DNA of 64,000 nucleotides from Oscillospiraceae bacterium (GTDB lineage: Bacteria > Bacillota > Clostridia > Oscillospirales > Acutalibacteraceae), in assembly GCA_902792905.1 (NCBI GenBank), contig CADBBH010000008.1, positions 97,635 through 161,634 of the forward strand, given 5' to 3'. Under the pieces are notes generated by a model. That model was not told the origin of the DNA, searched no databases, and saw only the letters and a list, made by a program, of their open reading frames with translations. Below, in pieces: positions 1 to 64,000 of this stretch. The number at the start of each line of letters is the position of its first letter. Position 1 is the stretch's first letter. A program made the translations under genes and the position numbers.

Positions 1-101
1 TCGGCACCGCAGCCGCCGATACGCATCATAAAGGTCGGAAACCAATCCTGATTGCCGCCGTAGGAATCGCCTATATAAAAATGCCGGAGTTCGCGTTTCA
101 C
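1..101 (-). CDS. N-terminal part of an unrecognised protein, cut by the window edge
   Basis: An open frame starts at a GTG (99-101) preceded by AAGGAG with eight-base spacing and runs off the left edge after 33 codons. The visible protein reads MKRELRHFYIGDSYGGNQDW and then a glycine- and cysteine-containing stretch. I do not recognise the family. It lies 75 bp downstream of the thioredoxin-fold gene on the same strand, so the two may be co-transcribed. Confidence 0.5.
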   Translation of the reverse strand, partial: MKRELRHFYIGDSYGGNQDWFPTFMMRIGGCGA

Positions 102-176
102 AATCCGTTCTCCTTTTCGCAGGCGAAAACAGTTTGTTTTCCGCCCGATACGGCACAAGCCGTTATTATATGAGTC

Positions 177-455
177 TTATCCTTCTGCTGCAGCTCTGAA
201 CGCGGCGGCAAACCTGCGCTTGATTTCGCTGTAATCTTCCCCGGGACTGCACTCATAAAGTTTGACATCATCGCAAAAAATGCTGGGCACATAGTAGTAA
301 TTATAATTATCTGCTGTTTCGGGACTGCGTGACTCTTCAATCCATTCCGTTTCCACTTTTTCAAAATCGGGGTTTTCGGTTTTCAGTTCCTTTAACGCAT
401 CTGCCGCCTTTATGCAGTAAGGGCAGCTTTCAAGATAAAATATTCTGAGCTTTTT
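177..455 (-). CDS. Glutaredoxin/thioredoxin-fold protein with CPYC motif
   Basis: A 92-residue protein whose N-terminus, MKKLRIFYLESCPYC, is a beta strand followed by a CxxC redox motif at residues 12-15, as in glutaredoxins and small thioredoxin-fold proteins. A conserved-looking cis-Pro region follows (YYVPSIF). It is probably a cytoplasmic thiol-disulfide oxidoreductase; its partner is unknown. An upstream in-frame ATG exists, but GGAGG sits eight bases before the ATG chosen here and too close to the earlier one. The family is clear from length and motif; the substrate cannot be inferred. Confidence 0.8.
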   Translation of the reverse strand, partial: KKLRIFYLESCPYCIKAADALKELKTENPDFEKVETEWIEESRSPETADNYNYYYVPSIFCDDVKLYECSPGEDYSEIKRRFAAAFRAAAEG

Positions 456-568
456 CATTCTCATTTCCTCCGTTTCCGCAGACAATCACGGTTAATCTGA
501 TCATATTGGATTTTACCATACCGGTCATTCAAACACAATAGAGAATATTATTGAAACTGTAAAATATG

Positions 569-597
569 TTGACCGCTTATATTGTTTCGGTTATAAT
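569..597 (+). promoter_or_regulatory. Sigma-A promoter of the LRR/transporter operon
   Basis: TTGACC (569-574), a 17-bp spacer, then TATAAT (592-597) with a TTTCGG run just before the -10. It lies about 75 bp upstream of the first gene's start. Confidence 0.75.
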
Positions 598-672
598 AAA
601 AACATACGGGATTTGTCACCGTAACTGACGGATGATAACTGATTCTGTTATTGAAATGAGGAGAGAAAATAC

Positions 673-1764
673 ATGGACGAAAGCATAAAGAAAGAGGATT
701 TGCTCTATGATCCTGTTTTTGCCCACAAGCCGCCCGAAGGATGGGAGGACAACAAAAACGGCGGATTCTTCGGAAAATCTTCAACAAAAAAAGCAATATT
801 CATATTGTTTCTTGTTGTCGCCATCGGTTTTTCGCTGCTGCTCAGTTTCAAATCACTGAGCAAGAAAAAGTACGCCTATGACTCGGTCGATACGGGCCTT
901 CGCCTGAGCGAATTCAGCGGAACAGAGAAAGACAATATACTCACCGTTGATTATCTAATCAATGAAGACGGCAGCGTTGACCGCAAGCAGCCGGTTACGG
1001 CAGTGCGCAGCTATGCGATAACCTGCAACGAAACAATCGACTTTATATTTGTGGGCAAAGATGTAACAAATCTTGAAGATAACTGCTTCTATTACTGCAC
1101 AAAACTCAAGGCGGTTTTTGTTGATAAAGATAACCCCGCATACACATCTGTTGACGGCGTTATTTATAATAAGGATATGACTGAGATTATCCTGTGCCCG
1201 ATTAAAAACAGCGAATACCGCACCGCTCTTGCTCTGGGAGTCGCGGCCCCTTCGGATGATTCTTCATGCGCCGAATATCTTGAGAAAACCAAGGACTTTT
1301 TCCCGGGCGAAGATGAGGATATGAGCGAAAAAATCAAGAACACGCTGGCAAAAAGCGGCGCGCTGTATGAAATCCCCGCCACCGTAACCGATATAGCTCC
1401 CTACTGCTTCAGTTACTGTGACATGCTGACAAGAATCGACATTCCCGACGGAGTCAAAACAATCGGTCAGATGTCATTTTTCAAGTGCAAGTCACTTGAG
1501 AGTATCTATCTCCCCGACGGGCTGGAGAGCATCGGTCCGGACGGTCTTTCCTATTGCGAATCAATCAAGTATATCTATGTGCCGGCATCTGTCAAGACCA
1601 TAGGACATCACGCATTTTTCGGCTGCATGGGTGTTGATGCCGTATATCTCGGCGCTCCCGATAAGGATTCCGTCAAAACCGGCGAAAGCTGGTTACCGAA
1701 GCAAAGCACAAGATCTCTGAAAACAGTAGACGCAATTTACGCAGCGGAAAGGGAGGCCGGATAA
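673..1764 (+). CDS. Membrane-anchored BspA-like leucine-rich repeat protein
   Basis: A 363-residue protein with a short acidic N-terminal segment, one transmembrane helix at about residues 39-60 (AIFILFLVVAIGFSLLL) and no cleavable signal peptide. It therefore probably has its N-terminus inside and the rest outside. The C-terminal half carries LRR_5/BspA-type repeats with recurring 'I..YCFSYC..L..I.IP..V..IG' units, a fold used in surface binding by many Clostridia. The ligand is unknown. The ATG follows GAGGAGAG. The downstream transporter starts one base after its stop, with the ribosome site inside this gene, so the pair is translationally coupled. Confidence 0.75.
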   Translation: MDESIKKEDLLYDPVFAHKPPEGWEDNKNGGFFGKSSTKKAIFILFLVVAIGFSLLLSFKSLSKKKYAYDSVDTGLRLSEFSGTEKDNILTVDYLINEDGSVDRKQPVTAVRSYAITCNETIDFIFVGKDVTNLEDNCFYYCTKLKAVFVDKDNPAYTSVDGVIYNKDMTEIILCPIKNSEYRTALALGVAAPSDDSSCAEYLEKTKDFFPGEDEDMSEKIKNTLAKSGALYEIPATVTDIAPYCFSYCDMLTRIDIPDGVKTIGQMSFFKCKSLESIYLPDGLESIGPDGLSYCESIKYIYVPASVKTIGHHAFFGCMGVDAVYLGAPDKDSVKTGESWLPKQSTRSLKTVDAIYAAEREAG

Positions 1765-1765
1765 T

Positions 1766-3601
1766 ATGTCAAAGATAAAAAGCTTCTTTGCCGATGTCAA
1801 GGAGCATTGGTCTGTTCCGGATTCCTCCAAGGGCAGATTTGTTCCGTATAAAGAGTATCTGACCATTTTTACCGGCGTTGCAATGAACTACGGCGTGCAG
1901 TCGCCGCTCAAGTATCTCTCCTTTGCGGCATCCTGCTACCTGATAATGTATCATTACAGGCTGCCCTACGTTGCGTTTTCAATTATCACCCTGATAGGTA
2001 TGCCTCTTACTTACCTTTGGAATATTCTCGGCTGGGTCGTAAAGGATAATCTCGGTATTCTTGATAAAAAGACCGAGAGGAAATATATGATTACTTACGG
2101 CTCCATTGCCGTATTCGGTTTATTGTTCCTTATATTTGACATTTCAACAGTAATGCCCGCGGGTCTTACATCCCGCCTTGACAGCCTGTCCGGAATAAAC
2201 TCCATGAGTTTTTTCAAAATCATAGGTGTCCAGCTTTTTGTCAATGCGTATACAGGTCTCAGAGACATTCTCTGGAGAAAAAAGCTGGTTCCGAAATACG
2301 GCAGATACAAGTATTCGCTCTTTGCCAATTATTTTCAGAAGTGTGTTGTCATAATCCTGCTCGGCTGGCTGCCTATCAACGAAAAGCAGATGCCCGATGT
2401 TAACCGGAGACTCTGGATTGCTTACCTGCTGTTCATGCTGTTTACAATGTTTGATTTCAACAACGTTATTGAAAACTGTACGCAGACAATCAGCCCAAAT
2501 CCCCAGGAAAGGCTCTGGGTCAGAACCTGGCCGGTAAAGCTTTCTCATCTGCTTGAAAACATTTTTACGCTGATTATTCCGCTTATAGGAATAGCGTTTG
2601 ATGACATCCGTCTTTACAGATATGTTCTGCCTGCGGTGTTCATGGTGCTCGGCGCTCTGACGCTTATAGCCACAAGGGGTATAAAAGAAAGAATTCCTCA
2701 ACCTCCGCTCGAAAAGAAACAAAAGGTATCCTTCTGGTACGGCGTATCGCAGGTTATGCGCAACAAATATCGCTGGCTTGATATGTTCTCTTCTCTTATT
2801 GATTCTCTGGGCAACGGCGCTCTCACCACTGCCAATATAGTTTTCTTCTTTTCTATGCGTATGTATACTCAGGGTATTCTTTATGGTGCAATGAAGCTGT
2901 TGAACAGTTTCAGAAGCACGCCTTTAAGCTTTGTTGCCCCGTATTTCATCAGAAAATTTTCTTACAGAACGCTGAAAATATTCAAGCAGATCTGTCATGT
3001 GATAAGATGCCTTCTGATTATCGCCGCGGTGTATTTCTTAAGGAACAGGCAGGAGCTTTGCGGATGGGCAATCTTCTTTATAGAGTTTTTTGTTTACGGC
3101 ATGATTACCGTGTGCGATGTGGCACAGAGCGATATGAATATCAGACTCGGTGACTATCAGATGTATCTCTCGGGCGAGCGCCTTGAATCATCCGCCGAAG
3201 TTTTCAAGTGGTTCATCAACCCTATTACCACGGTCGTCAGCCTTATCATCCCCCTGATAGTTCTCAGATTCGGATTCAACTCAAACTGGGATGTGCTCTT
3301 TATTGACGGGACCCGTTTCGGTATAATCGCCGTTCCGCTATTATTTGACCTGGTAGGCCATGTTCTGATGATCTTCCCGTATATTTTCTGGGACTACGAT
3401 AACGAAAAACATAATTATGTTATGGAAGTGCTCAAGCAAAGAGAAAGACTTGCGAACGAAGGCTATTTCCCTGCGGAATATGAGGGCGGCCTCAGCTTTA
3501 TGGAAGCTGAAGGAATTAAGAACTCAATCCCCGAAAATTCACTTGAAATGCTTGAAAGACGCGAAAAATCAAAAGCATCGGGAGAAGAACAAATGGCCTG
3601 A
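1766..3601 (+). CDS. Multipass membrane transporter, MFS/GPH-like
   Basis: A 611-residue integral membrane protein with about ten to twelve hydrophobic segments spread along its length and a hydrophilic C-terminal tail of about 60 residues. The general pattern (loop with charged residues after the second or third helix, repeated PLxxVAP-type helices) resembles MFS or GPH transporters found in Clostridia. No substrate can be read from the sequence. It starts one base after the LRR gene, with GGGAGG nine bases before ATG. The coupling suggests that the LRR protein and transporter act at the membrane together, which is inference. Confidence 0.6.
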   Translation: MSKIKSFFADVKEHWSVPDSSKGRFVPYKEYLTIFTGVAMNYGVQSPLKYLSFAASCYLIMYHYRLPYVAFSIITLIGMPLTYLWNILGWVVKDNLGILDKKTERKYMITYGSIAVFGLLFLIFDISTVMPAGLTSRLDSLSGINSMSFFKIIGVQLFVNAYTGLRDILWRKKLVPKYGRYKYSLFANYFQKCVVIILLGWLPINEKQMPDVNRRLWIAYLLFMLFTMFDFNNVIENCTQTISPNPQERLWVRTWPVKLSHLLENIFTLIIPLIGIAFDDIRLYRYVLPAVFMVLGALTLIATRGIKERIPQPPLEKKQKVSFWYGVSQVMRNKYRWLDMFSSLIDSLGNGALTTANIVFFFSMRMYTQGILYGAMKLLNSFRSTPLSFVAPYFIRKFSYRTLKIFKQICHVIRCLLIIAAVYFLRNRQELCGWAIFFIEFFVYGMITVCDVAQSDMNIRLGDYQMYLSGERLESSAEVFKWFINPITTVVSLIIPLIVLRFGFNSNWDVLFIDGTRFGIIAVPLLFDLVGHVLMIFPYIFWDYDNEKHNYVMEVLKQRERLANEGYFPAEYEGGLSFMEAEGIKNSIPENSLEMLERREKSKASGEEQMA

Positions 3602-3780
3602 TGCCCATAAAAGAAACGGAAAAAGCATTCTTTACAGTTTGAGCCACTGCACGGAATAGTATATTTAATAATAAGAAAAAACTGATTAAAAGCTCTTGAC
3701 TTGTACAGTTCAGTATGATACTATAATTTATAATAAAGAAAAATCTTTATTGTAAACCCTTAGGGGAGAAAGGTGACATT

Positions 3781-4095
3781 ATGGACCAGAATTTTGACAA
3801 CAACAATCAGCAACAGCCTCAGTATCAGCAGCAGCCTCAGTATCAGCCCGCTTCTGACAAATCGAAAGTTGCCGCAGGTCTTCTTGGCATTTTCATTGGT
3901 TCACTCGGAATTCACAAATTCTACCTCGGTTACTCCAAAGAGGGCGTAATAATGCTCCTCGTTTCGCTCCTTACTCTCGGTTTCGGTGCAGGCATAATGG
4001 GCATAATCGGTCTTATTGAGGGAATCATCTATCTTACAAAAACCGATGCCGACTTTGAAAACATCTATGTTGTCGGCCGCAAAGGCTGGTTCTGA
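3781..4095 (+). CDS. TM2 domain protein with Q/N-rich N-terminus
   Basis: A 104-residue protein. Residues 1-25 are rich in Gln, Asn and Tyr with a repeated QPQYQQ unit. Residues 29-100 form a TM2 domain: two transmembrane helices with the characteristic G-x-HKFYLG turn (LGIHKFYLGYSKEGVIMLL). TM2 proteins are small membrane proteins of uncertain role. GGGGAGAAAGG precedes the ATG. A TTGACT and a TATAAT lie upstream (near 3697 and 3721) but with about 20 bp between them, so the promoter is only tentative. A strong terminator follows, so this is a single-gene unit. Confidence 0.85.
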   Translation: MDQNFDNNNQQQPQYQQQPQYQPASDKSKVAAGLLGIFIGSLGIHKFYLGYSKEGVIMLLVSLLTLGFGAGIMGIIGLIEGIIYLTKTDADFENIYVVGRKGWF

Positions 4096-4142
4096 TGTAC
4101 CGCTCATAGCCTGACGTGTATTCTTCAAGTCAGCAATTTTTC

Positions 4143-4195
4143 AAAACAAAAGATCCACCCGGATTGACAGCTTTTCCGGGTGGATCTTTTGTTTT
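4143..4195 (+). terminator. Rho-independent terminator after the TM2 gene
   Basis: A perfect 20-bp stem (4143-4162 with 4176-4195) and a 13-base loop. The arms carry A-rich and T-rich outer ends, so it can work in both directions. Confidence 0.9.
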
Positions 4196-4287
4196 ATTTA
4201 TGCTTTCTGAAACTATAGAAAAATAATCATAATTTAAAAGCCGGGAAGGTGTATATGCCGCTCCCTGCCGGGAGCCTGCAAATCCTG

Positions 4288-4316
4288 TTGACGCCGTTAT
4301 TGTTTTGGGTTATAAT
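4288..4316 (+). promoter_or_regulatory. Sigma-A promoter of the amide hydrolase gene
   Basis: TTGACG (4288-4293), a 17-bp spacer, TATAAT (4311-4316). The spacer closely resembles that of the promoter at 569-597 (TATTGTTT.GGGT before the -10). Confidence 0.75.
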
Positions 4317-4381
4317 ACAGTCAGGGCGTAACATCACAGGCCGCGACAGACCGGCTCAGACAGATATAAGGAGGAGAATCA

Positions 4382-5557
4382 ATGTTCTCATTTAGCTTTT
4401 TTACAAAAGCGGTTTCTCTGATAGTTTCCGCCGGAATAGCTTTTTCGGGCTCTTTTGCCGGCTTCGGGAGCGGGCGGATTGAGTCGCTTAAATCCGTTAC
4501 CAAGGCGGCCGAAGGCTATTATCTTATGGATTACACCTACGACTATGACCTCGACACGCTGCTTGAGAGCAAAACGGGCAACTCAACCACAGCCGGACTT
4601 CTTCTCTATTCCGCTGCGGATGTGTTCCTGCATCTTAATCCCCGCGCAAGAAAGATTGTTTCAAATCTCGGTCTTTACTTCGATATAGACAGCCGAAAAG
4701 CAGCCTCGGTTATGGAGAAGTTGCTGAACGTAACCGGATTCGGATGCACTGCTTTCAACGCGTCAACCCCTTCGGGAGAGAAGATCTTTGCCAGAAATTA
4801 TGACTATATGGATTCTCCGGGTATGACAGTATGGACTCATCCCAAAAACGGATACGCGAGTGTTTCTACGGTTTCTCTTTACTTCCTCGGTTACGGCGGC
4901 GACTTTATGCCCGACGGGTTTCTGAAATCCCTGCTTACGCTTATAGCTCCGTATATCCCGGTTGACGGGATGAACGAAAAGGGGCTCTCGATAGGCGTGC
5001 TTGAGCTCGAAACACCCGAAACATTCATTCAGACTGAGAAAAAGGACATTACTACAACCGCCGTCATACGCGCCGTGCTCGACCACGCCGCGACGGTTGA
5101 AGAGGCGGTGGAGATATTCCGCAGTTATGATATGCACGACCTGCTGGGAGGCGGCTGCACCTACCATTATCAGATTGCCGATGCGCAAGGCAAAACAGCA
5201 ATCATCGAATATGTCAACGGCGAAACCGTTGTGCTCAGGCCCGGCAAATCCGGAACTCTCATTGCGGCAAATTACTGGCTTTCAGAGGGGGTTGACGACC
5301 CCGACGGGCTGGGCCGTGACAGATATGCGACAGCAAAGAAAATGCTTCAGAAGGCAAATTACAGAGTCAGCGAAAAAAGAGCTATGGATATTCTCAACGC
5401 CGTTCACATGGAGAACGAGGATATGAACGGATATATCTGCTCGACCCTGTGGAGCGTGGTATTCAATAATACAAATAAGACCTTTACCGTCTGTCCGATG
5501 TCCCGCTATGATAATCCGCTTCGCTTTTCGGTATTTGAACCGCTGAAGCCGATATAA
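4382..5557 (+). CDS. Linear amide C-N hydrolase, Ntn type (choloylglycine hydrolase/acyltransferase-like)
   Basis: A 391-residue protein with an N-terminal hydrophobic segment (residues 8-27), which suggests export or membrane anchoring. The probable nucleophile is Cys122 in GFGCTAFNA, followed by the typical ARNYDYMD segment and by DGMNEKGLSIGVLEL. These match the N-terminal-nucleophile hydrolases of the penicillin V acylase, bile salt hydrolase and AAT families. In the AAT branch the Cys is exposed by self-cleavage, which would fit a long propeptide here. The substrate (bile salt, acyl amide or penicillin-like) cannot be decided by eye. It has its own promoter and terminator and a GGAGGAG site before ATG. 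Confidence 0.8.
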   Translation: MFSFSFFTKAVSLIVSAGIAFSGSFAGFGSGRIESLKSVTKAAEGYYLMDYTYDYDLDTLLESKTGNSTTAGLLLYSAADVFLHLNPRARKIVSNLGLYFDIDSRKAASVMEKLLNVTGFGCTAFNASTPSGEKIFARNYDYMDSPGMTVWTHPKNGYASVSTVSLYFLGYGGDFMPDGFLKSLLTLIAPYIPVDGMNEKGLSIGVLELETPETFIQTEKKDITTTAVIRAVLDHAATVEEAVEIFRSYDMHDLLGGGCTYHYQIADAQGKTAIIEYVNGETVVLRPGKSGTLIAANYWLSEGVDDPDGLGRDRYATAKKMLQKANYRVSEKRAMDILNAVHMENEDMNGYICSTLWSVVFNNTNKTFTVCPMSRYDNPLRFSVFEPLKPI

Positions 5558-5596
5558 ACCCCGTTTTGCCTGACCGGACAGCAATAAAAAACAAAC

Positions 5597-5634
5597 ACCC
5601 GGAGCGTGGGAATCCAAAACCCATTACTCCGGGT
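5597..5634 (+). terminator. Terminator-like hairpin after the amide hydrolase
   Basis: ACCCGGAG (5597-5604) pairs with CTCCGGGT (5627-5634), with an inner TGGG/CCCA stem. Only a short T-rich stretch follows, so strength is uncertain. Confidence 0.65.
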
Positions 5635-5783
5635 ATTATTATGTCTTATGAAACGATAAGAAACGATAGAAAAGCCCGCTTTTTTAAGGAAAGCGCAGGT
5701 AAGTGTGCAAGGGAAAACGCCCATAAATGAAACAATGAATAATTGCCAAAATCAGCCCTTATGTGTAACCCCTTTCGTGGCAT

Positions 5784-5829
5784 AAAAAAACGATAGCACC
5801 TTTAACACTCTTGTATCAAAGATGCTACC
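5784..5829 (-). terminator. Terminator of the SecB-like operon
   Basis: On the minus strand GGTAGCATCTTT pairs with AAAGGTGCTATC (one G-U), followed by seven T residues. It lies about 100 bp beyond the stop of the last gene. Confidence 0.75.
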
Positions 5830-5929
5830 TGCTATGCCCTTACTAGACGATTATGCAACTTGTGATATTCTTTATTTTTCAAAAAAGAATGCTGTATAAA
5901 CTCTTAGAAATGTATTAGGGATTCGTCCA

Positions 5930-6343
5930 CTATTCTTTTTCATTTAAATCTTCGTTTTCAAGGACGCTATTAATATTAAACGGAGGCAAAACTACGCAAT
6001 CAACTTCAGGTTGTGCTGTTAATAAAGATACCTGGCTCCTCATATAAGGCATAATAATTGCAATTGTGTTTTTTGTAATCAACTCATTTTTATCTTTTTC
6101 ACTAATATCAGCGCTCGAATCAAACGAAAAATAACCTGTTAATACAATTTCAAATGAGTACTCTTCTTCCTTTTCACATTTTAATAGTAATGTAATTCTG
6201 TAAATATTATCGTCTTCATTTTTAGCAAAACGCGCTTCAATTTTAAAGTTTGGCTTGTTTTGATTTCTAAAGCCCAATCTATCAAACTCTATTTTATCAA
6301 ATACCAATTTGTTCATTTTAAGAACACTTTTAATATCTTCCAT
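5930..6343 (-). CDS. SecB-like chaperone
   Basis: A 137-residue protein. Its C-terminal half matches SecB: a hydrophobic 'G-x-F-x-F' strand, then NTIAIIMPYMRSQVSLLT, then a VLPPFNINSVL ending, comparable to the PYAR...PPxNF...L region of SecB. SecB binds unfolded proteins. In Gram-positive bacteria and mycobacteria, SecB-like proteins can also serve toxin-antitoxin systems as dedicated chaperones. The start chosen has GAGGG seven bases before ATG; an upstream GTG-type start would lack one. It is the last gene of a three-gene unit, 10 bp after its neighbour. That placement in an AT-rich island suggests a specialised client rather than general export; this is inference. Confidence 0.65.
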   Translation of the reverse strand: MEDIKSVLKMNKLVFDKIEFDRLGFRNQNKPNFKIEARFAKNEDDNIYRITLLLKCEKEEEYSFEIVLTGYFSFDSSADISEKDKNELITKNTIAIIMPYMRSQVSLLTAQPEVDCVVLPPFNINSVLENEDLNEKE

Positions 6344-6353
6344 TTTTATACCC

Positions 6354-7037
6354 TCATACAGCAATCCCAATAACCGAGAATGATCTGGTCGTTAAAGCAT
6401 CATCAAATAAAATAGTCTTAAAGCAGTCTTTGTTTCGTTCCATAGGCTTATTGTATGGAATCTCTATCATTTCACTATCACCAATAGAAATAGATTTTAA
6501 ATTATTTATTAAACATCCAATATCCAAGTACTTGGCAATGTTATTGACACTTTCAATAAATGTTCCGCTTTTTGAAAGAAAAGACTCTGAGAAGTCGTCC
6601 GTTTTTCCAAGATAATCAAACACGATTTCATTTAGGTATTTAGAAGTTATCTTTTCTATATAATCAACATTTTTATCAGTTATCGCTTCAAAAACGGCTC
6701 CTTCCACAGGCAAAAAATCATAGTTAATATCTTCAATACTATGTAATTCTATAGTGTCATCAGAAAAAACATCTCCTGTCACAACTGACCAAAAATGGTC
6801 AGAATCCAGCATTGCTTCTCGCATTGTTAACCTTTGAGTGAGCATTTTCCAAAGTGTTATCGTCGAAATATTAACAACTAAATACTCAAGATTCTCTAAA
6901 TCTACACATAGAGCCAAATAAAAGCAACCATCCTCATCTTTACATACAAAAAGCATTGGGGTATCGTTAAAATAGATTAGACCATTATCAAAATACAGCT
7001 TATTCTGGTCTAATATAAAACATATTTTTTTGTCCAT
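6354..7037 (-). CDS. Unrecognised 227-residue protein, middle gene of the SecB-like operon
   Basis: A soluble, acidic protein with no signal peptide or membrane segment. The N-terminal half (FVCKDEDGCFYLALCVDL, then VVNISTITLWKMLTQRLTMR) has alternating strands and a short helix. It loosely resembles small domains of unknown function (DUF6575-like), but I cannot confirm this. The ATG chosen follows AAAGGATGAT with proper spacing and lies just downstream of the previous gene's stop. Tight packing with the SecB-like gene suggests it could be the client or a partner of that chaperone. Confidence 0.6.
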   Translation of the reverse strand: MDKKICFILDQNKLYFDNGLIYFNDTPMLFVCKDEDGCFYLALCVDLENLEYLVVNISTITLWKMLTQRLTMREAMLDSDHFWSVVTGDVFSDDTIELHSIEDINYDFLPVEGAVFEAITDKNVDYIEKITSKYLNEIVFDYLGKTDDFSESFLSKSGTFIESVNNIAKYLDIGCLINNLKSISIGDSEMIEIPYNKPMERNKDCFKTILFDDALTTRSFSVIGIAV

Positions 7038-7038
7038 T

Positions 7039-7482
7039 TTAATCATCCTTTAAAAAACTAAAATCATCAAAACCTATATCAGCACACAGCCACCAACTAA
7101 TATGGTTATTTTTTGTATACTCTGGTCCTCCTTCTTGATGCACATATCCTTTAACAATTTTCTTTTTGGGCTTAGGAAGTTTGAAACTCTCTTTTAAACA
7201 TTCTTTGTTTTTAAAAAAAGAAACAGAATAATATTCAGGGTCATTTATATCGAATTCGCCGCGCGGTTTCTTATTCATTTCAAAGTATGAAAGCATGTCT
7301 CTTTTTTCAATAGGCGAATAGTCATCAATGTCCCTTATAACTAGCCTGAAAGCTAAAATAGGCTCATAATTAAAATTAGTACCCAAAGGTAATTCTATTT
7401 CTTTATTATCTATTTTGCACTTCAAAATACTAGGAAAGGTTTTATATAAATCAAATTCTTTCTCTTTATTCATAATATGCAT
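7039..7482 (-). CDS. Unrecognised protein, first gene of the SecB-like operon
   Basis: About 147 residues, soluble, rich in Lys, Glu and aromatic residues, with a C-terminal segment ending NNHISWWLCADIGFDDFSF. No family was recognised. The start is uncertain: a TTG at 7497 and ATGs at 7482 and 7473 are in frame. The promoter at 7512-7540 predicts transcription from about 7505, favouring 7482. The stop overlaps the start region of the next gene. The strong promoter and three tight genes show a real operon. Confidence 0.55.
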   Translation of the reverse strand: MHIMNKEKEFDLYKTFPSILKCKIDNKEIELPLGTNFNYEPILAFRLVIRDIDDYSPIEKRDMLSYFEMNKKPRGEFDINDPEYYSVSFFKNKECLKESFKLPKPKKKIVKGYVHQEGGPEYTKNNHISWWLCADIGFDDFSFLKDD

Positions 7483-7511
7483 ACCAAACTTCTTCAAAAA
7501 ACTTGTTAATT

Positions 7512-7540
7512 ATTATACCTTTTGAATTTCAATAAGTCAA
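7512..7540 (-). promoter_or_regulatory. Sigma-A promoter of the SecB-like operon
   Basis: On the minus strand TTGACT (7540-7535), a 17-bp spacer, TATAAT (7517-7512). It is divergent from, and about 50 bp away from, the left inverted repeat. Confidence 0.75.
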
Positions 7541-7585
7541 CTGCAAATTATTGAATCACTAATCAATTACCAAAAGATATATATT

Positions 7586-7612
7586 AAACTTACAATAACT
7601 ATTAATTATTGT
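7586..7612 (+). repeat. Left 27-bp inverted repeat, recombinase-core-like
   Basis: Identical in 27 of 27 bases to the reverse complement of 10898-10924. Inside it is a 9-7-9 dyad: TTACAATAA (7590-7598), asymmetric spacer CTATTAA, TTATTGTAA (7606-7614). This geometry is that of a tyrosine recombinase crossover site; it could also be a repressor operator. Sequence further upstream is related to, but diverged from, the right copy. Confidence 0.8.
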
Positions 7613-7648
7613 AAAATAATAGTTTATCATTATAGGTGAAAATGAAAT

Positions 7649-9919
7649 ATGATTAATTACGCTGATCGAGAACAAGAATTGACAAAACTAAAAACAGAAT
7701 TTAATCATAATCATAATGCAATTTTTGTAATGGCAGGAAAAGCTTTTGGTATTACTTCGTTTTTAAAAGATAAGGCGCAAATATATATAGGTAACCAAGG
7801 GTTTCTTAGTTTTTATGTAAATTCTGCCTCCATACAGAACTTATCAGAAAATTTACTAAGCACAATCATTAAAGATCCGGAACTATATGCAACCCTACAA
7901 AAGTGTATGGATACTAGCTATGGAAAAAAAGAATGGCATAATATAATGCAAGATGTGCCATATATAGGAAACACCCTGTCAACAATATTAACTTCAAAGT
8001 CCTCGTTACCATTATATTCAGGGAATTATGCATCTGCGGTAGAAGAAGTATTAACAGTGTTTTTTAGCATGTTATCTCGACCGACGGTTATTATGATAGA
8101 TCACGCGCAAAGTCTTTTTGAAGATGATTATAGTTTAATCATAGATTTGATAACATATAATCATACAATATTCATTTTTGCTATTACTGAACAAAATGAT
8201 TCGTATCGTAAATTAAAAAATCTTATATTCCAAAAATCAATTTCTTCGTCCGAAATATTTTTTGGTGAACCTCACAAAGATTTAGTAATAGAACTTGGGA
8301 AATTATTTGATTATTCAATTAGTTCTAAAGAAGCAAATCAGTTGTTGATTTCTACAGAATCTAACATACATAAAATAATAGAACACTTCTCCAACCCTAA
8401 CAAATCATACCGTTTAAATGCAGTTGAAAAATCTATTGTAGCAATATTGGATATTTTAGGATATCCGATAGAAAAATCAGAATTGTTCAGCATAATAAAG
8501 TTGTGCAATATCTATGCTAAAAACTATACACAAGCATTTGATGAAGCTCTTCAAAAATTGCAGGCGACATCAATAATTTCTGAAAAAAGCACATCGTTTG
8601 AATTGAACTCAAAGAGCCATCCTGAGGTTGCTGAAGTAATTAATTCTTACGCTCAAAAAATATTATACAAAAGTGCAGTGCTAAAATATTACAAATCACG
8701 CGGAACTGATTTTGCATATAGTGTAAGTACATTAACACTTTTGACGAGCATTGCATATGAATTAGAAGATGAAACATGTGAAACATTTGCTCGCCAACTC
8801 ATCAAGTATCATTTGAAAAATGGATCAATGATTAAGAGGGAAATCATTGAAAGAGCCCAATTAAAATCTGACAGTGTGAATGACTGTATTGTTGGTAGTA
8901 TTATAGCAGCAAACAGAAAAAAATATGAAGACGCAATAGAGTGGATAGCGAAAATAGATGTTAATGCAAATAATTATATTAAAAGTTATTACGGGATACT
9001 ACTAAATAGAGTGCGTCGTCATTCTGAAGCAGAAATCATTTTAACGAGTGTAATAGATAATACAATGGACAAAGAATTAGGGGTTATAGTAAGTTCGTAT
9101 TTGGTTTCAAATTATGTTCATCAAGAAAAACTAAATGAAGCACAAAATGCCTTTCATAATGCACGCATCAAATATACCGGCACTCGAAATCTGGGATATT
9201 TGATAAGGAACGCTGTATCTGCATTTGAAGAAGATAGAGACGACCTGTATCAAAGCGCACTTGAATCTTTTCTTAATGCCAACGATATGTTTGGATATTA
9301 CAGTACGCTTAATAATCAAGGATATCACCTATTGAACACTAATCCTGAAAAGGGAATGGATTTATTAAGCAAAGCACTTGACAATTTGAAGCTCTTTGGA
9401 GAGAATTTAACTCAAATTGCGAGAAATGATCTGGGGCTTGGTCATTTGTTTATGGGCAATTATGAAGAAGCTATTAGTTGTTTCTCTGTCGTAATGGCAA
9501 ATGAATCACCCAACATGGTACAACTATTTGCTAAAATTAACTTTGCTTGTAGCCAACTGCTAATTGGAAAAAAAGAATTTGCACTAAAAATAATGAATGA
9601 AATAAGTCCATTTATAGAGCACTATCCATTAGACAGGGTGCGGCAAAAGTATTACATTAACAGGCTATTTATTGAATACTATGCTAATAAAAATGTTAGT
9701 GAAGATCTTATTCAAAAAGCAAAGCAGTATCCAGATAGATATCATCCAGAAAGAACTGAAGCTGCCATTTCCTTTTACATGAGAAATAAAAAGACAAAAA
9801 ACAGAAAAATAGATAGCACGTGGAAAAACCTTTATTCACCTTGTGGACTAGCATATTGGGTTTTAAACCCTTTAAAAATCTTTCCCGAAGGATTCATTGA
9901 TCAAATTATTCCTGTATAG
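7649..9919 (+). CDS. STAND-like NTPase with degenerate P-loop and C-terminal TPR-type repeats
   Basis: A 756-residue cytoplasmic protein. It opens with YADREQELTKL, the usual entry to AAA/STAND modules, but the P-loop reads MAGKAFGITSFL, without the GK(S/T) lysine. The Walker B-like strand is TVIMIDHAQSLF, with His where the catalytic acid would be. So nucleotide hydrolysis may be lost. A winged-helix-like middle (about residues 265-330) is followed by TPR-like helical hairpins to about residue 690 (for example GYHLLNTNPEKGMDLLSKALDNL). STAND proteins act as signal-dependent switches. Its 3' end overlaps the opposing ATP-grasp gene by 48 bp, and both are enclosed by the inverted repeat. Confidence 0.65.
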   Translation: MINYADREQELTKLKTEFNHNHNAIFVMAGKAFGITSFLKDKAQIYIGNQGFLSFYVNSASIQNLSENLLSTIIKDPELYATLQKCMDTSYGKKEWHNIMQDVPYIGNTLSTILTSKSSLPLYSGNYASAVEEVLTVFFSMLSRPTVIMIDHAQSLFEDDYSLIIDLITYNHTIFIFAITEQNDSYRKLKNLIFQKSISSSEIFFGEPHKDLVIELGKLFDYSISSKEANQLLISTESNIHKIIEHFSNPNKSYRLNAVEKSIVAILDILGYPIEKSELFSIIKLCNIYAKNYTQAFDEALQKLQATSIISEKSTSFELNSKSHPEVAEVINSYAQKILYKSAVLKYYKSRGTDFAYSVSTLTLLTSIAYELEDETCETFARQLIKYHLKNGSMIKREIIERAQLKSDSVNDCIVGSIIAANRKKYEDAIEWIAKIDVNANNYIKSYYGILLNRVRRHSEAEIILTSVIDNTMDKELGVIVSSYLVSNYVHQEKLNEAQNAFHNARIKYTGTRNLGYLIRNAVSAFEEDRDDLYQSALESFLNANDMFGYYSTLNNQGYHLLNTNPEKGMDLLSKALDNLKLFGENLTQIARNDLGLGHLFMGNYEEAISCFSVVMANESPNMVQLFAKINFACSQLLIGKKEFALKIMNEISPFIEHYPLDRVRQKYYINRLFIEYYANKNVSEDLIQKAKQYPDRYHPERTEAAISFYMRNKKTKNRKIDSTWKNLYSPCGLAYWVLNPLKIFPEGFIDQIIPV

Positions 9920-10873
9920 ACTGGAGTACGTAATGTTTTCTATGAGTTCGGTATAGGAGATTCCTACTGATTTTGCGGATTGACTAATTGTAGAGTGCTC
10001 TCCAAGATTACAACAAACATTGAATTCTAAAAAGTATGGAACACCGGTATCATCAACAATATAATCAAATCTCGTGTAATCTAATGGTTGAATTTGGTCA
10101 AATAACAGTTGCGAGTATTGCTGAATCGTTTTATTTAATACCCTGTCATTTATTATTTCCCGAGTTAATCCTGATTCAATTTTGCGCTTTTGCCCATGTG
10201 TAACTACTCCTCCTAAATGCGTAGAATGCTGGCTAACACATGGCAACAGTAACGGAAAATTAAAATTGTTAAGCACCGGAGATGTGTGATATACTCCTTT
10301 TATTTGCTGTTCGAGAATCACATCTATATTATGTTGAAATAAAACTTGAATTTGGTTATAAGCATATTTCCATGTGTTGCAAATGGAGTCTTCGTTGATA
10401 TACATGGACGCAGCTCCAAAACGGGGTTTTACAAAATATGGCGGTGCAAAATCTGGCTCGCATATTTTATCACAGACATTATATGTTTTCCAAGCTGGAG
10501 TCGGCACTTTTAAATACCTTGCGAGTATTTTTGCTAGATGCTTATCTTCGGCAAGTGCTCGTATATTTGGTGTAGCGCCCAAATAAGGAATTCTTAAATA
10601 TTCAGCAACGGATGAAACAAATATTTCGGAATGGCGAAATGGCATCCGATTATATAATGAAAAAATATAATCCACTTTTAAACTCGGATTCAAAAGTAAG
10701 GAAACATTATTGGATGATATTAAATTTGGGAAAATAACTGATAGTTCAGTATAAATCTTATGATGATATATGGCATAAGCCTTATCATAAATACCATTTG
10801 GTACTTTGTCATGTTTGCTTTGAGGTGCATAATGTGCTAAGAATAACACATTATAATCTTTAATATCTTTCAT
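9872..10873 (-). CDS. ATP-grasp protein, D-alanine-D-alanine ligase-like
   Basis: A 333-residue soluble protein. The ATP-grasp fold is visible as PPYFVKPRFGAASM (ATP-binding Lys), TRFDYIVDDTG and YFLEFNVCCNLG, giving the Asp, Glu and Asn that bind Mg2+ in D-Ala-D-Ala ligases. Such enzymes join a carboxyl group to an amine using ATP; the substrate here is not predictable. The N-terminal third is unlike housekeeping Ddl and the gene has no cell-wall neighbours, so a role in peptidoglycan or glycopeptide resistance is not supported. It has a strong promoter, with the inverted repeat lying in its leader, and converges on the STAND-like gene. Confidence 0.7.
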   Translation of the reverse strand: MKDIKDYNVLFLAHYAPQSKHDKVPNGIYDKAYAIYHHKIYTELSVIFPNLISSNNVSLLLNPSLKVDYIFSLYNRMPFRHSEIFVSSVAEYLRIPYLGATPNIRALAEDKHLAKILARYLKVPTPAWKTYNVCDKICEPDFAPPYFVKPRFGAASMYINEDSICNTWKYAYNQIQVLFQHNIDVILEQQIKGVYHTSPVLNNFNFPLLLPCVSQHSTHLGGVVTHGQKRKIESGLTREIINDRVLNKTIQQYSQLLFDQIQPLDYTRFDYIVDDTGVPYFLEFNVCCNLGEHSTISQSAKSVGISYTELIENITYSSLYRNNLINESFGKDF

Positions 10874-10897
10874 AAAGCTTTCCTTTATATATAACTC

Positions 10898-10924
10898 ACA
10901 ATAATTAATAGTTATTGTAAGTTT
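10898..10924 (-). repeat. Right 27-bp inverted repeat, recombinase-core-like
   Basis: Perfect reverse complement of 7586-7612. The inner arms are ACAATAA and TTATTGT around the spacer TTAATAG, the mirror of the left spacer. Opposed spacers mean that recombination between the copies would invert the 3.3 kb between them. Confidence 0.8.
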
Positions 10925-10935
10925 GTTATAGAAAT

Positions 10936-10964
10936 ATTATATCTTGTTTTGGTAAAATATTCAA
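10936..10964 (-). promoter_or_regulatory. Sigma-A promoter reading into the ATP-grasp gene, outside the inverted repeat
   Basis: On the minus strand TTGAAT (10964-10959), a 17-bp spacer, TATAAT (10941-10936). The related sequence on the left side (TTGAAT at 7551) lacks a well-spaced -10, so the right promoter looks stronger. Confidence 0.7.
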
Positions 10965-10997
10965 TAATTTTTTTATTATAAAACGAGGTGTAACAGT

Positions 10998-11906
10998 ATG
11001 AATATTCAGGAAATAACACGCGACTATTTAAGTATTATAAAATCCACAAAAAACCTGTCTGATAAAACAATGATTGCATATGATTCGGATTTGAAAGATT
11101 TTTGTTTGTTTCTGAACAATCGACAAATATATGATGATATCATTTTCGACTATACAAATCATTTGCAAAATGACCGTCATTTAAAAACCAGCACAATAAC
11201 CCGAAAACTTACAGTTCTCAAAGCATTTTTCGAATATTTGTTTAGAAATGAATACATAAGCAATAACTGTTTTCAAAAGTATTCTTTTAAACTCAAGAGG
11301 GAGCGTAAGCTTCCAAAAACTCTTTCTGTCACTGAGTCTTCAAAACTCATTAACCATCTTACTGATAAAGTAAAAGAAAAAACATCTTCTTTTTCAAATT
11401 GGAAAGCATCAAGAGATCTTGCTTTAATTGATTTATTAATCAGTTCAGGAATAAGAATTCAAGAAGCATCTAACATATCACTTAATGACATACTCTTCAG
11501 TGAAAAAACCATACTTATAAATGGTAAAGGTAAAAAACAAAGGCTGATCTATATTTCTTGTAATGACACCTGGAATAACATTTTGAATTGGATTGAACTC
11601 AGAAATAACAAAACCAATTATACTGATAAACTATTTGTTAACCGCTTTGGTAATCAAATAAGCATTCACGGGATTGAATACATATATAATACTGTTAAAA
11701 CACAATGCGGCATAAATATATTTTCGACGCCTCATCATCTCCGTCATACCTTCGCGACAAATCTGTTAGCAAATGGTGCTGATCTAAGATCAGTCCAGGA
11801 AATACTTGGACACAGCAGTGTAATAACTACAGAAATTTATACCGAAGTTACGATTAACCGCAAAAAGCAAATTCTCACAGATTACAATTTCAGAAATAAT
11901 CTGTAG
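10998..11906 (+). CDS. Tyrosine recombinase, XerC/D-like
   Basis: A 302-residue recombinase with an N-terminal SAM-like core-binding domain (about 1-100) and a catalytic domain. Catalytic residues are visible: Arg in SGIRIQEAS, Lys in INGKGKKQR, His and Arg in HHLRHTF, His in LGHSS and Tyr in TEIYTEV. It is short, without the arm-binding domain of Tn916-type integrases, and so resembles Xer and invertase-type recombinases. GAGGTG precedes the ATG. It lies next to the right inverted repeat and is transcribed away from it. Its likely target is that repeat pair (inference); integration of the neighbouring ICE is a less likely alternative. Confidence 0.85.
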
Positions 11907-12048
11907 ACAAAACCAAACTTCAAAAACATTCGTTTATTGAAATCCGGTAATATGTGTATTTGATTTTCTATAAGCATATTAACAAAACTTCTAAAAGCTT
12001 TTATTCTGAATACCGCATGGTGTTTTTAAAATATATCCGTTAAGATTT

Positions 12049-13677
12049 TCATTTGCCTGTTTTTATTTTGTCTATAATAACTTCTCCCGTCTTTAAACAA
12101 ACCATTATAGTTGAATCTGAATTGACTTTAATACAAGATACACACTTCCGAACGATTCGATCGTCAAACTTTTCAAACCCAGAGATCGAGGATAATTCCC
12201 GCTCAATCAATTCGGATTCTTTTATTCCCGCAGTTGCGTCGGATAATTTCTTTGCCTCGGCAAGCTTCTCACGCAGGATCTTTATCTGCTCATACATCTT
12301 CGTGATTTCAGCATCATATTTCTCAGCGTTGCCACCAGAGGTCAGACGAAGCATCATCACCCTGTCCGCATCAGCCTGTATTTCCCTTATGCTCTGTTCG
12401 ATTGCGAAAACGTCAATCGCATTGGCTTCATCGTTCAAAGCATATTTCAGATTATTCCGTATCATATCCATACCGGAGCCCGTATTTGAACATGCTTTTT
12501 TCAAACATCTGCAAACCGCATCCTGTAAATCGCTTTCTTTTATCCCTTTGGATTTCGGGCAGGCGGATTTGCCGTTGTCCGTTCTGTTCAGGCAACGCCA
12601 GTAAACAACCTTCTCTTCCCCGTTGCTCTTGATCCTGCGTTTCATGTGACTTCCGCAGTTCCCGCAAACAAGAATTTCAGAGAACACATATTTGCTGCTG
12701 TACTGCCCCTGACCTGTGATTCCCTTTGAGGATTTCTTTCTTTCGGCGGTTCTTCTGGTTCGTTCCAGCTGAACCGCCTTGAATGCATCACGAGAGATGA
12801 TTGCCGTATGATGGTTGCTGACAAGATACTTGGTCATTTCACCGTTGTTGACCTTTGCCTTTTTTGATATGCAATTTTCAGTAAAGGTTTTCTGATATAA
12901 AATATCTCCGACATACTTTTCGTTACCGAGAATGCCGACAACTGCGTTGTTTGACCATTTGCAGGAACCGTTTACTGTCTTGCGCCCTCTCTGTTCCAAA
13001 TATGAACAAATCCCTTTGATCGAGTAACCGTCAAGATACAGAGAATAGATTTTTCTGACCGTTTCAGCTTCCTCGGGAATGATGATAATCTCATCCTCTT
13101 TCGTTTGTCTGTAACCGAGCAGATTCATGCGTGTGTGATAAGTTCCGTTGCGCATCCGCTTCTGGATGCCCCACTTCACATTCGCGGAAATGTTTTCACT
13201 TTCTGTCTGAGCGATTACACTGTAAATACCGACAAACATCTCGCTGTCTTCCTGAAGCGTATTGCAATTCTGCTCTTCAAAATAAATCCCGATGTTCATC
13301 GATTTCAGCTTTCGGACATATTCCAATGAATCAACAGTATTTCTGGCAAAACGGGAAACGGATTTTGTAAGAATCAAATCGATTTTCCCTTTTTTGCAGT
13401 CACGGAGCATCCGTTGAAAATCTTTTCTCTTCTTTACGCCCGTGCCGCTGATTCCTTCATCCGCATAGATGTCAACAAAATGCCACTTGGGATTTTTCGT
13501 GATATATTCTGTATAATAAGCAACCTGGGCTTCATAACTGTTGAGCTGGTCTTCATCATCCGTGGAAACACGGCAGTATGCTGCAACATTGAGCGGTCGC
13601 AGGGTGTCCCCTTTCGGTGATAAGAGCGGATTGGCTTCGATTTTTGTTACGATTTTTTCTCCCGTCTGTGTCATCAT
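12049..13677 (-). CDS. Large serine recombinase (third of a triplet)
   Basis: A 542-residue recombinase. The resolvase domain (about residues 28-175) has the nucleophile in VAAYCRVSTDDEDQ and the conserved SVSRFARNTVDSLEYVRKLK helix. A recombinase domain follows, then a zinc ribbon (CGNCGSHMKRR ... CLNRT...C) and a coiled-coil-rich C-terminus, as in TnpX/TndX-type enzymes. It catalyses excision and integration by staggered double-strand cuts. AAAGGATAATATAT precedes the ATG. It starts 13 bp after the catalytic-domain-less recombinase, so the three form one operon. Confidence 0.92.
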   Translation of the reverse strand: MMTQTGEKIVTKIEANPLLSPKGDTLRPLNVAAYCRVSTDDEDQLNSYEAQVAYYTEYITKNPKWHFVDIYADEGISGTGVKKRKDFQRMLRDCKKGKIDLILTKSVSRFARNTVDSLEYVRKLKSMNIGIYFEEQNCNTLQEDSEMFVGIYSVIAQTESENISANVKWGIQKRMRNGTYHTRMNLLGYRQTKEDEIIIIPEEAETVRKIYSLYLDGYSIKGICSYLEQRGRKTVNGSCKWSNNAVVGILGNEKYVGDILYQKTFTENCISKKAKVNNGEMTKYLVSNHHTAIISRDAFKAVQLERTRRTAERKKSSKGITGQGQYSSKYVFSEILVCGNCGSHMKRRIKSNGEEKVVYWRCLNRTDNGKSACPKSKGIKESDLQDAVCRCLKKACSNTGSGMDMIRNNLKYALNDEANAIDVFAIEQSIREIQADADRVMMLRLTSGGNAEKYDAEITKMYEQIKILREKLAEAKKLSDATAGIKESELIERELSSISGFEKFDDRIVRKCVSCIKVNSDSTIMVCLKTGEVIIDKIKTGK

Positions 13678-13690
13678 ATATATTATCCTT

Positions 13691-14518
13691 TCAGATGCAG
13701 TCCTTGCCGTTTTTGAGTGTCAGGTGAACTTCACCATTTTCATCAACGGCAATCTTTTCACAAATCTTTTTCATCAAGTCAAAACCAGGAGGCTCTTTTG
13801 ATAATGCTGCCGTCAATTCCTTGGATATTTCATATGTACCGGAATTGACGCAGCAGTCATATCTTTTGGAAACACAATCGAGCACAACCGATTTCAAAAG
13901 TTGATATGACGGATTTGGTTCCGATATCAGCCTTTCAATTTCATTTTCATACTTCCTTGCTTCCGGAGATAAAGAAAAATCCTCAACTGTAAAATCATCT
14001 GCAATGCTTTCCGGATGATCCTTGAGCAATGAAAGCTTTTCCAGAATCATATTCTGCAAATCCAAATCCCTTATTGGTTTGCTTTTGATGCACTTGTTCA
14101 GACAAATCCAGCGATAGCTTCCGTCCTTCATTCTGCGCCGATAAAGCTGCTTTCCGCAAGCATGACAAAATGCTTTCTGTTTGAGCCACCGAAGCTCATC
14201 CGTTAAAGGCTCCTGCTTTGCTATATTTTCTTTTTTATTTGCACGCTCAAACAGTTCCTTTGAAATAATCTGCGGATAAATGCCTCCCCCGATATATCTT
14301 GTATCTGTCAAGATTCGGTAGACCATATTTTTATTCCACGTTTTTTTATCTGAGCTGTACGGAATACCTGTTGTATTTAGCCACTTTACAATCTCCGCTA
14401 TAGTTGTTCCGCCTATGTATTCGGAATATATGGATTGAACAACATTTGATTCAGAAGGGTCCGGAATATATCCGGCATTCTGAAATGTATATCCGTAAAG
14501 AATGGTTCGCAGTTTCAT
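13691..14518 (-). CDS. Serine recombinase-like protein lacking the catalytic domain (second of triplet)
   Basis: A 275-residue protein that begins directly with the recombinase domain (MKLRTILYGYTF ... YSEYIGGTTIAEIVKWLN), then a zinc ribbon (CHACGKQLYRRR ... CLNKC) and a C-terminal helical region. The N-terminal resolvase domain with the serine nucleophile is absent, so it cannot cut DNA. It probably acts as an accessory DNA-binding subunit or directionality partner. The ATG overlaps the stop of the preceding recombinase (ATGA), with GAGAGG before it, showing translational coupling and arguing that this is a maintained gene rather than debris. Confidence 0.85.
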   Translation of the reverse strand: MKLRTILYGYTFQNAGYIPDPSESNVVQSIYSEYIGGTTIAEIVKWLNTTGIPYSSDKKTWNKNMVYRILTDTRYIGGGIYPQIISKELFERANKKENIAKQEPLTDELRWLKQKAFCHACGKQLYRRRMKDGSYRWICLNKCIKSKPIRDLDLQNMILEKLSLLKDHPESIADDFTVEDFSLSPEARKYENEIERLISEPNPSYQLLKSVVLDCVSKRYDCCVNSGTYEISKELTAALSKEPPGFDLMKKICEKIAVDENGEVHLTLKNGKDCI

Positions 14519-16068
14519 TTTCTGATCCTCTCTCTGAACTTCAATCCGCAATACAGAACGAAAATCAATTCTACATCGCGGGTCACGATCACTTCTTTGA
14601 CCAAATTCTTAAACAAAGAAAGATCGAATTCAATAACCACCTTCGGCAATCCTTCAAGTTTCTGCTTAAAAGCACGAAGGCCGAACAGCGTCCCTTCATC
14701 ATCGTTGCCTGCCAGCATCCGCAGTCTTCGGCTCCGAAGCTCCGTCAGACGTTTTCTGACTTCATTGGATTTTTCGGCATAGGATACTTCATCCATAATA
14801 CTCTTCGTATAGAATTCCATATACATATTATTCTTTTCACTGAGTTCGACAATTTCTGCATCAATTTCATTGATTTCCTTTGTCGCAGAAGACGTGAGCG
14901 CCTGCAATTCAGACAGTTTTGAAATCGCATAATCAATCAGTTCATGCTCATTAGCTCTGAGCTTGTTATACATTATGTTAAAGGCATACTTAACATCCTC
15001 TTCCAAAACTATATGCGTCTTACAATTAGCTTCCGGCATACCGATTTGAGGACAGATCCATGCAATACCTCTTTTTTGTTTTCTTGTTTTCAGATGCTGA
15101 CCGCAGTCGCCGCAAACAAGCATTCCCGAAAAGTCCTTTATCTCAACCTTGCTGTGATTGTCATATCGGATACGGCGTCGTTCCATAAGCACCTGAGTTT
15201 TTTCAAAAGTTTCACGGTCAATGATGGCTTCATGAGAATTGGAAACATAATATTGATCTACTTCTCCTTTATTTAAGACACTTTTTAATGGTAGTTGAAG
15301 AGGAGTAAAAGTTTTTCTTAACAAACAATCTCCGATGTATTTCTCGTTTGTTATAATAAATCTTACCGACTCCGCACACCAGACTTTTCCACCTGCATCT
15401 ATATCATTCAGCATTCCTGCTATTTTACAAAAACCATACCCTGCAAGATACCATTCAAATAATTTCTTTACGATTTCCGCTTCATCGGGAATGGGATACA
15501 GCATTCCGTTTTCAAGGCGGTATCCGAATGGCGCGTTGCAGGTGATAAATTCTCCGGATTCCATTTTCATACGAATCGCGGTTGACACTCTTTTTGAACC
15601 CGCAAGTGCTTCGCTCTGGGCAAAAGCGCTCTTGATATACAGGATCATTTCCGAGTTCATCTTTTCGGTATCAATGTTGTCGTTTTCAAACAACACAGAT
15701 GTTCCGTATGATTTCAGAAGCCGGATATTCTCGATACATTCGAGTGCATTTCTTGCAAAGCGGGAAACACTTTTCACAAAAACCCGATCCAACTTTCCCG
15801 ACTTGCTGTCCTTCAGCATCCGCTGAAACTCTTCTCTCTTGTTGACACAGGTTCCCGTAATGCCTTCGTCGGCATAAATATCAACGAGAACCATATCGGA
15901 CGAATGGCTTATGAAATCGTTATAGTATTTGACCTGCGCGATAAATGAATCCGCCTGTTCTTCCGAATCGGTTGAAACACGGCAATAGGCTCCGACACGG
16001 AGTTTATTTGAAAGATTCGGTCCGGCTGTCGCACGGATGACTTTGACATCGTTTCTTGGTTCAAACAT
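14515..16068 (-). CDS. Large serine recombinase (first of a triplet)
   Basis: A 517-residue recombinase with the nucleophile serine in RVGAYCRVSTDSEEQ, the SVSRFARNALECIENIR helix, a recombinase domain, a zinc ribbon (CGDCGQHLKTRK ... CPQIGMPEANC) and a long C-terminal coiled coil. It is a paralogue of the enzyme at 12049-13677 with the same architecture but clearly different sequence. GGGGGAATCAAAT precedes the ATG. Triplets of serine recombinases are known from some streptococcal ICEs and probably act together for integration and excision. Confidence 0.92.
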   Translation of the reverse strand: MFEPRNDVKVIRATAGPNLSNKLRVGAYCRVSTDSEEQADSFIAQVKYYNDFISHSSDMVLVDIYADEGITGTCVNKREEFQRMLKDSKSGKLDRVFVKSVSRFARNALECIENIRLLKSYGTSVLFENDNIDTEKMNSEMILYIKSAFAQSEALAGSKRVSTAIRMKMESGEFITCNAPFGYRLENGMLYPIPDEAEIVKKLFEWYLAGYGFCKIAGMLNDIDAGGKVWCAESVRFIITNEKYIGDCLLRKTFTPLQLPLKSVLNKGEVDQYYVSNSHEAIIDRETFEKTQVLMERRRIRYDNHSKVEIKDFSGMLVCGDCGQHLKTRKQKRGIAWICPQIGMPEANCKTHIVLEEDVKYAFNIMYNKLRANEHELIDYAISKLSELQALTSSATKEINEIDAEIVELSEKNNMYMEFYTKSIMDEVSYAEKSNEVRKRLTELRSRRLRMLAGNDDEGTLFGLRAFKQKLEGLPKVVIEFDLSLFKNLVKEVIVTRDVELIFVLYCGLKFRERIRK

Positions 16069-16129
16069 ATTTGATTCCCCCTTTCACCAGTCATTCTATC
16101 TGTTTTAATGAAAAAGCCAAGGATGCCGA

Positions 16130-16282
16130 TTACACGGTAATCGGTTGGCAATGCATTGTTTCTGCATTGAGTGCGTTGAGTTTTTCAAATACCTCTCTGG
16201 TAATTGTCCCACGCTCAAACAGCGTTTTCAAAATGGAGTATGCTTCACAGTAAATGAGTTCATTTTTCATTTCTTCGCACAT
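16130..16282 (-). CDS. Small 50-residue SHOCT-like protein
   Basis: The protein reads MCEEMKNELIYCEAYSILKT, continues LFERGTITREVFEKLN and ends HCQPITV. The 'L..LFE.G.IT..VFEKLN' unit resembles the SHOCT short helical motif. AGGGGGAAATCAA gives a good ribosome site. It lies between a 61-residue gene and the recombinase triplet on the same strand, so it is probably part of the recombination operon. Function is unknown; a DNA-binding or oligomerising accessory role is possible. Confidence 0.65.
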   Translation of the reverse strand: MCEEMKNELIYCEAYSILKTLFERGTITREVFEKLNALNAETMHCQPITV

Positions 16283-16294
16283 TTGATTTCCCCC

Positions 16295-16480
16295 TTATTC
16301 AAAATAGTCCATATAGAAGTCTTCAAAGTTAAAGCCTTTGCGCTCCTGATCTCTCTTATGACGCTTGTCCATGATGCGTTTGACTTCGCGGGCCCTTTTC
16401 TTCCGCGCGACATACTCGCTGAAGCTTTCTTTCTCATCCTCCTTGGGAACGGTAAATCCTCTGTTTTCAAGATCAGACAT
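16295..16480 (-). CDS. Small basic/acidic protein in the recombinase operon
   Basis: A 61-residue protein beginning MSDLENRGFTVPKEDEKESF, with a strongly basic middle (YVARKKRAREVKRIMDKRHK) and an acidic-aromatic C-terminus. It could be a DNA-binding accessory factor. The start was chosen because GGAGGAGGC lies just before this ATG; longer in-frame starts overlap the upstream gene and have no site. Family not recognised. Confidence 0.6.
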   Translation of the reverse strand: MSDLENRGFTVPKEDEKESFSEYVARKKRAREVKRIMDKRHKRDQERKGFNFEDFYMDYFE

Positions 16481-16580
16481 TTTAGCCTCCTCCGTTATCA
16501 GCATTTTCATTGTCATCGACTGATACGTAACTGTTGCAACAATCAGATTCATATTTATATTCCTCGCATTTCTTCTTTGA

Positions 16581-17216
16581 TCAAAATTGTGTTCTTTCCC
16601 ATTCCTGAAGCTGCTTCCTGTGAAACGCGATTTCATCTCTTTTCATGAGTTCGGTTTCATAGGCATAGCGCATCATCTTTTCATTTCCTTTATATCTTTC
16701 ATCCTTCCGGTAACGGGCCGGAAATCCGAAAATGAAGATGTGCAGGTCATAGGACGCCGAATGATCTTCGGGATGATTCCTTACATAATCGGCTCTGTAC
16801 TTGCAAAGCTGACTGTAAATCGGGAAAACATCCAGATCCGAATTGCGATTGACGCCCTGCAGAAAACTCAGGCTTTCTCCGCCTTTCACAAGACAGTCGT
16901 AATCATAGGGATTCGGATGCTCACTGCTGTACGAAACAAGCAGTACATCGTTTTCCATAAAACCGCTGAACGTGCTGTGGATGTATTTCAATCCTTTTAC
17001 GGCGCTGCTGTCGAGATAGCCGTATCCGTATTCGTAAATGCCGTATATAAAACTCTTGGGCAAATCCTCGCGTTTGATCTCTGTCACATGAAAATTCTCA
17101 TCAAAGAGAAACCCGTTGGGATCCTGTCTGTCAATGATTTCTCCGTTGACCGATTCCTTCTTGTATTTGTAGTAAACATAATTAAACTGTGTGTTTGTTG
17201 CTGTATTCGTTTTCAT
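16581..17216 (-). CDS. Unrecognised 211-residue protein upstream of the recombinases
   Basis: A soluble protein with many Tyr residues and no signal or membrane segment. Visible stretches are NGFLFDENFHVTEIKREDLP and FIYGIYEYGYGYLDSSAVKG. The start used has TGAGGG nine bases before ATG. It is the first gene of the leftward recombinase operon and follows a long leader. I do not recognise the family. Confidence 0.6.
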   Translation of the reverse strand: MKTNTATNTQFNYVYYKYKKESVNGEIIDRQDPNGFLFDENFHVTEIKREDLPKSFIYGIYEYGYGYLDSSAVKGLKYIHSTFSGFMENDVLLVSYSSEHPNPYDYDCLVKGGESLSFLQGVNRNSDLDVFPIYSQLCKYRADYVRNHPEDHSASYDLHIFIFGFPARYRKDERYKGNEKMMRYAYETELMKRDEIAFHRKQLQEWERTQF

Positions 17217-17514
17217 CTTTTTAACCCTCATTCTTATGCAGCCGATGGTACGGACAACCGTCTCACCGGCTGCATTTTCATCTATTCTTAGTTTCAGCCG
17301 TTTGCCGTTCTCCTCGATGCTCGTTCCTGACCCGGGATCTCCGCGTCGTTTTTTCCGGCATTGGCACGCTCATATCGTGGCGTTGCTTCCCCTGACAGCA
17401 TATCTACATCGCACGGTCATTCAGTTTTCAAGGTGCGTTGAAACAAATACTCGTTTCTCCGGAGGTCTGTTTGTTTGCCCCTCCATATGTAATTGGAAAA
17501 TCAACGCCATTTTT
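17217..17514 (-). promoter_or_regulatory. Leader region with possible short peptide frame
   Basis: About 300 bases without a conventional gene. On the minus strand a 21-codon frame (17486-17421) starts MEGQTNRPPEKRVF and ends in THLEN, overlapping the sequence CACCTTGAAAACTGAA. It lacks an obvious ribosome site. The length suggests a regulated 5' leader for the recombinase operon; no fold could be established by eye. Confidence 0.35.
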
Positions 17515-17949
17515 TCACCCCTGTGAACCGGATTTTTTCATTTTTTCAATCGCTCGCTTGATAGAGACGGATATTTTTTGCGTGCTGACTCCTTCCATCT
17601 GCGCGATTTCACTCATTTTGTAACCGTAGAAATAGTAAAGCTTAATTCTTCGTCGTGCCGTATCCGAAAGGCAGGACAACAGTCTTTCACACAAATCCCT
17701 GTCTGCAATCAGCACGGAAAAATCCGAGCTGTCATCTGCCATCTCATCGAATCTTTCTTCCTGAGAGGCAGCACCATCCAGCGCTGAAATCGGAAAAGTA
17801 TGGTCATAATACCGTTTATCGCTTTTCTTTTCGTTCCAATAACTCCGTTTGAAAGCAATGTATACTTCTTCACTCACTTCAACATCCTCAAAGCATCCGG
17901 TGCAGGTGTTATATATATTCAGCGTATATTTCTTATCGTTGTTATCCAA
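17515..17949 (-). CDS. Sigma-70 region 4-like regulator of the element
   Basis: A 144-residue protein with a C-terminal helix-turn-helix like sigma region 4 (LYYFYGYKMSEIAQMEGV, then STQKISVSIKRAIEKMKK). The N-terminal half (YNTCTGCFEDVEVSEEVY) is typical of small sigma-like regulators carried by Firmicute ICEs. It probably activates transcription of element genes such as the recombinases downstream. The start codon is TTG, with AAAGGAG nine bases upstream. That ribosome site lies inside a perfect hairpin (17953-18005), so translation is probably gated. Confidence 0.75.
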   Translation of the reverse strand: MDNNDKKYTLNIYNTCTGCFEDVEVSEEVYIAFKRSYWNEKKSDKRYYDHTFPISALDGAASQEERFDEMADDSSDFSVLIADRDLCERLLSCLSDTARRRIKLYYFYGYKMSEIAQMEGVSTQKISVSIKRAIEKMKKSGSQG

Positions 17950-17952
17950 TTT

Positions 17953-18005
17953 CGTAATCTCCTTTGAATTTCAAATTTCGATTGATTTGAAATTCGGAGA
18001 TTACG
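17953..18005 (-). promoter_or_regulatory. Hairpin sequestering the ribosome site of the sigma-like gene
   Basis: In mRNA sense, CGTAATCTCC pairs with GGAGATTACG and GAATTTCAAAT pairs with ATTTGAAATTC: 21 perfect pairs with a 3-base AAA bulge and an 8-base loop. The GGAG of the ribosome site is in the 3' arm, immediately before the TTG start. Confidence 0.75.
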
Positions 18006-18040
18006 GGTAGGCAGCGATATAGCAAAGCCAGAAAATCATA

Positions 18041-18078
18041 AAAGTCCTTTCCCAAGCGTGAGCTGAAGGAAAGGACTT
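18041..18078 (-). terminator. Terminator-like hairpin upstream of the sigma-like gene
   Basis: AAGTCCTTTCC (18042-18052) and GGAAAGGACTT (18068-18078) pair perfectly. On the minus strand they are followed by TTTTATGATTTT. It would stop transcripts arriving from the DUF4143 gene. Confidence 0.7.
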
Positions 18079-18098
18079 CTATCACCATACAAAGCCGA

Positions 18099-18227
18099 AA
18101 ATCGCGCAAAAAAAGCACCGCAGAATCGAATTGAGCATAGGCATAACCTATCAACTCAATCCGGCTTCGTACGGTGCTTGGAAGTTTATCCAATCACGAA
18201 TGAGTGATTGCTCCGCTTGCGCGATTT
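18099..18227. other. Nested inverted repeats forming a three-way junction
   Basis: Outer arms AAATCGCGCAA (18099-18109) and TTGCGCGATTT (18217-18227) enclose two further stems. One is AAGCACCG/CGGTGCTT (18113-18120, 18172-18179) with inner ATTGAG/CTCAAT and ATAGG/CCTAT. The other is CAATCAC/GTGATTG (18191-18197, 18204-18210). It is non-coding. Candidate readings are a structured RNA, a small inverted-repeat element, or a recombination or replication site. Confidence 0.6.
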
Positions 18228-18260
18228 AAAGTCGTATTGATATCTTTTATTAAATTGAAA

Positions 18261-19487
18261 TCAGATTATATTACTGGGTATATAGCAATTTTCGTTATCA
18301 ACCGGGATCACTTCTTCGCACATACAGATAATGCCGCCGGCGCCTCTGTGCAGAGAAGCTTTGTCAATCACCTCATACTTTTTGACCTCGCGCGTATCGG
18401 GATTGGCAGATTTCTTGATTTCAAACGGATGAATTGCATCGTTTTCCTCTATGAAAACATCAATCTCTTTTGCTCTGTCATCTCTGTAATAACAGATATT
18501 CACCTTGTTTCTGGAATAGGCGTAATTCTTGACAAGCTCCATCACAACATAGTTTTCATAGTAGTGACCGCTTGCAGCGCCCTTCATCAATGTTTCTGCC
18601 GACAGCCACATGGAGAGATAGGCGCAAAGAGATGTGTCGCAGAAATACAGTTTCGGCGATTTCACAAGCCGTTTCAGTTCATTGTTTTCATACGGCTTCA
18701 AAAGATAGATGATTCCCAACCCCTGCAACACATTGAGCCAGCGTTTTGCTGTCGGCTCCGAGATTTCCGCCGCCTCGGCAAGCGTTGCATAATTCACCTG
18801 CTGTGCCACGAGCGCGGCACAGGCACTGAGAAAGTTTGAGAACTTTATGGAATCGGTAACGCCGCCGACCTCTGCGGCATCGCGCATCAGATAGGTTTCA
18901 ATATATGAATTAAAGTAATCGTTGCGCATTTCACTGTCAAGCTCCTGAACTGCCGGCATACCGCCCGTCCAGATATGCTGAAACACTTGAACAATATCGT
19001 TCTTCGGGAACTGTTTCTGCCGTTTCAGAAGCGCGTCCAGTGAAAAAGCAAGCTCCTCCGCCGGGATGATTCCGGCCTTCTCTCTTTGAGACAGGCTGTA
19101 AAGCGTAAGAATACCGATTCTTCCGGCAAGAGATTCCCGGACCTCTTTCATCATTTTATACTGCTGTGAACCTGTAATCCAAAACAGACCTTTTTCATCA
19201 CTTTCATCACAAATGATCTTGATCTGCTCAAAAAGCTCCGGTGCTTTCTGGATCTCATCAATCAGAATCGGCGGCTTATATGTCTGGAAGAACAGCACGG
19301 GATCAGATTTGGCAAGCCGCCGCACGGCGCTGTTGTCCAGCGTAACATAGGTGCGGTCTGTTCCTTCTGCAAGGTGCCGAAGCATGGTTGTTTTACCGAC
19401 CTGCCTGGCTCCGGTTACGAGGATCGCTTTGAAATTCGCATTCATTTTCAGGAATTTTCGTTCCAGCTCACGGTGAACATATTTCAC
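18261..19487 (-). CDS. DUF4143-type AAA ATPase
   Basis: A 408-residue protein with a P-loop near residue 26 (LVTGARQVGKTTMLR), a Walker B strand (PILIDEIQKAPELF) and sensor motif (LFWITGSQQY). These are followed by a C-terminal DUF4143 domain with a restriction-enzyme-like core (CYYRDDRAKEIDVFIEEN ... PFEIKKS). These ATPases are common accessory genes of unknown role. The GTG start has GAGAGG eight bases before it. It has its own promoter with an operator-like dyad over the -10, which suggests tight repression. Confidence 0.9.
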   Translation of the reverse strand: MKYVHRELERKFLKMNANFKAILVTGARQVGKTTMLRHLAEGTDRTYVTLDNSAVRRLAKSDPVLFFQTYKPPILIDEIQKAPELFEQIKIICDESDEKGLFWITGSQQYKMMKEVRESLAGRIGILTLYSLSQREKAGIIPAEELAFSLDALLKRQKQFPKNDIVQVFQHIWTGGMPAVQELDSEMRNDYFNSYIETYLMRDAAEVGGVTDSIKFSNFLSACAALVAQQVNYATLAEAAEISEPTAKRWLNVLQGLGIIYLLKPYENNELKRLVKSPKLYFCDTSLCAYLSMWLSAETLMKGAASGHYYENYVVMELVKNYAYSRNKVNICYYRDDRAKEIDVFIEENDAIHPFEIKKSANPDTREVKKYEVIDKASLHRGAGGIICMCEEVIPVDNENCYIPSNII

Positions 19488-19508
19488 ATTGATCGCCTCT
19501 CTTTGGAG

Positions 19509-19555
19509 TAATCTAATATCAATGTTAGATTACCACACTTTTGCGCTATTGTCAA
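19509..19555 (-). promoter_or_regulatory. Promoter with overlapping operator for the DUF4143 gene
   Basis: TTGACA (19555-19550), a 17-bp spacer, TAATCT (19532-19527). The -10 is part of a perfect dyad, TAATCTAA-N8-TTAGATTA (19509-19532), so a bound repressor would block the promoter. Confidence 0.7.
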
Positions 19556-19627
19556 CTTGATAACCGGATGTTTTACGCATTTATATTATTTCGCTGAAAT
19601 TCTGGCTTAACAATCACCTTTTTCCTT

Positions 19628-19897
19628 TTATTCGTCTTCCAGTGTGCGAAAAAATGACAGCCCCTGTATGCGTTCGCCTTTGCATTTGGAACACTTGATT
19701 TGCACAAAGCAGTCTCCTGTACCCCATACATCGCCGATATAGTATCCGCAGCGGGCGCAGCGCAATTCTCTGCGTTCCAACTTGCGTGCGCCTTCTTGCG
19801 ATTTCAATAAGCGAACGATCACATCTTCCGGCAGCCGTTCTCCGTGCTGATCATACATGATGCCGAAATCCGTATGTCTTGTATTCGTTACATTCAT
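19628..19897 (-). CDS. Small zinc-ribbon protein
   Basis: An 89-residue protein with two CxxC pairs, ELRCARCGYYIGDV and VQIKCSKCKGERIQG, forming a zinc ribbon in the C-terminal half. It resembles Com-type or generic single zinc-ribbon proteins of phages and mobile elements. It begins two bases after the stop of the ImmA-like gene and is probably co-transcribed with it. No specific function can be assigned. Confidence 0.65.
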   Translation of the reverse strand: MNVTNTRHTDFGIMYDQHGERLPEDVIVRLLKSQEGARKLERRELRCARCGYYIGDVWGTGDCFVQIKCSKCKGERIQGLSFFRTLEDE

Positions 19898-19898
19898 A

Positions 19899-20549
19899 TC
19901 AATATACTCCCATTTCCATCAATTGACCAGTAAAAGCACTTGCAGGCTTCTTGTTAAACATTTTCAGCTTTTTGAACCGATGAAACAAATCTTCATAACT
20001 GACCCCAAGCCGATCCGCCATCTTCTGCAGTTTTATCTTATCCTCATCCGAAAGCATAAACCTTCCGTACAGAGTTAAATACTCCCCGTTGTTATATCTT
20101 TTCAAAACGCGCTCAAGTAAATATACCGGCATAAAGATTCCGTAATAGAACTTATCGGCATACAGTTCTGCAAGATTAAGCTTTTCGTGCAACTCCTCAA
20201 CCCCGGTTTCTCGCTCCGTATCCAGCTCGCTTCTGTAACAGGCTTTTGCAAGACCCGGGGCTTGCAGAAACATGATTTTGTGGCCGAATTCATGTCCCAG
20301 CGTTTTGTTTTTTTCTGTAATATACCGGCTTCTGAGCAAGAAGCTATCGAGAACAACTGTATCCTCAGGAAAAATGACTTGCTTTCGTGAACCGTTTTTA
20401 AAAATCCAGAGCGGTGTCACCCCGTCGGAATAAAAACCGATTTTACCTCTGTCATCTTCGGCAATATTTTCATAAACTACATTCAAACCGAACATGGCCT
20501 TCATTAAATCCTGAATGTCCAGGCACCAGTGATTCTTCTGGTGCGTCAT
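19899..20549 (-). CDS. ImmA/IrrE-family metallopeptidase, N-terminus cut by an in-frame stop
   Basis: A 216-residue protein with the zinc-protease motif GHEFGHK and a downstream acidic helix (LNLAELYADKFYYGIFMP), as in ImmA/IrrE proteases that cleave element repressors to induce transfer. The original start appears to be ATG at 20618-20616, which overlaps the previous gene's stop (ATGA). From there 14 codons (MRKFYTDEEIDDLT) lead to TAA at 20576-20574, and the frame continues without a break into this protein. So a nonsense mutation seems to have removed the first 23 codons or so, and translation may restart at the ATG used here. The HExxH core is intact. Confidence 0.75.
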   Translation of the reverse strand: MTHQKNHWCLDIQDLMKAMFGLNVVYENIAEDDRGKIGFYSDGVTPLWIFKNGSRKQVIFPEDTVVLDSFLLRSRYITEKNKTLGHEFGHKIMFLQAPGLAKACYRSELDTERETGVEELHEKLNLAELYADKFYYGIFMPVYLLERVLKRYNNGEYLTLYGRFMLSDEDKIKLQKMADRLGVSYEDLFHRFKKLKMFNKKPASAFTGQLMEMGVY

Positions 20550-20614
20550 GGATTCATAGGTTTTGCGAATATTTTATGTGAGGTCATCGATTTCTTCGTC
20601 TGTATAAAACTTTC

Positions 20615-20860
20615 TCATCCATATAACCTCACTTTCTCTGCATCAATATACCAGCCTCCGTCATCTCTATAGATGTCACGTTCTGAATTGCCTATTCTGA
20701 CAGTATATCGTTTACCGGAAAACTCATCTTCTGCTGCCTCGCAAACATGAAGTACTTTATCAATTTCAAATTGCTTTTCTTTGCTCCAAATAATATCTTT
20801 CGGAAGCTCTTCACCAAATATACTGAATTCAACAGAAACATTTATATACTTTTTCTTCAC
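20615..20860 (-). CDS. Unrecognised 81-residue protein between the LexA-like and ImmA-like genes
   Basis: A small protein with pattern 'YINVSVEFS ... DIIWSKEKQFEIDKVLHVCEA ... YTVRIGNSERDIYRDDGGWYID', a compact beta-rich domain often seen beside ImmA and LexA genes of mobile elements. GAGGA precedes the GTG start used here; an ATG 18 bases earlier has no clear site. Its stop overlaps the ancestral start of the ImmA-like gene. It is probably a regulator partner; the role is unknown. Confidence 0.6.
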   Translation of the reverse strand: MKKKYINVSVEFSIFGEELPKDIIWSKEKQFEIDKVLHVCEAAEDEFSGKRYTVRIGNSERDIYRDDGGWYIDAEKVRLYG

Positions 20861-21030
20861 ATCTATTCCTCGCTTCATACAATACTGATTATCTCTTTTA
20901 CACCATTAAACTTGCTGTCAAAATCCCTACATTCTACAAAAAGCAGAATGATATCGGATCAACTAATAAAAGATTTATGGTTACAATCAGCTATGATACT
21001 GTAAAACCATTTCAAATAATCCGATAAATA

Positions 21031-21642
21031 TCAAAATGTTTTAATCATATGCTTCGCAACTCCCTGGCAGACAAACGAATCAAGTTCTATCGTTTCATCC
21101 GGATACTTTTCTTCATTCATATATGCGAAAACATATTTACCGTTTTTCTTTCCTTTATACTGTTTGAGCGTATTCTCATTGTCGGCATTCAGAACCACGA
21201 CGATGTCACCGGTTTTAGGCTTTGCGTTTTTGTCAACAACCACAAGAACGCCGGGTTCAATGCCTGAATCTACCATTGAATCACCATAGGCACGAAGGAT
21301 ATAGAAATCACCTTTTCCGAAAATGGACTCCGGCAAATTTACATATTCCTCTATATTCTCTTCCTCCGAAGTGGGATCACCGCAGCCGATGATCCCGCAG
21401 ACAGGTGCGCTGACCTTTGCCGGAGAATGGCATTTGGAGATCACAGCAGTCACGATGGATTCACCGTCATACGAAAGCAAACCCTCGGCATTCATCTCCA
21501 GCACATAGCGGTATGCCTGCACTTTACTCGTTCCGCATCCGTCTCCGATTTCCTGAAAGGAAGGCGACCGGTGATGTTCCCGATAAAACGCATTTATGAA
21601 GTCGATCATTTTTTCTTTGAGTACCGGGCTTTTCGTTCTCAT
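21031..21642 (-). CDS. LexA-type S24 self-cleaving repressor
   Basis: A 203-residue protein with an N-terminal winged helix (FINAFYREHHRSPSFQEIGD) and a C-terminal peptidase S24 domain. Catalytic Ser is in YGDSMVDSGIEPG and Lys in NTLKQYKG. The predicted self-cleavage pair is Cys-Gly (GIIGCGDP) rather than the usual Ala-Gly. It should repress its own promoter and be inactivated by RecA-DNA filaments after damage. The operator-like dyad in its promoter differs from the usual SOS box, so this is probably an element-encoded repressor rather than the host LexA. An ImmA-like protease gene lies downstream. Confidence 0.85.
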   Translation of the reverse strand: MRTKSPVLKEKMIDFINAFYREHHRSPSFQEIGDGCGTSKVQAYRYVLEMNAEGLLSYDGESIVTAVISKCHSPAKVSAPVCGIIGCGDPTSEEENIEEYVNLPESIFGKGDFYILRAYGDSMVDSGIEPGVLVVVDKNAKPKTGDIVVVLNADNENTLKQYKGKKNGKYVFAYMNEEKYPDETIELDSFVCQGVAKHMIKTF

Positions 21643-21661
21643 AAAGCACCTCGTTTTCTAT

Positions 21662-21719
21662 AAGTAACGGCTCGTTACTTCTGTGACATTACTATATCAT
21701 GCACAAATGTTCGTGTCAA
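21662..21719 (-). promoter_or_regulatory. Promoter and operator of the LexA-type gene
   Basis: TTGACA (21719-21714), a 17-bp spacer, TATAGT (21696-21691). Just downstream is a perfect dyad AAGTAACG-GCT-CGTTACTT (21662-21680), the likely autorepression operator. Confidence 0.75.
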
Positions 21720-21789
21720 TGGGTTTTTCGACAAAATTTTGAAGGTGGGGAATATTCACCACAGCACTAAAAATTTTATTTAATATATG

Positions 21790-21818
21790 TTGATATGTAT
21801 ATTCCTGTCTGGTATAAT
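21790..21818 (+). promoter_or_regulatory. Sigma-A promoter of the CoiA-like gene
   Basis: TTGATA (21790-21795), a 17-bp spacer, TATAAT (21813-21818), about 50 bp before the ATG. Confidence 0.7.
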
Positions 21819-21866
21819 TGATTTGGTAAAATAAAGAAGAAAAATAGCAATCTTTTGGAGGCTTAA

Positions 21867-22990
21867 ATGAGCATCAAAAACCCCTTTGCCCTTCGTGACG
21901 GAATTATCATCTCTATTGACGACCTTGATGAAAGCGAACGAGGTCTGGCCTGCAATTGCGTTTGCCCCCATTGCGGAGATAAGTTCCAGGCAAGAATGGG
22001 AAATATCCGATCCATCATTTTGCCCACGACGGTGAAGGATGTGATGAAGAAATCGCATTCCTCAAGGGCTTGTATCTGATGATGCAGCGATACATTGACA
22101 ATCATGAAATCACACTGCCACCTTTGGATGTGTCCTGGACATATAGCGGCGAAAGATTTTCCGAAGAAAACTTCTGGAGCAGGGTTTCTCTAAATCCGCA
22201 TCAATATTACAACACGACTCATGTGAATGATTCGGTAAAAATCAAATTCGATAAAAGCGAGCTCTGCTATGACGGTGAACGACCAACAGCGCTGGAACTA
22301 ACGTATAACGCTTCCAAGCTATACATTGCAATCAATCCGCCTGCGACCTTTTGCAAGCAGTCTAAAGCCAGATCCTTCTTTCCGAACAGTTATCTGGTAT
22401 TGGATGTTTCAAAAGCTGTGTTTGAGAATCTCACCTCGGAACAATGCTTTCACATTTTATCAAAAGGAATGAGCAATTGGCACTGGGGGCATAACGCCAA
22501 AGCCATCAAAGCTCTGGATCTGATCAACGCAGAAAACGACAGAAGGCAGGAAGCACTTCGGCGTGAAATGGAAGAACTAAATAAGAAAAGGCAAAAACAG
22601 CAGGAAGAAGAAAAGCGCCGTCGGGAACTGTATCGACAGCAACTCGAAAAGCAAGCTCTGGAAAGAGAAAAACAGATCAAAAAACAAACATGGCAAAATC
22701 GGAACCAAGTAGCCGACTTTCAGACTGGCATTTTACAACCCGAAGCCACGCAAGCAAAGCGAAATGAAGGCATTCAGAAAAACCACAAAGTATGCCTGAA
22801 GGAAGGATATGCCGAAATCAAGGATCTGTTTGAAAAAGGTGATCAATCAAATATCATTCGCGATTCTTACGGACAGCGCTGGGTGAAATGCGAGATCTGC
22901 GGAGAAATCAAGCCGGATTATGATTTCGGATCCTATGGCGGGTTGAATCATGTGAATATGGGAACGTGCCGTGATTGCGGAAAAAAGTAG
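21867..22990 (+). pseudogene. CoiA-like nuclease-family gene with a frameshift
   Basis: The first frame (21867-22079) gives MSIKNPFALRDG and a zinc pair (CNCVCPHCGDKF, then QARMGNIR). The continuation, HHFAHDGEGCDEEIAFLKG, lies in another frame that then runs to 22990. A single missing base near 22010 would restore one protein of about 374 residues. CPHCG...RxGxxRxHHFAH...C.EE is the signature of CoiA-like proteins (competence and nuclease-related). A long charged coiled coil (about 22540-22700) and a C-terminal zinc finger (CEICGEIKPDYDF ... CRDCGK) follow. Promoter and ribosome site (TTGGAGG) are intact. It is a recent pseudogene or a sequencing error; programmed shifting is unlikely because no slippery site is evident. 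Confidence 0.7.
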
Positions 22991-23006
22991 AAAGTGGAGT
23001 ATTCTT

Positions 23007-23984
23007 ATGGAAAAGCAACAGAATCAGAACCGGCTCATTGAATTGCTTAAATATCTGTGGAACAACACAGACAAAGAACACTATACAACAATTGTTGAGC
23101 TCCAGAAGTATCTGCAAGATCTGGGCTTTCGTCCTGACCGGAAGACGCTGACCAAGGATATAGAAACACTTAATTCAATCGGATTCTTTGACATTGAGCA
23201 TGACCGCAGCATTCAGAACAGATACTACATATCAAGGCGATACTTCTCAGAAGCGGATGTGAAAATGCTCTGCGACGCCATCCGATCATCCTATTTCATT
23301 TCCGAGCGCAATGCCAAAGAGCTCATAACCATGCTTGAAACATTTGTTGGTCCGACAGCAAAACCAAGTCTGTCTTCCCCTGCTTTCATTGACGCTTCCG
23401 TAAAAACAAAAAACGCGAATACAATCAGGAACGCCGGCAAGATCTCGAAGGCAATTGCGGAAAAGAAGAAAATCTCATTCAAGTATTTTGACTATACAGT
23501 TGTGGGCAAAAAAGAGCATAAGGGTAACAAAAAATATCTTGTATCCCCTTATGCAATGATCATAGATGACGGCAAGTATTACTTTGCCGGTTTTGAAGAA
23601 GAAGAAGGAATGATCAAAACATTCCGCATTGATAAAACTGATGCACTGATTGTTACATCCTTTGCGGCTGTTCCACAGCCAAAATCATTCACTGCAAAGA
23701 GATTTGCTTCACAAACAAAAATGTATTCCGGGTATGAAAGCGAAGTTGAGCTCCTCTGTCACAAAGACGCCATGTACGGCATTATTGACAAATTCGGTCC
23801 GAAAGTGAAAACCGAGAAAGTAGACGATAAACACTTCATTGCGTATATTACCACAGACATTTCACCGACACTTTTCGGCTGGGTGGTGGGATATGGTGGG
23901 AAGATCCAAATCACAGCTCCCCAGAATGTAAAAAACGATTATATAAAGCTTCTAAAGCTATATGACCGTTTATATATGTTTTAA
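23007..23984 (+). CDS. WYL-domain transcriptional regulator
   Basis: A 325-residue protein: N-terminal winged helix (RLIELLKYLWNNTDKEHYTT, then VELQKYLQDLG) and a central WYL-type domain (ISFKYFDY ... YLVSPYAMIIDDGKYYFAGF, then FRIDKTDALIVT). WYL regulators bind ligands, often nucleic acids or nucleotides, and control defence and mobile-element genes. GTGGAG lies before the ATG used here, 36 bases after an earlier in-frame start. The C-terminus ends abruptly (LKLYDRLYMF) exactly where an opposing gene fragment begins, so a few residues may have been lost in the rearrangement. Confidence 0.8.
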   Translation: MEKQQNQNRLIELLKYLWNNTDKEHYTTIVELQKYLQDLGFRPDRKTLTKDIETLNSIGFFDIEHDRSIQNRYYISRRYFSEADVKMLCDAIRSSYFISERNAKELITMLETFVGPTAKPSLSSPAFIDASVKTKNANTIRNAGKISKAIAEKKKISFKYFDYTVVGKKEHKGNKKYLVSPYAMIIDDGKYYFAGFEEEEGMIKTFRIDKTDALIVTSFAAVPQPKSFTAKRFASQTKMYSGYESEVELLCHKDAMYGIIDKFGPKVKTEKVDDKHFIAYITTDISPTLFGWVVGYGGKIQITAPQNVKNDYIKLLKLYDRLYMF

Positions 23985-24753
23985 ATGCCTTCTTAATATG
24001 TGCTCTGCAATCTGCAATTGATAATTCAGAATACTCTTGAAGGAAATCTACTTGAAAGAGATACTTTACAAAATCTTCCTCCGACAAGTTTTCACCGAGT
24101 TGAACAAGAATATTAGTTGGTTTATCAATATAAATGGCATCAAAGTCTTTCTCCTCAATGCCACTCTTTTTCCATCCATTTGTTTTTACTATTTCATTGG
24201 ATAAATTAGAAGGAATAGGGTATTGAAGATTCTGACCTGCACCGATGGTTTGATAAACCGAAATCACAAATATCTTTTCACCTAATGACAGGCGTTTAAT
24301 TATTTCGTCCTTTTTTGAATCATATTCAGCGCCATCAAGCTGAACGACACTTTTTCTTGCATCTAACGAAGAATTATATTTTTTGAGAATGAGGTTAAAG
24401 AGATCATATAAGGTATCAAGATTCAACTGCGAGTCATATGATCTCGGATGTTTTGTTAAAACGCAAAGAAATGATTGTATGTCATCATGAACTGCAAACT
24501 CTTTATATGCTAAAGCGATTCTCAAATATCGTCTCTGATTATAATCGTTAGACTCAGATACACTTGTTTTAATTTTTTCAAAAGCCCAATTGCAAAGCTC
24601 GTCATCTTCAAAAACATCAAACCAAGAGTCAACAGAATATGCCTCATCATCATCCATCCCAATTAAATTGGTATGGATGTTTATGTTTTTATAACCGATT
24701 TGGTTATTGTCAAAATCAGTTTTTAATCGGACTTTATCATCTTCTGATATAAG
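23911..24753 (-). pseudogene. C-terminal fragment of a helicase-like or large accessory protein
   Basis: The open frame extends to 24858, but its first 35 residues are antisense to the neighbouring kinase fragment and unlike protein sequence. The native part begins near LISEDDKVRLKTDFDN and includes KIFVISVYQTIGAGQNLQYP and DFDAIYIDKPTNILVQLGE. These resemble the C-terminal parts of large superfamily-2 helicase-like proteins, though I cannot name a family. Both ends meet other truncated genes (the WYL 3' end and the kinase fragment). It has no start signal and is probably a non-functional remnant. Confidence 0.5.
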
Positions 24754-25389
24754 GAACAAAGCGAAGCCGAAAGAATAAAAACAGACACAGCATATTATGC
24801 AATACTGGACAAGCAAAACGAAACTTTGAAAATGATAACTCATGATGAGAAGAATCATCTGCTTGCAATAAAGGCAATCGCAAACAATACAGAGGTTAAT
24901 GAATATATTGATAAGATTTACGGTGAAATTAAAGAAAGCTCTTTGATTGGAAATACCGACAACAAATATCTTGATTTACTTCTTAATAAGTATCAATCAG
25001 AGTGTGAATCAAGCAGTATTGATTTTGACTACTCAATAAAAACGGCCAATCTATCTTTTATGGATTCAGCAGATTTGATTTCGATGATGAGCAATATCTT
25101 AGATAATGCTATTGAATCAGCAAATAAGTCGGATGCCAAAACTATTTCTCTTTCAATAAACAGAAATAACAATTTTGATATTTTGACATGCAATAATTCA
25201 TGTGACAATAAACCAGAATCGGCAGGAGAAGATTTGAAATCAACAAAATCACAAATAGGTATTCATGGTTATGGATTTAAGAGTATAAAAAGAACTGCTA
25301 AAAAGTATTATGGAGGTTTACCCTTGAATCCTATCCAGTTGGAATACACATTGTTTCCTTTTTGCGGATTCTCTATAACTGATTTTTGA
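24754..25389 (+). pseudogene. Fragment of an AgrC/VirS-like sensor histidine kinase
   Basis: Reading from 24754 without a start, the frame gives ERIKTDTAYYAILDKQNETL, then MITHDEKNHLLAIKAI with the phospho-accepting His in HDxKNH, and the N-box MSNILDNAIESANKSD. The G-box region follows (IGIHGYGFKSIKRTAKKYYGG). This is the GHKL kinase core of AgrC-type quorum sensors. The membrane sensor domain is missing upstream and the native C-terminus is lost after YYGG (about 25317), where sequence antisense to the relaxase begins. An isolated ATG at 24826 exists, but the kinase would be soluble and incomplete. Confidence 0.75.
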
Positions 25390-25865
25390 TGAGCTTCGCA
25401 AATCATATCACTCAGCTTTCGTATATCTTCTATTGACCTTTTTCGGTTTCTCATTTTATGTTTGCCGTCAAGAGAATAGGCGTTTATTAATATGTGATTG
25501 TGTATATGTGCTTTATCGTTATGAGTGCAGACAAGGAAGGCATATTTGCCTTTCAATAATCTTGAAGCCAATTCATATCCGAGCGCATTTGCTTCTTCTG
25601 GGGTAACTTCACCCGGTTTAAAGCTTTGCCTTAAATGGTATGCAAGCACCTCTCCCTCGATATTTCTACCTGTTAAGTTTTTGTATATTTTTCTGCTTGA
25701 GTTAAACTGCAAAGCGGCTATCTCAGGATCGCATTTAAACCCTTTAACATAAAACCCGTTATCTGTTTTATCGGGATTCAAAACATAATCAAACCGTTCT
25801 TTCAATGTTTGTTGGGCTGTTTTACCCTTATTGATATGCAGTGGCATAATTCTTGTTGTTGCCAA
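25308..25865 (-). pseudogene. Truncated relaxase (N-terminal nicking domain only)
   Basis: The sequence ATTRIMPLHINKGKTAQQTL is the start typical of Tn1549-type MobP/VirD2-like relaxases, and the HUH-type histidines are present (CTHNDKAHIHNHILIN). The frame then meets VIENPQKGNNVYSNWIGFKG and breaks at the junction near 25318 with the kinase fragment, ending in GKPP. Normal relaxases of this group run to 400-600 residues, so most of the protein is gone. The start is TTG after AAAGGAGG. This is the only relaxase seen in the element, so conjugation is probably defective or depends on a helper. Confidence 0.8.
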
Positions 25866-26335
25866 ATAATAGCCTCCTTTATTTATTAGACTATAGCAGC
25901 TCCCCTTAATCTATCACTACGAAGCATAGTTACTTTGCATACTTGAAGCTGTTTGCAATCCTCTCTGTTCCTTCACCTCATCGTCTTGCTGTATCGTCCA
26001 CCGAACGCGTTTCGGTGATTCGTCCATTGATCCGCATTATCGGAATCGGTTTTCGTATAACTGATGTAGGAATATATGCATCCGACATACTCAATCAATT
26101 CCGATTAAGGAAAACTTTTCCTTAACAACCTTTCCCGTAAAAGCATTGTCGCTGACCTCAACAACATTTTTACGGCGGCAGATAAAAACATATAATATAT
26201 TTTATCACCGGGTTGCAATAGTTTTATTTCCTTCCTATGGAAAAAGACTATTATCCATCTGTCTGTTCATATTTAAAAATTCAATCAAACTTAGGTGGAT
26301 TTACATCTTTGTCCATATTATGTGATTAATGTAAT
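25866..26335. other. 470-bp region upstream of the relaxase, candidate oriT
   Basis: No gene supported. It holds two clean dyads: CACCGAA-CGCGT-TTCGGTG (25999-26017) and TTAAGGAAAA-C-TTTTCCTTAA (26105-26125). Inverted repeats just upstream of a relaxase gene are where transfer origins usually lie; no nic site can be recognised by eye. Confidence 0.4.
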
Positions 26336-26749
26336 CTACGAATTAACATATAATGTTTTTGTTTCTGAATTTGAGTCTGAATATGCTGTGAATGTAGCTT
26401 TCAGCCGATAAGTGGCAAACGGATTTGTGATTTTGGATTCTTCCATTGATCCGAAATTTGTGTTGAAAGTCTGCTCCCAGGTTTCAACGGTTGAATATGA
26501 ACCGCTCGAAAGCTTCTGAAGTTCCATTTTGATTTTTACGCTTGTTACTGTTGATTTGCCGACGATTTTTGCTGTTACCGTTGTTGTCAGAATACCATGA
26601 TCAATATCACCTTTATAACTGTCAATATAGGTGAGTTTTTCACCGGATTCTTTGAATTCGTTATTGGCATAGCTTATTAACGCAAACGATGAACAGATAA
26701 CCGCGATAATTAACACTATGGAACTTAACCTTTTCATTTTTGACTTCAT
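26336..26749 (-). CDS. Small secreted protein downstream of the ECF sigma operon
   Basis: A 137-residue protein with a signal peptide (SSIVLIIAVICSSFALISYA) and a mature beta-rich domain (GILTTTVTAKIVGKSTVTSV, then EQTFNTNFGSMEESKITNPF). The family is not recognised. The ATG chosen has AAAGGAGGG before it; a longer in-frame start overlaps the promoter region. The upstream sequence shares a TTTTGTAATATTT motif with the ECF sigma gene's upstream region, so the sigma factor probably controls it. Confidence 0.65.
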   Translation of the reverse strand: MKSKMKRLSSIVLIIAVICSSFALISYANNEFKESGEKLTYIDSYKGDIDHGILTTTVTAKIVGKSTVTSVKIKMELQKLSSGSYSTVETWEQTFNTNFGSMEESKITNPFATYRLKATFTAYSDSNSETKTLYVNS

Positions 26750-26824
26750 AGAAATTCGCCCTCCTTTCCTTAGAAATATGAGTTGATGTTTTTGCCTCTC
26801 ATATACTAAATGTGAAAAAAGGGC

Positions 26825-26843
26825 GAAAATATTACAAAAGAAT
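26825..26843 (-). promoter_or_regulatory. ECF-type -35-like motif upstream of the secreted protein gene
   Basis: The minus-strand sequence TTCTTTTGTAATATTTTC lies about 78 bp before the start and matches the motif upstream of the ECF sigma gene at 28189-28206 in 14 or more contiguous positions. The -10 is not clear. Confidence 0.45.
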
Positions 26844-26872
26844 TTTGACATATAAAAAGTTTGTATGTTTTG

Positions 26873-27565
26873 CTATTTTAAGGGTTTTCTTGATTGTGCA
26901 ACTTTTACAAGTGTTTCGAGCGAAATATAATTATCGTTCAAATCAGCAATTATACAGTGATTGTATTTACCGCTTGACCAGATTAATATAATTGAAGTAT
27001 CCGTAATGCTGTAATATCCTGTTTCATCTCCGAAAGATATTTCACCTGAATCCGAGTCTTCTGTATCAATTACCGATTTGGATGATTTATTCCCGAGAGA
27101 GTCGATAAGTATTCGTTTTCCTTCGTTCGAGTAAATCAAGGATTGACTGTTCTTTCCCTGAATACTGTCAACAAGGATATACCCTTTAGGTATAAATGTA
27201 TATTCGGCATACAGATAATCATTTTTGTCATTGGAATTGAAGACGATTTCAGTGCAATCACTATAGATGTTTATTATAAAATCACGAACCGGCTCAATTG
27301 CAAATGCAGTAATCGCAAGAAGAACAATTATAGCTGCAGCTATGATAACAGCTTTTATTCTTTTAGAAGTAATTCTTCGTGTGTCTGCCTCTGATTTTTT
27401 TCTATTATCGATTAAGTGCCCATATATCAGCTTCAGTATTCTTTCATGTTGACCTTCAGGGATTTCTACAGGTGGAAAGGAAGCAAAATGTTTAAAGAAA
27501 TCATCCCAATACATCTCTTCAGCGAGAATACAGGCCTCTCTCAACACCTTATCACTTTCCGTCAT
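26873..27565 (-). CDS. Anti-sigma-like membrane protein with DUF4367-type domain
   Basis: A 230-residue protein: a cytoplasmic N-terminal region of about 70 residues, one transmembrane helix (AVIIAAAIIVLLAITAFAI) and an extracytoplasmic domain like DUF4367 (YTFIPKGYILVDSIQG ... SIILIWSSGKYNHCII). Located four bases after the ECF sigma gene, it is the obvious anti-sigma partner, holding the sigma factor at the membrane until a signal is sensed. The classical zinc anti-sigma HxxxCxxC motif is not present, so the sigma-binding region is of another type. Confidence 0.75.
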   Translation of the reverse strand: MTESDKVLREACILAEEMYWDDFFKHFASFPPVEIPEGQHERILKLIYGHLIDNRKKSEADTRRITSKRIKAVIIAAAIIVLLAITAFAIEPVRDFIINIYSDCTEIVFNSNDKNDYLYAEYTFIPKGYILVDSIQGKNSQSLIYSNEGKRILIDSLGNKSSKSVIDTEDSDSGEISFGDETGYYSITDTSIILIWSSGKYNHCIIADLNDNYISLETLVKVAQSRKPLK

Positions 27566-27568
27566 AGT

Positions 27569-28096
27569 TTACTCCTCCGTTAACAATTTGTATAAAATCT
27601 TTTTACCTCTGTAAATTCTTTGCAAAACAAGGTTTTTTGATATTCCGAGTGCTTTTGCAATCTCATTCGTCGATAGCCCTGCCATATATTTCATAGTTAA
27701 AGGCTCTCTGTACATAGCGTCAATCATATTTATCAAAGAAGCAATTTCTTTTATATCATACGCGGTAAAATCGACTTCACTGCTTGCTGAATGATTTTCA
27801 TCATCAAATGCTTCAAATGATTGAGTAACAGAAATGCCGTTATTTATCTTATAAGCAACCCGTCTGCAAATGGTTAGTATATATTTTTTCTGCTGTTCAA
27901 CAGGCACTTTCTTAAATCTTTCAAAAGATTTAATCAGCTCAACAAAAGTGTCCTGCACGCAGTCATCAACATATGAGTTATCATATAAAGTGCATCTTGC
28001 AACTGCATTAAGTAAATCAGCATATTTTTCATAAATGTTTGTAAGCAGAGTCCGGTCATCATCTGTTTCCAAAAGTGTCAGTAAATAAGTAAGCAT
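27569..28096 (-). CDS. ECF-family RNA polymerase sigma factor
   Basis: A 175-residue protein with region 2 (YEKYADLLNAVARCTLYDNS, then YVDDCVQDTFVELIKSFERF) and region 4 (MIDAMYREPLTMKYMAGLST, then NEIAKALGISKNLVLQRIYR). These are the two DNA-binding parts of extracytoplasmic-function sigma factors. It is followed directly by its membrane anti-sigma partner. A shared upstream motif suggests that it activates its own gene and the secreted protein at 26336. Confidence 0.85.
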   Translation of the reverse strand: MLTYLLTLLETDDDRTLLTNIYEKYADLLNAVARCTLYDNSYVDDCVQDTFVELIKSFERFKKVPVEQQKKYILTICRRVAYKINNGISVTQSFEAFDDENHSASSEVDFTAYDIKEIASLINMIDAMYREPLTMKYMAGLSTNEIAKALGISKNLVLQRIYRGKKILYKLLTEE

Positions 28097-28549
28097 ACGC
28101 CACCAGATTTTCTTTTTAAGAGTTATATGTTCTGAAAAGAGATTAAATTGTATGTTTCCTTCTAACTATATAGTGTAGTTATTTTGCTGAAATATTACAA
28201 AACAATCAAAAAACATTTCACTTTCTCTGTTTTTACCGAATAATTATATGTTTTTAAATTCAAAGTGTCGATATTTTTCTTCCCATAAAGTATAAATGTT
28301 AATCATGAAGTAAGCAAAGGAGAAGTGTCGTTTTTTATTTCGTTGTTTCTATATTACGATCATCAATACGCCTCCTTGTTTTTGGGCAACATGGCAACCA
28401 AGCCAGTTCCGTTTTGTTTAGAAATCTGCTTTCATAAGCTAAAAATGTACTAATCTAACCAAATTTGATTTTACAAATTCTTTTTAATGGAACCGATGAC
28501 GTATTTTCACCAACCAAATGAGCCTGAGGTAAATCCCAGACTCATTTTT
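28097..28549. other. AT-rich intergenic region upstream of the ECF sigma gene
   Basis: No gene supported. It holds the ECF-type motif (28189-28206), a palindromic ACTATATAGT near 28167, and at its far end an AAATGAG...CTCATTT hairpin (28516-28547) next to the stop of the ADP-ribosyltransferase-like gene. Otherwise nothing recognised. Confidence 0.5.
28189..28206 (-). promoter_or_regulatory. ECF-type -35-like motif upstream of the sigma gene
   Basis: The minus-strand sequence ATTGTTTTGTAATATTTC lies about 95 bp before the start. It is shared with 26825-26843, consistent with autoregulation. Confidence 0.45.
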
Positions 28550-29131
28550 CTATCCTTTTAATAACAGCTTGACAATGTATATTTTAGGAATTTTGTGCCC
28601 ATAACAAACAATATCTTCAAAAACAAAACTGCATCCCATGTTTATCAACAGTTCTTTTTCATTGCAATATCTGCAAGTTAAATCGTTTATGTAGCCGGCT
28701 TCCGCACCTTTTGGTATTTTAATGATAAGATAACCTCTGCCATTATGCTTTTTTATATTGATAGCGGATTTAACATGCGTTCCTTTAAACTCCGGAAATG
28801 TGATAATATCTCCAATCTTTTTATCATCCAGCAAACCGTTCTCTTTTTTGGCCATACAACGATAAACTAATATATCTTTGGGAACCGATGCTCTTTTAAG
28901 CGCATTTGCCATATATTCCGCGTCAGCAGGATAATCTTCTTCTTTCTCTTCAGCGTTTCGTATTTTTGTGTTCACATTATTCTTTGTATGATGGCGATAT
29001 TTTTTGAAATAGTGCTTTTCCTTATGTGATAAAGAATTAAGCCAATCAGATTGGAACTTTTTTAGTTCTTTTGATGATATAACAGAAAACCCGTCAGTCA
29101 GATTTGAAAAACTATCTATTCGATGTTTCAA
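28550..29131 (-). CDS. ADP-ribosyltransferase-like protein (VIP2/C3-type fold)
   Basis: A 193-residue soluble protein with the layout of ADP-ribosyltransferase exotoxin domains. There is an Arg in ILVYRCM (about residue 91), a 'G..ITFPEFKGTHVKSA' strand-turn where the STS motif normally lies, and an E-x-E pair in CNEKELLI (about 155-157) before NMGCSFVFEDIV. The STS motif itself is not conserved, so activity is uncertain. No signal peptide is visible. Such proteins modify host targets using NAD+. It lies between the ECF unit and MobC in the element and may be a toxin delivered or used during transfer; this is inference. Confidence 0.55.
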   Translation of the reverse strand: MKHRIDSFSNLTDGFSVISSKELKKFQSDWLNSLSHKEKHYFKKYRHHTKNNVNTKIRNAEEKEEDYPADAEYMANALKRASVPKDILVYRCMAKKENGLLDDKKIGDIITFPEFKGTHVKSAINIKKHNGRGYLIIKIPKGAEAGYINDLTCRYCNEKELLINMGCSFVFEDIVCYGHKIPKIYIVKLLLKG

Positions 29132-29213
29132 TACTTAACTCCTTTTAAGAAAATCTTTTTTAATATGATACAACAGATCATTTAGAAATATGAAAAGAAA
29201 GTGTGAATTGTTT

Positions 29214-29549
29214 TTAACAATTATTCCATATTTTTTCAACCATTTCATACAACAGAGACCAAAGCTCATTCAGACGCTCCCGAATTTCCTTTAAGTCTTC
29301 TGGATAAACATTTCCGGACAAATTAACCCTTCTTGTTATCTGATTCAGGTTGTTGCTCAAATTTCTTAACAGTTTTTCGACAGAAGACAGATTGGAAAAA
29401 TCAACATTTATTATATATCCGTTAAATATCATTTTCCGAAGATATGCGCTCATTGATGAGAGACCGGAGTTTTCAACATTTTGTTTTAAAGCAGAGTATT
29501 CATTATCAGTCAGATATATATGTATTTCCCTGATGCGTTTCTCTTTCAT
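29214..29549 (-). CDS. MobC-like relaxosome accessory protein
   Basis: A 111-residue protein with an N-terminal ribbon-helix-helix-like part (IREIHIYLTDNEYSALKQNV, then SGLSSMSAYLRKMIFNG) and the MobC signature NLSNNLNQITRRVNLSGNVY, then a C-terminal helix. MobC proteins bind the transfer origin and help the relaxase open DNA. Its ATG overlaps the stop of the four-DUF gene (ATGA). In related elements the relaxase follows directly. Here the ART-like protein, ECF unit and others lie between it and the truncated relaxase, so this junction has been rearranged. Confidence 0.85.
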   Translation of the reverse strand: MKEKRIREIHIYLTDNEYSALKQNVENSGLSSMSAYLRKMIFNGYIINVDFSNLSSVEKLLRNLSNNLNQITRRVNLSGNVYPEDLKEIRERLNELWSLLYEMVEKIWNNC

Positions 29550-31135
29550 AACACCTGTTCCTTCTTTCTGTCTGTTTTCGGAACCGGCGGAGCAACTTTT
29601 GCTTTTGCGGATTCAAGTTTCTCGAGAACCGATGTTTTTTCTTTTGCGGTTTCTTTCCTTGCTTTTGTAACAAGCAAATCCACAAGCCCTATATGCGGCT
29701 TTTCAATAATGAACTTATCATCGGGAGTTTGAATTGATGAAGCCCACTTTTTGTTTTCGTCAGATATTCTGCCGTCACCGGATAATTCTTTGCAGGTCTG
29801 AGCGAGCAGAGCGGTCACGCGCTCTTTTCCGTATTTTTCAGTTACCTGTTTCCAGACCGATTCGGTATTCAACCTATTATTGGAATAATTATCAGCCAGT
29901 GCTTTTTGAATGTCATATTTACAGTCAATATTTGATTGATATGAGAGCCGGTAAGCGTCCAACTCGTTGTGCTTGTATGCGTATTCGGCCGATTGCAGAT
30001 ATACGGGAACCTGAGAAATATCATCGGAAGGAAACGCTTTTATCTCCCCGTTCAGCAAGAATATCGTTTCCGGAGTTTTGAACATTTCGGTATATTTATC
30101 TGCCTGTTCCGGAGTAAGTGAACAGAAATCTTCCTCACCCAAGCCGACAACCAGAAAACTGCCAGCGATAACATCATACATATTTCCTTTGTCGTCCGAC
30201 AATGATCTGTTCAGCGGCAAACCGATAATTTTGCTTTCATCATTTGAGATAATAGCGGCGTAATCCTCCCAGGGATAGGTCGCCTCAATATCACCGCCGA
30301 CTTCGTTCTGTAAAGATTTCAATCCAGTTGAAATAGTTTTTTCATAGGCGGACTTGCCCGGCTCAACACAAACCACGGTCATTTCTTTCGGCTTTTCGGT
30401 TTCTATCCCCATTGCCTCGTTGTATTTCTTCTCATAGAGTGAATAATTTCTGCCGACTTCAAGCGGATTGAGAGATTTGAGCCAGCTTTCGTCAAATTGG
30501 TAAAGCGGATACTCACAGAATCCCGAGCGCTTTGTAAATCCCGTATCGGTCGCAAATCCTTTTTCGATGAAAAGATTTGCCCACGGGAAATTGTTCGTAT
30601 CAATATACGCGGCATTCTTTATGCCTATCATTTCACATTCACCTGTGATTTGATTCGGCAGATTAACCGTCATCGTTCCGTAAGGTTCGCCGTCCTTGAA
30701 TGCTTGAATTGCTATTCCGTAAACACCGCTCTCATCCATACTTTGCGGATAAGCGACATTCACCTGGTTATACAGACCGAGTTCAAAATGAAGCTTGTCA
30801 AAGTTACCGCTGTGTTCTTTTTCATCCTGTAGTGTTTTCTCATAATTACATCTGTCGAAAATACAATCACGTAAATCCTCCATATATCCTGTTTCGCGAT
30901 TTAAATACTCGTCATAGAGCTGATTTAACGGATCGGGAATATTCAGCAGCGCTTCACACTGAGTATCGGTCAATTCAATATCATCAAATGCCATAATAAT
31001 ATCTTCTTTAGTCGCATACTCAAAAGCGTGAAGCAGAGCTTCGCTTGCGGGTAAAGCATTCAGCTCCGCTTCATATGTCTTGAATTCATCATATATCTTG
31101 TCATATACAGCTTGGTTTAATTCTTCATTTGTCAT
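29546..31135 (-). CDS. Four-domain ICE protein (DUF3848-DUF4313-DUF3846-DUF3849 type)
   Basis: A 529-residue soluble protein that appears to join several small domains normally found in Tn1549-type elements. These are an N-terminal helical domain like DUF3848 (about 1-105), a beta-rich middle like DUF4313 (LYNQVNVAYPQSMDES ... YGTMTVNLPNQI), a DUF3846-like domain (PWEDYAAIISNDESKIIGLP, then LNR, and MYDVIAGSFLVVGLGEEDF) and a DUF3849-like domain (PVYLQSAEYAYKHNELDAYR). The tail carries KEKTSVLEKLESAKAKV and a basic end, the element's shared C-terminal motif. Function is unknown, perhaps anti-restriction or DNA processing. It starts four bases before the end of the giant helicase gene. Confidence 0.7.
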   Translation of the reverse strand: MTNEELNQAVYDKIYDEFKTYEAELNALPASEALLHAFEYATKEDIIMAFDDIELTDTQCEALLNIPDPLNQLYDEYLNRETGYMEDLRDCIFDRCNYEKTLQDEKEHSGNFDKLHFELGLYNQVNVAYPQSMDESGVYGIAIQAFKDGEPYGTMTVNLPNQITGECEMIGIKNAAYIDTNNFPWANLFIEKGFATDTGFTKRSGFCEYPLYQFDESWLKSLNPLEVGRNYSLYEKKYNEAMGIETEKPKEMTVVCVEPGKSAYEKTISTGLKSLQNEVGGDIEATYPWEDYAAIISNDESKIIGLPLNRSLSDDKGNMYDVIAGSFLVVGLGEEDFCSLTPEQADKYTEMFKTPETIFLLNGEIKAFPSDDISQVPVYLQSAEYAYKHNELDAYRLSYQSNIDCKYDIQKALADNYSNNRLNTESVWKQVTEKYGKERVTALLAQTCKELSGDGRISDENKKWASSIQTPDDKFIIEKPHIGLVDLLVTKARKETAKEKTSVLEKLESAKAKVAPPVPKTDRKKEQVL

Positions 31136-34100
31136 AGCGTCTCCTCCAATCTTCTGGTTTGTTTTGTCACAGCAGATTTATCAATCTTTTCCTTAGCTTC
31201 TTTCAGTTTGTTAAGCACCGAAGGTCTCTCCGATTTTGCGCTTGCCGATTCATCCGGCAGCATATCTTCCTTACCGCCGTGTTCATCCATATTGAGTTCT
31301 ATATTCAGTTCGTTTAACCTTGCACTTTTTTGTTGCAATTCTTCTTCACGCTCAAAAGGTTTGCCGAGTTCGGCTTTAGCATCTGCCATCTGGTTTTCAA
31401 GCGTCTCAAGCCTTGTTTCGGTGGATTTGAGTCTTTCGGGGATTGCGTTCAAAGCGTTTTCTATACGGATAAGATTTCCGCGCGGATCTTTACCGAGCTC
31501 AACTCTGTGAGACATCTTGCCTTTCAGCGTCAATATGTGATTCTTTCCGAAATCTTCAACGGATAAATACATCTGCATTCCTCTGTATTCACCTATGTTG
31601 ACCGATTCAAAAATCTTTGCGTCCTTGAGAGCGTCAATGAGAGCGGCACCGGCATTTTCTTTGTCGGTAAGATAATCGCCGCGAACAGTCATACCAACAA
31701 ATCCTTCTTCGGGCAGAGGGTGTTCGCTTAAAGTCTGTAAATCCTGTTTGAATCCCTCTATGTATCCCTTGCACTGTTCAATCTCAACCGGAAATTCTTT
31801 GAGTATCTGATCCTCAAGACGGAACTGACGGCTCTGATGACCCGCTTTCATCAGCTTCAGTTTTGATACCTCAATATCAAGATCCATCTTTTCTTTGATT
31901 CGGGGATCTCCGGCACAAAGAGCCTTTATCTCCGCAAATGACAATGCGGTTTCATCCACATCGTCGCAGGAACGCACGGGAGATTTTGAGGTCATAATCT
32001 GTGAAATGAATTTCTGCTTCTGTTCCAGCGTCTGCCACAGATATGCGTCAAATGTTGATTCGGTCACATAGCGGTGAATATGAACCTGCTTGTTTCTGTT
32101 GCCCTGACGGACAATTCTGCCGCTTCGCTGTTCGAGATCGCCCGGCCGCCACGGAGCGTCCAGGTCGTGAAGGGCTATCAGCCTGTCCTGAACATTCATA
32201 CCCGCACCCATCTTGGATGTGCTTCCGAATAACACTCTGACCTTTCCGGCTCTGACCTTTGCAAATAAATCCTTTTTCCTGACTTCGGTATCCGCATCAT
32301 GAATAAACGCGATTTCATCTTTCGGTATTCCGCTTCGTATCAGTTTGTCCCGTATATCCTCATATACGGTAAAATCATTCTTTTCATCGGATAACAGATT
32401 ACCGGGCTCCGCTTTCGCGGCGGCTTTCCGTGCGTTTTTTGATTTCGGTGTGGATATATCACAGAATACAAGCTGAGTCAGTTTATCCTTTTCACCATCT
32501 CTGTAGTAGCGGATTATATTTTCAACACACTGATTGACTTTGCTCCCTTTTGCGTCTTCAAAATCCGAGTTGATTATTCTCTGGTCAAGACCGAGTTTTC
32601 TGCCGTCGGATGTTATCTTCAGCATATTGTCAACAGAGGGGTCAACAGAACCGTTGTGAACCAGAGCCGCTCTTTCGGACAGCTCTTTGACGAGCGCTTT
32701 CTGTGTTTCTGTAGGCTGAGCGACTTCGTTGTGGTAGATTGCTTCCGGACGTGGAAGATTAAGCTGATCCTGAGTTTTGACATCGGCACATTCTTTAAAT
32801 ATGTTCATAAGTTCGGGAAGATTGAAGAATTTTGAAAACCTCGTTCTCGCCCTGTATCCCGTTCCTTCGGGAGCAAGTTCAATGGCTGTTGATGTTTCGC
32901 CGAATGTAGCCGCCCAGCAGTCGAAATGTGATAACCCGTGTTCCTTGAGAGTATCGTGCTGTAAATATCTCATCATTGTATAGAGTTCGGTCATTGAATT
33001 CGATACGGGTGTTCCCGTTGCGAACACAACGCCTTTGCCGCCTGTCTTTTCATCCATATATCTGCATTTCATATACATATCCGAAGACTTCTGTGCCTCC
33101 GATGTGGATATACCGGCAATGTTGCGCATTTTGGTATACAGAAAAAGATTCTTGTATGAGTGTGCTTCATCCACAAACAGGCGGTCAACACCCAGCTGTT
33201 CAAAGGTAACAACGTCATCTTTACGTTCGGTTGACTGCAGTTTTTCAAGTTTTGTTTCAAGCTGGCGTTTTGTTTTTTCGAGCTGTTTAACAGTGAATCT
33301 TTCACCGCGGTTGTATTTGAGAGTTTCAATTCCCTCCATAACTTCATTAAGCTGGTCAACAATCTGCTGTTCCTGCCGTTCTCTTGAAATCGGTATCTTC
33401 TCAAACTGGCTGTGGCCGATGATAACCGCGTCATAATCACCTGTAGCAATCCTTGCGCAGAATTTCTTTCTGTTCTTTGTTTCAAAATCTTTCTTTGTTG
33501 CCACAAGGATATTTGCCGAAGGATAGAGCCTCAAAAACTCCGACGCCCACTGTTCCGTCAGATGATTGGGAACTGCGAAAAGAGATTTCTGACATAAACC
33601 GAGCCTTTTTGCCTCCATAGCGGCTGCTATCATTTCAAATGTTTTTCCGGCTCCCACTTCATGAGCAAGCAGAGTGTTTCCGCCGTATAAAATATGAGCA
33701 ACAGCGTTTTGCTGATGCTCACGAAGCTTTATCTCGGGATTCATACCCGAAAAAGATATATGACCGCCGTCATATTCACGGGGTCTTGTGGAATTGAAGC
33801 GCTCATTGTATTCGCGCACTAAATTATGCCGTCTGTCCGGGTCTTTCCATATCCATTCACGGAAAGCGTCTTTGATTGCCTGCTGTTTCTGCTGTGCAAG
33901 GGTTGTTTCCTTGACATTGAGCACACGCCGTTCTTTTCCGCCCGGGTCTTCCACCGTGTCATATACTCTGACATCACGGAGATTCAGCGTGTCTTCAAGA
34001 ATCTTGTATGCGTTTACTCTTTCCGTTCCGAATACCGATGAGGCGTAAACATCGAATTTGCCGAATGAGCTTTTGTTGGAAATATTCCATTCCGCTGTAC

Positions 34101-37100
34101 ATTCGGCAAAACTGACCTGTGTGCTCCATTTGGAATACGGCGGCGTGTTGAAGGTTTCATACATGAACTGATTGATGTATTCTTTATCAATCCATGTCGC
34201 GCCGAGGCGTATATCAATTTCACTCGCGTCCAGATCTTTCGGCTGCGCGTTTTCAAGTGCCTGTATATTCGGCATAACGAAAGAGCGCATTGCGTCGCTC
34301 TGAGATGCAACTGCGTTTGCAACAGCAAGTTTCTTCCTGACATTTCCCGACAGATATTCGTCTGCGGTTACAAAGGGATATGACGATAAAGAGGATATGT
34401 CATGCGGTATGTTATTCACATCGGTTCCGAAATCACGGAAGATAACCCCCGATAAATCGGTTTCAATCTCATCTGCTGTCTTTCCTGTCAGTTCAGACAT
34501 ATATTCAATATCAACCTTTGCTTTTTCGGATATTGAAACGGCTAACGCTTCCGCCGATGTGTCAACGCTTGTTACCGCTCTGTGCGGCTGAATGGTTCTC
34601 TTGGTGAAGAAATCGGATTTCCTCTCCAGTTCCTCATTTTCATTCAGAATTTCAAGAGAACACAAAAGATAATATGCACTGTCGTCACTGAAAGCCTTTG
34701 CGTTTTGTTTGCTGTTTATCAGTCCGTGTTTTCGGGTAAAACTGTCATAAAGTGTGTTCAGCCTGTTTTGCAATGCGGATATTTCATCATCATATGCCGA
34801 ATCATCCATCTGTAAATCTATGAGCTCTCTCATACAGTCACGGATATCTATCATTCCGCGTATTCTGTCTTTATCCGTTCTGTTCAGCTCTGGTTGCACC
34901 ATAACGCTGTTTTCACGGTAATACACTTCTCCGTTTACAACGGTAAAGCTGTAGTTTCGCACATCGGGGTCAGCTGGCAGAGTATTGTCTTTCACCTCTT
35001 CGCTCAAATCCGTAACAACGGCGGGTGAATAACTGCCGCGGATATTCTGTATTGCTTCCGATAACTGCGATGCTAAATCCGCATCCTCTTTCGGATTCAG
35101 CGTAAAATCCTGCCTGCCGTATTGCGTAATTGCTGATGACGGAACACCGAGCATCATATCGGGATGATCTATGAAATATCGGTTGATTGAAAAGCCGTCC
35201 TCATTCTGATTGAGAAACACCCATTCGGGGTTTTCTACGGAAGGCTGCTCCTTCTTCTGGAAGAAGAGAATATCCGAAACAACATCCGTGCCAGCATTTG
35301 CTCTGAAAGCATTGTTGGGCAGACGAACAGCTCCGAGCAATTCGGCTCTTTCGGCGAGATAACGGCGAACTTCCGGGGATTTGGAATCCATTGTATATCG
35401 GCTGGTAACAAACGCGACCACGCCGCCCGGACGCACCTGATCGAGTGCTTTGGCGAAAAAGTAATCATGGATGGAGAAACCGAGTTTATTGTAGTCTCGG
35501 TCATTTACCTTGTAATTGCCGAAAGGCACATTGCCTACCGCGACATCATAAAAGTCCTTACGATTGGTCGTTTCAAAACCTGCTACCGTAATATCCGCTT
35601 CGGGATAAAGCTGTTTTGCTATTCTTCCGGTTATGCTGTCAAGTTCCACACCGTAAAGCTTACTGCTTTTCATTCCATCCGGCAGCATTCCGAAGAAATT
35701 GCCGACGCCCATGGACGGCTCAAGAATGTTGCCGCTCTGAAAGCCGAGATTTGCGAGAGTGTCATAAATGGACTTTATGACAGTGGGGCTTGTGTAGTGC
35801 GCGTTGAGTGTGGAAGCCCGCGCCGCCTCATATTCTTCCGGCGACAGAGCTTCGTACAACTCTGTAAACTCTTCTTTCCAATTCTCTTTTGTTTCGTCAA
35901 AGGCATCAGCCAATCCTCCCCAGCCGACATAGAGTGACAGAATTTCCTGTTCTTCCGGTGTAGCGCTTCTGCCGTCAAATTCAATTTGTTTCAGAGTATT
36001 TATGGCGTCCATATTTGCTCTGAATTTAGCTTTCGGACCGCCTTCACCGAGATTGAAATCCGTAATTCTGAAATTCTCCGGCTTCGGATCGGGATCATTG
36101 AATTTGATTGTTTCAACAGCAATGTCATACGGAAGTTTGTTTTCTTCCGCAGGGTAAAATGCAACAGGTTCGGTGTGGTATTCACGCTGCGGATACTGCT
36201 CAATCAGTTTTGTAAACCGTTCTTTGCTTTCGGCTCTGGTAACGGGATATGTAACAGATGGATCTCTGAGATGAACATCGAACCGTCCGATTTCTTCTAT
36301 AACAAAAGGCTGACCGTCCTCAAGATAAACGGTATCACCGACTTCATACGGAAAAAACTCGCCGTCCACGGTTTCAAAGACCTGCGACGGCGATTCTCTT
36401 TCTTCCGCTTCCATATATTCTCTGACAACTGAAATCGGTTCTGTATGAAACAGCCATTCGTCAAGATGGGGACTGAATTCAATGTTTTGATAATTGACTG
36501 TTCCGGTTTCATAGTTTACCCAGTCAATAAGGTATTCTCTGCCGTTATGAGTGAATGTGGTTTCATTCGGAATCATATGTTCACGGGCAAAGGATATATC
36601 ATCATTTGCCATATCATTTTCGAATTCGAGTTTTGACAGAGTATATGTTCTTCTTTCCGTTTCACCTTCGGCAACACCGTTAATCGCAATATCGTGCATA
36701 TCCCTCAGTTTTTCTGCATATTTTTCGAGATTAAAAGACGGAAAGCCGCACATATCCACTTTCCCGATATTATCAATGGTTCTGGATGTCAGCACCAAAT
36801 CAAGTTCATCCGCGGCTGTTCTTGCATCTTCCCCGAAAAGTTCAAAGAAATCCCCGACCTGAAACAGAACCATATTATCCGGATACTGTTCTTTGATTCG
36901 GTTATACAGATTCGGATCAAAACCGGTTACGGGTTGCGCAATCTCATTTCCGGGTTCTTCATTTGCTTCGGCTATTTCCGGTTCATCCTGCTTTTGCTCA
37001 ATATATCTGCCTTGCTTTATGAGAGAATCAATCCTTTTGACAACCGACACCCACGAGAGTTCCACATCCTGACAGTCTCTTTTCCGGAGCTTGATTCCTT

Positions 37101-39156
37101 TTCCGCCGTGATCTTCATAGCTTCCCGATGATTGAGACACCGCATGAGAGCGCCCGCCGATACCGTATTCGTTTTTCAGAAAGTTTGCTCTGTCGGATGT
37201 GTTTCTGTTTTGTTCAAAGAAATCAGCGATTCTATGTTTTCCTTCACTGAAACCGCTGCCGTGTGAAAGTGCTTCTCTTATCTCATCCTCCGTAATGAAA
37301 GAACGGATTTCGGGTAATTCAACTCTGCCTTCGGGATATTCAATTCTCGGAAGCAGTAATTCTTCACACTGCGTCTGAAGTATGTCCGGACGGTAAAAAT
37401 GAAAGCGAAGCAAATCCGGATGTTCCGCATAAGCTTCGTTGAATGTTTCAAATTCATCTGCGAGTCTCTCGGCAAACTCATTGTCTTCCAATGCTTTGGC
37501 AAGTGCCTCCTGCATATCGGGAAAACCGCCGTGCAAATCAAGTTCTTTTAATGACGGGAAATATGTATCATCTGTTACATCACGGTACATATACAGGATA
37601 CTCATTGCCAGCAGATTACGGGTATAGCTCCCGCTTTCGGTAAGTTCAACGTTTGTTGCAAAGTTTCCCGTTCGGAGCAGTTCATCAATTCTGTTTGCGG
37701 CGTCTTCCCATTCAATGAGCTTTGCCGTTCTGACATCTCTTGCGGCACTGCCGTTTGCAAGATAAATGCCTTCCTCACCGTACCACACTGATATATCTCT
37801 GCCGTTACTGTTTATGCCGTAACCGCCCCGATAGGTTTCCACAAGAAAATCGACTTTTTCATCTATTGTCTTGTTCTTTGAAAACTCATCAACAATTCTT
37901 TCTCTTGCTCTTTCGGTATTACTGCCGAAACGCAGTATATTATCAACATCATCCTGTGAAAAAGAAGGAGCGAAAAGCGATTCAAAACCGGAACCGCTCT
38001 CCGCCTCGTCAATGCTTTGTATCTGTTCTTCTTCTGTCGGGAACAGACTTAGCTGTAGATTATCTCCCTCAGAATAATCTCCTCCGCCTGAGATTTCAGG
38101 TTGTTCATCATCTGCGTCCATATCATCGGATTCCGGGATTTCAGTTCCTCGGTTATCCCGTTCTTCTCTTTCAGATCCGTCATCAGGTCTTCCATGTACC
38201 TGTTCGCCGATTCGTCCGTTTCCGAAAGATGCTGCCACAGCTTCCCGCTGAGCGACAGGTCGCTGAACAGCGCCGGATTGTTCTTCTTCAGGTAATCCCT
38301 GCGCATCCTGCCGTATTTGCCGATCGGCTTCATTTCTTCCCGGTTCAGCTTCAGATCGGGAATCAGATAATCTCCGTTCTTCACGTATTTGATTTCTTCC
38401 ATAGTCTTGACTCCTTTCGTAGTCTCGTATGCTTGTTTCTATCTGCCTTAATATCCGTTCGCCGCATTCATTGACCGCGTTACCGAGAAAAGCTATGCTT
38501 TGGTCGGTATTGAATTCATACAAACGGGCAAAATCTTCTCTGTCAAAAAATGAATCCGCGTCAATTCCGCACCGCTTCATTACGGCATAGGAGACTGAAT
38601 TTGCAGCGAGCGACTGAACAAGATGTTCAAGTTCGGCTTCATCATACTCTTCCATAAAAGAACCGTCAACGATGTCGCCGAGATAATTGTTATGCGCACT
38701 CCAGAAATCCTCCGCTGTTTCTTTCGCGGCAATTCGAATGGCGGAAACAATATCCTCTGCTTTTCCATCCGACCGGCTTTGAAGTGCATCCAAAACCGCC
38801 GCCTCGTTCTCGGAAGATAATCTCCACGGCGTGAACGGAATGGCATTTTCCCTTGCAGCTGTATCGGATATATCAAAAACATATTTCAGCCTCGGTCTGT
38901 CGCCGTAACTGTCCAGAAGGGCAATTCCCTTACTGCCTTTTCTGACATATCTGCGCATATGGTCGTTCCAGAAGTCATACGGAGCAAGTGCTGTCGCATC
39001 CGGTCGCTGAGCATGAATCAGAACCTGGTCTTCAAACGGATATTTATATATCTTTCCCGCTGTTTCGAGAAAGCGCATCCAGTTATCCGGTGAACGGGTT
39101 AAATCTTCTGTTGCGTGTAGGGACAGGGCTGAAAAGTATTCGTATTTGTTAGGCAT
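31132..39156 (-). CDS. Giant DNA methylase/SNF2-type helicase of the conjugative element
   Basis: A 2674-residue protein. Order: an N-terminal element domain (1-245), a low-complexity charged linker (about 245-370), a MutS domain I-like segment (FQVGDFFELFGEDARTAADE, about 772), an N6-adenine methylase-like domain (ILEPSMGVGNFFGMLP ... VAVGNVPFGNY, about 1130-1250), then a superfamily-2 helicase. The helicase has a P-loop in LLAHEVGAGKTFEM (about 1832), VDEAHSYKN (about 1995) and an arginine-finger region QRSGRIVRQGN (about 2347). The methylase motif is NVPF instead of NPPY, so activity is uncertain. Such proteins are thought to protect or unwind incoming DNA. The end carries ERPSVLNKLKEAKEKI, the shared tail. 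A TnpV gene is nested in the linker. Confidence 0.9.
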   Translation of the reverse strand: MPNKYEYFSALSLHATEDLTRSPDNWMRFLETAGKIYKYPFEDQVLIHAQRPDATALAPYDFWNDHMRRYVRKGSKGIALLDSYGDRPRLKYVFDISDTAARENAIPFTPWRLSSENEAAVLDALQSRSDGKAEDIVSAIRIAAKETAEDFWSAHNNYLGDIVDGSFMEEYDEAELEHLVQSLAANSVSYAVMKRCGIDADSFFDREDFARLYEFNTDQSIAFLGNAVNECGERILRQIETSIRDYERSQDYGRNQIREERRLSDSRSEAEPGRNEADRQIRQDAQGLPEEEQSGAVQRPVAQREAVAASFGNGRIGEQVHGRPDDGSEREERDNRGTEIPESDDMDADDEQPEISGGGDYSEGDNLQLSLFPTEEEQIQSIDEAESGSGFESLFAPSFSQDDVDNILRFGSNTERARERIVDEFSKNKTIDEKVDFLVETYRGGYGINSNGRDISVWYGEEGIYLANGSAARDVRTAKLIEWEDAANRIDELLRTGNFATNVELTESGSYTRNLLAMSILYMYRDVTDDTYFPSLKELDLHGGFPDMQEALAKALEDNEFAERLADEFETFNEAYAEHPDLLRFHFYRPDILQTQCEELLLPRIEYPEGRVELPEIRSFITEDEIREALSHGSGFSEGKHRIADFFEQNRNTSDRANFLKNEYGIGGRSHAVSQSSGSYEDHGGKGIKLRKRDCQDVELSWVSVVKRIDSLIKQGRYIEQKQDEPEIAEANEEPGNEIAQPVTGFDPNLYNRIKEQYPDNMVLFQVGDFFELFGEDARTAADELDLVLTSRTIDNIGKVDMCGFPSFNLEKYAEKLRDMHDIAINGVAEGETERRTYTLSKLEFENDMANDDISFAREHMIPNETTFTHNGREYLIDWVNYETGTVNYQNIEFSPHLDEWLFHTEPISVVREYMEAEERESPSQVFETVDGEFFPYEVGDTVYLEDGQPFVIEEIGRFDVHLRDPSVTYPVTRAESKERFTKLIEQYPQREYHTEPVAFYPAEENKLPYDIAVETIKFNDPDPKPENFRITDFNLGEGGPKAKFRANMDAINTLKQIEFDGRSATPEEQEILSLYVGWGGLADAFDETKENWKEEFTELYEALSPEEYEAARASTLNAHYTSPTVIKSIYDTLANLGFQSGNILEPSMGVGNFFGMLPDGMKSSKLYGVELDSITGRIAKQLYPEADITVAGFETTNRKDFYDVAVGNVPFGNYKVNDRDYNKLGFSIHDYFFAKALDQVRPGGVVAFVTSRYTMDSKSPEVRRYLAERAELLGAVRLPNNAFRANAGTDVVSDILFFQKKEQPSVENPEWVFLNQNEDGFSINRYFIDHPDMMLGVPSSAITQYGRQDFTLNPKEDADLASQLSEAIQNIRGSYSPAVVTDLSEEVKDNTLPADPDVRNYSFTVVNGEVYYRENSVMVQPELNRTDKDRIRGMIDIRDCMRELIDLQMDDSAYDDEISALQNRLNTLYDSFTRKHGLINSKQNAKAFSDDSAYYLLCSLEILNENEELERKSDFFTKRTIQPHRAVTSVDTSAEALAVSISEKAKVDIEYMSELTGKTADEIETDLSGVIFRDFGTDVNNIPHDISSLSSYPFVTADEYLSGNVRKKLAVANAVASQSDAMRSFVMPNIQALENAQPKDLDASEIDIRLGATWIDKEYINQFMYETFNTPPYSKWSTQVSFAECTAEWNISNKSSFGKFDVYASSVFGTERVNAYKILEDTLNLRDVRVYDTVEDPGGKERRVLNVKETTLAQQKQQAIKDAFREWIWKDPDRRHNLVREYNERFNSTRPREYDGGHISFSGMNPEIKLREHQQNAVAHILYGGNTLLAHEVGAGKTFEMIAAAMEAKRLGLCQKSLFAVPNHLTEQWASEFLRLYPSANILVATKKDFETKNRKKFCARIATGDYDAVIIGHSQFEKIPISRERQEQQIVDQLNEVMEGIETLKYNRGERFTVKQLEKTKRQLETKLEKLQSTERKDDVVTFEQLGVDRLFVDEAHSYKNLFLYTKMRNIAGISTSEAQKSSDMYMKCRYMDEKTGGKGVVFATGTPVSNSMTELYTMMRYLQHDTLKEHGLSHFDCWAATFGETSTAIELAPEGTGYRARTRFSKFFNLPELMNIFKECADVKTQDQLNLPRPEAIYHNEVAQPTETQKALVKELSERAALVHNGSVDPSVDNMLKITSDGRKLGLDQRIINSDFEDAKGSKVNQCVENIIRYYRDGEKDKLTQLVFCDISTPKSKNARKAAAKAEPGNLLSDEKNDFTVYEDIRDKLIRSGIPKDEIAFIHDADTEVRKKDLFAKVRAGKVRVLFGSTSKMGAGMNVQDRLIALHDLDAPWRPGDLEQRSGRIVRQGNRNKQVHIHRYVTESTFDAYLWQTLEQKQKFISQIMTSKSPVRSCDDVDETALSFAEIKALCAGDPRIKEKMDLDIEVSKLKLMKAGHQSRQFRLEDQILKEFPVEIEQCKGYIEGFKQDLQTLSEHPLPEEGFVGMTVRGDYLTDKENAGAALIDALKDAKIFESVNIGEYRGMQMYLSVEDFGKNHILTLKGKMSHRVELGKDPRGNLIRIENALNAIPERLKSTETRLETLENQMADAKAELGKPFEREEELQQKSARLNELNIELNMDEHGGKEDMLPDESASAKSERPSVLNKLKEAKEKIDKSAVTKQTRRLEETL
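38049..38402 (-). CDS. tnpV: TnpV-family protein encoded inside the helicase gene in another frame
   Basis: A 117-residue protein, MEEIKYVKNGDYLIPDLKLN followed by KPIGKYGRMRRDYLKKNNPA, with C-terminal NPMIWTQMMNNLKSQAEEII. This is the TnpV family of transposon-encoded proteins. It lies wholly inside the 2674-residue gene on the same strand but shifted by one base. It has its own ribosome site (AAAGGAG, eight bases before ATG). In the host frame this stretch encodes only a low-complexity charged linker, as expected when the overlapped frame is free to vary. TnpV function is unknown. Confidence 0.8.
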   Translation of the reverse strand: MEEIKYVKNGDYLIPDLKLNREEMKPIGKYGRMRRDYLKKNNPALFSDLSLSGKLWQHLSETDESANRYMEDLMTDLKEKNGITEELKSRNPMIWTQMMNNLKSQAEEIILREIIYS

Positions 39157-39187
39157 TTTGCACCTCCCTTGCTTTAATTTGGATATG

Positions 39188-39217
39188 AAAAAGCCGCCCG
39201 GAATTAACCGAACGGCT
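39188..39217 (-). terminator. Terminator between the HipA fusion and the giant helicase
   Basis: On the minus strand AGCCGTTCGG pairs with CCGGGCGGCT (two G-U) and is followed by TTTTTC. It may act as an attenuator inside the long operon. Confidence 0.7.
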
Positions 39218-39243
39218 GTTAGTAAAGTATTAAGATTAAAAAA

Positions 39244-40761
39244 TCAAGTTATTTCATTCTGCTTGTTTTTTGATTTTGACGGCTGGCTTGCTCTTTCTTT
39301 TTTAATCTCTTCTTCTGCCTTGTTAAGTTTACCTATAACAGAAGGCTTTTTATCCGACGAAACATTTGATTCGTATCGCTTTGCTACAGTGCGTTTTCTC
39401 GGAAGCGAAAGCAATTCTCTTGTTCTTTCTTCCAGATGCTTTTCGATCGCCTGCAGTCGTTCTTCGGGAAGATTGATGGACGGATGTCTCTCAAATCTGA
39501 AACCGATAAGATGTCGAAGCTGGGCGATCTGCTTTCTGCCCATTACCTCGCTTACTACACTTTCAAACGAAACACCGTATGGCGTTGTTCTTGTCTTGGC
39601 GTATTCGGCTATGTTTTTGAAATCATCCGGCATTGCCATGCTGAAGAGCGAAAGTCCGTTATCAAATATCGGCGCGGGTCCGATAATCTTTCCCGTGTGA
39701 TTGTCTCTGAGAACTCCGAAGTTGCCGAAATGCCTGTCTTCATTGTAAACAAGTGCATCAAAAACAAGCATACTGCACAGACTTTCGTATGCGTCCGGCG
39801 ATACGGAACGGTAGAAATCAAGACAGGAGCGAAGATTGGAATCCGTCACCTGATACGCCGGAATATATGCCGTGTCAATATCTGTAAACAGTTTGCATTT
39901 GGACGCGAGAATCCCTTTCCAGTTTTCGAGATCGTAGGAAACGAAATCAAGTCCCATTGCTTTGGCAACCTGACAGGCATAATATTCGCTGTAAGGCTCT
40001 TTACCCGTGTTGGCGGCACCGTCCGTTCCGCCTTTGTAAAGATAAATGCCGTCGCCTTCGATATATCTCCATGCTTTCGGCAGCGCACCGCCGGTTGTCA
40101 GCTCGGGTGATGTTGTAAACGCACGGTCGGAACCGCCCGCACCGGTATATGCGACAAGGGCCAGCACTTCGGAAAACCGGTTTTCATACAGGTTATACTG
40201 CTCAAATGTGCCGTTGAATCCCTGCGGTACGACCCAATAGCTGTCATTCAGCGACAGTCCCTTGCACACATCAATGATGCCTTTTGTATCATTGATTCCC
40301 AATCCGAGGGATTTCAGAATCTCGCCGACAAACGCACGGTTTTTCGGAATAACTCTTCTTCTGAGCCATTTGACAATACCTTCCGGGTTTAGTTCCAAAT
40401 CAATCGGAAATATATTCTTCAGACTTTCATTGACAGATAAGACAGAAGCGGTCAATCCTTCAAGTCCGTTTTCTTTCAGCTCGAATGTAACCAATGTCTG
40501 GTTATATATCCGCAATTCATAAATGTTGCTCATTGAATCACTCCTTTCCTCAAGAGTAATATCAAAATCCATATTCAGCGCATCACATATTTTTGTCAGC
40601 ATATCAACAGACAAATTTTGCGTTCCGCTTTCAATCCGGGAGATATTGCTGCGCTGTGTGCCTATTTTCATCGCAAGCTGTTCCTGCGTCAATCCTTTTT
40701 CAATGCGGGCGGCTGTAAGCTTTGATATGAGTTTTTGTCTTGAATTACTGTTTGGAATCAT
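39244..40761 (-). CDS. XRE-HipA fusion: HTH repressor joined to a HipA-like kinase
   Basis: A protein of about 505 residues. An N-terminal Cro/C1 helix-turn-helix (LTAARIEKGLTQEQLAMKIG, then TQRSNISRIESG) is joined to a HipA-type kinase with SDRAFTTSPELTTGG, catalytic VYNEDRHFGNFGV and metal-binding APIFDNG. In classical systems HipB (HTH) and HipA (toxin kinase) are separate; here they are one chain. The C-terminus ends KKPSVIGKLNKAEEEIKKE plus a basic tail, the motif shared with four other element proteins. The ATG used is 12 bases inside a GTG start and has a weak site. A perfect palindrome lies in its promoter, consistent with autorepression. Confidence 0.8.
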   Translation of the reverse strand: MIPNSNSRQKLISKLTAARIEKGLTQEQLAMKIGTQRSNISRIESGTQNLSVDMLTKICDALNMDFDITLEERSDSMSNIYELRIYNQTLVTFELKENGLEGLTASVLSVNESLKNIFPIDLELNPEGIVKWLRRRVIPKNRAFVGEILKSLGLGINDTKGIIDVCKGLSLNDSYWVVPQGFNGTFEQYNLYENRFSEVLALVAYTGAGGSDRAFTTSPELTTGGALPKAWRYIEGDGIYLYKGGTDGAANTGKEPYSEYYACQVAKAMGLDFVSYDLENWKGILASKCKLFTDIDTAYIPAYQVTDSNLRSCLDFYRSVSPDAYESLCSMLVFDALVYNEDRHFGNFGVLRDNHTGKIIGPAPIFDNGLSLFSMAMPDDFKNIAEYAKTRTTPYGVSFESVVSEVMGRKQIAQLRHLIGFRFERHPSINLPEERLQAIEKHLEERTRELLSLPRKRTVAKRYESNVSSDKKPSVIGKLNKAEEEIKKERASQPSKSKNKQNEIT

Positions 40762-40792
40762 AGTACTTCTCACTTTGCTGTATTTTCACCTT

Positions 40793-40821
40793 ATGTTATC
40801 ATATATGATACCATATGTCAA
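40793..40821 (-). promoter_or_regulatory. Promoter of the XRE-HipA gene with palindromic operator
   Basis: TTGACA (40821-40816), a 17-bp spacer, TAACAT (40798-40793). The perfect palindrome TATCATATATGATA (40797-40810) lies in the spacer and is the likely binding site of the fused HTH domain. Confidence 0.7.
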
Positions 40822-40856
40822 CCTGAAAAGCAAAATTCACTTAACTTAAAAACAGA

Positions 40857-41324
40857 TTATCCCTTCTTTTTCTTCGTGATCATCATAGCCGCAACCGCAC
40901 TGCAAACCGCAGCCAAAGCACCGAGAGCAACCACTTTACTGCTTCCGGTATTCGGGATTCCTGTAGTCGCATCGGCATAATCGAATACGATTTCATTCTC
41001 GGGTACACCTTTGGTCACTGAAACATCACTGGTATCAATCACAATTTCGGTTTCTGCCGGCTCGGTATTATCAAGCGTGACTTCCTCTCGGATTACGGTA
41101 ACACCTTCGTTATATTCATCGGCGGTGCTTTCGGCATCGGATTCTGTCGACACCTCTTCGGCATCAGTCCGGGTTGTGTTATCTGTGTCACTCACATCTG
41201 TCACTTCGGTAATTGTAGAAGGTTCTGTTTCGGGAATCGTAATGTCTTCTGCAAACGCTGTGGCAGAGCAAATAAAGAGCATAAGGGCGGAAATGATAAT
41301 CGCAAAAAGTTTGTTGTTTTTCAT
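40857..41324 (-). CDS. Sortase-anchored acidic surface protein
   Basis: A 155-residue protein: signal peptide (LFAIIISALMLFICSATAFA), a low-complexity Thr/Glu/Asp/Ser-rich stalk, then IPNTG followed by a hydrophobic helix (VVALGALAAVCSAVAAMMI) and KKKKG. This is a complete cell-wall sorting signal of LPxTG type, so it should be linked to peptidoglycan by sortase. It may shield or extend the conjugation apparatus on the donor surface; this is inference. Confidence 0.8.
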   Translation of the reverse strand: MKNNKLFAIIISALMLFICSATAFAEDITIPETEPSTITEVTDVSDTDNTTRTDAEEVSTESDAESTADEYNEGVTVIREEVTLDNTEPAETEIVIDTSDVSVTKGVPENEIVFDYADATTGIPNTGSSKVVALGALAAVCSAVAAMMITKKKKG

Positions 41325-41412
41325 ATAGATAAAATCCTCCGTTCATTTAATATATAAAGATTTTGCCGCCTGTGTTTTTTCACAGACGGCTGTTATAATT
41401 TGTTTTGTTTCG

Positions 41413-41766
41413 TTATCTCATCAGATTTCTGAAGAAATATATGATGTTTTCAATAACCTTCCACCAGAGCAGCTCAACATGAATCTCACATTCGTCCGAT
41501 TCTCCGGTTTCGTTGTTTGTGCAGGTGATCGTGCAGCTGCCGATTCCGTTTGTTGTGACAAGTCCGTTTTCATCCACCGACGCGATTCTTTCATCGGAAG
41601 AAACAAAAGTTACATCGTCCACAGTCAGATTCTTGTCAATACAGAGCTGAGCCGTGTGACCGTAATATACGGTCATATATCTTTGGCTCATTACATACGC
41701 GGAAGATGATACGGTCATAACCGCAATCATAAGAATTGAAATAACTATGGAAATACATTTTTTCAT
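41413..41766 (-). CDS. Secreted protein with one bacterial Ig-like (Big_2) domain
   Basis: A 117-residue protein with a signal peptide (residues 1-23) and a single Ig-like fold: VYYGHTAQLCIDKNLTVDDV, then VTFVSSDERIASVDENGLVT and IGSCTITCTN, the classic Big_2 pattern. The C-terminus has a hydrophobic aromatic segment (LLWWKVIENIIYFFRNLM) that may associate with the membrane. Its start overlaps the stop of the TTRAP gene (ATGA). It is probably a surface component of the transfer module. Confidence 0.75.
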   Translation of the reverse strand: MKKCISIVISILMIAVMTVSSSAYVMSQRYMTVYYGHTAQLCIDKNLTVDDVTFVSSDERIASVDENGLVTTNGIGSCTITCTNNETGESDECEIHVELLWWKVIENIIYFFRNLMR

Positions 41767-42005
41767 CTGTCTGTACCTGTCCTTTCTCTGAACTCTTCCC
41801 CGTTTTCGGGGAACAGCTCAAGTTCATTGAATTCATTGTCGGAAATCTTTTCCAGTTTTGCGATTGCCTCCAGCGCAAGCGTTCTCAGTCTCTTTTCATC
41901 CTCATCGAGATACGGAAGCATCTCACGGATTTTTTCAATTGTGGTCTTGCGGCTGTCCGATTCATAAATCGCAATCAGCAGCAGTTCATCGTGGGTAAAG
42001 TTCAT
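41763..42005 (-). CDS. Transposon-transfer assisting protein (TTRAP) family
   Basis: An 80-residue protein, MNFTHDELLLIAIYESDSRK, then TIEKIREMLPYLDEDEKRLR. This is the TTRAP pattern (small helical protein of Tn1549-type elements), located as usual next to the ArdC/YodL gene. AAAGGAG lies ten bases before the ATG used. It overlaps both neighbours by a few bases. Its role in transfer is indicated only by the family name and context. Confidence 0.8.
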   Translation of the reverse strand: MNFTHDELLLIAIYESDSRKTTIEKIREMLPYLDEDEKRLRTLALEAIAKLEKISDNEFNELELFPENGEEFRERTGTDR

Positions 42006-42007
42006 AC

Positions 42008-43891
42008 TCAAAGACTCCTTTCAGCTTTTTCTTTTGCCTCGGTAATAGGGTTTGCGGCAATCTCAGCCTTCTTTTCATTCAGCTTTTTCAGTACAGACGG
42101 CTTTTTCTCCGATTTCGCAGCCGCCACGGTTTTTACCGCCTCCGTTTCCTTCTTGACTCCGTTGTTGATCACGCCGTCAATCATATCGGCATCATCTTCC
42201 ATTGACATTTCCGCGGCTTTCAGCGGATTTTTATCAAATCCGGGTATATCTTTGAATCCGGCGCTGTCAACGTAGTAATAGGATACATTACCGCTTGTGT
42301 TCAGGGCAACGATGTCGCTGACGGACAGAGAACGGTTTTCATAGTCAACCGGTTTTTCGGTATTGAGTTCATTGTAAATCTGACTGAGCATATTTTCCGC
42401 GTTTCCGTCTTTGCCGATAAGCGAACCCGAGTAAACAAACTCATAGTTTTCCTTATCAATCGGCATGTGCATCTTTTCAAGCACATCTGAACCTTCGTAT
42501 CGAATGGCTCTGTTTTCCGGCGTGTCTTTCAGCATATATACCGCATAACAGGGCTTGGGATTCTCAAGGAACTGTTTTTCTTTGTCTCTCACAGCGTCAA
42601 ACGCTTCGACCGTATCGGACATTCTTATCCATTCATCTCTTTCAATGCCCGAATATCCGTAATGGGATAACACATCGTCTTTGTCCGTCGCCAGTCCTTC
42701 CGTTCCGTCATCATAGAGCAGATAGACTTCACAACCTGCTTCAATCAGTTCAGCTGCTCTCTCTTTGGAAAGCGGAAGCATATTATCATCTGTGTATCCG
42801 TATTCCTGCATATCGGCAACGGATACCGTCGAGTCGGGCATTTTCATATTCTGAATTTCGGGCTCGGCAGGTGAGTTCTTTTCGGGAGCCGGTGCCTTTG
42901 AATCGGCAACCGTTTCAGTTGCTTTTTCTTCTGCCTCTTTTGTGACTTCTCTGGTAATGGCTCTGTAGTTTCTTTCAATAGAAGTAATAAGGCTTGAAGC
43001 TGTATCGTTGATGTTTTCAAGATAACCTTTTAACACCGAAATGTCTTTTCCCTGACTCCACGAAGCAAGATATCCGAAAGAGTTCGCGTCGGTATCTATT
43101 CCGAAATATTTACAGACGGAATATGCCACACTCTCCGCTTCAATCTCTTCAAATTTCTGCTCTTTCGGAACTTCTCCGGGCTTGTAGTTGTGCATCATTG
43201 AATGCGCTGTTTCGTGAATCATGGCGCAGACTGTCTGAACCTCACTCATTCCTTCACGAATGGAAATGCTCTGGTTTTCTCTTGAAAACAGTCCATCTGT
43301 ATTATCCTTAAGCGGTGCAAATTTCATAGGTACGGGAGCCGATTTCATCACTGCTTCCTTGAAATGCTCATAGTCTTTCACATTTCCTTTCAGTGTTGCC
43401 GCAAGCTGAGGCAATTCTCTGCCGTATGTCTGCGAAACATCAAATACCGTCACCGGCTTATACATCGGAATTGTCACCGTTTTGGTTTCAATAACGGGTT
43501 TGCCGTCTTTGCCGATAATTACCGCCTTTGTTTCGGGATCGACTTTTTCCTGTTCGATTTTCTTTTTGTATGGTGTCGGTGCGATAATCTTTATTCCGTG
43601 CTCACCCTGTTTGACCGTTCTGCCGAACTTATCTTTCCATTTATTGAAGCCCGCGACAAGCGTCGCGTCCGGTTTCTGCATATATATGAGCATGGTATTG
43701 TTGAGAGAGTAGTTATGGAACTGCGACATCGTGGAAAGATAGTTTTTGTAATTCTCGGATTCAAAAACCTCCTTGATTCCCGCCTCAATGCCGTCGGTAA
43801 TTTCCTTTAATCTCTCTTTGTTTGTTTTTCGTTCTTCCTGCGGAATCTGTTCTTTTACGGCTTCCGCAGTTTTTTCTTTTTCTTGGGGCAT
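42008..43891 (-). CDS. ArdC-like/metallopeptidase/YodL-DUF4316 fusion protein
   Basis: A 627-residue protein. Residues 25-110 form an ArdC N-terminal single-strand DNA-binding domain (YLSTMSQFHNYSLNNTMLIY, then GFNKWKDKFGRTVKQGEHGI). About residues 215-270 hold a zinc-protease motif (AMIHETAHSMMH with a downstream EIEAESVAYSVC). The C-terminal half has a YodL-type domain (YAVYMLKDTPENRAIRYEGS) and a DUF4316-like region, ending in KKPSVLKKLNEKKAEIAANP and a basic tail. ArdC proteins protect incoming plasmid DNA from restriction. AGGAGG precedes the ATG. Confidence 0.85.
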   Translation of the reverse strand: MPQEKEKTAEAVKEQIPQEERKTNKERLKEITDGIEAGIKEVFESENYKNYLSTMSQFHNYSLNNTMLIYMQKPDATLVAGFNKWKDKFGRTVKQGEHGIKIIAPTPYKKKIEQEKVDPETKAVIIGKDGKPVIETKTVTIPMYKPVTVFDVSQTYGRELPQLAATLKGNVKDYEHFKEAVMKSAPVPMKFAPLKDNTDGLFSRENQSISIREGMSEVQTVCAMIHETAHSMMHNYKPGEVPKEQKFEEIEAESVAYSVCKYFGIDTDANSFGYLASWSQGKDISVLKGYLENINDTASSLITSIERNYRAITREVTKEAEEKATETVADSKAPAPEKNSPAEPEIQNMKMPDSTVSVADMQEYGYTDDNMLPLSKERAAELIEAGCEVYLLYDDGTEGLATDKDDVLSHYGYSGIERDEWIRMSDTVEAFDAVRDKEKQFLENPKPCYAVYMLKDTPENRAIRYEGSDVLEKMHMPIDKENYEFVYSGSLIGKDGNAENMLSQIYNELNTEKPVDYENRSLSVSDIVALNTSGNVSYYYVDSAGFKDIPGFDKNPLKAAEMSMEDDADMIDGVINNGVKKETEAVKTVAAAKSEKKPSVLKKLNEKKAEIAANPITEAKEKAERSL

Positions 43892-43911
43892 AGTTTACCT
43901 CCTGTTTTTTT

Positions 43912-44553
43912 TCATTTAATTTCAACCACTTGGTATTCACCGAACCGGAACAGCCAGTCATACGCTTCGGCTTCGGTTCCGTCATAGAAAACATCAATGT
44001 GTTTTCCTTTGACACCGCCGCCGATATCGCAGGCAAAAAGCTTAAGCACCTGTCCGTTATCTCCGTAAACAACAACCGTGCTGCCAAGAGGAATCACATT
44101 GGGATCAACTGCACAGGTTTGGAGATGCCTTGAAGTCACTCCCGTTGAGGTTTGGTATCCCCATTCCTCATCGGGAATATATGCGGTGATTCGATATCTT
44201 TCGCCTGATGATGATTGTGAAGTTAAAGCTGCTTCTGTTTCTTCCTGTTTTGGGATTTTCAGGCTTTTTCCCCCTATTTCACCCTGCTCAGCGGGAATTT
44301 CCTCCTTTTTCGTACTTTCATGTTCGGTAAAGGAAACGGTTGTTGATTCGGATGATGTGATTTCTTCTCTGTTTTCTTCGGTTTCCGGTTCGGTCGGAAT
44401 CATCAGATATTCAATCCAGTCTTTCTTTGTTGTATGCACATAGGTTGAACTGTCATCAATATCTATCGGGAGTTTGCTGTCTCTGTAAACCTTTGCCGCC
44501 GTCAGCGAAAGGACGGCGGCAAGAATTGCGGAAATCCATGCGATTATCTTCAT
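43912..44553 (-). CDS. 3D-domain protein, putative peptidoglycan hydrolase
   Basis: A 213-residue protein with an N-terminal membrane helix (IIAWISAILAAVLSLTAAKV), a Ser/Thr/Glu-rich linker (about 45-110) and a C-terminal 3D domain. The latter shows YRITAYIPDEEWGYQTSTGV ... VDPNVIPLGSTVVVYG and ACDIGGGVKGKHIDVF with its conserved Asp residues. This is the fold of MltA-type lytic transglycosylases and YabE/Rpf-like enzymes. It probably opens the wall locally for the mating channel. The ATG overlaps the TopB stop and has AAGGAG before it. Confidence 0.8.
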   Translation of the reverse strand: MKIIAWISAILAAVLSLTAAKVYRDSKLPIDIDDSSTYVHTTKKDWIEYLMIPTEPETEENREEITSSESTTVSFTEHESTKKEEIPAEQGEIGGKSLKIPKQEETEAALTSQSSSGERYRITAYIPDEEWGYQTSTGVTSRHLQTCAVDPNVIPLGSTVVVYGDNGQVLKLFACDIGGGVKGKHIDVFYDGTEAEAYDWLFRFGEYQVVEIK

Positions 44554-46277
44554 ACGGAGTTCTCCTTTTTGAAAGCGGCAATCAAATCTGAAATATATTC
44601 GGTAACACTCTCCATAAAGCTCTCGGGCGACAGTTCACCTTTTTCAACCTGTTTGAGCTTCTGTTCCCACTCGGCGGTAAGAGAGGCAGACTTCAATGAT
44701 TCGGGCAATACCGAAACAAGATTGATTCCCGTTTCATCGGGAATGAGTTTCTTCCCTTCTCTTCTGACATAACCGCTTGAAATGAGTTTTTCGATAACCT
44801 CGGCTCTTGTGGCGGGTGTTCCGATTCCCTGTCTCTCAGCGTCATCCGGGATTTCACCTTTTCCCGCTGTTTCCATAGCGGAAAGCAAAGTATCTTCGGT
44901 ATATTCCTTTTTGGGCTTTGTTTTACCTTCTTTTACTTGTGCTTCAAAACCTTTTAAGTTTTCACCGACTTCAAACATAAACGGTTTATCATCAACTGCT
45001 TCTTTACCCTCAAACAGCTTCCAGCCGACCTGCTTTACAAAAGTCTGTTTCGCTTTGAATTCGCATTCGCCGCAGATGAATTTGTAGGTAACGGTTTCAC
45101 AGATGTAATCATCGGACGCCGCTTCAAGCAGTCTTTTCATAACAAGGAAGATGATCTTCTTTTCTCCCTGAGGCAGCGAAGTTAAATCATAACCGTCTAT
45201 ACTCACCGTTGGAATAATGGCGTGATGATCCGATACCTTTCCGCTGTCGCAGAGAACAGAAGCGTTCAACTTGTTCAAATCACTCACAATCTTCAAAACG
45301 CTTGAACAGGGAGAAAACAGCTTTTCGGCTGTTTCCTCCATATCATCGGTAAGATACATGGAATCTGTTCTCACATAGGTGCAGAGTTTTCTTTCATACA
45401 GTGACTGTGTGTAATCCAGCGTCTGCTGAGCGGTAAAACCGTAAACGCGGTTGGTGTCCCTTTGCAGTGAAGTCAGGTCATAAAGGAGCGGAGCTTTTTC
45501 CCTGTGTTCTTCCGAAACAGCGGATTCAAATACAACGGGTTCACTCAGACATTTTTGTTTCAAAGCCTCCGCTTCTTCTTTCGTCTTGAATTTGTCGGAT
45601 ACAAGAGAAGTGTTTTCATCTTTGAGTTCAACTGTATAGAAAGATTCGGGTTTGAAGCTGTTGATTTCATCCTGTCTTTCCGTAATGAAAGCGAGAGTGG
45701 GTGACAGGACTCTTCCGGCACGGTAGGTTTTTCCGTAAGCAAGGGTGAGTAATCTTGAAATATTCATACCCACAAGCCAGTCGGCTTTCGCTCTGCATTC
45801 GGCAGCATCATACAGACTGTCATACTCTTTGCCGGGCTTCAGATTCTTGAATCCTTCTCTGATTGCTTCATCTTCCAGTGAAGAAATCCACAGGCGTTTC
45901 ATCGGCTTTCGGCAGCCGGTGATTCTGTAAACGGTTCTGAAAATCCGTTCACCCTCTCTGCCTGCGTCACAGGCATTTATAACTTCCGATACATCTGAAC
46001 GGTTCATCAGGCTTTTGAGAATCTTTAACTGTTCTTTCTTTTTGCCGTCAATACTATATTTCCATTCTTTCGGAACAATCGGCAGATCATCCAAACTCCA
46101 TTTGGCGTATCTCTCATCATAGCTTTCGGGATAACACAGTTCCGCAAGATGACCGATACACCAGGAAACGATATATCCGTTTCCTTCACGGTATCCCTTG
46201 CATTTCTTATCCGCACCGATGACATTCGCTATACTCACAGCTACCGAAGGTTTCTCGGCAATAACAAGTTTAAGCAT
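44550..46277 (-). CDS. topB: DNA topoisomerase III (TopB-like)
   Basis: A 575-residue type IA topoisomerase. It begins with the TOPRIM domain (LKLVIAEKPSVAVSIANVIG; acidic DAGREGERIFR near residue 105), then the central domain with the active-site Tyr in LCTYVRTDSM (about residue 299) and PATRAEVIEKLISSGYV. The Cys-rich C-terminal zinc domains of chromosomal TopA are absent. Element-borne TopB relaxes DNA during transfer. The start used is the ATG that overlaps the stop of the DUF4366 gene; a longer in-frame extension lies inside that gene. Confidence 0.92.
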   Translation of the reverse strand: MLKLVIAEKPSVAVSIANVIGADKKCKGYREGNGYIVSWCIGHLAELCYPESYDERYAKWSLDDLPIVPKEWKYSIDGKKKEQLKILKSLMNRSDVSEVINACDAGREGERIFRTVYRITGCRKPMKRLWISSLEDEAIREGFKNLKPGKEYDSLYDAAECRAKADWLVGMNISRLLTLAYGKTYRAGRVLSPTLAFITERQDEINSFKPESFYTVELKDENTSLVSDKFKTKEEAEALKQKCLSEPVVFESAVSEEHREKAPLLYDLTSLQRDTNRVYGFTAQQTLDYTQSLYERKLCTYVRTDSMYLTDDMEETAEKLFSPCSSVLKIVSDLNKLNASVLCDSGKVSDHHAIIPTVSIDGYDLTSLPQGEKKIIFLVMKRLLEAASDDYICETVTYKFICGECEFKAKQTFVKQVGWKLFEGKEAVDDKPFMFEVGENLKGFEAQVKEGKTKPKKEYTEDTLLSAMETAGKGEIPDDAERQGIGTPATRAEVIEKLISSGYVRREGKKLIPDETGINLVSVLPESLKSASLTAEWEQKLKQVEKGELSPESFMESVTEYISDLIAAFKKENSV

Positions 46278-46989
46278 TGACATCACCGTCTTCCGAACTG
46301 CTGTAGATGTCATACATATCCTCGTCCTCGTTTACGGTTTCTTCCTCTTCATCGTCACCGTAATCCTCTGTATCCTCAACTGCAGGCTTCTGTTTGGTTC
46401 CTTTATCTCTGAACTTGAACCAATACAGAGCAAAACCGCCGCCTGCGAGAATCAGAACAATCACGACAGCGGAGCCGCTCTTGGAGTTTTTTCCCTTCGG
46501 TTTAACCTTGTCTTCCTGTTCATCCCCGGTATCTTCTGTCTGCTCCTCGGAAGGCTTTTCGGTCGTTGTTTCCTTTTCCGGCGCTTCCTCTCCCAAAAGA
46601 GCAAGCAGATCCGCTTCATCCACCATATTCAGGAAATGGACATTATCCGTATTCCCGTCACGGTCAACGATGATATAGAAGGTGTTGCCGGATTTGGTGG
46701 TAACGGTCAGGAACTGCTTCTGCTGCACCTTATCGCTGCCCTCTGATTCAATCTGGGAATAATCATCGACAAGGGTCAGGTTTCCGTCAGGCGTCAGCTG
46801 ATAAGTATTGTTTTCACCGGTCTGCGGAAGCTCGACATCCTCTTCCGAAATCTTGATTGAGGCGATGTATTCGGGAATATCCGTCTTTCCGCTTTCATCG
46901 CTCGCGTAATACTCCGCGGCATAAGACGGAAAACAAAAAGCCGCCGTCATCACAACAGCGGCGAACAAACTGAGTATTCTTTTTATCAT
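46270..46989 (-). CDS. DUF4366-type membrane protein of the transfer operon
   Basis: A 239-residue protein with a signal peptide (residues 1-24), an extracellular domain (LTVTTKSGNTFYIIVDRDGN, then VHFLNMVDEADLLALLGE), a Glu/Thr-rich stalk, one transmembrane helix (SAVVIVLILAGGGFALYWF) and an acidic cytoplasmic tail. This matches the DUF4366 (CD1107-like) family of Tn1549-type conjugation modules. It overlaps DUF4315 upstream (ATGA) and TopB downstream. Role unknown, probably a structural part of the mating complex. Confidence 0.85.
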   Translation of the reverse strand: MIKRILSLFAAVVMTAAFCFPSYAAEYYASDESGKTDIPEYIASIKISEEDVELPQTGENNTYQLTPDGNLTLVDDYSQIESEGSDKVQQKQFLTVTTKSGNTFYIIVDRDGNTDNVHFLNMVDEADLLALLGEEAPEKETTTEKPSEEQTEDTGDEQEDKVKPKGKNSKSGSAVVIVLILAGGGFALYWFKFRDKGTKQKPAVEDTEDYGDDEEEETVNEDEDMYDIYSSSEDGDVNA

Positions 46990-47252
46990 TCTGTGCTTTC
47001 AGCCTCCTTCTTTTTCTTTTCTTTGTTTTCTTTAAGGAAAGCCACAAGGTCTTCGGGAGTAAGATTCAACTGACGGCAGATAAGTCCGTATTCACCATCT
47101 TCGATTTCCCGAAGCTTTTCGTTTGCCTTGCGCTTTCTCTTTTTTAAATCTTCATTCTTTTCTGTCAGGCTTTTGATTTTCTCATCGTTCTGACTGATTT
47201 TCTTATCAATGTCATCAATCTCAGCCTTGAGTTTTTCTTTGTTTGTATTCAT
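46986..47252 (-). CDS. DUF4315-family coiled-coil protein
   Basis: An 88-residue protein, nearly all coiled coil (IDDIDKKISQNDEKIKSLTE, then NEDLKKRKRKANEKLREIED), with a short C-terminal LNLTPEDLVAFLKE. This is the DUF4315 pattern. GGAGGTGCTT precedes the ATG; a GTG two codons earlier is possible. It is always found between the NlpC/P60 and DUF4366 genes in this type of module. Confidence 0.85.
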   Translation of the reverse strand: MNTNKEKLKAEIDDIDKKISQNDEKIKSLTEKNEDLKKRKRKANEKLREIEDGEYGLICRQLNLTPEDLVAFLKENKEKKKKEAESTE

Positions 47253-47264
47253 AAGCACCTCCGT

Positions 47265-49016
47265 TTAAGGATTCGGCAGTCTGCCGCAGGAGTAATAATG
47301 GCTGTTCCAGTAACTTGTATCATAAGATTCATACTGAATCGGATCACCGGCATCAACCATAATCCTGTTGACAGGATCAACGATAATACCGACATGGGAA
47401 CAGAGCGTTCCGCTGTTGTAGGTGCCGGAAAAGAATATGAGGTCGCCGGGCTTAACGTTTGCCTTTGAAACAGGTGTGCACTTGTAATAAAGCTGTGTGG
47501 CGGTGAGCCTACCGAAATTCCAGCCGCTGTGGTTCACAACCCAGGAAACATAACCCGAACAGTCAAATGATGTTGAAGGCGAACTGCCGCCGAACACATA
47601 GGGATAGCCGACATATTTGTCCGCTTCTTCCATCATTTTCGCAAACCTTTCATCGCCCATATATGAAACGGGAATATCATAATGCTGCGCTTCACCGTCA
47701 TACTTTCCGATGTATTCCGAATCAGGAAACAAATCCTCTCTGTTGCCGAGCGTAGCCATATATATCGAATACATACTCAGTTGACCTTCGCTGAGCATCT
47801 GCGACGGCACATGAGAAAGATTGTTGTTTCTGAGAGTAACATAACAGATAAAGTAATCGTATGGCACTCTTACCGTATATGATTCCATTGTCTGATAAGT
47901 ATTGCCGTCGGCATCTACAACTGTCACATATCTGTATCTTGTCTCATATCTGTAACGGGTTTCTTTTACAACCCTGAATGAGAAGTTGTATTGTTTTCCG
48001 AATGCTGCTCGCAGTTCACTCTCCACTTCATCGAGCGTAAATTCTCCGTCATGGAGAGCGGATAGCATAGAGATAAGCACATACGGATCGTGACCGATTT
48101 CATCAAGGTCATAATGATATTCATCATAACTGTGAGTGCTTTCAAAGTTATCAATCTTTGACTGCAAATCAGCTTCAAGCTGACAGTATGCCTGCTCCGC
48201 GTTCAGCATATCCTCATCTTCGGATGCATAGGTGCTGAGTGTAACTCCGCCTGTCGTGCTTTGAACAAGAACCGTTCCTGTAGATGATAAAACACCGACA
48301 CCGATAATAATTGCAAGAACAACACCGAGAGCAATGGCGACAAGACCTTTATGCTCCGCAACATATTCAACAACCTTATTCCTTGTTTCTTCGGTTGCCT
48401 TCTTTGCCGATTTCTTAACGGAATCGCCTAAAGAGGAAACAGAAGCGGATGCGGAAGAACCGTGCTTCGCGGCGTAGTATTCTTTGCGTATTTCCTGCTT
48501 CTGTCTCCACCTTGAATACGGATTGGATTTTGCTTCGGGATGTTCCGCTTTGTATGAAGCATATCTTTCTTTCAGGTTTTCATGGTCAATTCTCTGCTCA
48601 TTTCTCACAGCGGTCCGTTCTTCACGAATCTGTGATTTCCGGGATTCATCCGTTACTTTTCTGTTTTTTCTGCGTTCATAGGTTTTGACGGTTCTTGTGG
48701 TGTTTTCAACCTGTCTTGAGCCTTCATTGACAGCCTGAACCGAAACATTATCTTCGGAGTCGCTTTCTGTTTTTTGCCGTATTCTGTTTGTTAACGCTTT
48801 ACCCGGTAATTCTTTACCATAGCTGCCATCATCATTTCTGAGCTTCTTTGACAGTTTCGGCCTGTTCTCTTCAAAAACAAGACGCTTCTTCGTCTTCATT
48901 TCTTTCTTTGGTTTCTTGCCCTTTTTTGTCTTTTCGGTTTCTTCGGCAAGCTTATCCGCCTTCTTACCGCTTAACTCTTCCTCTGTGAAATTGAGTTTGT
49001 GCTTACGCTTCGGCAT
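47265..49016 (-). CDS. NlpC/P60 peptidoglycan hydrolase of the conjugation module (CD1108-like)
   Basis: A 583-residue protein. A long basic cytoplasmic N-terminus (about 1-210) precedes one transmembrane helix (LVAIALGVVLAIIIGVGVL). An extracellular domain follows (including ETRYRYETRYRYVTVVDADG), then a C-terminal NlpC/P60 endopeptidase with Cys in SFDCSGYVSWVV (about 485) and His in CSHVGIIVD (about 540). It should cut peptide cross-links of the wall to let the channel through. The ATG used lies 14 bases before the stop of the BRO-type gene. It is homologous in plan to VirB1/TcpG-like hydrolases. Confidence 0.9.
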   Translation of the reverse strand: MPKRKHKLNFTEEELSGKKADKLAEETEKTKKGKKPKKEMKTKKRLVFEENRPKLSKKLRNDDGSYGKELPGKALTNRIRQKTESDSEDNVSVQAVNEGSRQVENTTRTVKTYERRKNRKVTDESRKSQIREERTAVRNEQRIDHENLKERYASYKAEHPEAKSNPYSRWRQKQEIRKEYYAAKHGSSASASVSSLGDSVKKSAKKATEETRNKVVEYVAEHKGLVAIALGVVLAIIIGVGVLSSTGTVLVQSTTGGVTLSTYASEDEDMLNAEQAYCQLEADLQSKIDNFESTHSYDEYHYDLDEIGHDPYVLISMLSALHDGEFTLDEVESELRAAFGKQYNFSFRVVKETRYRYETRYRYVTVVDADGNTYQTMESYTVRVPYDYFICYVTLRNNNLSHVPSQMLSEGQLSMYSIYMATLGNREDLFPDSEYIGKYDGEAQHYDIPVSYMGDERFAKMMEEADKYVGYPYVFGGSSPSTSFDCSGYVSWVVNHSGWNFGRLTATQLYYKCTPVSKANVKPGDLIFFSGTYNSGTLCSHVGIIVDPVNRIMVDAGDPIQYESYDTSYWNSHYYSCGRLPNP

Positions 49017-49644
49017 TGCAGTCAGCGACCAGCACAGCGGCTTTGACAAAAAGCTCCGGATTCTCGAGAGCTTTGCTTATTGCCTCAATGAGGAAATCAT
49101 AAGCGTCCAGCGCTTTTTCAAAACCTTCAATGAAATCTTTGCCGAGATAATTGTATGTGGCTTCGTCAAAATCGGGGATTTCTGGAGCGTTATTTTTCTC
49201 AATCAGTTCAAGATATCCTTCGTCGTGTTCATCATCGGGGAAAATATCAAGTTCATCCTCTTCATCGTCGTAATCATCTTCGTAATCTTCCTCTTCGCAG
49301 CCAGCGAAATCATTTTCGATGTCACAGAAGAAATCATCGGTTACACACTCGATATATTCGCAGATGTCGCAGGGATCGGATTCGGCTGAGTTTTCGCAGA
49401 GACGGCAGATATCCTCCTGACCGATGAAATTAAGTCTCTGAACGCCGCCGTCGGTATTGAAGCATATTTTTGAAATATGCCTGCAAAGGTTGCGGACGCT
49501 TCTGCCGGGGTCTTTGAAACCGAACATCTTAGCCACGTCCTTTGCACAATAGAGAAGCTCGTCTTCCGAGGGGTTGTACCAAAGGCGCAGTGTTCCGTAA
49601 ACCTCGCTGTCAATCGTTGCTCTGATTTCTGTGTTTTTTGTCAT
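49003..49644 (-). CDS. BRO-N-like protein with acidic middle
   Basis: A 213-residue protein with an N-terminal BRO-type domain (GTLRLWYNPSEDELLYCAKD, then VAKMFGFKDPGRSVRNLCRH). A very acidic low-complexity middle follows (EEEDYEDDYDDEEDELDIFP), then a helical C-terminus. BRO-N domains bind DNA in phages and mobile elements. AAAGGAG precedes the ATG. A hairpin terminator lies just upstream, so expression of this gene and the downstream operon may be attenuated. Confidence 0.7.
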   Translation of the reverse strand: MTKNTEIRATIDSEVYGTLRLWYNPSEDELLYCAKDVAKMFGFKDPGRSVRNLCRHISKICFNTDGGVQRLNFIGQEDICRLCENSAESDPCDICEYIECVTDDFFCDIENDFAGCEEEDYEDDYDDEEDELDIFPDDEHDEGYLELIEKNNAPEIPDFDEATYNYLGKDFIEGFEKALDAYDFLIEAISKALENPELFVKAAVLVADCNAEA

Positions 49645-49677
49645 AATTTTGTTCTCCTTTCCCGCCCGAAAGGGCGC

Positions 49678-49713
49678 AAAAAAGCAGCCCGTTTACGAAT
49701 AAACGAACTGCTT
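49678..49713 (-). terminator. Terminator/attenuator inside the transfer operon
   Basis: On the minus strand AAGCAGTTCGTTTA pairs with TAAACGGGCTGCTT across a TTCG tetraloop, followed by six T residues. It lies between VirB4 and the BRO-type gene, so read-through or antitermination would be needed for the downstream genes. Confidence 0.75.
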
Positions 49714-49718
49714 CTGTT

Positions 49719-49904
49719 TTAATAGATTGTTATTACCATTTCATCATGGTGTCTGAGATAGATATCCTCAAAATCAAAGTAAAGGCCGTAAATAGTCAAT
49801 ATTTCTTCCTGTAAATCATACAGTTTTTCAAGGATTCTCTCTTTACAGTTTTCAAATTCCTCTTCGGCGTTTGCGTTATAAAACTCGCGCTTGTCAGGTA
49901 TAGG
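49719..49904 (-). pseudogene. Small ORF after VirB4, start lost by frameshift
   Basis: The minus strand reads PIPDKREFYNANAEEEF, then CKERILEKLYDLQEEI and YGLYFDFEDIYLRHHDEM, and ends VITIY. It is a convincing 55-60-residue helical protein. No start codon is in frame: an ATG at the VirB4 stop (MKSGDDLYL) is one base out of frame, and a TGA lies just upstream. A one-base change would restore it. Alternatively an unusual start is used. Confidence 0.5.
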
Positions 49905-49917
49905 TCATCACCACTTT

Positions 49918-52296
49918 TCATGCCCGCATTTGCTCCTGCGGTTTAGTGGTCATGATTCTGTAAAGCATTGTATCCTTCGGGAACCTGTCAACAAACGGAA
50001 TAATCGTACTGCCGTAAAACAGCAATCCTTCGCCCTCACCGGATGATGTGACATACGAAAGCTGATACTGTGAAATGTTCAGCTGTTTTGCGAGAATCTG
50101 TCTGTCACCGGCTGCCTGATTGAGCATATATATGTAGTCGCTGTTTTCAAAGATGTTTTCAATCTCACGGGACGAAAGCAGATCTTTGACATTCTGCGTT
50201 ATGCCCGTTGGAATACCGCCCCATTTACGGAAACGCTTCCAGATTTCAACCGTATACGCCGCCGTCTGCTCTTCTTTGAGAAGAAGGTGCATTTCATCGA
50301 TATAATACCTTGTTGATTTATGTGCCTCACGGTTGACGGTAACGCGGTTCCAGACCTGATCCTGAACTATCAGCATACCGATTTTCTTCAGCTGCTTGCC
50401 GAGTTCTTTAATGTCGTAACTGACAACACGGCTTTTAATGTCAACATTGGTTCTGTGGTTAAACACATTAAGTGAACCCGTGACATATATTTCAAGAGCC
50501 GTTGCAAGATATTTTGCTTCTTTTTCATCCTGCTTCAGAAGCTCATTGTAAAGGTCTTCTAAAATCGGCATATTTTCGGGTATCGGATACTGCAGATAAT
50601 CTCTGTAAACCATACGAACACAGCGGTCTATAATCGTTTTCTCAACAGGCTGTAAGCCTTCCTTTCCGCCGACAATCAGTTCGCAGAGCGAAAGAATGAA
50701 GTCGGATTTAAGAGTAAGCGGATTTTCATCTTCACTATAGTTGAGATTCAGATCCATAGGATTGATATAGTCCTGAGATACGGGCGATATCTTTATAACC
50801 TGTCCGCCGAGATGTTCCACGAGCGCTCCGTATTCGCTTTCGGGATCGCATATGATTATATCGTCATCCGTAACAAGGAACACATTTGAGATTTCTCTCT
50901 TTGCGCTGAATGATTTACCCGAACCGGGTGTACCTAGAATAAGTCCGTTGGGGTTCTTGAGCAGCTTTCTGTCAACCATAATTATGTTGTTTGACAGTGC
51001 ATTCAAGCCGCAGTAAAGCGCCTCTTTGCTTGACTGAAACAGTTCCTGTGTAGTAAACGGAATGAATATTGCCGCCGACGAAGTAGTCAGTCCTCTCTGT
51101 ATATCAATCTGATTGTATCCGAGGGGCAGACAGCTCATAAGGCCCTCTTCCTGCTGAAAGTCAAGTCTTACAAGATTGCAGTTGTGCTGCTGTGCGATAC
51201 TTGAAGCTCTGAAAACATCATTTGCTAGTTCTTTCTTTGTTTTGGCTACATTCATAACTATGAATGTCACAAGAAACATTCTCTCGTTTCTGGACTGCAG
51301 ATCCTGAAGCAATTTCATAGCCTCATCATTATAGGTCGAAAGATCGCTCGGAATAATATCCATATCATAACCGGAGCGGACCGCTTTTTTCTGCTCTTCA
51401 ATCTTGGATTTCTGCAGGTCGGTAATCTTTCTCTTTATTGTTTTTATTGCTTTGACCTGATCCATAGACTGAATATGCATTGATACAACCACATTGCTCT
51501 CCATATCAAGAAAATCGGCAAGAAGTCTGTCGTTAAGTTCGGGAGCGAGAATCTGCAGAAACGATACATTTCCTATCTGTTTTCCCATAACGAATTCCTT
51601 GCCGTTTTTAAATTCAAATGAAGATGGAGCAATATGGTCTTTAACCGACAATCCTGTTTTCACAAGCCAGTCCCAATCAAAGCGGAACGGTGTGTTTTCG
51701 CCGATGTGGAACATACCGTGAATAACCTTCAGCCTTTCAAAACCGTTCATCGGCTGAGCGTAAACTCCCAGTTTCTTGAAATTCTGAATAATATCGGTTT
51801 CTATTCTTTCAAGACGGGGCTTAGCGTCTTTGATATTGTTTGCTTCAATACCGAAAGAGAGATACTTTGTTTTGATAAGGCCGTTATTACCTTTTGAAAG
51901 CTGGTTGTTCAGAAATGTCTGATACTCAGCCGCTATATCGGCAAAGCCGTCGTCTCTTATGGGGATATTAATGCTTTCCGACACATTGTCGGACTGTCCG
52001 GTCATGTTTACAAAAGAAAACTGAAAACGGACAGACGAATCAAAATAGTTGAGGAAATCGCACCATGAATCAAATATGGCGTTCTTATCCTCGTTGCTGC
52101 TTATCTGATAGTTGATATCATTGAAACGGACTGTTTTTGTATAGAGAGTATCTGTCACCTTGCAGATACCGTCTTTGAACATCCGCTGAAACGGAATACT
52201 TTCCTGTGCGGACATTTCCTTCTTGTTTTTGCCCAAAGCCCTGGCTTTAGCTTCGTTTATCTGCTTTTGCTGTGCTTTGGTTACTGCCTGAGACAA
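49918..52296 (-). CDS. VirB4/TraE-like conjugation ATPase
   Basis: A 792-residue ATPase. The N-terminal VirB4 domain is followed by a P-loop in LILGTPGSGKSFSAKREI (about residue 457), Walker B in STRYYIDEMHLLL and the late motif GIPTGITQNVKDLLSS. It powers assembly of, and transport through, the type IV channel at the membrane. The TTG start has GGAGG nine bases before it and lies inside the PrgI gene (50-bp overlap), indicating coupled translation. Confidence 0.93.
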   Translation of the reverse strand: MSQAVTKAQQKQINEAKARALGKNKKEMSAQESIPFQRMFKDGICKVTDTLYTKTVRFNDINYQISSNEDKNAIFDSWCDFLNYFDSSVRFQFSFVNMTGQSDNVSESINIPIRDDGFADIAAEYQTFLNNQLSKGNNGLIKTKYLSFGIEANNIKDAKPRLERIETDIIQNFKKLGVYAQPMNGFERLKVIHGMFHIGENTPFRFDWDWLVKTGLSVKDHIAPSSFEFKNGKEFVMGKQIGNVSFLQILAPELNDRLLADFLDMESNVVVSMHIQSMDQVKAIKTIKRKITDLQKSKIEEQKKAVRSGYDMDIIPSDLSTYNDEAMKLLQDLQSRNERMFLVTFIVMNVAKTKKELANDVFRASSIAQQHNCNLVRLDFQQEEGLMSCLPLGYNQIDIQRGLTTSSAAIFIPFTTQELFQSSKEALYCGLNALSNNIIMVDRKLLKNPNGLILGTPGSGKSFSAKREISNVFLVTDDDIIICDPESEYGALVEHLGGQVIKISPVSQDYINPMDLNLNYSEDENPLTLKSDFILSLCELIVGGKEGLQPVEKTIIDRCVRMVYRDYLQYPIPENMPILEDLYNELLKQDEKEAKYLATALEIYVTGSLNVFNHRTNVDIKSRVVSYDIKELGKQLKKIGMLIVQDQVWNRVTVNREAHKSTRYYIDEMHLLLKEEQTAAYTVEIWKRFRKWGGIPTGITQNVKDLLSSREIENIFENSDYIYMLNQAAGDRQILAKQLNISQYQLSYVTSSGEGEGLLFYGSTIIPFVDRFPKDTMLYRIMTTKPQEQMRA

Positions 52297-52648
52297 TGGA
52301 TTTCACCTCCCTGTCAAATTTGTCCTGCTTTTCAAGCATTGAATAATAGTTTGCGGTTTTGTACGGTCTCTGTTTCGGGCGGAGAAACATTACATTCAGC
52401 ATGTTCTTCGCAATTTTCTCAAACGGTCTGCCGTTTTTCTCATACATTGCCAGAAGCATAAACGGGATAACGGCCATTACCATAAGAATTGCCGCAGCAC
52501 TGGAGCCGATGTGAGATTTCGTCAGAAAAAACAGCGGCAGTCCGAGAGCACCGCCGGCACCGAAACAGATAAGCTGTCTTTTAGTGAGGTTAAACATCAC
52601 TTTGGTTTTTACAGCATTCAGATCTTTTGGTACGGGTACATATGCCAT
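52247..52648 (-). CDS. PrgI-family membrane protein
   Basis: A 133-residue protein starting MAYVPVPKDLNAVKTKVMFN, then LTKRQLICFGAGG and two transmembrane helices (about 25-65), the PrgI/VirB3-like pattern always found just before VirB4 in Gram-positive conjugation modules. It probably docks VirB4 at the membrane. The 3' end overlaps VirB4. Confidence 0.9.
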   Translation of the reverse strand: MAYVPVPKDLNAVKTKVMFNLTKRQLICFGAGGALGLPLFFLTKSHIGSSAAAILMVMAVIPFMLLAMYEKNGRPFEKIAKNMLNVMFLRPKQRPYKTANYYSMLEKQDKFDREVKSIVSGSNQSTAKADKRS

Positions 52649-52666
52649 AGCGTTTCACCTTCCTTC

Positions 52667-53515
52667 TTAATGTGCATTGAAGATACTCTTGGCGAGTGAT
52701 CCGGTCTTGAACAGCGAGAAACACAGCAATACTGTATATCCCATACAGGTCCACAAAGCGTATGAAATATCGTCCGTAACGGTGATATGTTCGATGAGCG
52801 CCGCATATATGGCAACGCAGACAATAATGAGAAACGCCTGGAAGGCAAGGGCAATCAAATTCCGCAGATAATTCCTGCCGACCTGTTCGCTTTCTTTATT
52901 CATCATTGTAGCCATAGGCACGGGAGCAACGGATGTGACAAGATAAATCTCTATCATCCTTCCGAATACAACCACGAGGATACATATCTGGAGTAATCCC
53001 ATACAGAGTTTGACAACTCCTGTCTGCACCCAAAGACCGAGCAATGCTCCGAGCGTCATTGCCGCGAGCTTTTCATCTAGTCCGTCCATAAACAGCGACG
53101 AATCGATAGCAACACTTCCTATTGCGACTCCCGCGGCTTCATTGACAATATGCTGACCGACATCAAACACCGCCATTACAATATTCCAAGTATTGGTAAC
53201 TATTAGACAGGCTGCTGATGATTTGAACACCCATTTGAAGAAGGCGAATGTATCGCCGTCATTCAGGTTGTTTCTGTCAATTACCATCTGCAGAAGTTCA
53301 AGCGACATAACGAACGCGAGAACCATTGCCGCTATCGGAACCATTACATTATCCGAAAGGCTTTTAACCATATTGTATATGGCCGCATTCCAGCCCTGCG
53401 GAGTTTTACCGACTGTTTCCGCTATCTCTCCGACCTTTGTGTTTACCTGATCGAACAGACCGGACAGATTTGAAGTGATACCGCTTGTGAGGATTTCCCG
53501 TAACCATTCTTCCAA
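52667..53515 (-). CDS. VirB6/TrbL-like channel membrane protein
   Basis: A 282-residue protein with about six transmembrane helices (for example VMVPIAAMVLAFVMSLELLQ and LALAFQAFLIIVCVAIYAAL in the body) and conserved EIYLVTSVAPVPMATMMNKE, typical of the CD1112/TrbL-like VirB6 proteins. It forms the inner part of the mating channel. It lies in the expected place between Maff2 and PrgI. Confidence 0.85.
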   Translation of the reverse strand: MEEWLREILTSGITSNLSGLFDQVNTKVGEIAETVGKTPQGWNAAIYNMVKSLSDNVMVPIAAMVLAFVMSLELLQMVIDRNNLNDGDTFAFFKWVFKSSAACLIVTNTWNIVMAVFDVGQHIVNEAAGVAIGSVAIDSSLFMDGLDEKLAAMTLGALLGLWVQTGVVKLCMGLLQICILVVVFGRMIEIYLVTSVAPVPMATMMNKESEQVGRNYLRNLIALAFQAFLIIVCVAIYAALIEHITVTDDISYALWTCMGYTVLLCFSLFKTGSLAKSIFNAH

Positions 53516-53620
53516 TGCTTCTTTTATTTTATCCAGTGTTCATCACTTCACTTTCTTTGGAAGCGGAAGCCTCCAAAGAGACTCCCGCTTCGATATTGGT
53601 CGGCTGATTTTTAACGGGTA

Positions 53621-53836
53621 TCAGCCGAAAAGACCCGAAAGCAGCGGAACAAGAGTGATGCCGATAAGGGCGACGCCGCCGCCTGCCATGAGCTGCTTCA
53701 TACCCTGTGACTTTGCGCCGGGGTTATCGTTGCCGTAACCTTCAAGAAGGTTGATTGCGCCCCAGATACCGAGACCTGCGCCGAGTGCTATAACAAGAGT
53801 CTGAAGAACTCCTACTGCTGAATTAAAAAATGCCAT
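53621..53836 (-). CDS. Maff2-family small membrane protein
   Basis: A 71-residue protein with two hydrophobic helices (VGVLQTLVIALGAGLGIWGA and LMAGGGVALIGITLVPLLSG), the Maff2 pattern. These are VirB2-pilin-like in size and membrane layout and sit next to the VirB6-like gene. Their exact role is not established. Terminator-like sequence separates it from VirD4 upstream. Confidence 0.9.
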   Translation of the reverse strand: MAFFNSAVGVLQTLVIALGAGLGIWGAINLLEGYGNDNPGAKSQGMKQLMAGGGVALIGITLVPLLSGLFG

Positions 53837-53935
53837 AAATTAAAAATCACCGATAACCGCGTCATTTCAGACCGCTGCGGTTTCGGCTTCTCCTTTCATA
53901 TTTTATTGGTGTTTGCGGTCATAGTTTATATATGT

Positions 53936-53962
53936 AAAATCCCGCCTGTGCACCGGCGGGAT
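53936..53962 (-). terminator. Terminator between VirD4 and Maff2 genes
   Basis: On the minus strand ATCCCGCC pairs with GGCGGGAT, with an 8-base loop, followed by TTTAC. An internal terminator or attenuator. Confidence 0.7.
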
Positions 53963-53977
53963 GATTTGCTTTGCGGT

Positions 53978-55735
53978 TTATTCAACCGCTATTTCGTAAA
54001 CATCACAGACTTCACTAGGAACAACCTTCAGTTTTGTTGACAGAAATTTTTCAACATCAAAAGTATTCCTCTCGTCATAGTCAGATAGATATTTATAGTT
54101 TGGATGTTTTGTAATATCGTACTTGTTTGAAAGAAAAGGTCTTACGCCTCTAAGCTGTAAAACACATTTACTGCCATCAAGAACGGACAGCTCGTCGATG
54201 CTCATCAGCTTCTTGCCGAGCTTCTGGTAGTTCAGGCTGTGCGAGGTTTCGCGGCCGCGGCTTTCGCCGGTATTGAAGGTGTCAATCGTTTCCTGCCCGA
54301 GGGCTTCGGATAATTCCTTCAAAGTCGTCGGTTCCGAGCCGCCGAGAAAGATGCGGCTATCACAGTTACCGATGATTGTATCGGCACTGTCTTTGTAGAG
54401 TGCCTTTAACTGAGACTGCGCCTGTAAAACAAGACAAGCCGAAATCTCACGGCTTCTGATCGTCGCCATAAGCTTTTCCAGATTCGGAATTTGACCGATA
54501 TTCGCCGCTTCATCAATTAGACATCTGACATGAACGGGCAGTTTCCCGCCGTATACGTCGTCCGCTTTTTCACAGAGCAGATTAAACAGCTGAGTGTAGA
54601 TCATCGAAATCAGGAAATTGAAGGTCGCGTCCGTGTCGGACATAATAAGGAATAAAACGGATTTCCGGTCGCCGAGCGTGTCAAACTCCAGCTCGTCATA
54701 CATCGTGATCTCGCGGATCTCCGCAATATCGAAAGGCGCGAGCCTGGCGGCGCAGGAAATCAGCACGGACTTGGCTGTTTTCCCTGCCGCCAGTTTGTAT
54801 TTTTCATACTGCCGCACGGCAAAATGATCCGGTTCTTTTTCGGCAAGTTCGTCAAACATCAAATCCACAGCGTTCTTGAAGGATTCATCTTCTTCCCTTA
54901 CTTCCATTGAATTTAGAAGTGTTGCCAATGTAGTAAAATTCTGTTCCTCTTCCGGTGCTTCATACCAGATGTATCCGATTAATGCGCAATAGAGAAGTGT
55001 TTCCGCTTTAACCCAGAAATCATCGCCCGTTTTGCCCTCACCTTTTGTATTGGCAATAAGCGTAGTGACTAATTTCAGAATATCCTTTTCACTGTGGATA
55101 TATGCGAACGGGTTGTAGTGCATTGACTTCTTGAAATTGATGGTATTGAAAATCTTTATGCGGTAATTGTTCGTTTGGAAGAGTTTGCCCACTTCATTCA
55201 CGACCGTTCCTTTCGGGTCAGTAAGAACATAACTGCTGTGGAGTTGCATTAGGTTCGGCTTTATCCAAAACCGTGTTTTGCCCGACCCGGAGCCGCCGAC
55301 AATAAGGACATTTTTGTTTCGTGCGTCCTTCGGATTTTTCGGGCGGTTGCTCATCATCAGTCTTTCTGTTTGGGTAAGAATGATGTTTTCCTGAAACACC
55401 GGATCTACAAAAGGGCGGATGTCCTCCTGCGTGCCCCAGCGGGCGGAACCGTATTCCTCGTTCTTGCGGAACTTCTTCGCGTTCTTGCTTTTGACATATA
55501 CCGCAAGACGGATTGCCAGAGCACATGAGAAACCGATTATGAGGTCAAACGCATAAAAACTCGGAGCAAAAGATTCAAAAGCAGCGGAAAAGCCCTCCAT
55601 AATACGAAGGGCTTTGTCCGAAAATGTGATGCCCGGAGTCAGGCGGTAAGCCTGTCCGATTTTTGTAAAGAGCAGAGCGAGAACAACATAGGGTATGTTA
55701 GGTATAACATATTTCTTTATGTTTATATTGCTCAT
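53978..55735 (-). CDS. VirD4/TraG-like coupling protein
   Basis: A 585-residue protein with two N-terminal membrane helices, a P-loop in VLIVGGSGSGKTRFW (about residue 150), YVLTDPKGTVVNEVGKLF and Walker B-like VRCLIDEAANIGQIPNLEKL. It recruits the relaxase-DNA complex to the channel. Its ATG overlaps the stop of PcfB (ATGA), and PcfB proteins are known partners of the coupling protein PcfC in enterococcal plasmids. The C-terminus does not carry the shared tail motif seen in its neighbours. Confidence 0.95.
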   Translation of the reverse strand: MSNINIKKYVIPNIPYVVLALLFTKIGQAYRLTPGITFSDKALRIMEGFSAAFESFAPSFYAFDLIIGFSCALAIRLAVYVKSKNAKKFRKNEEYGSARWGTQEDIRPFVDPVFQENIILTQTERLMMSNRPKNPKDARNKNVLIVGGSGSGKTRFWIKPNLMQLHSSYVLTDPKGTVVNEVGKLFQTNNYRIKIFNTINFKKSMHYNPFAYIHSEKDILKLVTTLIANTKGEGKTGDDFWVKAETLLYCALIGYIWYEAPEEEQNFTTLATLLNSMEVREEDESFKNAVDLMFDELAEKEPDHFAVRQYEKYKLAAGKTAKSVLISCAARLAPFDIAEIREITMYDELEFDTLGDRKSVLFLIMSDTDATFNFLISMIYTQLFNLLCEKADDVYGGKLPVHVRCLIDEAANIGQIPNLEKLMATIRSREISACLVLQAQSQLKALYKDSADTIIGNCDSRIFLGGSEPTTLKELSEALGQETIDTFNTGESRGRETSHSLNYQKLGKKLMSIDELSVLDGSKCVLQLRGVRPFLSNKYDITKHPNYKYLSDYDERNTFDVEKFLSTKLKVVPSEVCDVYEIAVE

Positions 55736-56217
55736 CGCTCAAGTTCCTTATGCTTAACCTTTGTGGGCAGTTCTTTAATTGTCTGCTTCGCTTTTGAAAG
55801 CTTGTCGAGAACGGAATCTTTACGCTCTTTGGCTTTGACAGATTTCTTGGTGTAATCCTTGAAGGCTGCTGTCAGCGTATCCGTATCCTTAGCTTTGAAG
55901 AAAACAAGATATTTCGGCGGGTCAACGGAACGGTCTTTTTTGACCGCGTAATCCACACCGTATTTCCTCGCCACCCGGTCAAAGGTTTTGATGTTTTTAT
56001 CCGTAATCTCGATATTTGTTAATCCCTGATTCTGTGCCGCAAGCTGTTTGACAGTCTGTTTTCCTCTGTGAACAACATCCTTTGTCTGTGCTTTGCCGTT
56101 CTTATAGTTTCTTTGATATGCAAGAAATTTTTCGAGAGCCTGCTTGAGTTCTTTGACTGTAAGCTTTGAAGTGTTGATTGCCAGGGTAACGGTCTTATTC
56201 TGAACTTCCTCCTGCAT
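55732..56217 (-). CDS. pcfB: PcfB-family protein
   Basis: A 161-residue protein (VTLAINTSKLTVKELKQALE, then LAAQNQGLTNIEITDKNIKT and KYLVFFKAKDTDTLTAAFKD), matching PcfB/DUF3801, a cytoplasmic partner of the coupling protein. Its end, RKDSVLDKLSKAKQTIKELP plus a basic tail, is the C-terminal motif shared with four other proteins of the element. Because PcfB links to VirD4, this location is a clue to what the tail may do. Confidence 0.88.
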   Translation of the reverse strand: MQEEVQNKTVTLAINTSKLTVKELKQALEKFLAYQRNYKNGKAQTKDVVHRGKQTVKQLAAQNQGLTNIEITDKNIKTFDRVARKYGVDYAVKKDRSVDPPKYLVFFKAKDTDTLTAAFKDYTKKSVKAKERKDSVLDKLSKAKQTIKELPTKVKHKELER

Positions 56218-56218
56218 C

Positions 56219-58495
56219 TCAATCCCTCCAGTCTATGACGAAAGTGACATCGAGCACATTCGTACCTGTAATAGGCTGAGATGTTGCGGACACAACCGCT
56301 GAATAGGTCAAAGGCAGATTACTGCCTTTTGATATATTCCAGTTGCCCGTAATTGGCATGGTATTACCCGATACACTCTGAGAATCTCTTAATTTCAGAC
56401 CGATTTTATGCGAATCCACCTTTTCGTTGGCCATATTGGTCGAATACGGAACAACTGTCCATCCGTTTTTCGGAGAAAGACTGATGCCTGTAACTTTAAC
56501 GGCCGCAGTTGAGTTGTTTGTAATAACTGCATTTGTCGGAGTGTACACTTTTCCGTCTTTATCAATTACCAGTGATAATGTAGCCGGAACTGTAACCGAG
56601 AATCTCGTCATAAGATATCCGCAGTCATCACAATAGCAGTCATTGTCATCGTCGTGATGATCTCCGTAAGAAGTGTTCGTGTGACCGCAAACGCAGGTTG
56701 AAGTGAACTTATGTCTTGTATCGGAGACAGCCTCGCATGTTGTTGTGAAAGTATGATCCTCTTCATATTCCTTCGGATGTTCGCAATACTTACAGAGCTG
56801 TGTTACACGATGCTTTGTATCGGAAATATCTGAATATGTTTTCTGATTGTTATCATAAGCATGCTGCGAATAATGACCGGCACGATAATTACATACCGAA
56901 CAAGTATCGGTATAGTAATGCCATGTGTTGTCGCTGTCTCTCCACCCTTCAAAATCGCGGACCATATTGTGCGACCCGTATTCATAATCTGAATACCCGC
57001 AAAGTGAGCAACTAACACTTCGTCTGTGTTTTGAAGTGTCATTTCCGCCCTGCTCGGTATAAAAACTCCATTCGCCGTAAACCAGACTGTGATTCTGCTG
57101 AATCGTATCGGTATATCCGCAAACGGAACAGGTTCTCTTTACACTGTGTTTTGTGCCGTCAACTGAAGTGTAGTTGCTGTATGTAAAGTCGTGATTTTGC
57201 TTGTCTGTTCTTGAGTATCCGCAAACAGAACATGAAACTGTTCTCTGGTGCTGAGTTGTGCTGAAGGCAATCCATGATGTTGAGGAAGTGTTATGTAGCG
57301 TTTTTTCGGTTGTCGTATAACCGCAATCGCTGCATGTGTTTGTTCTTTGATGATAGATACCGTCAACGCTTGTCCAGTTTCCGTATGTCCATGTGTGATT
57401 CTCGTATACTTTCTTTACTGTGCCGCATGACTTTGTATCTGTAATATCCTGAATTGACTCAAGTTCCTCGTTACTGAGATATCCGTCGTTAAAAGTACCA
57501 TCCGCCAGCTCCTGAGAAATAGTAGTTCCGGTCGCGTTTACTCTTTTGGATCCCATACATTTGTATGTGGTAAGGTGATAACCGCCTTTACCGTAGGTTG
57601 TTCCGCCGGATGTTACATCGGCAGACAGCGGAGCATATGACTGAGCAACATAGTTATGACTGAACCTGAAAAGGGCCATCGCGTGTTTGGACAAGCCCGA
57701 ATTGGTATAACTCGGACAATAAGCGATAAACAAATGGTCATCGGTTGTCATAGCTCTTATTGTGGCATTATAAGAGTTGCTTTCGTTTATTGTTGATCCT
57801 CCCAGATACGGAACCGAAGACGGTATAGTCGTGCCGTACAACAGAGGACCGCAAAGCTGAAGCTTTTTACTGCAGAGAGCTTTCGGACATGTAATTGACA
57901 GCTCCATATCTGCATAAGCGCTGAGATTTGTGCCGAAAACAATCATTGTAAAAATCACAAAGCTTACTATTATTCTGAATATCTTGGAGTGTTTCAGCGA
58001 AATAGTAAAGATAACTTTTGCAACCTCTTTATCCTTCATTGCGCCTGCGTCCTTGGATACCTTTGCAAAATAACTCAGCGGAAGATTCTCTGTCGGAGCG
58101 ATATTCGGAAATGCTGATTCGCTTATTTCCATGTTTCCGCTGCCCTTTGTCACGATGCCGTTAATTTTAAGGGCAATGGTCTTATTACCCGAAAAGGAAT
58201 CGTAACTGCCGACTTTGAAATCTCCGTCATTTACAGCTACCGCTTTAACCTTGACCGAACCTGATTTCGCATTGTTCGTGATTCTGGCGTTATTAGCCGT
58301 AACAACTGTGCCGTTATATATCTCGACAGGCAGCGAAGCCGGAACGGTTACCGAAATACTTCTGTAATCGTTAGCTATGGTAAGCTTTACGGGAACGGAA
58401 GCAGTCGCTTCTTTGTTTGCAAAAGCAGTAATGCAGGAAACAGAAAAGAGTGTCGCTATGGCAAGTAAGATTGCCGTAATAGTTTTAAGTTTCAT
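56219..58495 (-). CDS. Large surface protein with internal signal-like helix and eight CxxC repeats
   Basis: A 758-residue protein. A signal peptide (1-26) precedes a beta-rich domain (SISVTVPASLPVEI ... ITNN, to about 170), then a second signal-peptide-like helix (IFRIIVSFVIFTMIVFGTNL, about 173-192). A middle domain follows, then eight CxxC modules such as CSDCGYTTTEKTLH and CSVCGYTDTIQQNH with spaced His, which could bind zinc. A second copy of the beta domain ends it (FSVTVPATLSLVI). The protein looks like an in-frame fusion of two exported proteins. The beta domain is shared with the next gene. It is probably an adhesin-like surface part of the element. Confidence 0.7.
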   Translation of the reverse strand: MKLKTITAILLAIATLFSVSCITAFANKEATASVPVKLTIANDYRSISVTVPASLPVEIYNGTVVTANNARITNNAKSGSVKVKAVAVNDGDFKVGSYDSFSGNKTIALKINGIVTKGSGNMEISESAFPNIAPTENLPLSYFAKVSKDAGAMKDKEVAKVIFTISLKHSKIFRIIVSFVIFTMIVFGTNLSAYADMELSITCPKALCSKKLQLCGPLLYGTTIPSSVPYLGGSTINESNSYNATIRAMTTDDHLFIAYCPSYTNSGLSKHAMALFRFSHNYVAQSYAPLSADVTSGGTTYGKGGYHLTTYKCMGSKRVNATGTTISQELADGTFNDGYLSNEELESIQDITDTKSCGTVKKVYENHTWTYGNWTSVDGIYHQRTNTCSDCGYTTTEKTLHNTSSTSWIAFSTTQHQRTVSCSVCGYSRTDKQNHDFTYSNYTSVDGTKHSVKRTCSVCGYTDTIQQNHSLVYGEWSFYTEQGGNDTSKHRRSVSCSLCGYSDYEYGSHNMVRDFEGWRDSDNTWHYYTDTCSVCNYRAGHYSQHAYDNNQKTYSDISDTKHRVTQLCKYCEHPKEYEEDHTFTTTCEAVSDTRHKFTSTCVCGHTNTSYGDHHDDDNDCYCDDCGYLMTRFSVTVPATLSLVIDKDGKVYTPTNAVITNNSTAAVKVTGISLSPKNGWTVVPYSTNMANEKVDSHKIGLKLRDSQSVSGNTMPITGNWNISKGSNLPLTYSAVVSATSQPITGTNVLDVTFVIDWRD

Positions 58496-58568
58496 ATTTT
58501 TTACCTGCCTTCCTGTAAGAGTGGAGGGCGTTGCCGCCCTCCGTTGTAAAAGTATTGATTAGTATAAA

Positions 58569-59189
58569 TTAAGCAGCGGTATCGAATTCAACAACGAATA
58601 CGATATTTGCAACTGTCTTATTGGTTACGGCCGTTGAAACGGGAGTAACGATAGCGTCATAGGCAACAGCTACGCTGTTCTTGGTTGTATCGCCGACACC
58701 TGACATATAGCAGCCTGTTACGGGAGCGGAGATAAGAGCCTGGGAATTATTGGTATTTGCGGTCTTAACCTGTGCGCCGTTACCGAGCTTCATAGCGAAA
58801 CCGATTTTGTTGGAGTCAACCTTTTCGGATGCGAGAGTGCTCTTGTTGCCGAAGGGAACGAGAGTCCAGCTGTTAGCGCCGCTGATAGTGGCGGTCTTTA
58901 CTCTGACTGCGCCGAAAGAGTTGTTTGTGATCTTTGCGTTATCGGCAGTTGTGGTCTCGCCGTCAGTGCCTACCGCAACGGGAAGAGCGGTGGGAATGGT
59001 AACGGAAAGAGCTGTCGGAGCCGGATCACCGTTGAGGGTGCCGTCATCGGTTGAGTAAAGGTTTACGGGAGTAGTGCCGTTACCGCCGTTTGTGGTAATG
59101 TCGGCTGCGAATGAGGGAACTGCCATAGCTGCGATAGCGCAGACAGCAAGAATGATGGAAATGACCTTTGTAAGTTTGTTGTTTTTCAT
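58569..59189 (-). CDS. Secreted protein with adhesin-like beta domain
   Basis: A 206-residue protein with a signal peptide (KVISIILAVCAIAAMAVPSF) and one domain (LSVTIPTALPVAVGTDGETT, then NAKITNNSFGAVRVKTATIS, and AYDAIVTPVSTAVTNKTVAN). It is homologous to the two terminal domains of the 758-residue neighbour. It may be a pilus-like or adhesive subunit. Two identical ribosome-site/ATG units lie 24 bases apart in frame; either could start translation (the alternative start is at 59213). Confidence 0.7.
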   Translation of the reverse strand: MKNNKLTKVISIILAVCAIAAMAVPSFAADITTNGGNGTTPVNLYSTDDGTLNGDPAPTALSVTIPTALPVAVGTDGETTTADNAKITNNSFGAVRVKTATISGANSWTLVPFGNKSTLASEKVDSNKIGFAMKLGNGAQVKTANTNNSQALISAPVTGCYMSGVGDTTKNSVAVAYDAIVTPVSTAVTNKTVANIVFVVEFDTAA

Positions 59190-59233
59190 AAGTAAAATTC
59201 TCCTTTGTTTCATAAGTAAAATTCTCCTTTGTT
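59185..59233 (-). repeat. Tandem duplication of a ribosome site and start codon
   Basis: A 24-base unit, containing AACAAAGGAGAATTTTACTT and ATGA, occurs twice in direct tandem (59185-59209 and 59209-59233). It gives two in-frame starts for the downstream gene. Confidence 0.85.
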
Positions 59234-59268
59234 AGTTATAGTATATTTTTTAATTTGAACTGATCCGG

Positions 59269-59826
59269 TCAGTTCTTTACCGTGATCTGAATGATTGCGC
59301 CGGCGCATCCGAGTGATTCGCCCGTATCGGGATTCATATTATGGAATATCGCCGTGCATTCATAAGTTCCCGCAGGTAAATCTTCTGAAAGCATTGCTTT
59401 CTCTATCTTACTGCCTACGGGTATACCCTTAGATTCGTAAATTACATCACCGTTGTCATTACGTGTGATTATTACCTTCTGAGGGTATTTGTTGATTGTT
59501 TCATTGACTATCATCAGATTGCCTTCAGCTTCTCCGTTCTCAAATACGGGAGTGGTGTTCATGCTGATATTGATATATCCTTCCTCCACGCTGGCATTAA
59601 GGTTCTCGCGAACTTTATCTTCGTCAACCTTGTTCCAGCCGCCTTCAACGGCGTTGTCGTCCATAACGAAGCCGTTGTCGGGATTATCATCCTTTGCGCA
59701 CCGTCTGACACCGAACAGAAGAAGTCCGGTAAAACCGATGATAATGCAAAGAATACCTGTGGTTGCCATGATGATTCTCTGCTTTTCCTTTTTGAAATAG
59801 CTGTTTGACTGTTTGTTGTTTTTCAT
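59269..59826 (-). CDS. Single-pass membrane protein of the adhesin cluster
   Basis: A 185-residue protein with a short basic N-terminus, one membrane helix (MATTGILCIIIGFTGLLLFG) and an extracellular domain (INISMNTTPVFENGEAEGNL, then PAGTYECTAIFHNMNPDTGE). The latter part looks like a small beta-sandwich, as in proteins that cap or anchor pilus-like fibres. Family not recognised. It follows the small 29-residue peptide gene and precedes the two beta-domain proteins, so a joint surface structure is likely. Confidence 0.65.
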   Translation of the reverse strand: MKNNKQSNSYFKKEKQRIIMATTGILCIIIGFTGLLLFGVRRCAKDDNPDNGFVMDDNAVEGGWNKVDEDKVRENLNASVEEGYINISMNTTPVFENGEAEGNLMIVNETINKYPQKVIITRNDNGDVIYESKGIPVGSKIEKAMLSEDLPAGTYECTAIFHNMNPDTGESLGCAGAIIQITVKN

Positions 59827-59964
59827 AAACTTTTACCTCCGTATTAAAATATTGTTTTTCTTTGATTCGGATTTACACCGAATCTCTAAGGCGGAATTCT
59901 CCGCACAAGGCAGAATATGTTTTTCACCTCCTGTTGCTCATTTTTTATCGGCTGTATTTATCTC

Positions 59965-60054
59965 TTATCTGATAAGCATACCGACTACCTTTGCAGCGGC
60001 TTCAATGGCAAGCCAGACATAAAGACCGCCGACGCTGATAATGAAGTGACCCAT
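59965..60054 (-). CDS. 29-residue hydrophobic peptide
   Basis: The frame reads MGHFIISVGGLYVWLAIEAA and ends AKVVGMLIR. AAAGGAGGCGTATCT gives a near-ideal ribosome site. The peptide is a single amphipathic or membrane helix. It lies between the hypothetical gene at 60111 and the adhesin cluster. It could be a small membrane regulator or a leader peptide. The strong site and its place in the operon support reality despite its size. Confidence 0.6.
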   Translation of the reverse strand: MGHFIISVGGLYVWLAIEAAAKVVGMLIR

Positions 60055-60082
60055 AGATACGCCTCCTTTCGCTGTAAAATAC

Positions 60083-60127
60083 AAAAAAGCCGGACAATGT
60101 ACGATTGATTTCATACGCTGTCCGGCT
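60083..60127 (-). terminator. Terminator overlapping the end of the 98-residue gene
   Basis: On the minus strand AGCCGGACA pairs with TGTCCGGCT, followed by TTTTTTG. Part of the stem is inside the last codons of the gene. Confidence 0.75.
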
Positions 60128-60407
60128 GTAATTTGTTTAAGTTGTTCTTCAGATTTTCACGCCTTCGCTGTTTTGTTTTTTCAGACTCAGGCACCCTCGG
60201 TTTTATAACTATGCAATCTTTTGTGGTCAAGAACCACAGTCCTCCGAATCCGTCATCATCTGACTGACGACATAGATCGGGATGCTCTTCACAAAATTTA
60301 AGAAATTCATTCTTTTGTTTACGGTTATATAACCGTAATTCCACTTCATCGGATTCTTCATCATAACCGATATATGTAGCTTGTGATTTCTTAGGCAATC
60401 TATCCAT
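60111..60407 (-). CDS. Unrecognised 98-residue protein downstream of ParB-like gene
   Basis: A soluble protein (MDRLPKKSQATYIGYDEESD, then FGGLWFLTTKDCIVIKPRVP) with a basic C-terminus. AAAGGAG lies before the ATG used; an in-frame start 14 codons earlier has no site. Family not recognised. It lies between the ParB-like gene and the adhesin cluster on the same strand. Confidence 0.6.
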   Translation of the reverse strand: MDRLPKKSQATYIGYDEESDEVELRLYNRKQKNEFLKFCEEHPDLCRQSDDDGFGGLWFLTTKDCIVIKPRVPESEKTKQRRRENLKNNLNKLQPDSV

Positions 60408-60552
60408 TAAAAATCTTTCTCCTTTCGTTAGGTCCACATTTTCAGGCATTTTTCTCTCGAAATTTTCGAGAGTTTTTTGCGTTTTTCCCTCTCAGTTTTT
60501 CCTGGAGTGATATCAGGCACTCTGAGATATATCTATCGGTAAAAAGTTCATT

Positions 60553-61431
60553 TTATCGACTCTGCTGATTTCTCGCCCGCTTTATCTGTGCCTGGCGGAA
60601 ATTCTCAAGAAGCTTCATTATTCCGTTTTTCATCTGCAATGGGGTATATGCTTTCGGAAAAAACTCTTTTATATCGTTATACCTTAATACTATATCCATT
60701 CCCTCGGGTTTCTTCTGCGCCTGCATCAAATCGAGCATAGTATCCTCATTGAGACTTCCTTCCTTACTCATTTTCCTCATTTTCTGTGCCTGGGAGAGTG
60801 AGGGAGTTGTCTGCTCACTCTCAATAGTTTCCATCAGCAAATCCTGCTCGGCAGGGGAAAGATATGAGACTTCGACCGCGGGAGTAATACCCATCTTTCT
60901 TTCGTCAACCAATCTCTGAAGTTTGGGATTGAGTTCATTAAGGCGGATATATCGCTGAATGTTTCTGGCGCTCTCGTTTGCTCCCTCTGCAATCAGGTCA
61001 CGAGTCTTGCCTGAAAAAGTGTGGCCATTTTGTCCACCATTTTCCTGTATCAATGGCGGTCTGCCCATTCTCCTGTTAATGGCTTCCATTTTCATTTTAT
61101 ATGCCTTACCTTTTTCACTCGGCAAAATACAGTCTCTTTGAAGATTACTGTCCACCATCATAATGATGGCTTCATCTCTGGTGCAGTCACGGATGATAGC
61201 GGGAATTTCGGTTATACCGGATAGCTCGCAGGCGTGTTTCCGCCTGTGCCCGGAAATTATTTCATAACCACCCTCATCTCTCAGTCGCACGGTAATCGGG
61301 GTTAAGATTCCGTATTCTTTTGTACTCTCCGTAATCTCCCTCATTGCATCATCATCTCTGACGGCGAAAGGGTGATCCGGGAAATCATGAAGTTCGCTCA
61401 CGGGTATCATTTCTATTGATTCTTTTGTCAT
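60553..61431 (-). CDS. ParB/Spo0J-like partition protein
   Basis: A 292-residue protein with an N-terminal ParB domain (MIPVSELHDFPDHPFAV ... GYEIISGHRRKHACELSG, then MMVDSNLQRDCILPSEKG) and a helix-turn-helix region (ANESARNIQRYIRLNELNPK). The GxxRxxA-type CTPase box is present as SGHRRKHA. No ParA partner is visible in the window. In conjugative elements ParB-like proteins help stability or act as transfer regulators. AAGGAGG precedes the ATG used. It is the rightmost gene of the element and the first of the long leftward transcription unit. Confidence 0.9.
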   Translation of the reverse strand: MTKESIEMIPVSELHDFPDHPFAVRDDDAMREITESTKEYGILTPITVRLRDEGGYEIISGHRRKHACELSGITEIPAIIRDCTRDEAIIMMVDSNLQRDCILPSEKGKAYKMKMEAINRRMGRPPLIQENGGQNGHTFSGKTRDLIAEGANESARNIQRYIRLNELNPKLQRLVDERKMGITPAVEVSYLSPAEQDLLMETIESEQTTPSLSQAQKMRKMSKEGSLNEDTMLDLMQAQKKPEGMDIVLRYNDIKEFFPKAYTPLQMKNGIMKLLENFRQAQIKRARNQQSR

Positions 61432-61465
61432 AATTTTTCCTCCTTCTAGTTGATTTTTGACAACA

Positions 61466-61509
61466 AAAAAAGCCGGGCTTCTCAATCATTACGATTAAAA
61501 AGTCCGGCT
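61466..61509 (-). terminator. Terminator upstream of the ParB-like gene
   Basis: On the minus strand AGCCGGACTT pairs with AAGCCCGGCT, with one mismatch, followed by seven T residues. It would insulate the element from outside transcription. Confidence 0.75.
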
Positions 61510-61617
61510 GAAATACCGTATTCAATTAAAATGCGAGGGTTCGAGTCCTGTAAGTTCAGAAAATCGGACAAAAAGTTGCACCGAAAACTAAACCTGAAAA
61601 TAGCCTCTAAAAAGAGT

Positions 61618-61644
61618 GAAATCCCTTGATATTCAAGGGATTTC
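61618..61644. repeat. Perfect palindrome near the tRNA fragment
   Basis: GAAATCCCTTGA (61618-61629) and TCAAGGGATTTC (61633-61644) around TAT. A similar but imperfect copy with AAGCCTTGATATATAAGGG lies at 61736-61763 on the other side of the tRNA fragment. Confidence 0.8.
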
Positions 61645-61674
61645 AGAAGAAGTTGCACTTTTGTACAACAAACA

Positions 61675-61719
61675 TGGTGGTCGTTACAGGACTTGAACCT
61701 GTGACCTCCCGCACGTCAA
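61675..61719 (-). other. 3' fragment of a tRNA-Val gene, probable attachment-site remnant
   Basis: The minus strand carries the anticodon loop TTGACGT (anticodon GAC), the stem strand GCGGG, variable AGGTC, T-arm ACAGG-TTCAAGT-CCTGT, acceptor strand AACGACC, discriminator A and CCA. The 5' half is missing: no CCCGC or acceptor GGTCGTT strand precedes it. The break coincides with a small dyad GTCAAA-CTA-TTTGAC (61715-61729). Such 3' tRNA copies are typical of att sites. Confidence 0.75.
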
Positions 61720-61870
61720 ACTATTTGACAAACCCGAAAAGCCTTGATATATAAGGGATTTCGAAAATTTTTACGAAGGCAAAACGAACCGTCTTCGTAA
61801 TGGGGGCTCATCGCCATGTGAGCGAAGTGTCATAGGATGAAATAAAAATCAATTAAGATATTAATACTAC

Positions 61871-61910
61871 AGCGGGTTCTTGTTATGAATCCCGCTATTT
61901 ATATTTTTTT
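61871..61910 (+). terminator. Terminator beyond the element's right end
   Basis: AGCGGG...CCCGCT stem (61871-61876 with 61891-61896, extended by TTC/GAA) followed by a T-rich run (61904-61910). No plus-strand gene precedes it inside the element, so it may belong to a gene displaced by the insertion. Confidence 0.6.
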
Positions 61911-62077
61911 GTATATAACTAGTTTTTAATGGGGACATTTTCGCTTTTTTCCTATTTAAAACGCAAATTATTCTATGATATAATAAGAAAGAAAAAATTT
62001 TTATTATGCGGAAGTTTACTTTTCATTAATATGCAATTCATTTTCAGCAATTATAGTATAATTTGGAGGCGATTCAG

Positions 62078-62896
62078 ATGAACAATATTGAAAGCAATCG
62101 TTTCAAGTCAGAAAACAAAAAAATAATTACTGTATGGATTGTCTTAGGTGTTGTTTTTTTTGCAATTCTGTTGTTTTATGCTCACGCTTTTTTGGGTAAT
62201 CCCATTTCAAAGTTTCTTGCTGTTAAAAACGCTGAAAAACTCCTTGAAAGCGGAAAATACGGCGAAGGCTATGAAATCAGCGAAGCAGGATATTGGTTTA
62301 AAGACGGCAATTATCATATAAAGGCAGAGAAGCCTGAAAGTCCCGATTCGGCATTTACTATGTATTTTGATATGCGTGGCAACTGTTATTCGGATGATTT
62401 TGAAGGCAGCGTTATTCAAAAAGGCAATATTTGTAATCGCCTTTTAGATGAATACCGTCATCTGATTGAGTCAGTATCAACAGCTAAAGAGAAACTTGAT
62501 ACCGATATAATATACGGATATATTGCATTTGATGATGATGCCGAATTCTTTAAACTTTCATCTGAAGGTAAAGTTCAGCCGGTCAAAAAATCAAATCTGA
62601 ATGCAAATCAGGTTTTCGATTTGGAGCGTATCGGCTCTGAAGCAGGTGTTATTCACGTAAATATTAATTCCTCTGACTTTTCCCCCGAACATTTTGCCGA
62701 TACGTTGGTTCAAATAAAGGATATATTTGATAAAGCAGGTGTGCGCTTTACATTGGTTACGCTTTTAATCACCGATAATGAACATGCAGAAGATGGTACA
62801 CCGTTTCCGACAGCTGAACTTGTCAATTTTCCCTATGACGATATTTATGAAGACGGACTCGCCCAACGGCTTGAGAAAGAAATAATGATTGGCTAA
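62078..62896 (+). CDS. Membrane-anchored YfjL-like protein
   Basis: A 272-residue protein with a short basic N-terminus, one membrane helix (ITVWIVLGVVFFAILLFYAH) and an extracytoplasmic domain. The start of that domain, KNAEKLLESGKYGEGYEISE then YWFKDGNYHIKAE, resembles YfjL-type domains of Firmicutes. Function is unknown. GGAGG lies nine bases before the ATG used. Its composition matches the chromosomal genes rather than the element. The next gene, also exported, follows on the same strand about 100 bp later. Confidence 0.65.
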   Translation: MNNIESNRFKSENKKIITVWIVLGVVFFAILLFYAHAFLGNPISKFLAVKNAEKLLESGKYGEGYEISEAGYWFKDGNYHIKAEKPESPDSAFTMYFDMRGNCYSDDFEGSVIQKGNICNRLLDEYRHLIESVSTAKEKLDTDIIYGYIAFDDDAEFFKLSSEGKVQPVKKSNLNANQVFDLERIGSEAGVIHVNINSSDFSPEHFADTLVQIKDIFDKAGVRFTLVTLLITDNEHAEDGTPFPTAELVNFPYDDIYEDGLAQRLEKEIMIG

Positions 62897-62996
62897 GATG
62901 GAAACAATAATAGAATGAAGAGAGCGAGAAAAAAATAAATTACAACATATATCCTCTTTTTTAACACTGATGTAAAAGGTATAAAGGATGTGCTTT

Positions 62997-63788
62997 ATGA
63001 AAAAGCAGATACTGTTTATATTGATGATAATTATTTTAGCGTTGTCCGGGTGCTCCGTCAAAAAAGATGTTGCCGTCGGCAGTGTTATTCAATTCGGAAA
63101 ATACAATATTGATACGGATTTGTCGGATTCTGAGCCGATAGAATGGATTGTTATTGCAAAAGAAGACGGCAAACTGCTTCTGCTCAGCAGATATGCTCTT
63201 GAAGAAAAATACTTTAATACCGAAGAATGGAGCGAAACTGCCATCACTTGGGAAAACTCAAAACTGAGAGACCGGCTGAATAATGAATTCTATATGACTG
63301 CGTTCTCAGATAATGAGAGACAAAACATAATTCTTTCACATATAATTAACTCCGACAATTCTGAATTCGGAACTGACGGCGGAAATGACACCGATGACTA
63401 TGTGTTTTTGCTTTCAGCAGATGAAGTTACAGATTATCTCACAGACAGAAAAATCAGAATATGCGAGCCGACTCCTTATGCGCAGAAAACATACCGTTAT
63501 ATTGACAGCGATTTGTCTGATGAATACAGGAGCTGTATGTGGTGGCTTAGGAGTATTGGAGGAGAAACAAACAGATTTCGTGTTGTTGACACATATTCTT
63601 CTTCGATAGGGCAAAACGGAACCGATCTTTCCGTGCCGTACTATGTAAGACCTGCTATGTGGGTCAAAAATGACAATTACAAAAACTATGAATTTACTAC
63701 AGCGCAATGGAGTTCGGTCTATTATGAACCGGAAGAACCAAGCCGTTCTTTGCCCGTGACATTAACTTCCTCCCAAACTGAACAGTGA
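62997..63788 (+). CDS. Lipoprotein with DUF6273-type domain
   Basis: A 263-residue protein with a lipoprotein signal (IILALSGCSVKK; lipobox LSGC). The mature domain begins GSVIQFGKYNIDTD and contains IEWIVIAKEDGKLLLLSRYA, MWWLRSIGGETNRFRVVDTY and VPYYVRPAMWV, the pattern of DUF6273 (C-type-lectin-like or FGE-like folds of Firmicutes). It should sit on the outer face of the membrane. AAAGGATG precedes the ATG used. The role is unknown. Confidence 0.75.
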   Translation: MKKQILFILMIIILALSGCSVKKDVAVGSVIQFGKYNIDTDLSDSEPIEWIVIAKEDGKLLLLSRYALEEKYFNTEEWSETAITWENSKLRDRLNNEFYMTAFSDNERQNIILSHIINSDNSEFGTDGGNDTDDYVFLLSADEVTDYLTDRKIRICEPTPYAQKTYRYIDSDLSDEYRSCMWWLRSIGGETNRFRVVDTYSSSIGQNGTDLSVPYYVRPAMWVKNDNYKNYEFTTAQWSSVYYEPEEPSRSLPVTLTSSQTEQ

Positions 63789-63859
63789 GGGTTTTTCGCA
63801 GATATCGTATAATATATGAAGGTACAATAATCATTTTTTCATATAAGGAGATCCTCAAT

Positions 63860-64000
63860 ATGAAGAGAATAATATCTTTGCTTTTGATATCGGCTCTCGC
63901 GTTCTCTTTTGCAGCATGTGGAAAAGTTGAAGATACTCGACCAGAAGAATCCATAACGGATATGACCGCCGAAGTCAAAGAGATGTTTGCTTCTCCTGAA
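63860..64000 (+). CDS. N-terminal part of a lipoprotein, cut by the window edge
   Basis: The frame reads MKRIISLLLISALAFSFAAC, then GKVEDTRPEE, a clear lipoprotein signal with Cys20, and continues to the end of the window. AAGGAGATCCTCAAT precedes the ATG. The mature domain is not visible, so no family can be given. Confidence 0.75.
   Translation, partial: MKRIISLLLISALAFSFAACGKVEDTRPEESITDMTAEVKEMFASPE

Follow-up and report, generated by a model that had tools for sequence, protein, structure and literature searches.

A putative invertible two-gene cassette beside a Xer-like recombinase in an Oscillospiraceae bacterium, and its relatives

Two genes that face each other between perfect inverted repeats, with a tyrosine recombinase gene alongside, raise the question of whether the DNA between the repeats can invert and thereby choose which gene is expressed. 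Such an arrangement in a 64-kb stretch of an Oscillospiraceae genome (the whole stretch analysed, hereafter the window) was proposed, in a sequence-only reading, to be an invertible two-gene switch. The proposal finds its support in relatives, namely in the inversion between a pair of plasmids, in two MAGs with both junctions and in the contig ends of an isolate. The locus is regarded here as a real switch and as a previously undescribed variant of the site-specific inversion switch. With considerable confidence, it can be placed in a flip-and-swap cassette family characterized by inversion between sites, choice of the arm by an outside promoter and replaceable cassettes.

Anatomy of the locus

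In the window, the anatomy is complete and is accompanied by asymmetric promoter motifs (Table 1).

Table 1. Features of the cassette locus (positions in the window)
Feature	Position	Strand	Remark
D flank, diverged copy of the R-flank promoter region	7546..7585	+	no -35/-10 pair at good spacing
27-bp inverted repeat, distal (D) copy	7586..7612	+	core ACAATAA-CTATTAA-TTATTGT at 7592-7612
D-arm gene, STAND/TPR-like protein, 756 aa	7649..9919	+	weak TPR matches, none above Pfam cut-off
R-arm gene, D-Ala-D-Ala-ligase-like ATP-grasp enzyme, 333 aa	9872..10873	-	Dala_Dala_lig_C 1.7e-12; RxD and ExN present
27-bp inverted repeat, recombinase-proximal (R) copy	10898..10924	-	exact reverse complement of the D copy
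Candidate promoter TTGAAT-17-TATAAT outside the R repeat, facing inward, now at the ATP-grasp gene	10936..10964	-	consensus match only
Xer-family tyrosine recombinase, 302 aa, pointing away from the cassette	10998..11906	+	Phage_integrase PF00589 6.9e-34

The repeats are perfect, as had been claimed, and reach 33 nt at 94% identity when mismatches are allowed. Each contains the dyad described for it, TTACAATAA-CTATTAA-TTATTGTAA on the left and a form one base off on the right (TCACAATAA), and the flanks outside are visibly related but diverged, sharing AATTATTGAAT and TTACCAAAA. The segment is flanked by identical inverted crossover sites, the arrangement of a site-specific inversion switch. 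Neither an attI/attC pair nor XerC/XerD hybrid dif sites were found, both sites of a locus being the same near-palindrome with a 7-bp spacer. With up to 3 mismatches allowed, the 21-bp core had no further copy within the window (shuffles gave 0) and a 23-bp stretch of the repeat matched just the two repeats in the 2.07-Mb own genome. No second genome carrying the same locus was found among the genomes searched.

The gene calls and domains also agree with the sequence-only reading, with a STAND-like and an ATP-grasp gene facing each other inside the repeats and a recombinase starting 73 bp outside. The two genes are convergent and overlap tail-to-tail by 48 bp. In addition to its tyrosine recombinase domain, the recombinase has a SAM-like N-terminus (PF02899, 1.1e-10). 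It scored below the NCBIfam equivalog cut-offs for XerC (225.4 of 335.15 bits needed) and XerD (202.7 of 329.6), which are strict and were reached in just 4/14 control genomes. The ATP-grasp protein has a predicted Ddl fold (best Foldseek match 3r5x, 2.9e-19) and reached no cut-off of the NCBIfam D-alanine-D-alanine ligase models (best 77.7 of 243 bits); its matches in nine other genomes of 198, at 25-31% identity, are generic and Ddl-like. It is best described as an ATP-grasp protein. The STAND-like label of the D arm rests on the layout, the weak TPR matches and the partners in other cassettes, many of which retain a Walker A motif. This motif (GxxxxGK[ST]) is absent from the window protein and from its homologue at locus L123. 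The window protein had no PADLOC or NCBIfam match and no homologue in 197 other genomes, and its structure model was uninformative (single sequence, pLDDT 40).

A recurrent site beside related recombinases

The same anatomy recurs in relatives. In 35 of 103 recombinase loci, the recombinase is adjoined by exact inverted repeats 17 nt or longer and, in 30 of these 35, the repeat contains the core ATAA-N7-TTAT. The 7-bp spacer is identical between both arms of one locus, yet 28 different spacers were counted among the 30 loci, after removal of four duplicate loci from the repeat and spacer table (L012, L015, L108, L110). At a threshold of at least 20 nt and within 1 kb of the recombinase, exact inverted repeats were present at 26/80 loci, against 0/80 for mirror and complement controls and 2/80 for direct repeats; inverted repeats were likewise seen at 41/1400 random anchors placed in these loci at distances above 8 kb from the recombinase. 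The core lies within 450 bp of the recombinase in 70/103 loci, with 80 cores where about 12 were expected, and no core was seen near the recombinase in the other 33. A CAATAA-type core accompanies all eight recombinases of the window's clade, in a tree built from the 103 without L034, L035, L060 and L065 (stop in the reading or fewer than 250 aa).

Assemblies frequently break at these places. Of 80 contigs with a recombinase, 28 stop no more than 450 bp away from it (3.4 expected); the core lies between recombinase and contig end in 24 of the 28, and 16 end within 15 nt of it. L100 is one of the 28, and its contig ends on the side away from its site. L038, considered as a contig holding both orientations, was not counted, its repeat extending to the contig end and holding no core. 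Four of six relatives (G017, G039, G047, G061) had no matching repeat, the contigs of G039 and G047 ending 75 and 86 bp past the recombinase. Single-protein queries, which reach close relatives only, found no relative of the window ATP-grasp protein or recombinase in viral contigs, and no DNA match to the recombinase was found in E. coli genomes.

Inversion and exchange of cassettes in relatives

Two complete Aliarcobacter plasmids differ by a natural inversion whose ends coincide with the sites. Between pM830MA and pACRY43158, the cassette (3457/3458 bp) is 99.91% identical and reversed, while the flanks are 100% identical over 968 bp on the recombinase side and 99.9% over about 5.5 kb on the distal side. 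The orientation switches with junctions exactly at a 17-bp site. In MAG G503, a distal-flank contig and a recombinase-flank contig both cross the site and continue into one and the same end of the cassette. In MAG G506, the recombinase flank is joined to both cassette ends on one contig, and another contig begins at the site with a different flank. Strain mixing may affect both MAGs as evidence, and the G506 junctions could in principle reflect a recombinase flank duplicated on both sides. In the assembly of the isolate Clostridium sp. HBUAS56010, four contig ends meet at an 18-bp site, at which the contigs of the two flanks stop, as does the 3077-bp contig that carries the cassette. The Lacrimispora amygdalina assembly is likewise broken at its site. 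More distant homologous pairs, taken from the gene table with not all pairings listed, have opposite orientation relative to the recombinase (L039/L090, L050/L052, L070/L099, L067/L088, L028/L032, L084/L100) or the same one (L071/L091, L123/window, L055/L080, L085/L100). These orientations fit inversion but also capture in either direction, and are therefore supporting only.

Cassettes are also replaced between conserved flanks, the behaviour expected of integrons and dif modules, in plasmids and partly in L028/L032. Plasmids pM830MA and pAFAEC are 97.8% identical on the recombinase side and 90.4% on the distal flank, with the same site and spacer, and carry unrelated cassettes. L028 and L032 are 87% identical on the recombinase side; their cassettes share one 333-bp stretch only (67%), in opposite direction. 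The sister recombinases of L055 and L085 likewise adjoin unrelated cassettes. Among other plasmids, the Paenibacillus cassette and the L166 cassette of pACRY43158 matched themselves only. This exchange, and the breadth of the family, had been missed by the sequence-only reading.

As to their contents, 28/32 cassettes have a strictly two-armed convergent layout (L033, L038 and L087 were removed by hand before the gene table was made). One arm is often a STAND, TIR or SIR2 protein and the other a modifying enzyme, and gene partners recur as pairs across cassettes. L123 is the only locus with homologues of both window genes (58.8% and 33.6% identity); both repeats are kept and its recombinase is distant. 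In L085, PADLOC matched one protein to ThsA (1.1e-59) and a TIR protein best to PDC-S66 (6.3e-21), with ThsB at 5.6e-12; these were the only two proteins matched among ten cassette proteins scanned. In Thoeris-like systems both proteins should be needed together, which fits poorly with a strict either/or choice between arms.

Promoters, mechanism and rival readings

In the proposed mechanism, the Xer-like tyrosine recombinase would act at a pair of identical sites in inverted orientation (ATAA-N7-TTAT, each locus having its own 7-bp spacer) and thereby invert the intervening DNA. It is the adjacent recombinase that would catalyse this reaction, and the window locus itself would be expected to flip. 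As the start codons of the arms mostly lie close inside the sites (the distance table omits L032, L065, L078 and L120, whose cassettes are not of the simple two-arm kind), transcription probably enters from outside, and inversion would therefore bring the other arm under the stronger of the promoters outside. In the present window orientation, the ATP-grasp enzyme would face this promoter and the STAND-like protein would be low or off. The same sites would also permit the replacement of whole cassettes.

The strong inward promoter motif reported on the right of the window was recovered, with 10/12 consensus positions and a score of 10.3, the left flank reaching 4.0; the region is AT-rich, and its promoter-like matches are in modest excess (32 against 21.8 in shuffles, sd 5.1). 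The further claim that inversion swaps a strong promoter between the genes holds in part, since the window motifs fit and one class of loci is biased on one flank, but the bias is not uniform. In loci whose recombinase reads toward the cassette, the D flank outscored its own outward control in 15/20 (p 0.004), and the comparison of R against D gave 8/12 length-matched (p 0.05) and 10/12 unmatched (p 0.016). In the class that reads away, to which the window belongs, R exceeded D in 6/9 (p 0.2) and R inward against outward gave 7/9 (p 0.2); L032 and loci without a core in the repeat were omitted from these comparisons. Either/or expression of the arms is moderately supported, by promoter motifs. 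In 11/40 loci of the toward class, the recombinase stop lies within 30 nt of the site, so that read-through could also express the R arm.

In a different reading, both arms are always transcribed, one from a strong flank promoter and the other by weak read-through, and inversion shifts the stoichiometry of two cooperating proteins. The predicted terminator between recombinase and site in just 12/40 toward loci, the Thoeris-like pair split across the arms of L085 and the recurring partners argue for it; the window D flank has no good promoter match, and the window recombinase, which points away from the cassette, cannot supply the R arm by read-through. This reading appears rather unlikely, as does the idea that the sites chiefly acquire or replace gene modules as integrons or dif modules do, inversion being a by-product of opposed sites and not a selected switch. 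The unrelated cassettes of pM830MA/pAFAEC, of L028/L032 and beside the sister recombinases favour such capture, but capture alone does not require two convergent arms with starts mostly near the sites, and neither a free circular cassette nor a tandem array happened to be seen.

Operators are often dyads close to a promoter, and here one of the dyads separates the recombinase from the adjacent gene. The dyads could then be operators or recombinase-autoregulation sites in an incidentally inverted arrangement. This is highly improbable and was rejected for the family, being contradicted by the plasmid inversion at the site, as also by the MAG junctions and by spacers shared within a locus and different between loci. 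Finally, the window copy could be a locked relic of an inverting family, for instance through a silent recombinase. Its contig assembles through in a single orientation and its D-flank promoter region has diverged; against this, the 27-bp repeats are still identical between diverged flanks and the recombinase reading frame is intact with its integrase-domain match, which makes a relic quite unlikely.

A full-text literature search found no description of such recombinase-linked two-arm cassettes, and the available text of PMC5903667 contains neither 'convergent' nor 'ATP-grasp'. Several known systems share parts of the anatomy. Acinetobacter plasmid dif modules are bounded by Xer-type sites and shuffled between replicons; they use host XerC/XerD and pdif sites, whereas the present cassettes each have a recombinase gene alongside and a near-palindromic site. 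The phage Mu G and P1 C segments differ in their serine recombinases and their tail-fibre or host-range genes. Thoeris (ThsA/ThsB) is resembled by L085, whose genes, unlike those of Thoeris, face each other inside an invertible cassette. Invertible segments with alternative gene sets are shared with Mu and P1, both named in PMC12529663. The same paper describes E. coli PinQ, which inverts the e14 P segment and blocks phage T2, an anti-phage outcome of recombinase inversion that differs in involving a serine recombinase, prophage tail genes at another locus and chimeric proteins (PMC12529663). In Ureaplasma, inversion at inverted repeats alternates the expression of two neighbouring genes in the mba/UU376 and UU172/UU171 elements; these encode surface proteins, and the abstract mentions no in-locus recombinase or content exchange (PMC3047005). 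Clostridial inverton group 139 is invertible DNA near tyrosine recombinases, linked to recombinase group 35; the passages available do not mention two-arm immune/enzyme cassettes, and the group might include members of the present family (PMC11892184).

The flip-and-swap cassettes may serve phase variation, the choice lying between an immune-like and a modifying-enzyme arm, and their contents suggest an immune function. More broadly, they could be widespread, undescribed mobile immune cassettes in which a sensor or effector (STAND, TIR, SIR2) and a cognate modifying enzyme are the two opposed arms and the flanking sites are specific to the recombinase. Cells of one clone would then differ in the arm that they express (producer versus sensor, for example), and exchange at these sites would carry entire cassettes from phylum to phylum. 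This proposal is tentative and judged somewhat likelier to fail than to hold. If it is right, a self-contained device for inverting and exchanging immune-like gene pairs would be present in many Clostridia and, beyond them, on some plasmids from other phyla. This would account for recombinases beside some defence genes, predict why short-read assemblies break at such loci and offer compact recombinase/site pairs whose partner is set by a 7-bp spacer, as well as a mechanism for population-level bet-hedging in immunity.

Window locus and its surroundings

Re-analysis confirmed the positions that the sequence-only reading had assigned to the recombinase, the convergent gene pair and the repeats with their dyads. 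The inverted repeat is exact over 27 bp and extends to 33 nt if 94% identity is allowed. With up to three mismatches, no further copy of its core was found elsewhere in the window, and a 23-bp piece of the core had no other match in the same genome (2.07 Mb, 24 contigs).

The left gene encodes a 756-aa protein with weak similarity to TPR only, and the Walker A motif is absent from it as well as from its homologue at locus L123. The right-gene product is a 333-aa D-Ala-D-Ala-ligase-like ATP-grasp protein scoring far below the Ddl cut-offs; its predicted model (pLDDT 69.6) has the Ddl fold and it contains both RxD and ExN residues, which have a metal-binding role. The recombinase is Xer-like, with scores under the equivalog cut-offs for both XerC and XerD. 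No other protein of this genome (84% complete) is as XerD-like: the recombinase reaches 202 bits and six others at most 78.5, and no XerC/XerD-type protein there lies above the XerD cut-off. Three consecutive large serine recombinase-like ORFs begin about 140 bp past the tyrosine recombinase; the cassette seems to adjoin a mobile island.

Coordinates of features in the window and in related loci
Feature	Location	Strand	Remarks
Cassette	7586-10924		
Distal (D) site	7586-7612		
Left gene	7649-9919	+	STAND/TPR-like, D arm
Right gene	9872-10873	-	ATP-grasp, R arm
Recombinase-proximal (R) site	10898-10924		
Tyrosine recombinase	10998-11906	+	
Serine recombinase-like ORFs	12049-16068	-	12049-13677 called by Pfam, two adjacent ORFs by sequence look only
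Three small genes left of cassette	5930-7497	-	SecB and Imm44 weak in one, DUF6575 weak in another, each under cut-off; third matchless
Perfect 21-bp inverted repeat, 11-bp loop	4143-4195		Resembles a terminator
Human faecal scaffold filed as phage	L167:759-2863		Recombinase, PALP-family enzyme, GATAA-type core at 2841
pM830MA D-arm gene	L168:1937-4407		Annotated as two ORFs; single intact ORF in pACRY43158
Second integrase, Aliarcobacter plasmid	L170:11643-12851		Site-specific, adjoins cassette recombinase
Second integrase, Aliarcobacter plasmid	L171:9487-10695		As in L170, identical protein accession

Crossover sites and inversion in relatives

A scan of genome contigs yielded 340 relatives, and the best 80 were retained for locus analysis. 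Among these best 80 of 340, 26 loci have exact inverted repeats that are 20 nt or longer and have one arm no more than 1 kb from the recombinase (controls: mirror 0/80, complement 0/80, direct 2/80; inverted repeats around random anchors more than 8 kb from the recombinase, 41/1400). In an enlarged set, repeats of at least 17 nt were found in 35 of 103 loci, 30 of which contain the core ATAA-N7-TTAT. The 7-bp spacer is equal in both arms of each locus and takes 28 different forms among the 30 loci, which fits strand exchange requiring spacer identity. In 70/103 loci the stretch up to 450 bp from the recombinase contains a core (80 cores in all, where core density elsewhere predicts about 12), and in 33 it contains none. 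Phylogenetic analysis of 99 recombinases gave the window clade (support 96/91) eight members, each with a CAATAA-type core and one of them, L028, with a GATAA-type core in addition. On this tree, whose bootstrap had not converged, site type changed 5 times against a shuffle mean of 11.

The proposal that the cassette is invertible is supported by inversion in relatives, seen in a plasmid pair, in MAGs and in broken assemblies. Plasmids pM830MA and pACRY43158, both complete and from Aliarcobacter cryaerophilus, are 100% identical over 968 bp on the recombinase side and 99.9% identical over about 5.5 kb of the opposite flank. Between them the 3.46-kb cassette (a large unknown gene versus ATP-grasp) is reversed at 99.91% identity, and both junctions lie at the 17-bp site. 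In MAG G503, the same cassette end is entered by a distal-flank contig and by a recombinase-flank contig. In MAG G506, one contig joins the recombinase flank to both cassette ends and a further contig begins at the site, carrying another flank; strictly, a recombinase flank duplicated on both sides of the cassette is still allowed by the G506 junctions.

Contig ends fall within 450 bp of the recombinase in 28 of the best 80 of 340 loci (3.4 expected, P 2e-22). A core lies between recombinase and end in 24 of these, with 16 stopping at most 15 nt from it; in one of the 24, L100, core and end are on the side opposite the cassette. Such breaks are the expected product of mixed orientations, and long repeats could cause some of them. 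In Clostridium sp. HBUAS56010, a 3077-bp cassette-only contig (convergent genes for a 582-aa and a 417-aa SHMT-like protein) and both flank contigs all end at one 18-bp sequence. Lacrimispora amygdalina src4 is broken comparably (cassette contig of 3528 bp), its overlaps showing one orientation only.

Contents, exchange and distribution

Two convergent arms were found in 28/32 cassettes. One is frequently large (AAA, TPR or STAND-like, Mrr-AAA, several AAA and STAND assignments falling under Pfam cut-offs), or else TIR or SIR2-STALD. The opposite arm is frequently an enzyme (ATP-grasp, glycosyltransferase, carbamoyltransferase, SHMT-like, radical SAM, pyruvyl transferase, GNAT), and some cassettes hold other genes such as pentapeptide repeats and unknowns. 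With PADLOC, ten cassette proteins gave matches for both L085 proteins (ThsA 1.1e-59; TIR protein PDC-S66 6.3e-21, ThsB 5.6e-12) and none for the other eight. Several gene pairs recur, their large member changing faster than their enzyme (identity between window and L123: 34% versus 59%).

The reading of an invertible cassette extends to exchange. Plasmids pM830MA and pAFAEC are 97.8% identical on the recombinase side as far as the site and 90.4% in the distal flank; their spacer is identical and their cassettes are unrelated (ATP-grasp and two unknowns versus GNAT and methyltransferase). L028 and L032 are 87% identical on the recombinase side, with one 333-bp stretch common to their cassettes; the L028 distal flank has no match to that of L029 or L032. 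L029 resembles L032 in both flanks (88% over 1.0 kb, 87.5% over 2.8 kb), and since just about 0.1 kb of the L029 cassette is known, no exchange is claimed for them. L055 and L085 have sister recombinases and unrelated contents. L123 carries homologues of the window gene pair; its site is of the GATAA type and its recombinase a distant one.

Of 99 genomes from relatives, seven matched the recombinase at 1e-40, counting the window's own. Perfect repeats, different from the window's, enclose STAND-like and ATP-grasp genes in G046 (27 nt) and AAA-domain and carbamoyltransferase genes in G055 (36 nt); the same plan was not found in the remaining four of the six matching relatives. Within the order, 24/394 genomes, the own one included, match a three-row recombinase profile at 1e-60. 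Recombinases with core or repeats occur in Bacillota, Campylobacterota plasmids and one Treponema MAG, and a Paenibacillus plasmid has the recombinase with a perfect 30-nt repeat enclosing AAA/STAND-like and ATP-grasp genes. L079, a contig labelled Methanocorpusculum, has the recombinase and ends 2 nt beyond a core site; it may be bacterial and misbinned. In G408, two contigs of about 3.1 kb (L111, L112) carry one related recombinase apiece. The L167 segment is possibly a piece of a cassette belonging to this family.

Expression and meaning of the proposed switch

Inversion switches of many kinds are already published. An inverton group in Clostridia is tied to tyrosine recombinases (PMC11892184) and may overlap this family, and the nearest known alternation between two genes is the system of PMC3047005. 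PMC12529663 reports an anti-phage outcome of recombinase inversion in E. coli, where PinQ flips the e14 P segment and phage T2 is blocked. These two-arm cassettes were not described among the titles and abstract openings searched, a range that took in few subscription papers or bioRxiv preprints, so a published account may exist.

Counted inward from the core, the first start codons that could be used are at a median of 35 bp in the R arm and 44 bp in the D arm, and within 60 bp in 16/26 on either side, leaving scant room for internal promoters. The window R flank has TTGAAT-17-TATAAT (promoter score 10.3) and its D flank nothing similar (4.0). At loci whose recombinase reads toward the cassette, inward scores exceed outward ones in 15/20 D flanks (p 0.004) and 5/9 R flanks (p 0.5), and a length-matched comparison of D versus R gave 8/12 (p 0.05); a terminator is predicted between recombinase and site in 12/40, and this gap is at most 30 nt in 11/40. 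At loci reading away from it, like the window, R scores exceed D in 6/9 (p 0.2), and inward exceeds outward in 7/9 R flanks (p 0.2) and 3/9 D flanks (p 0.9). Promoters outside the sites thus probably drive the cassette genes; that there is only one is plausible, and a strict either/or output is possible. Any effect of inversion on expression, the strictness of that effect and the purpose it serves are inferences. The upheld reading is that of a recombinase-linked cassette able to flip and be swapped.
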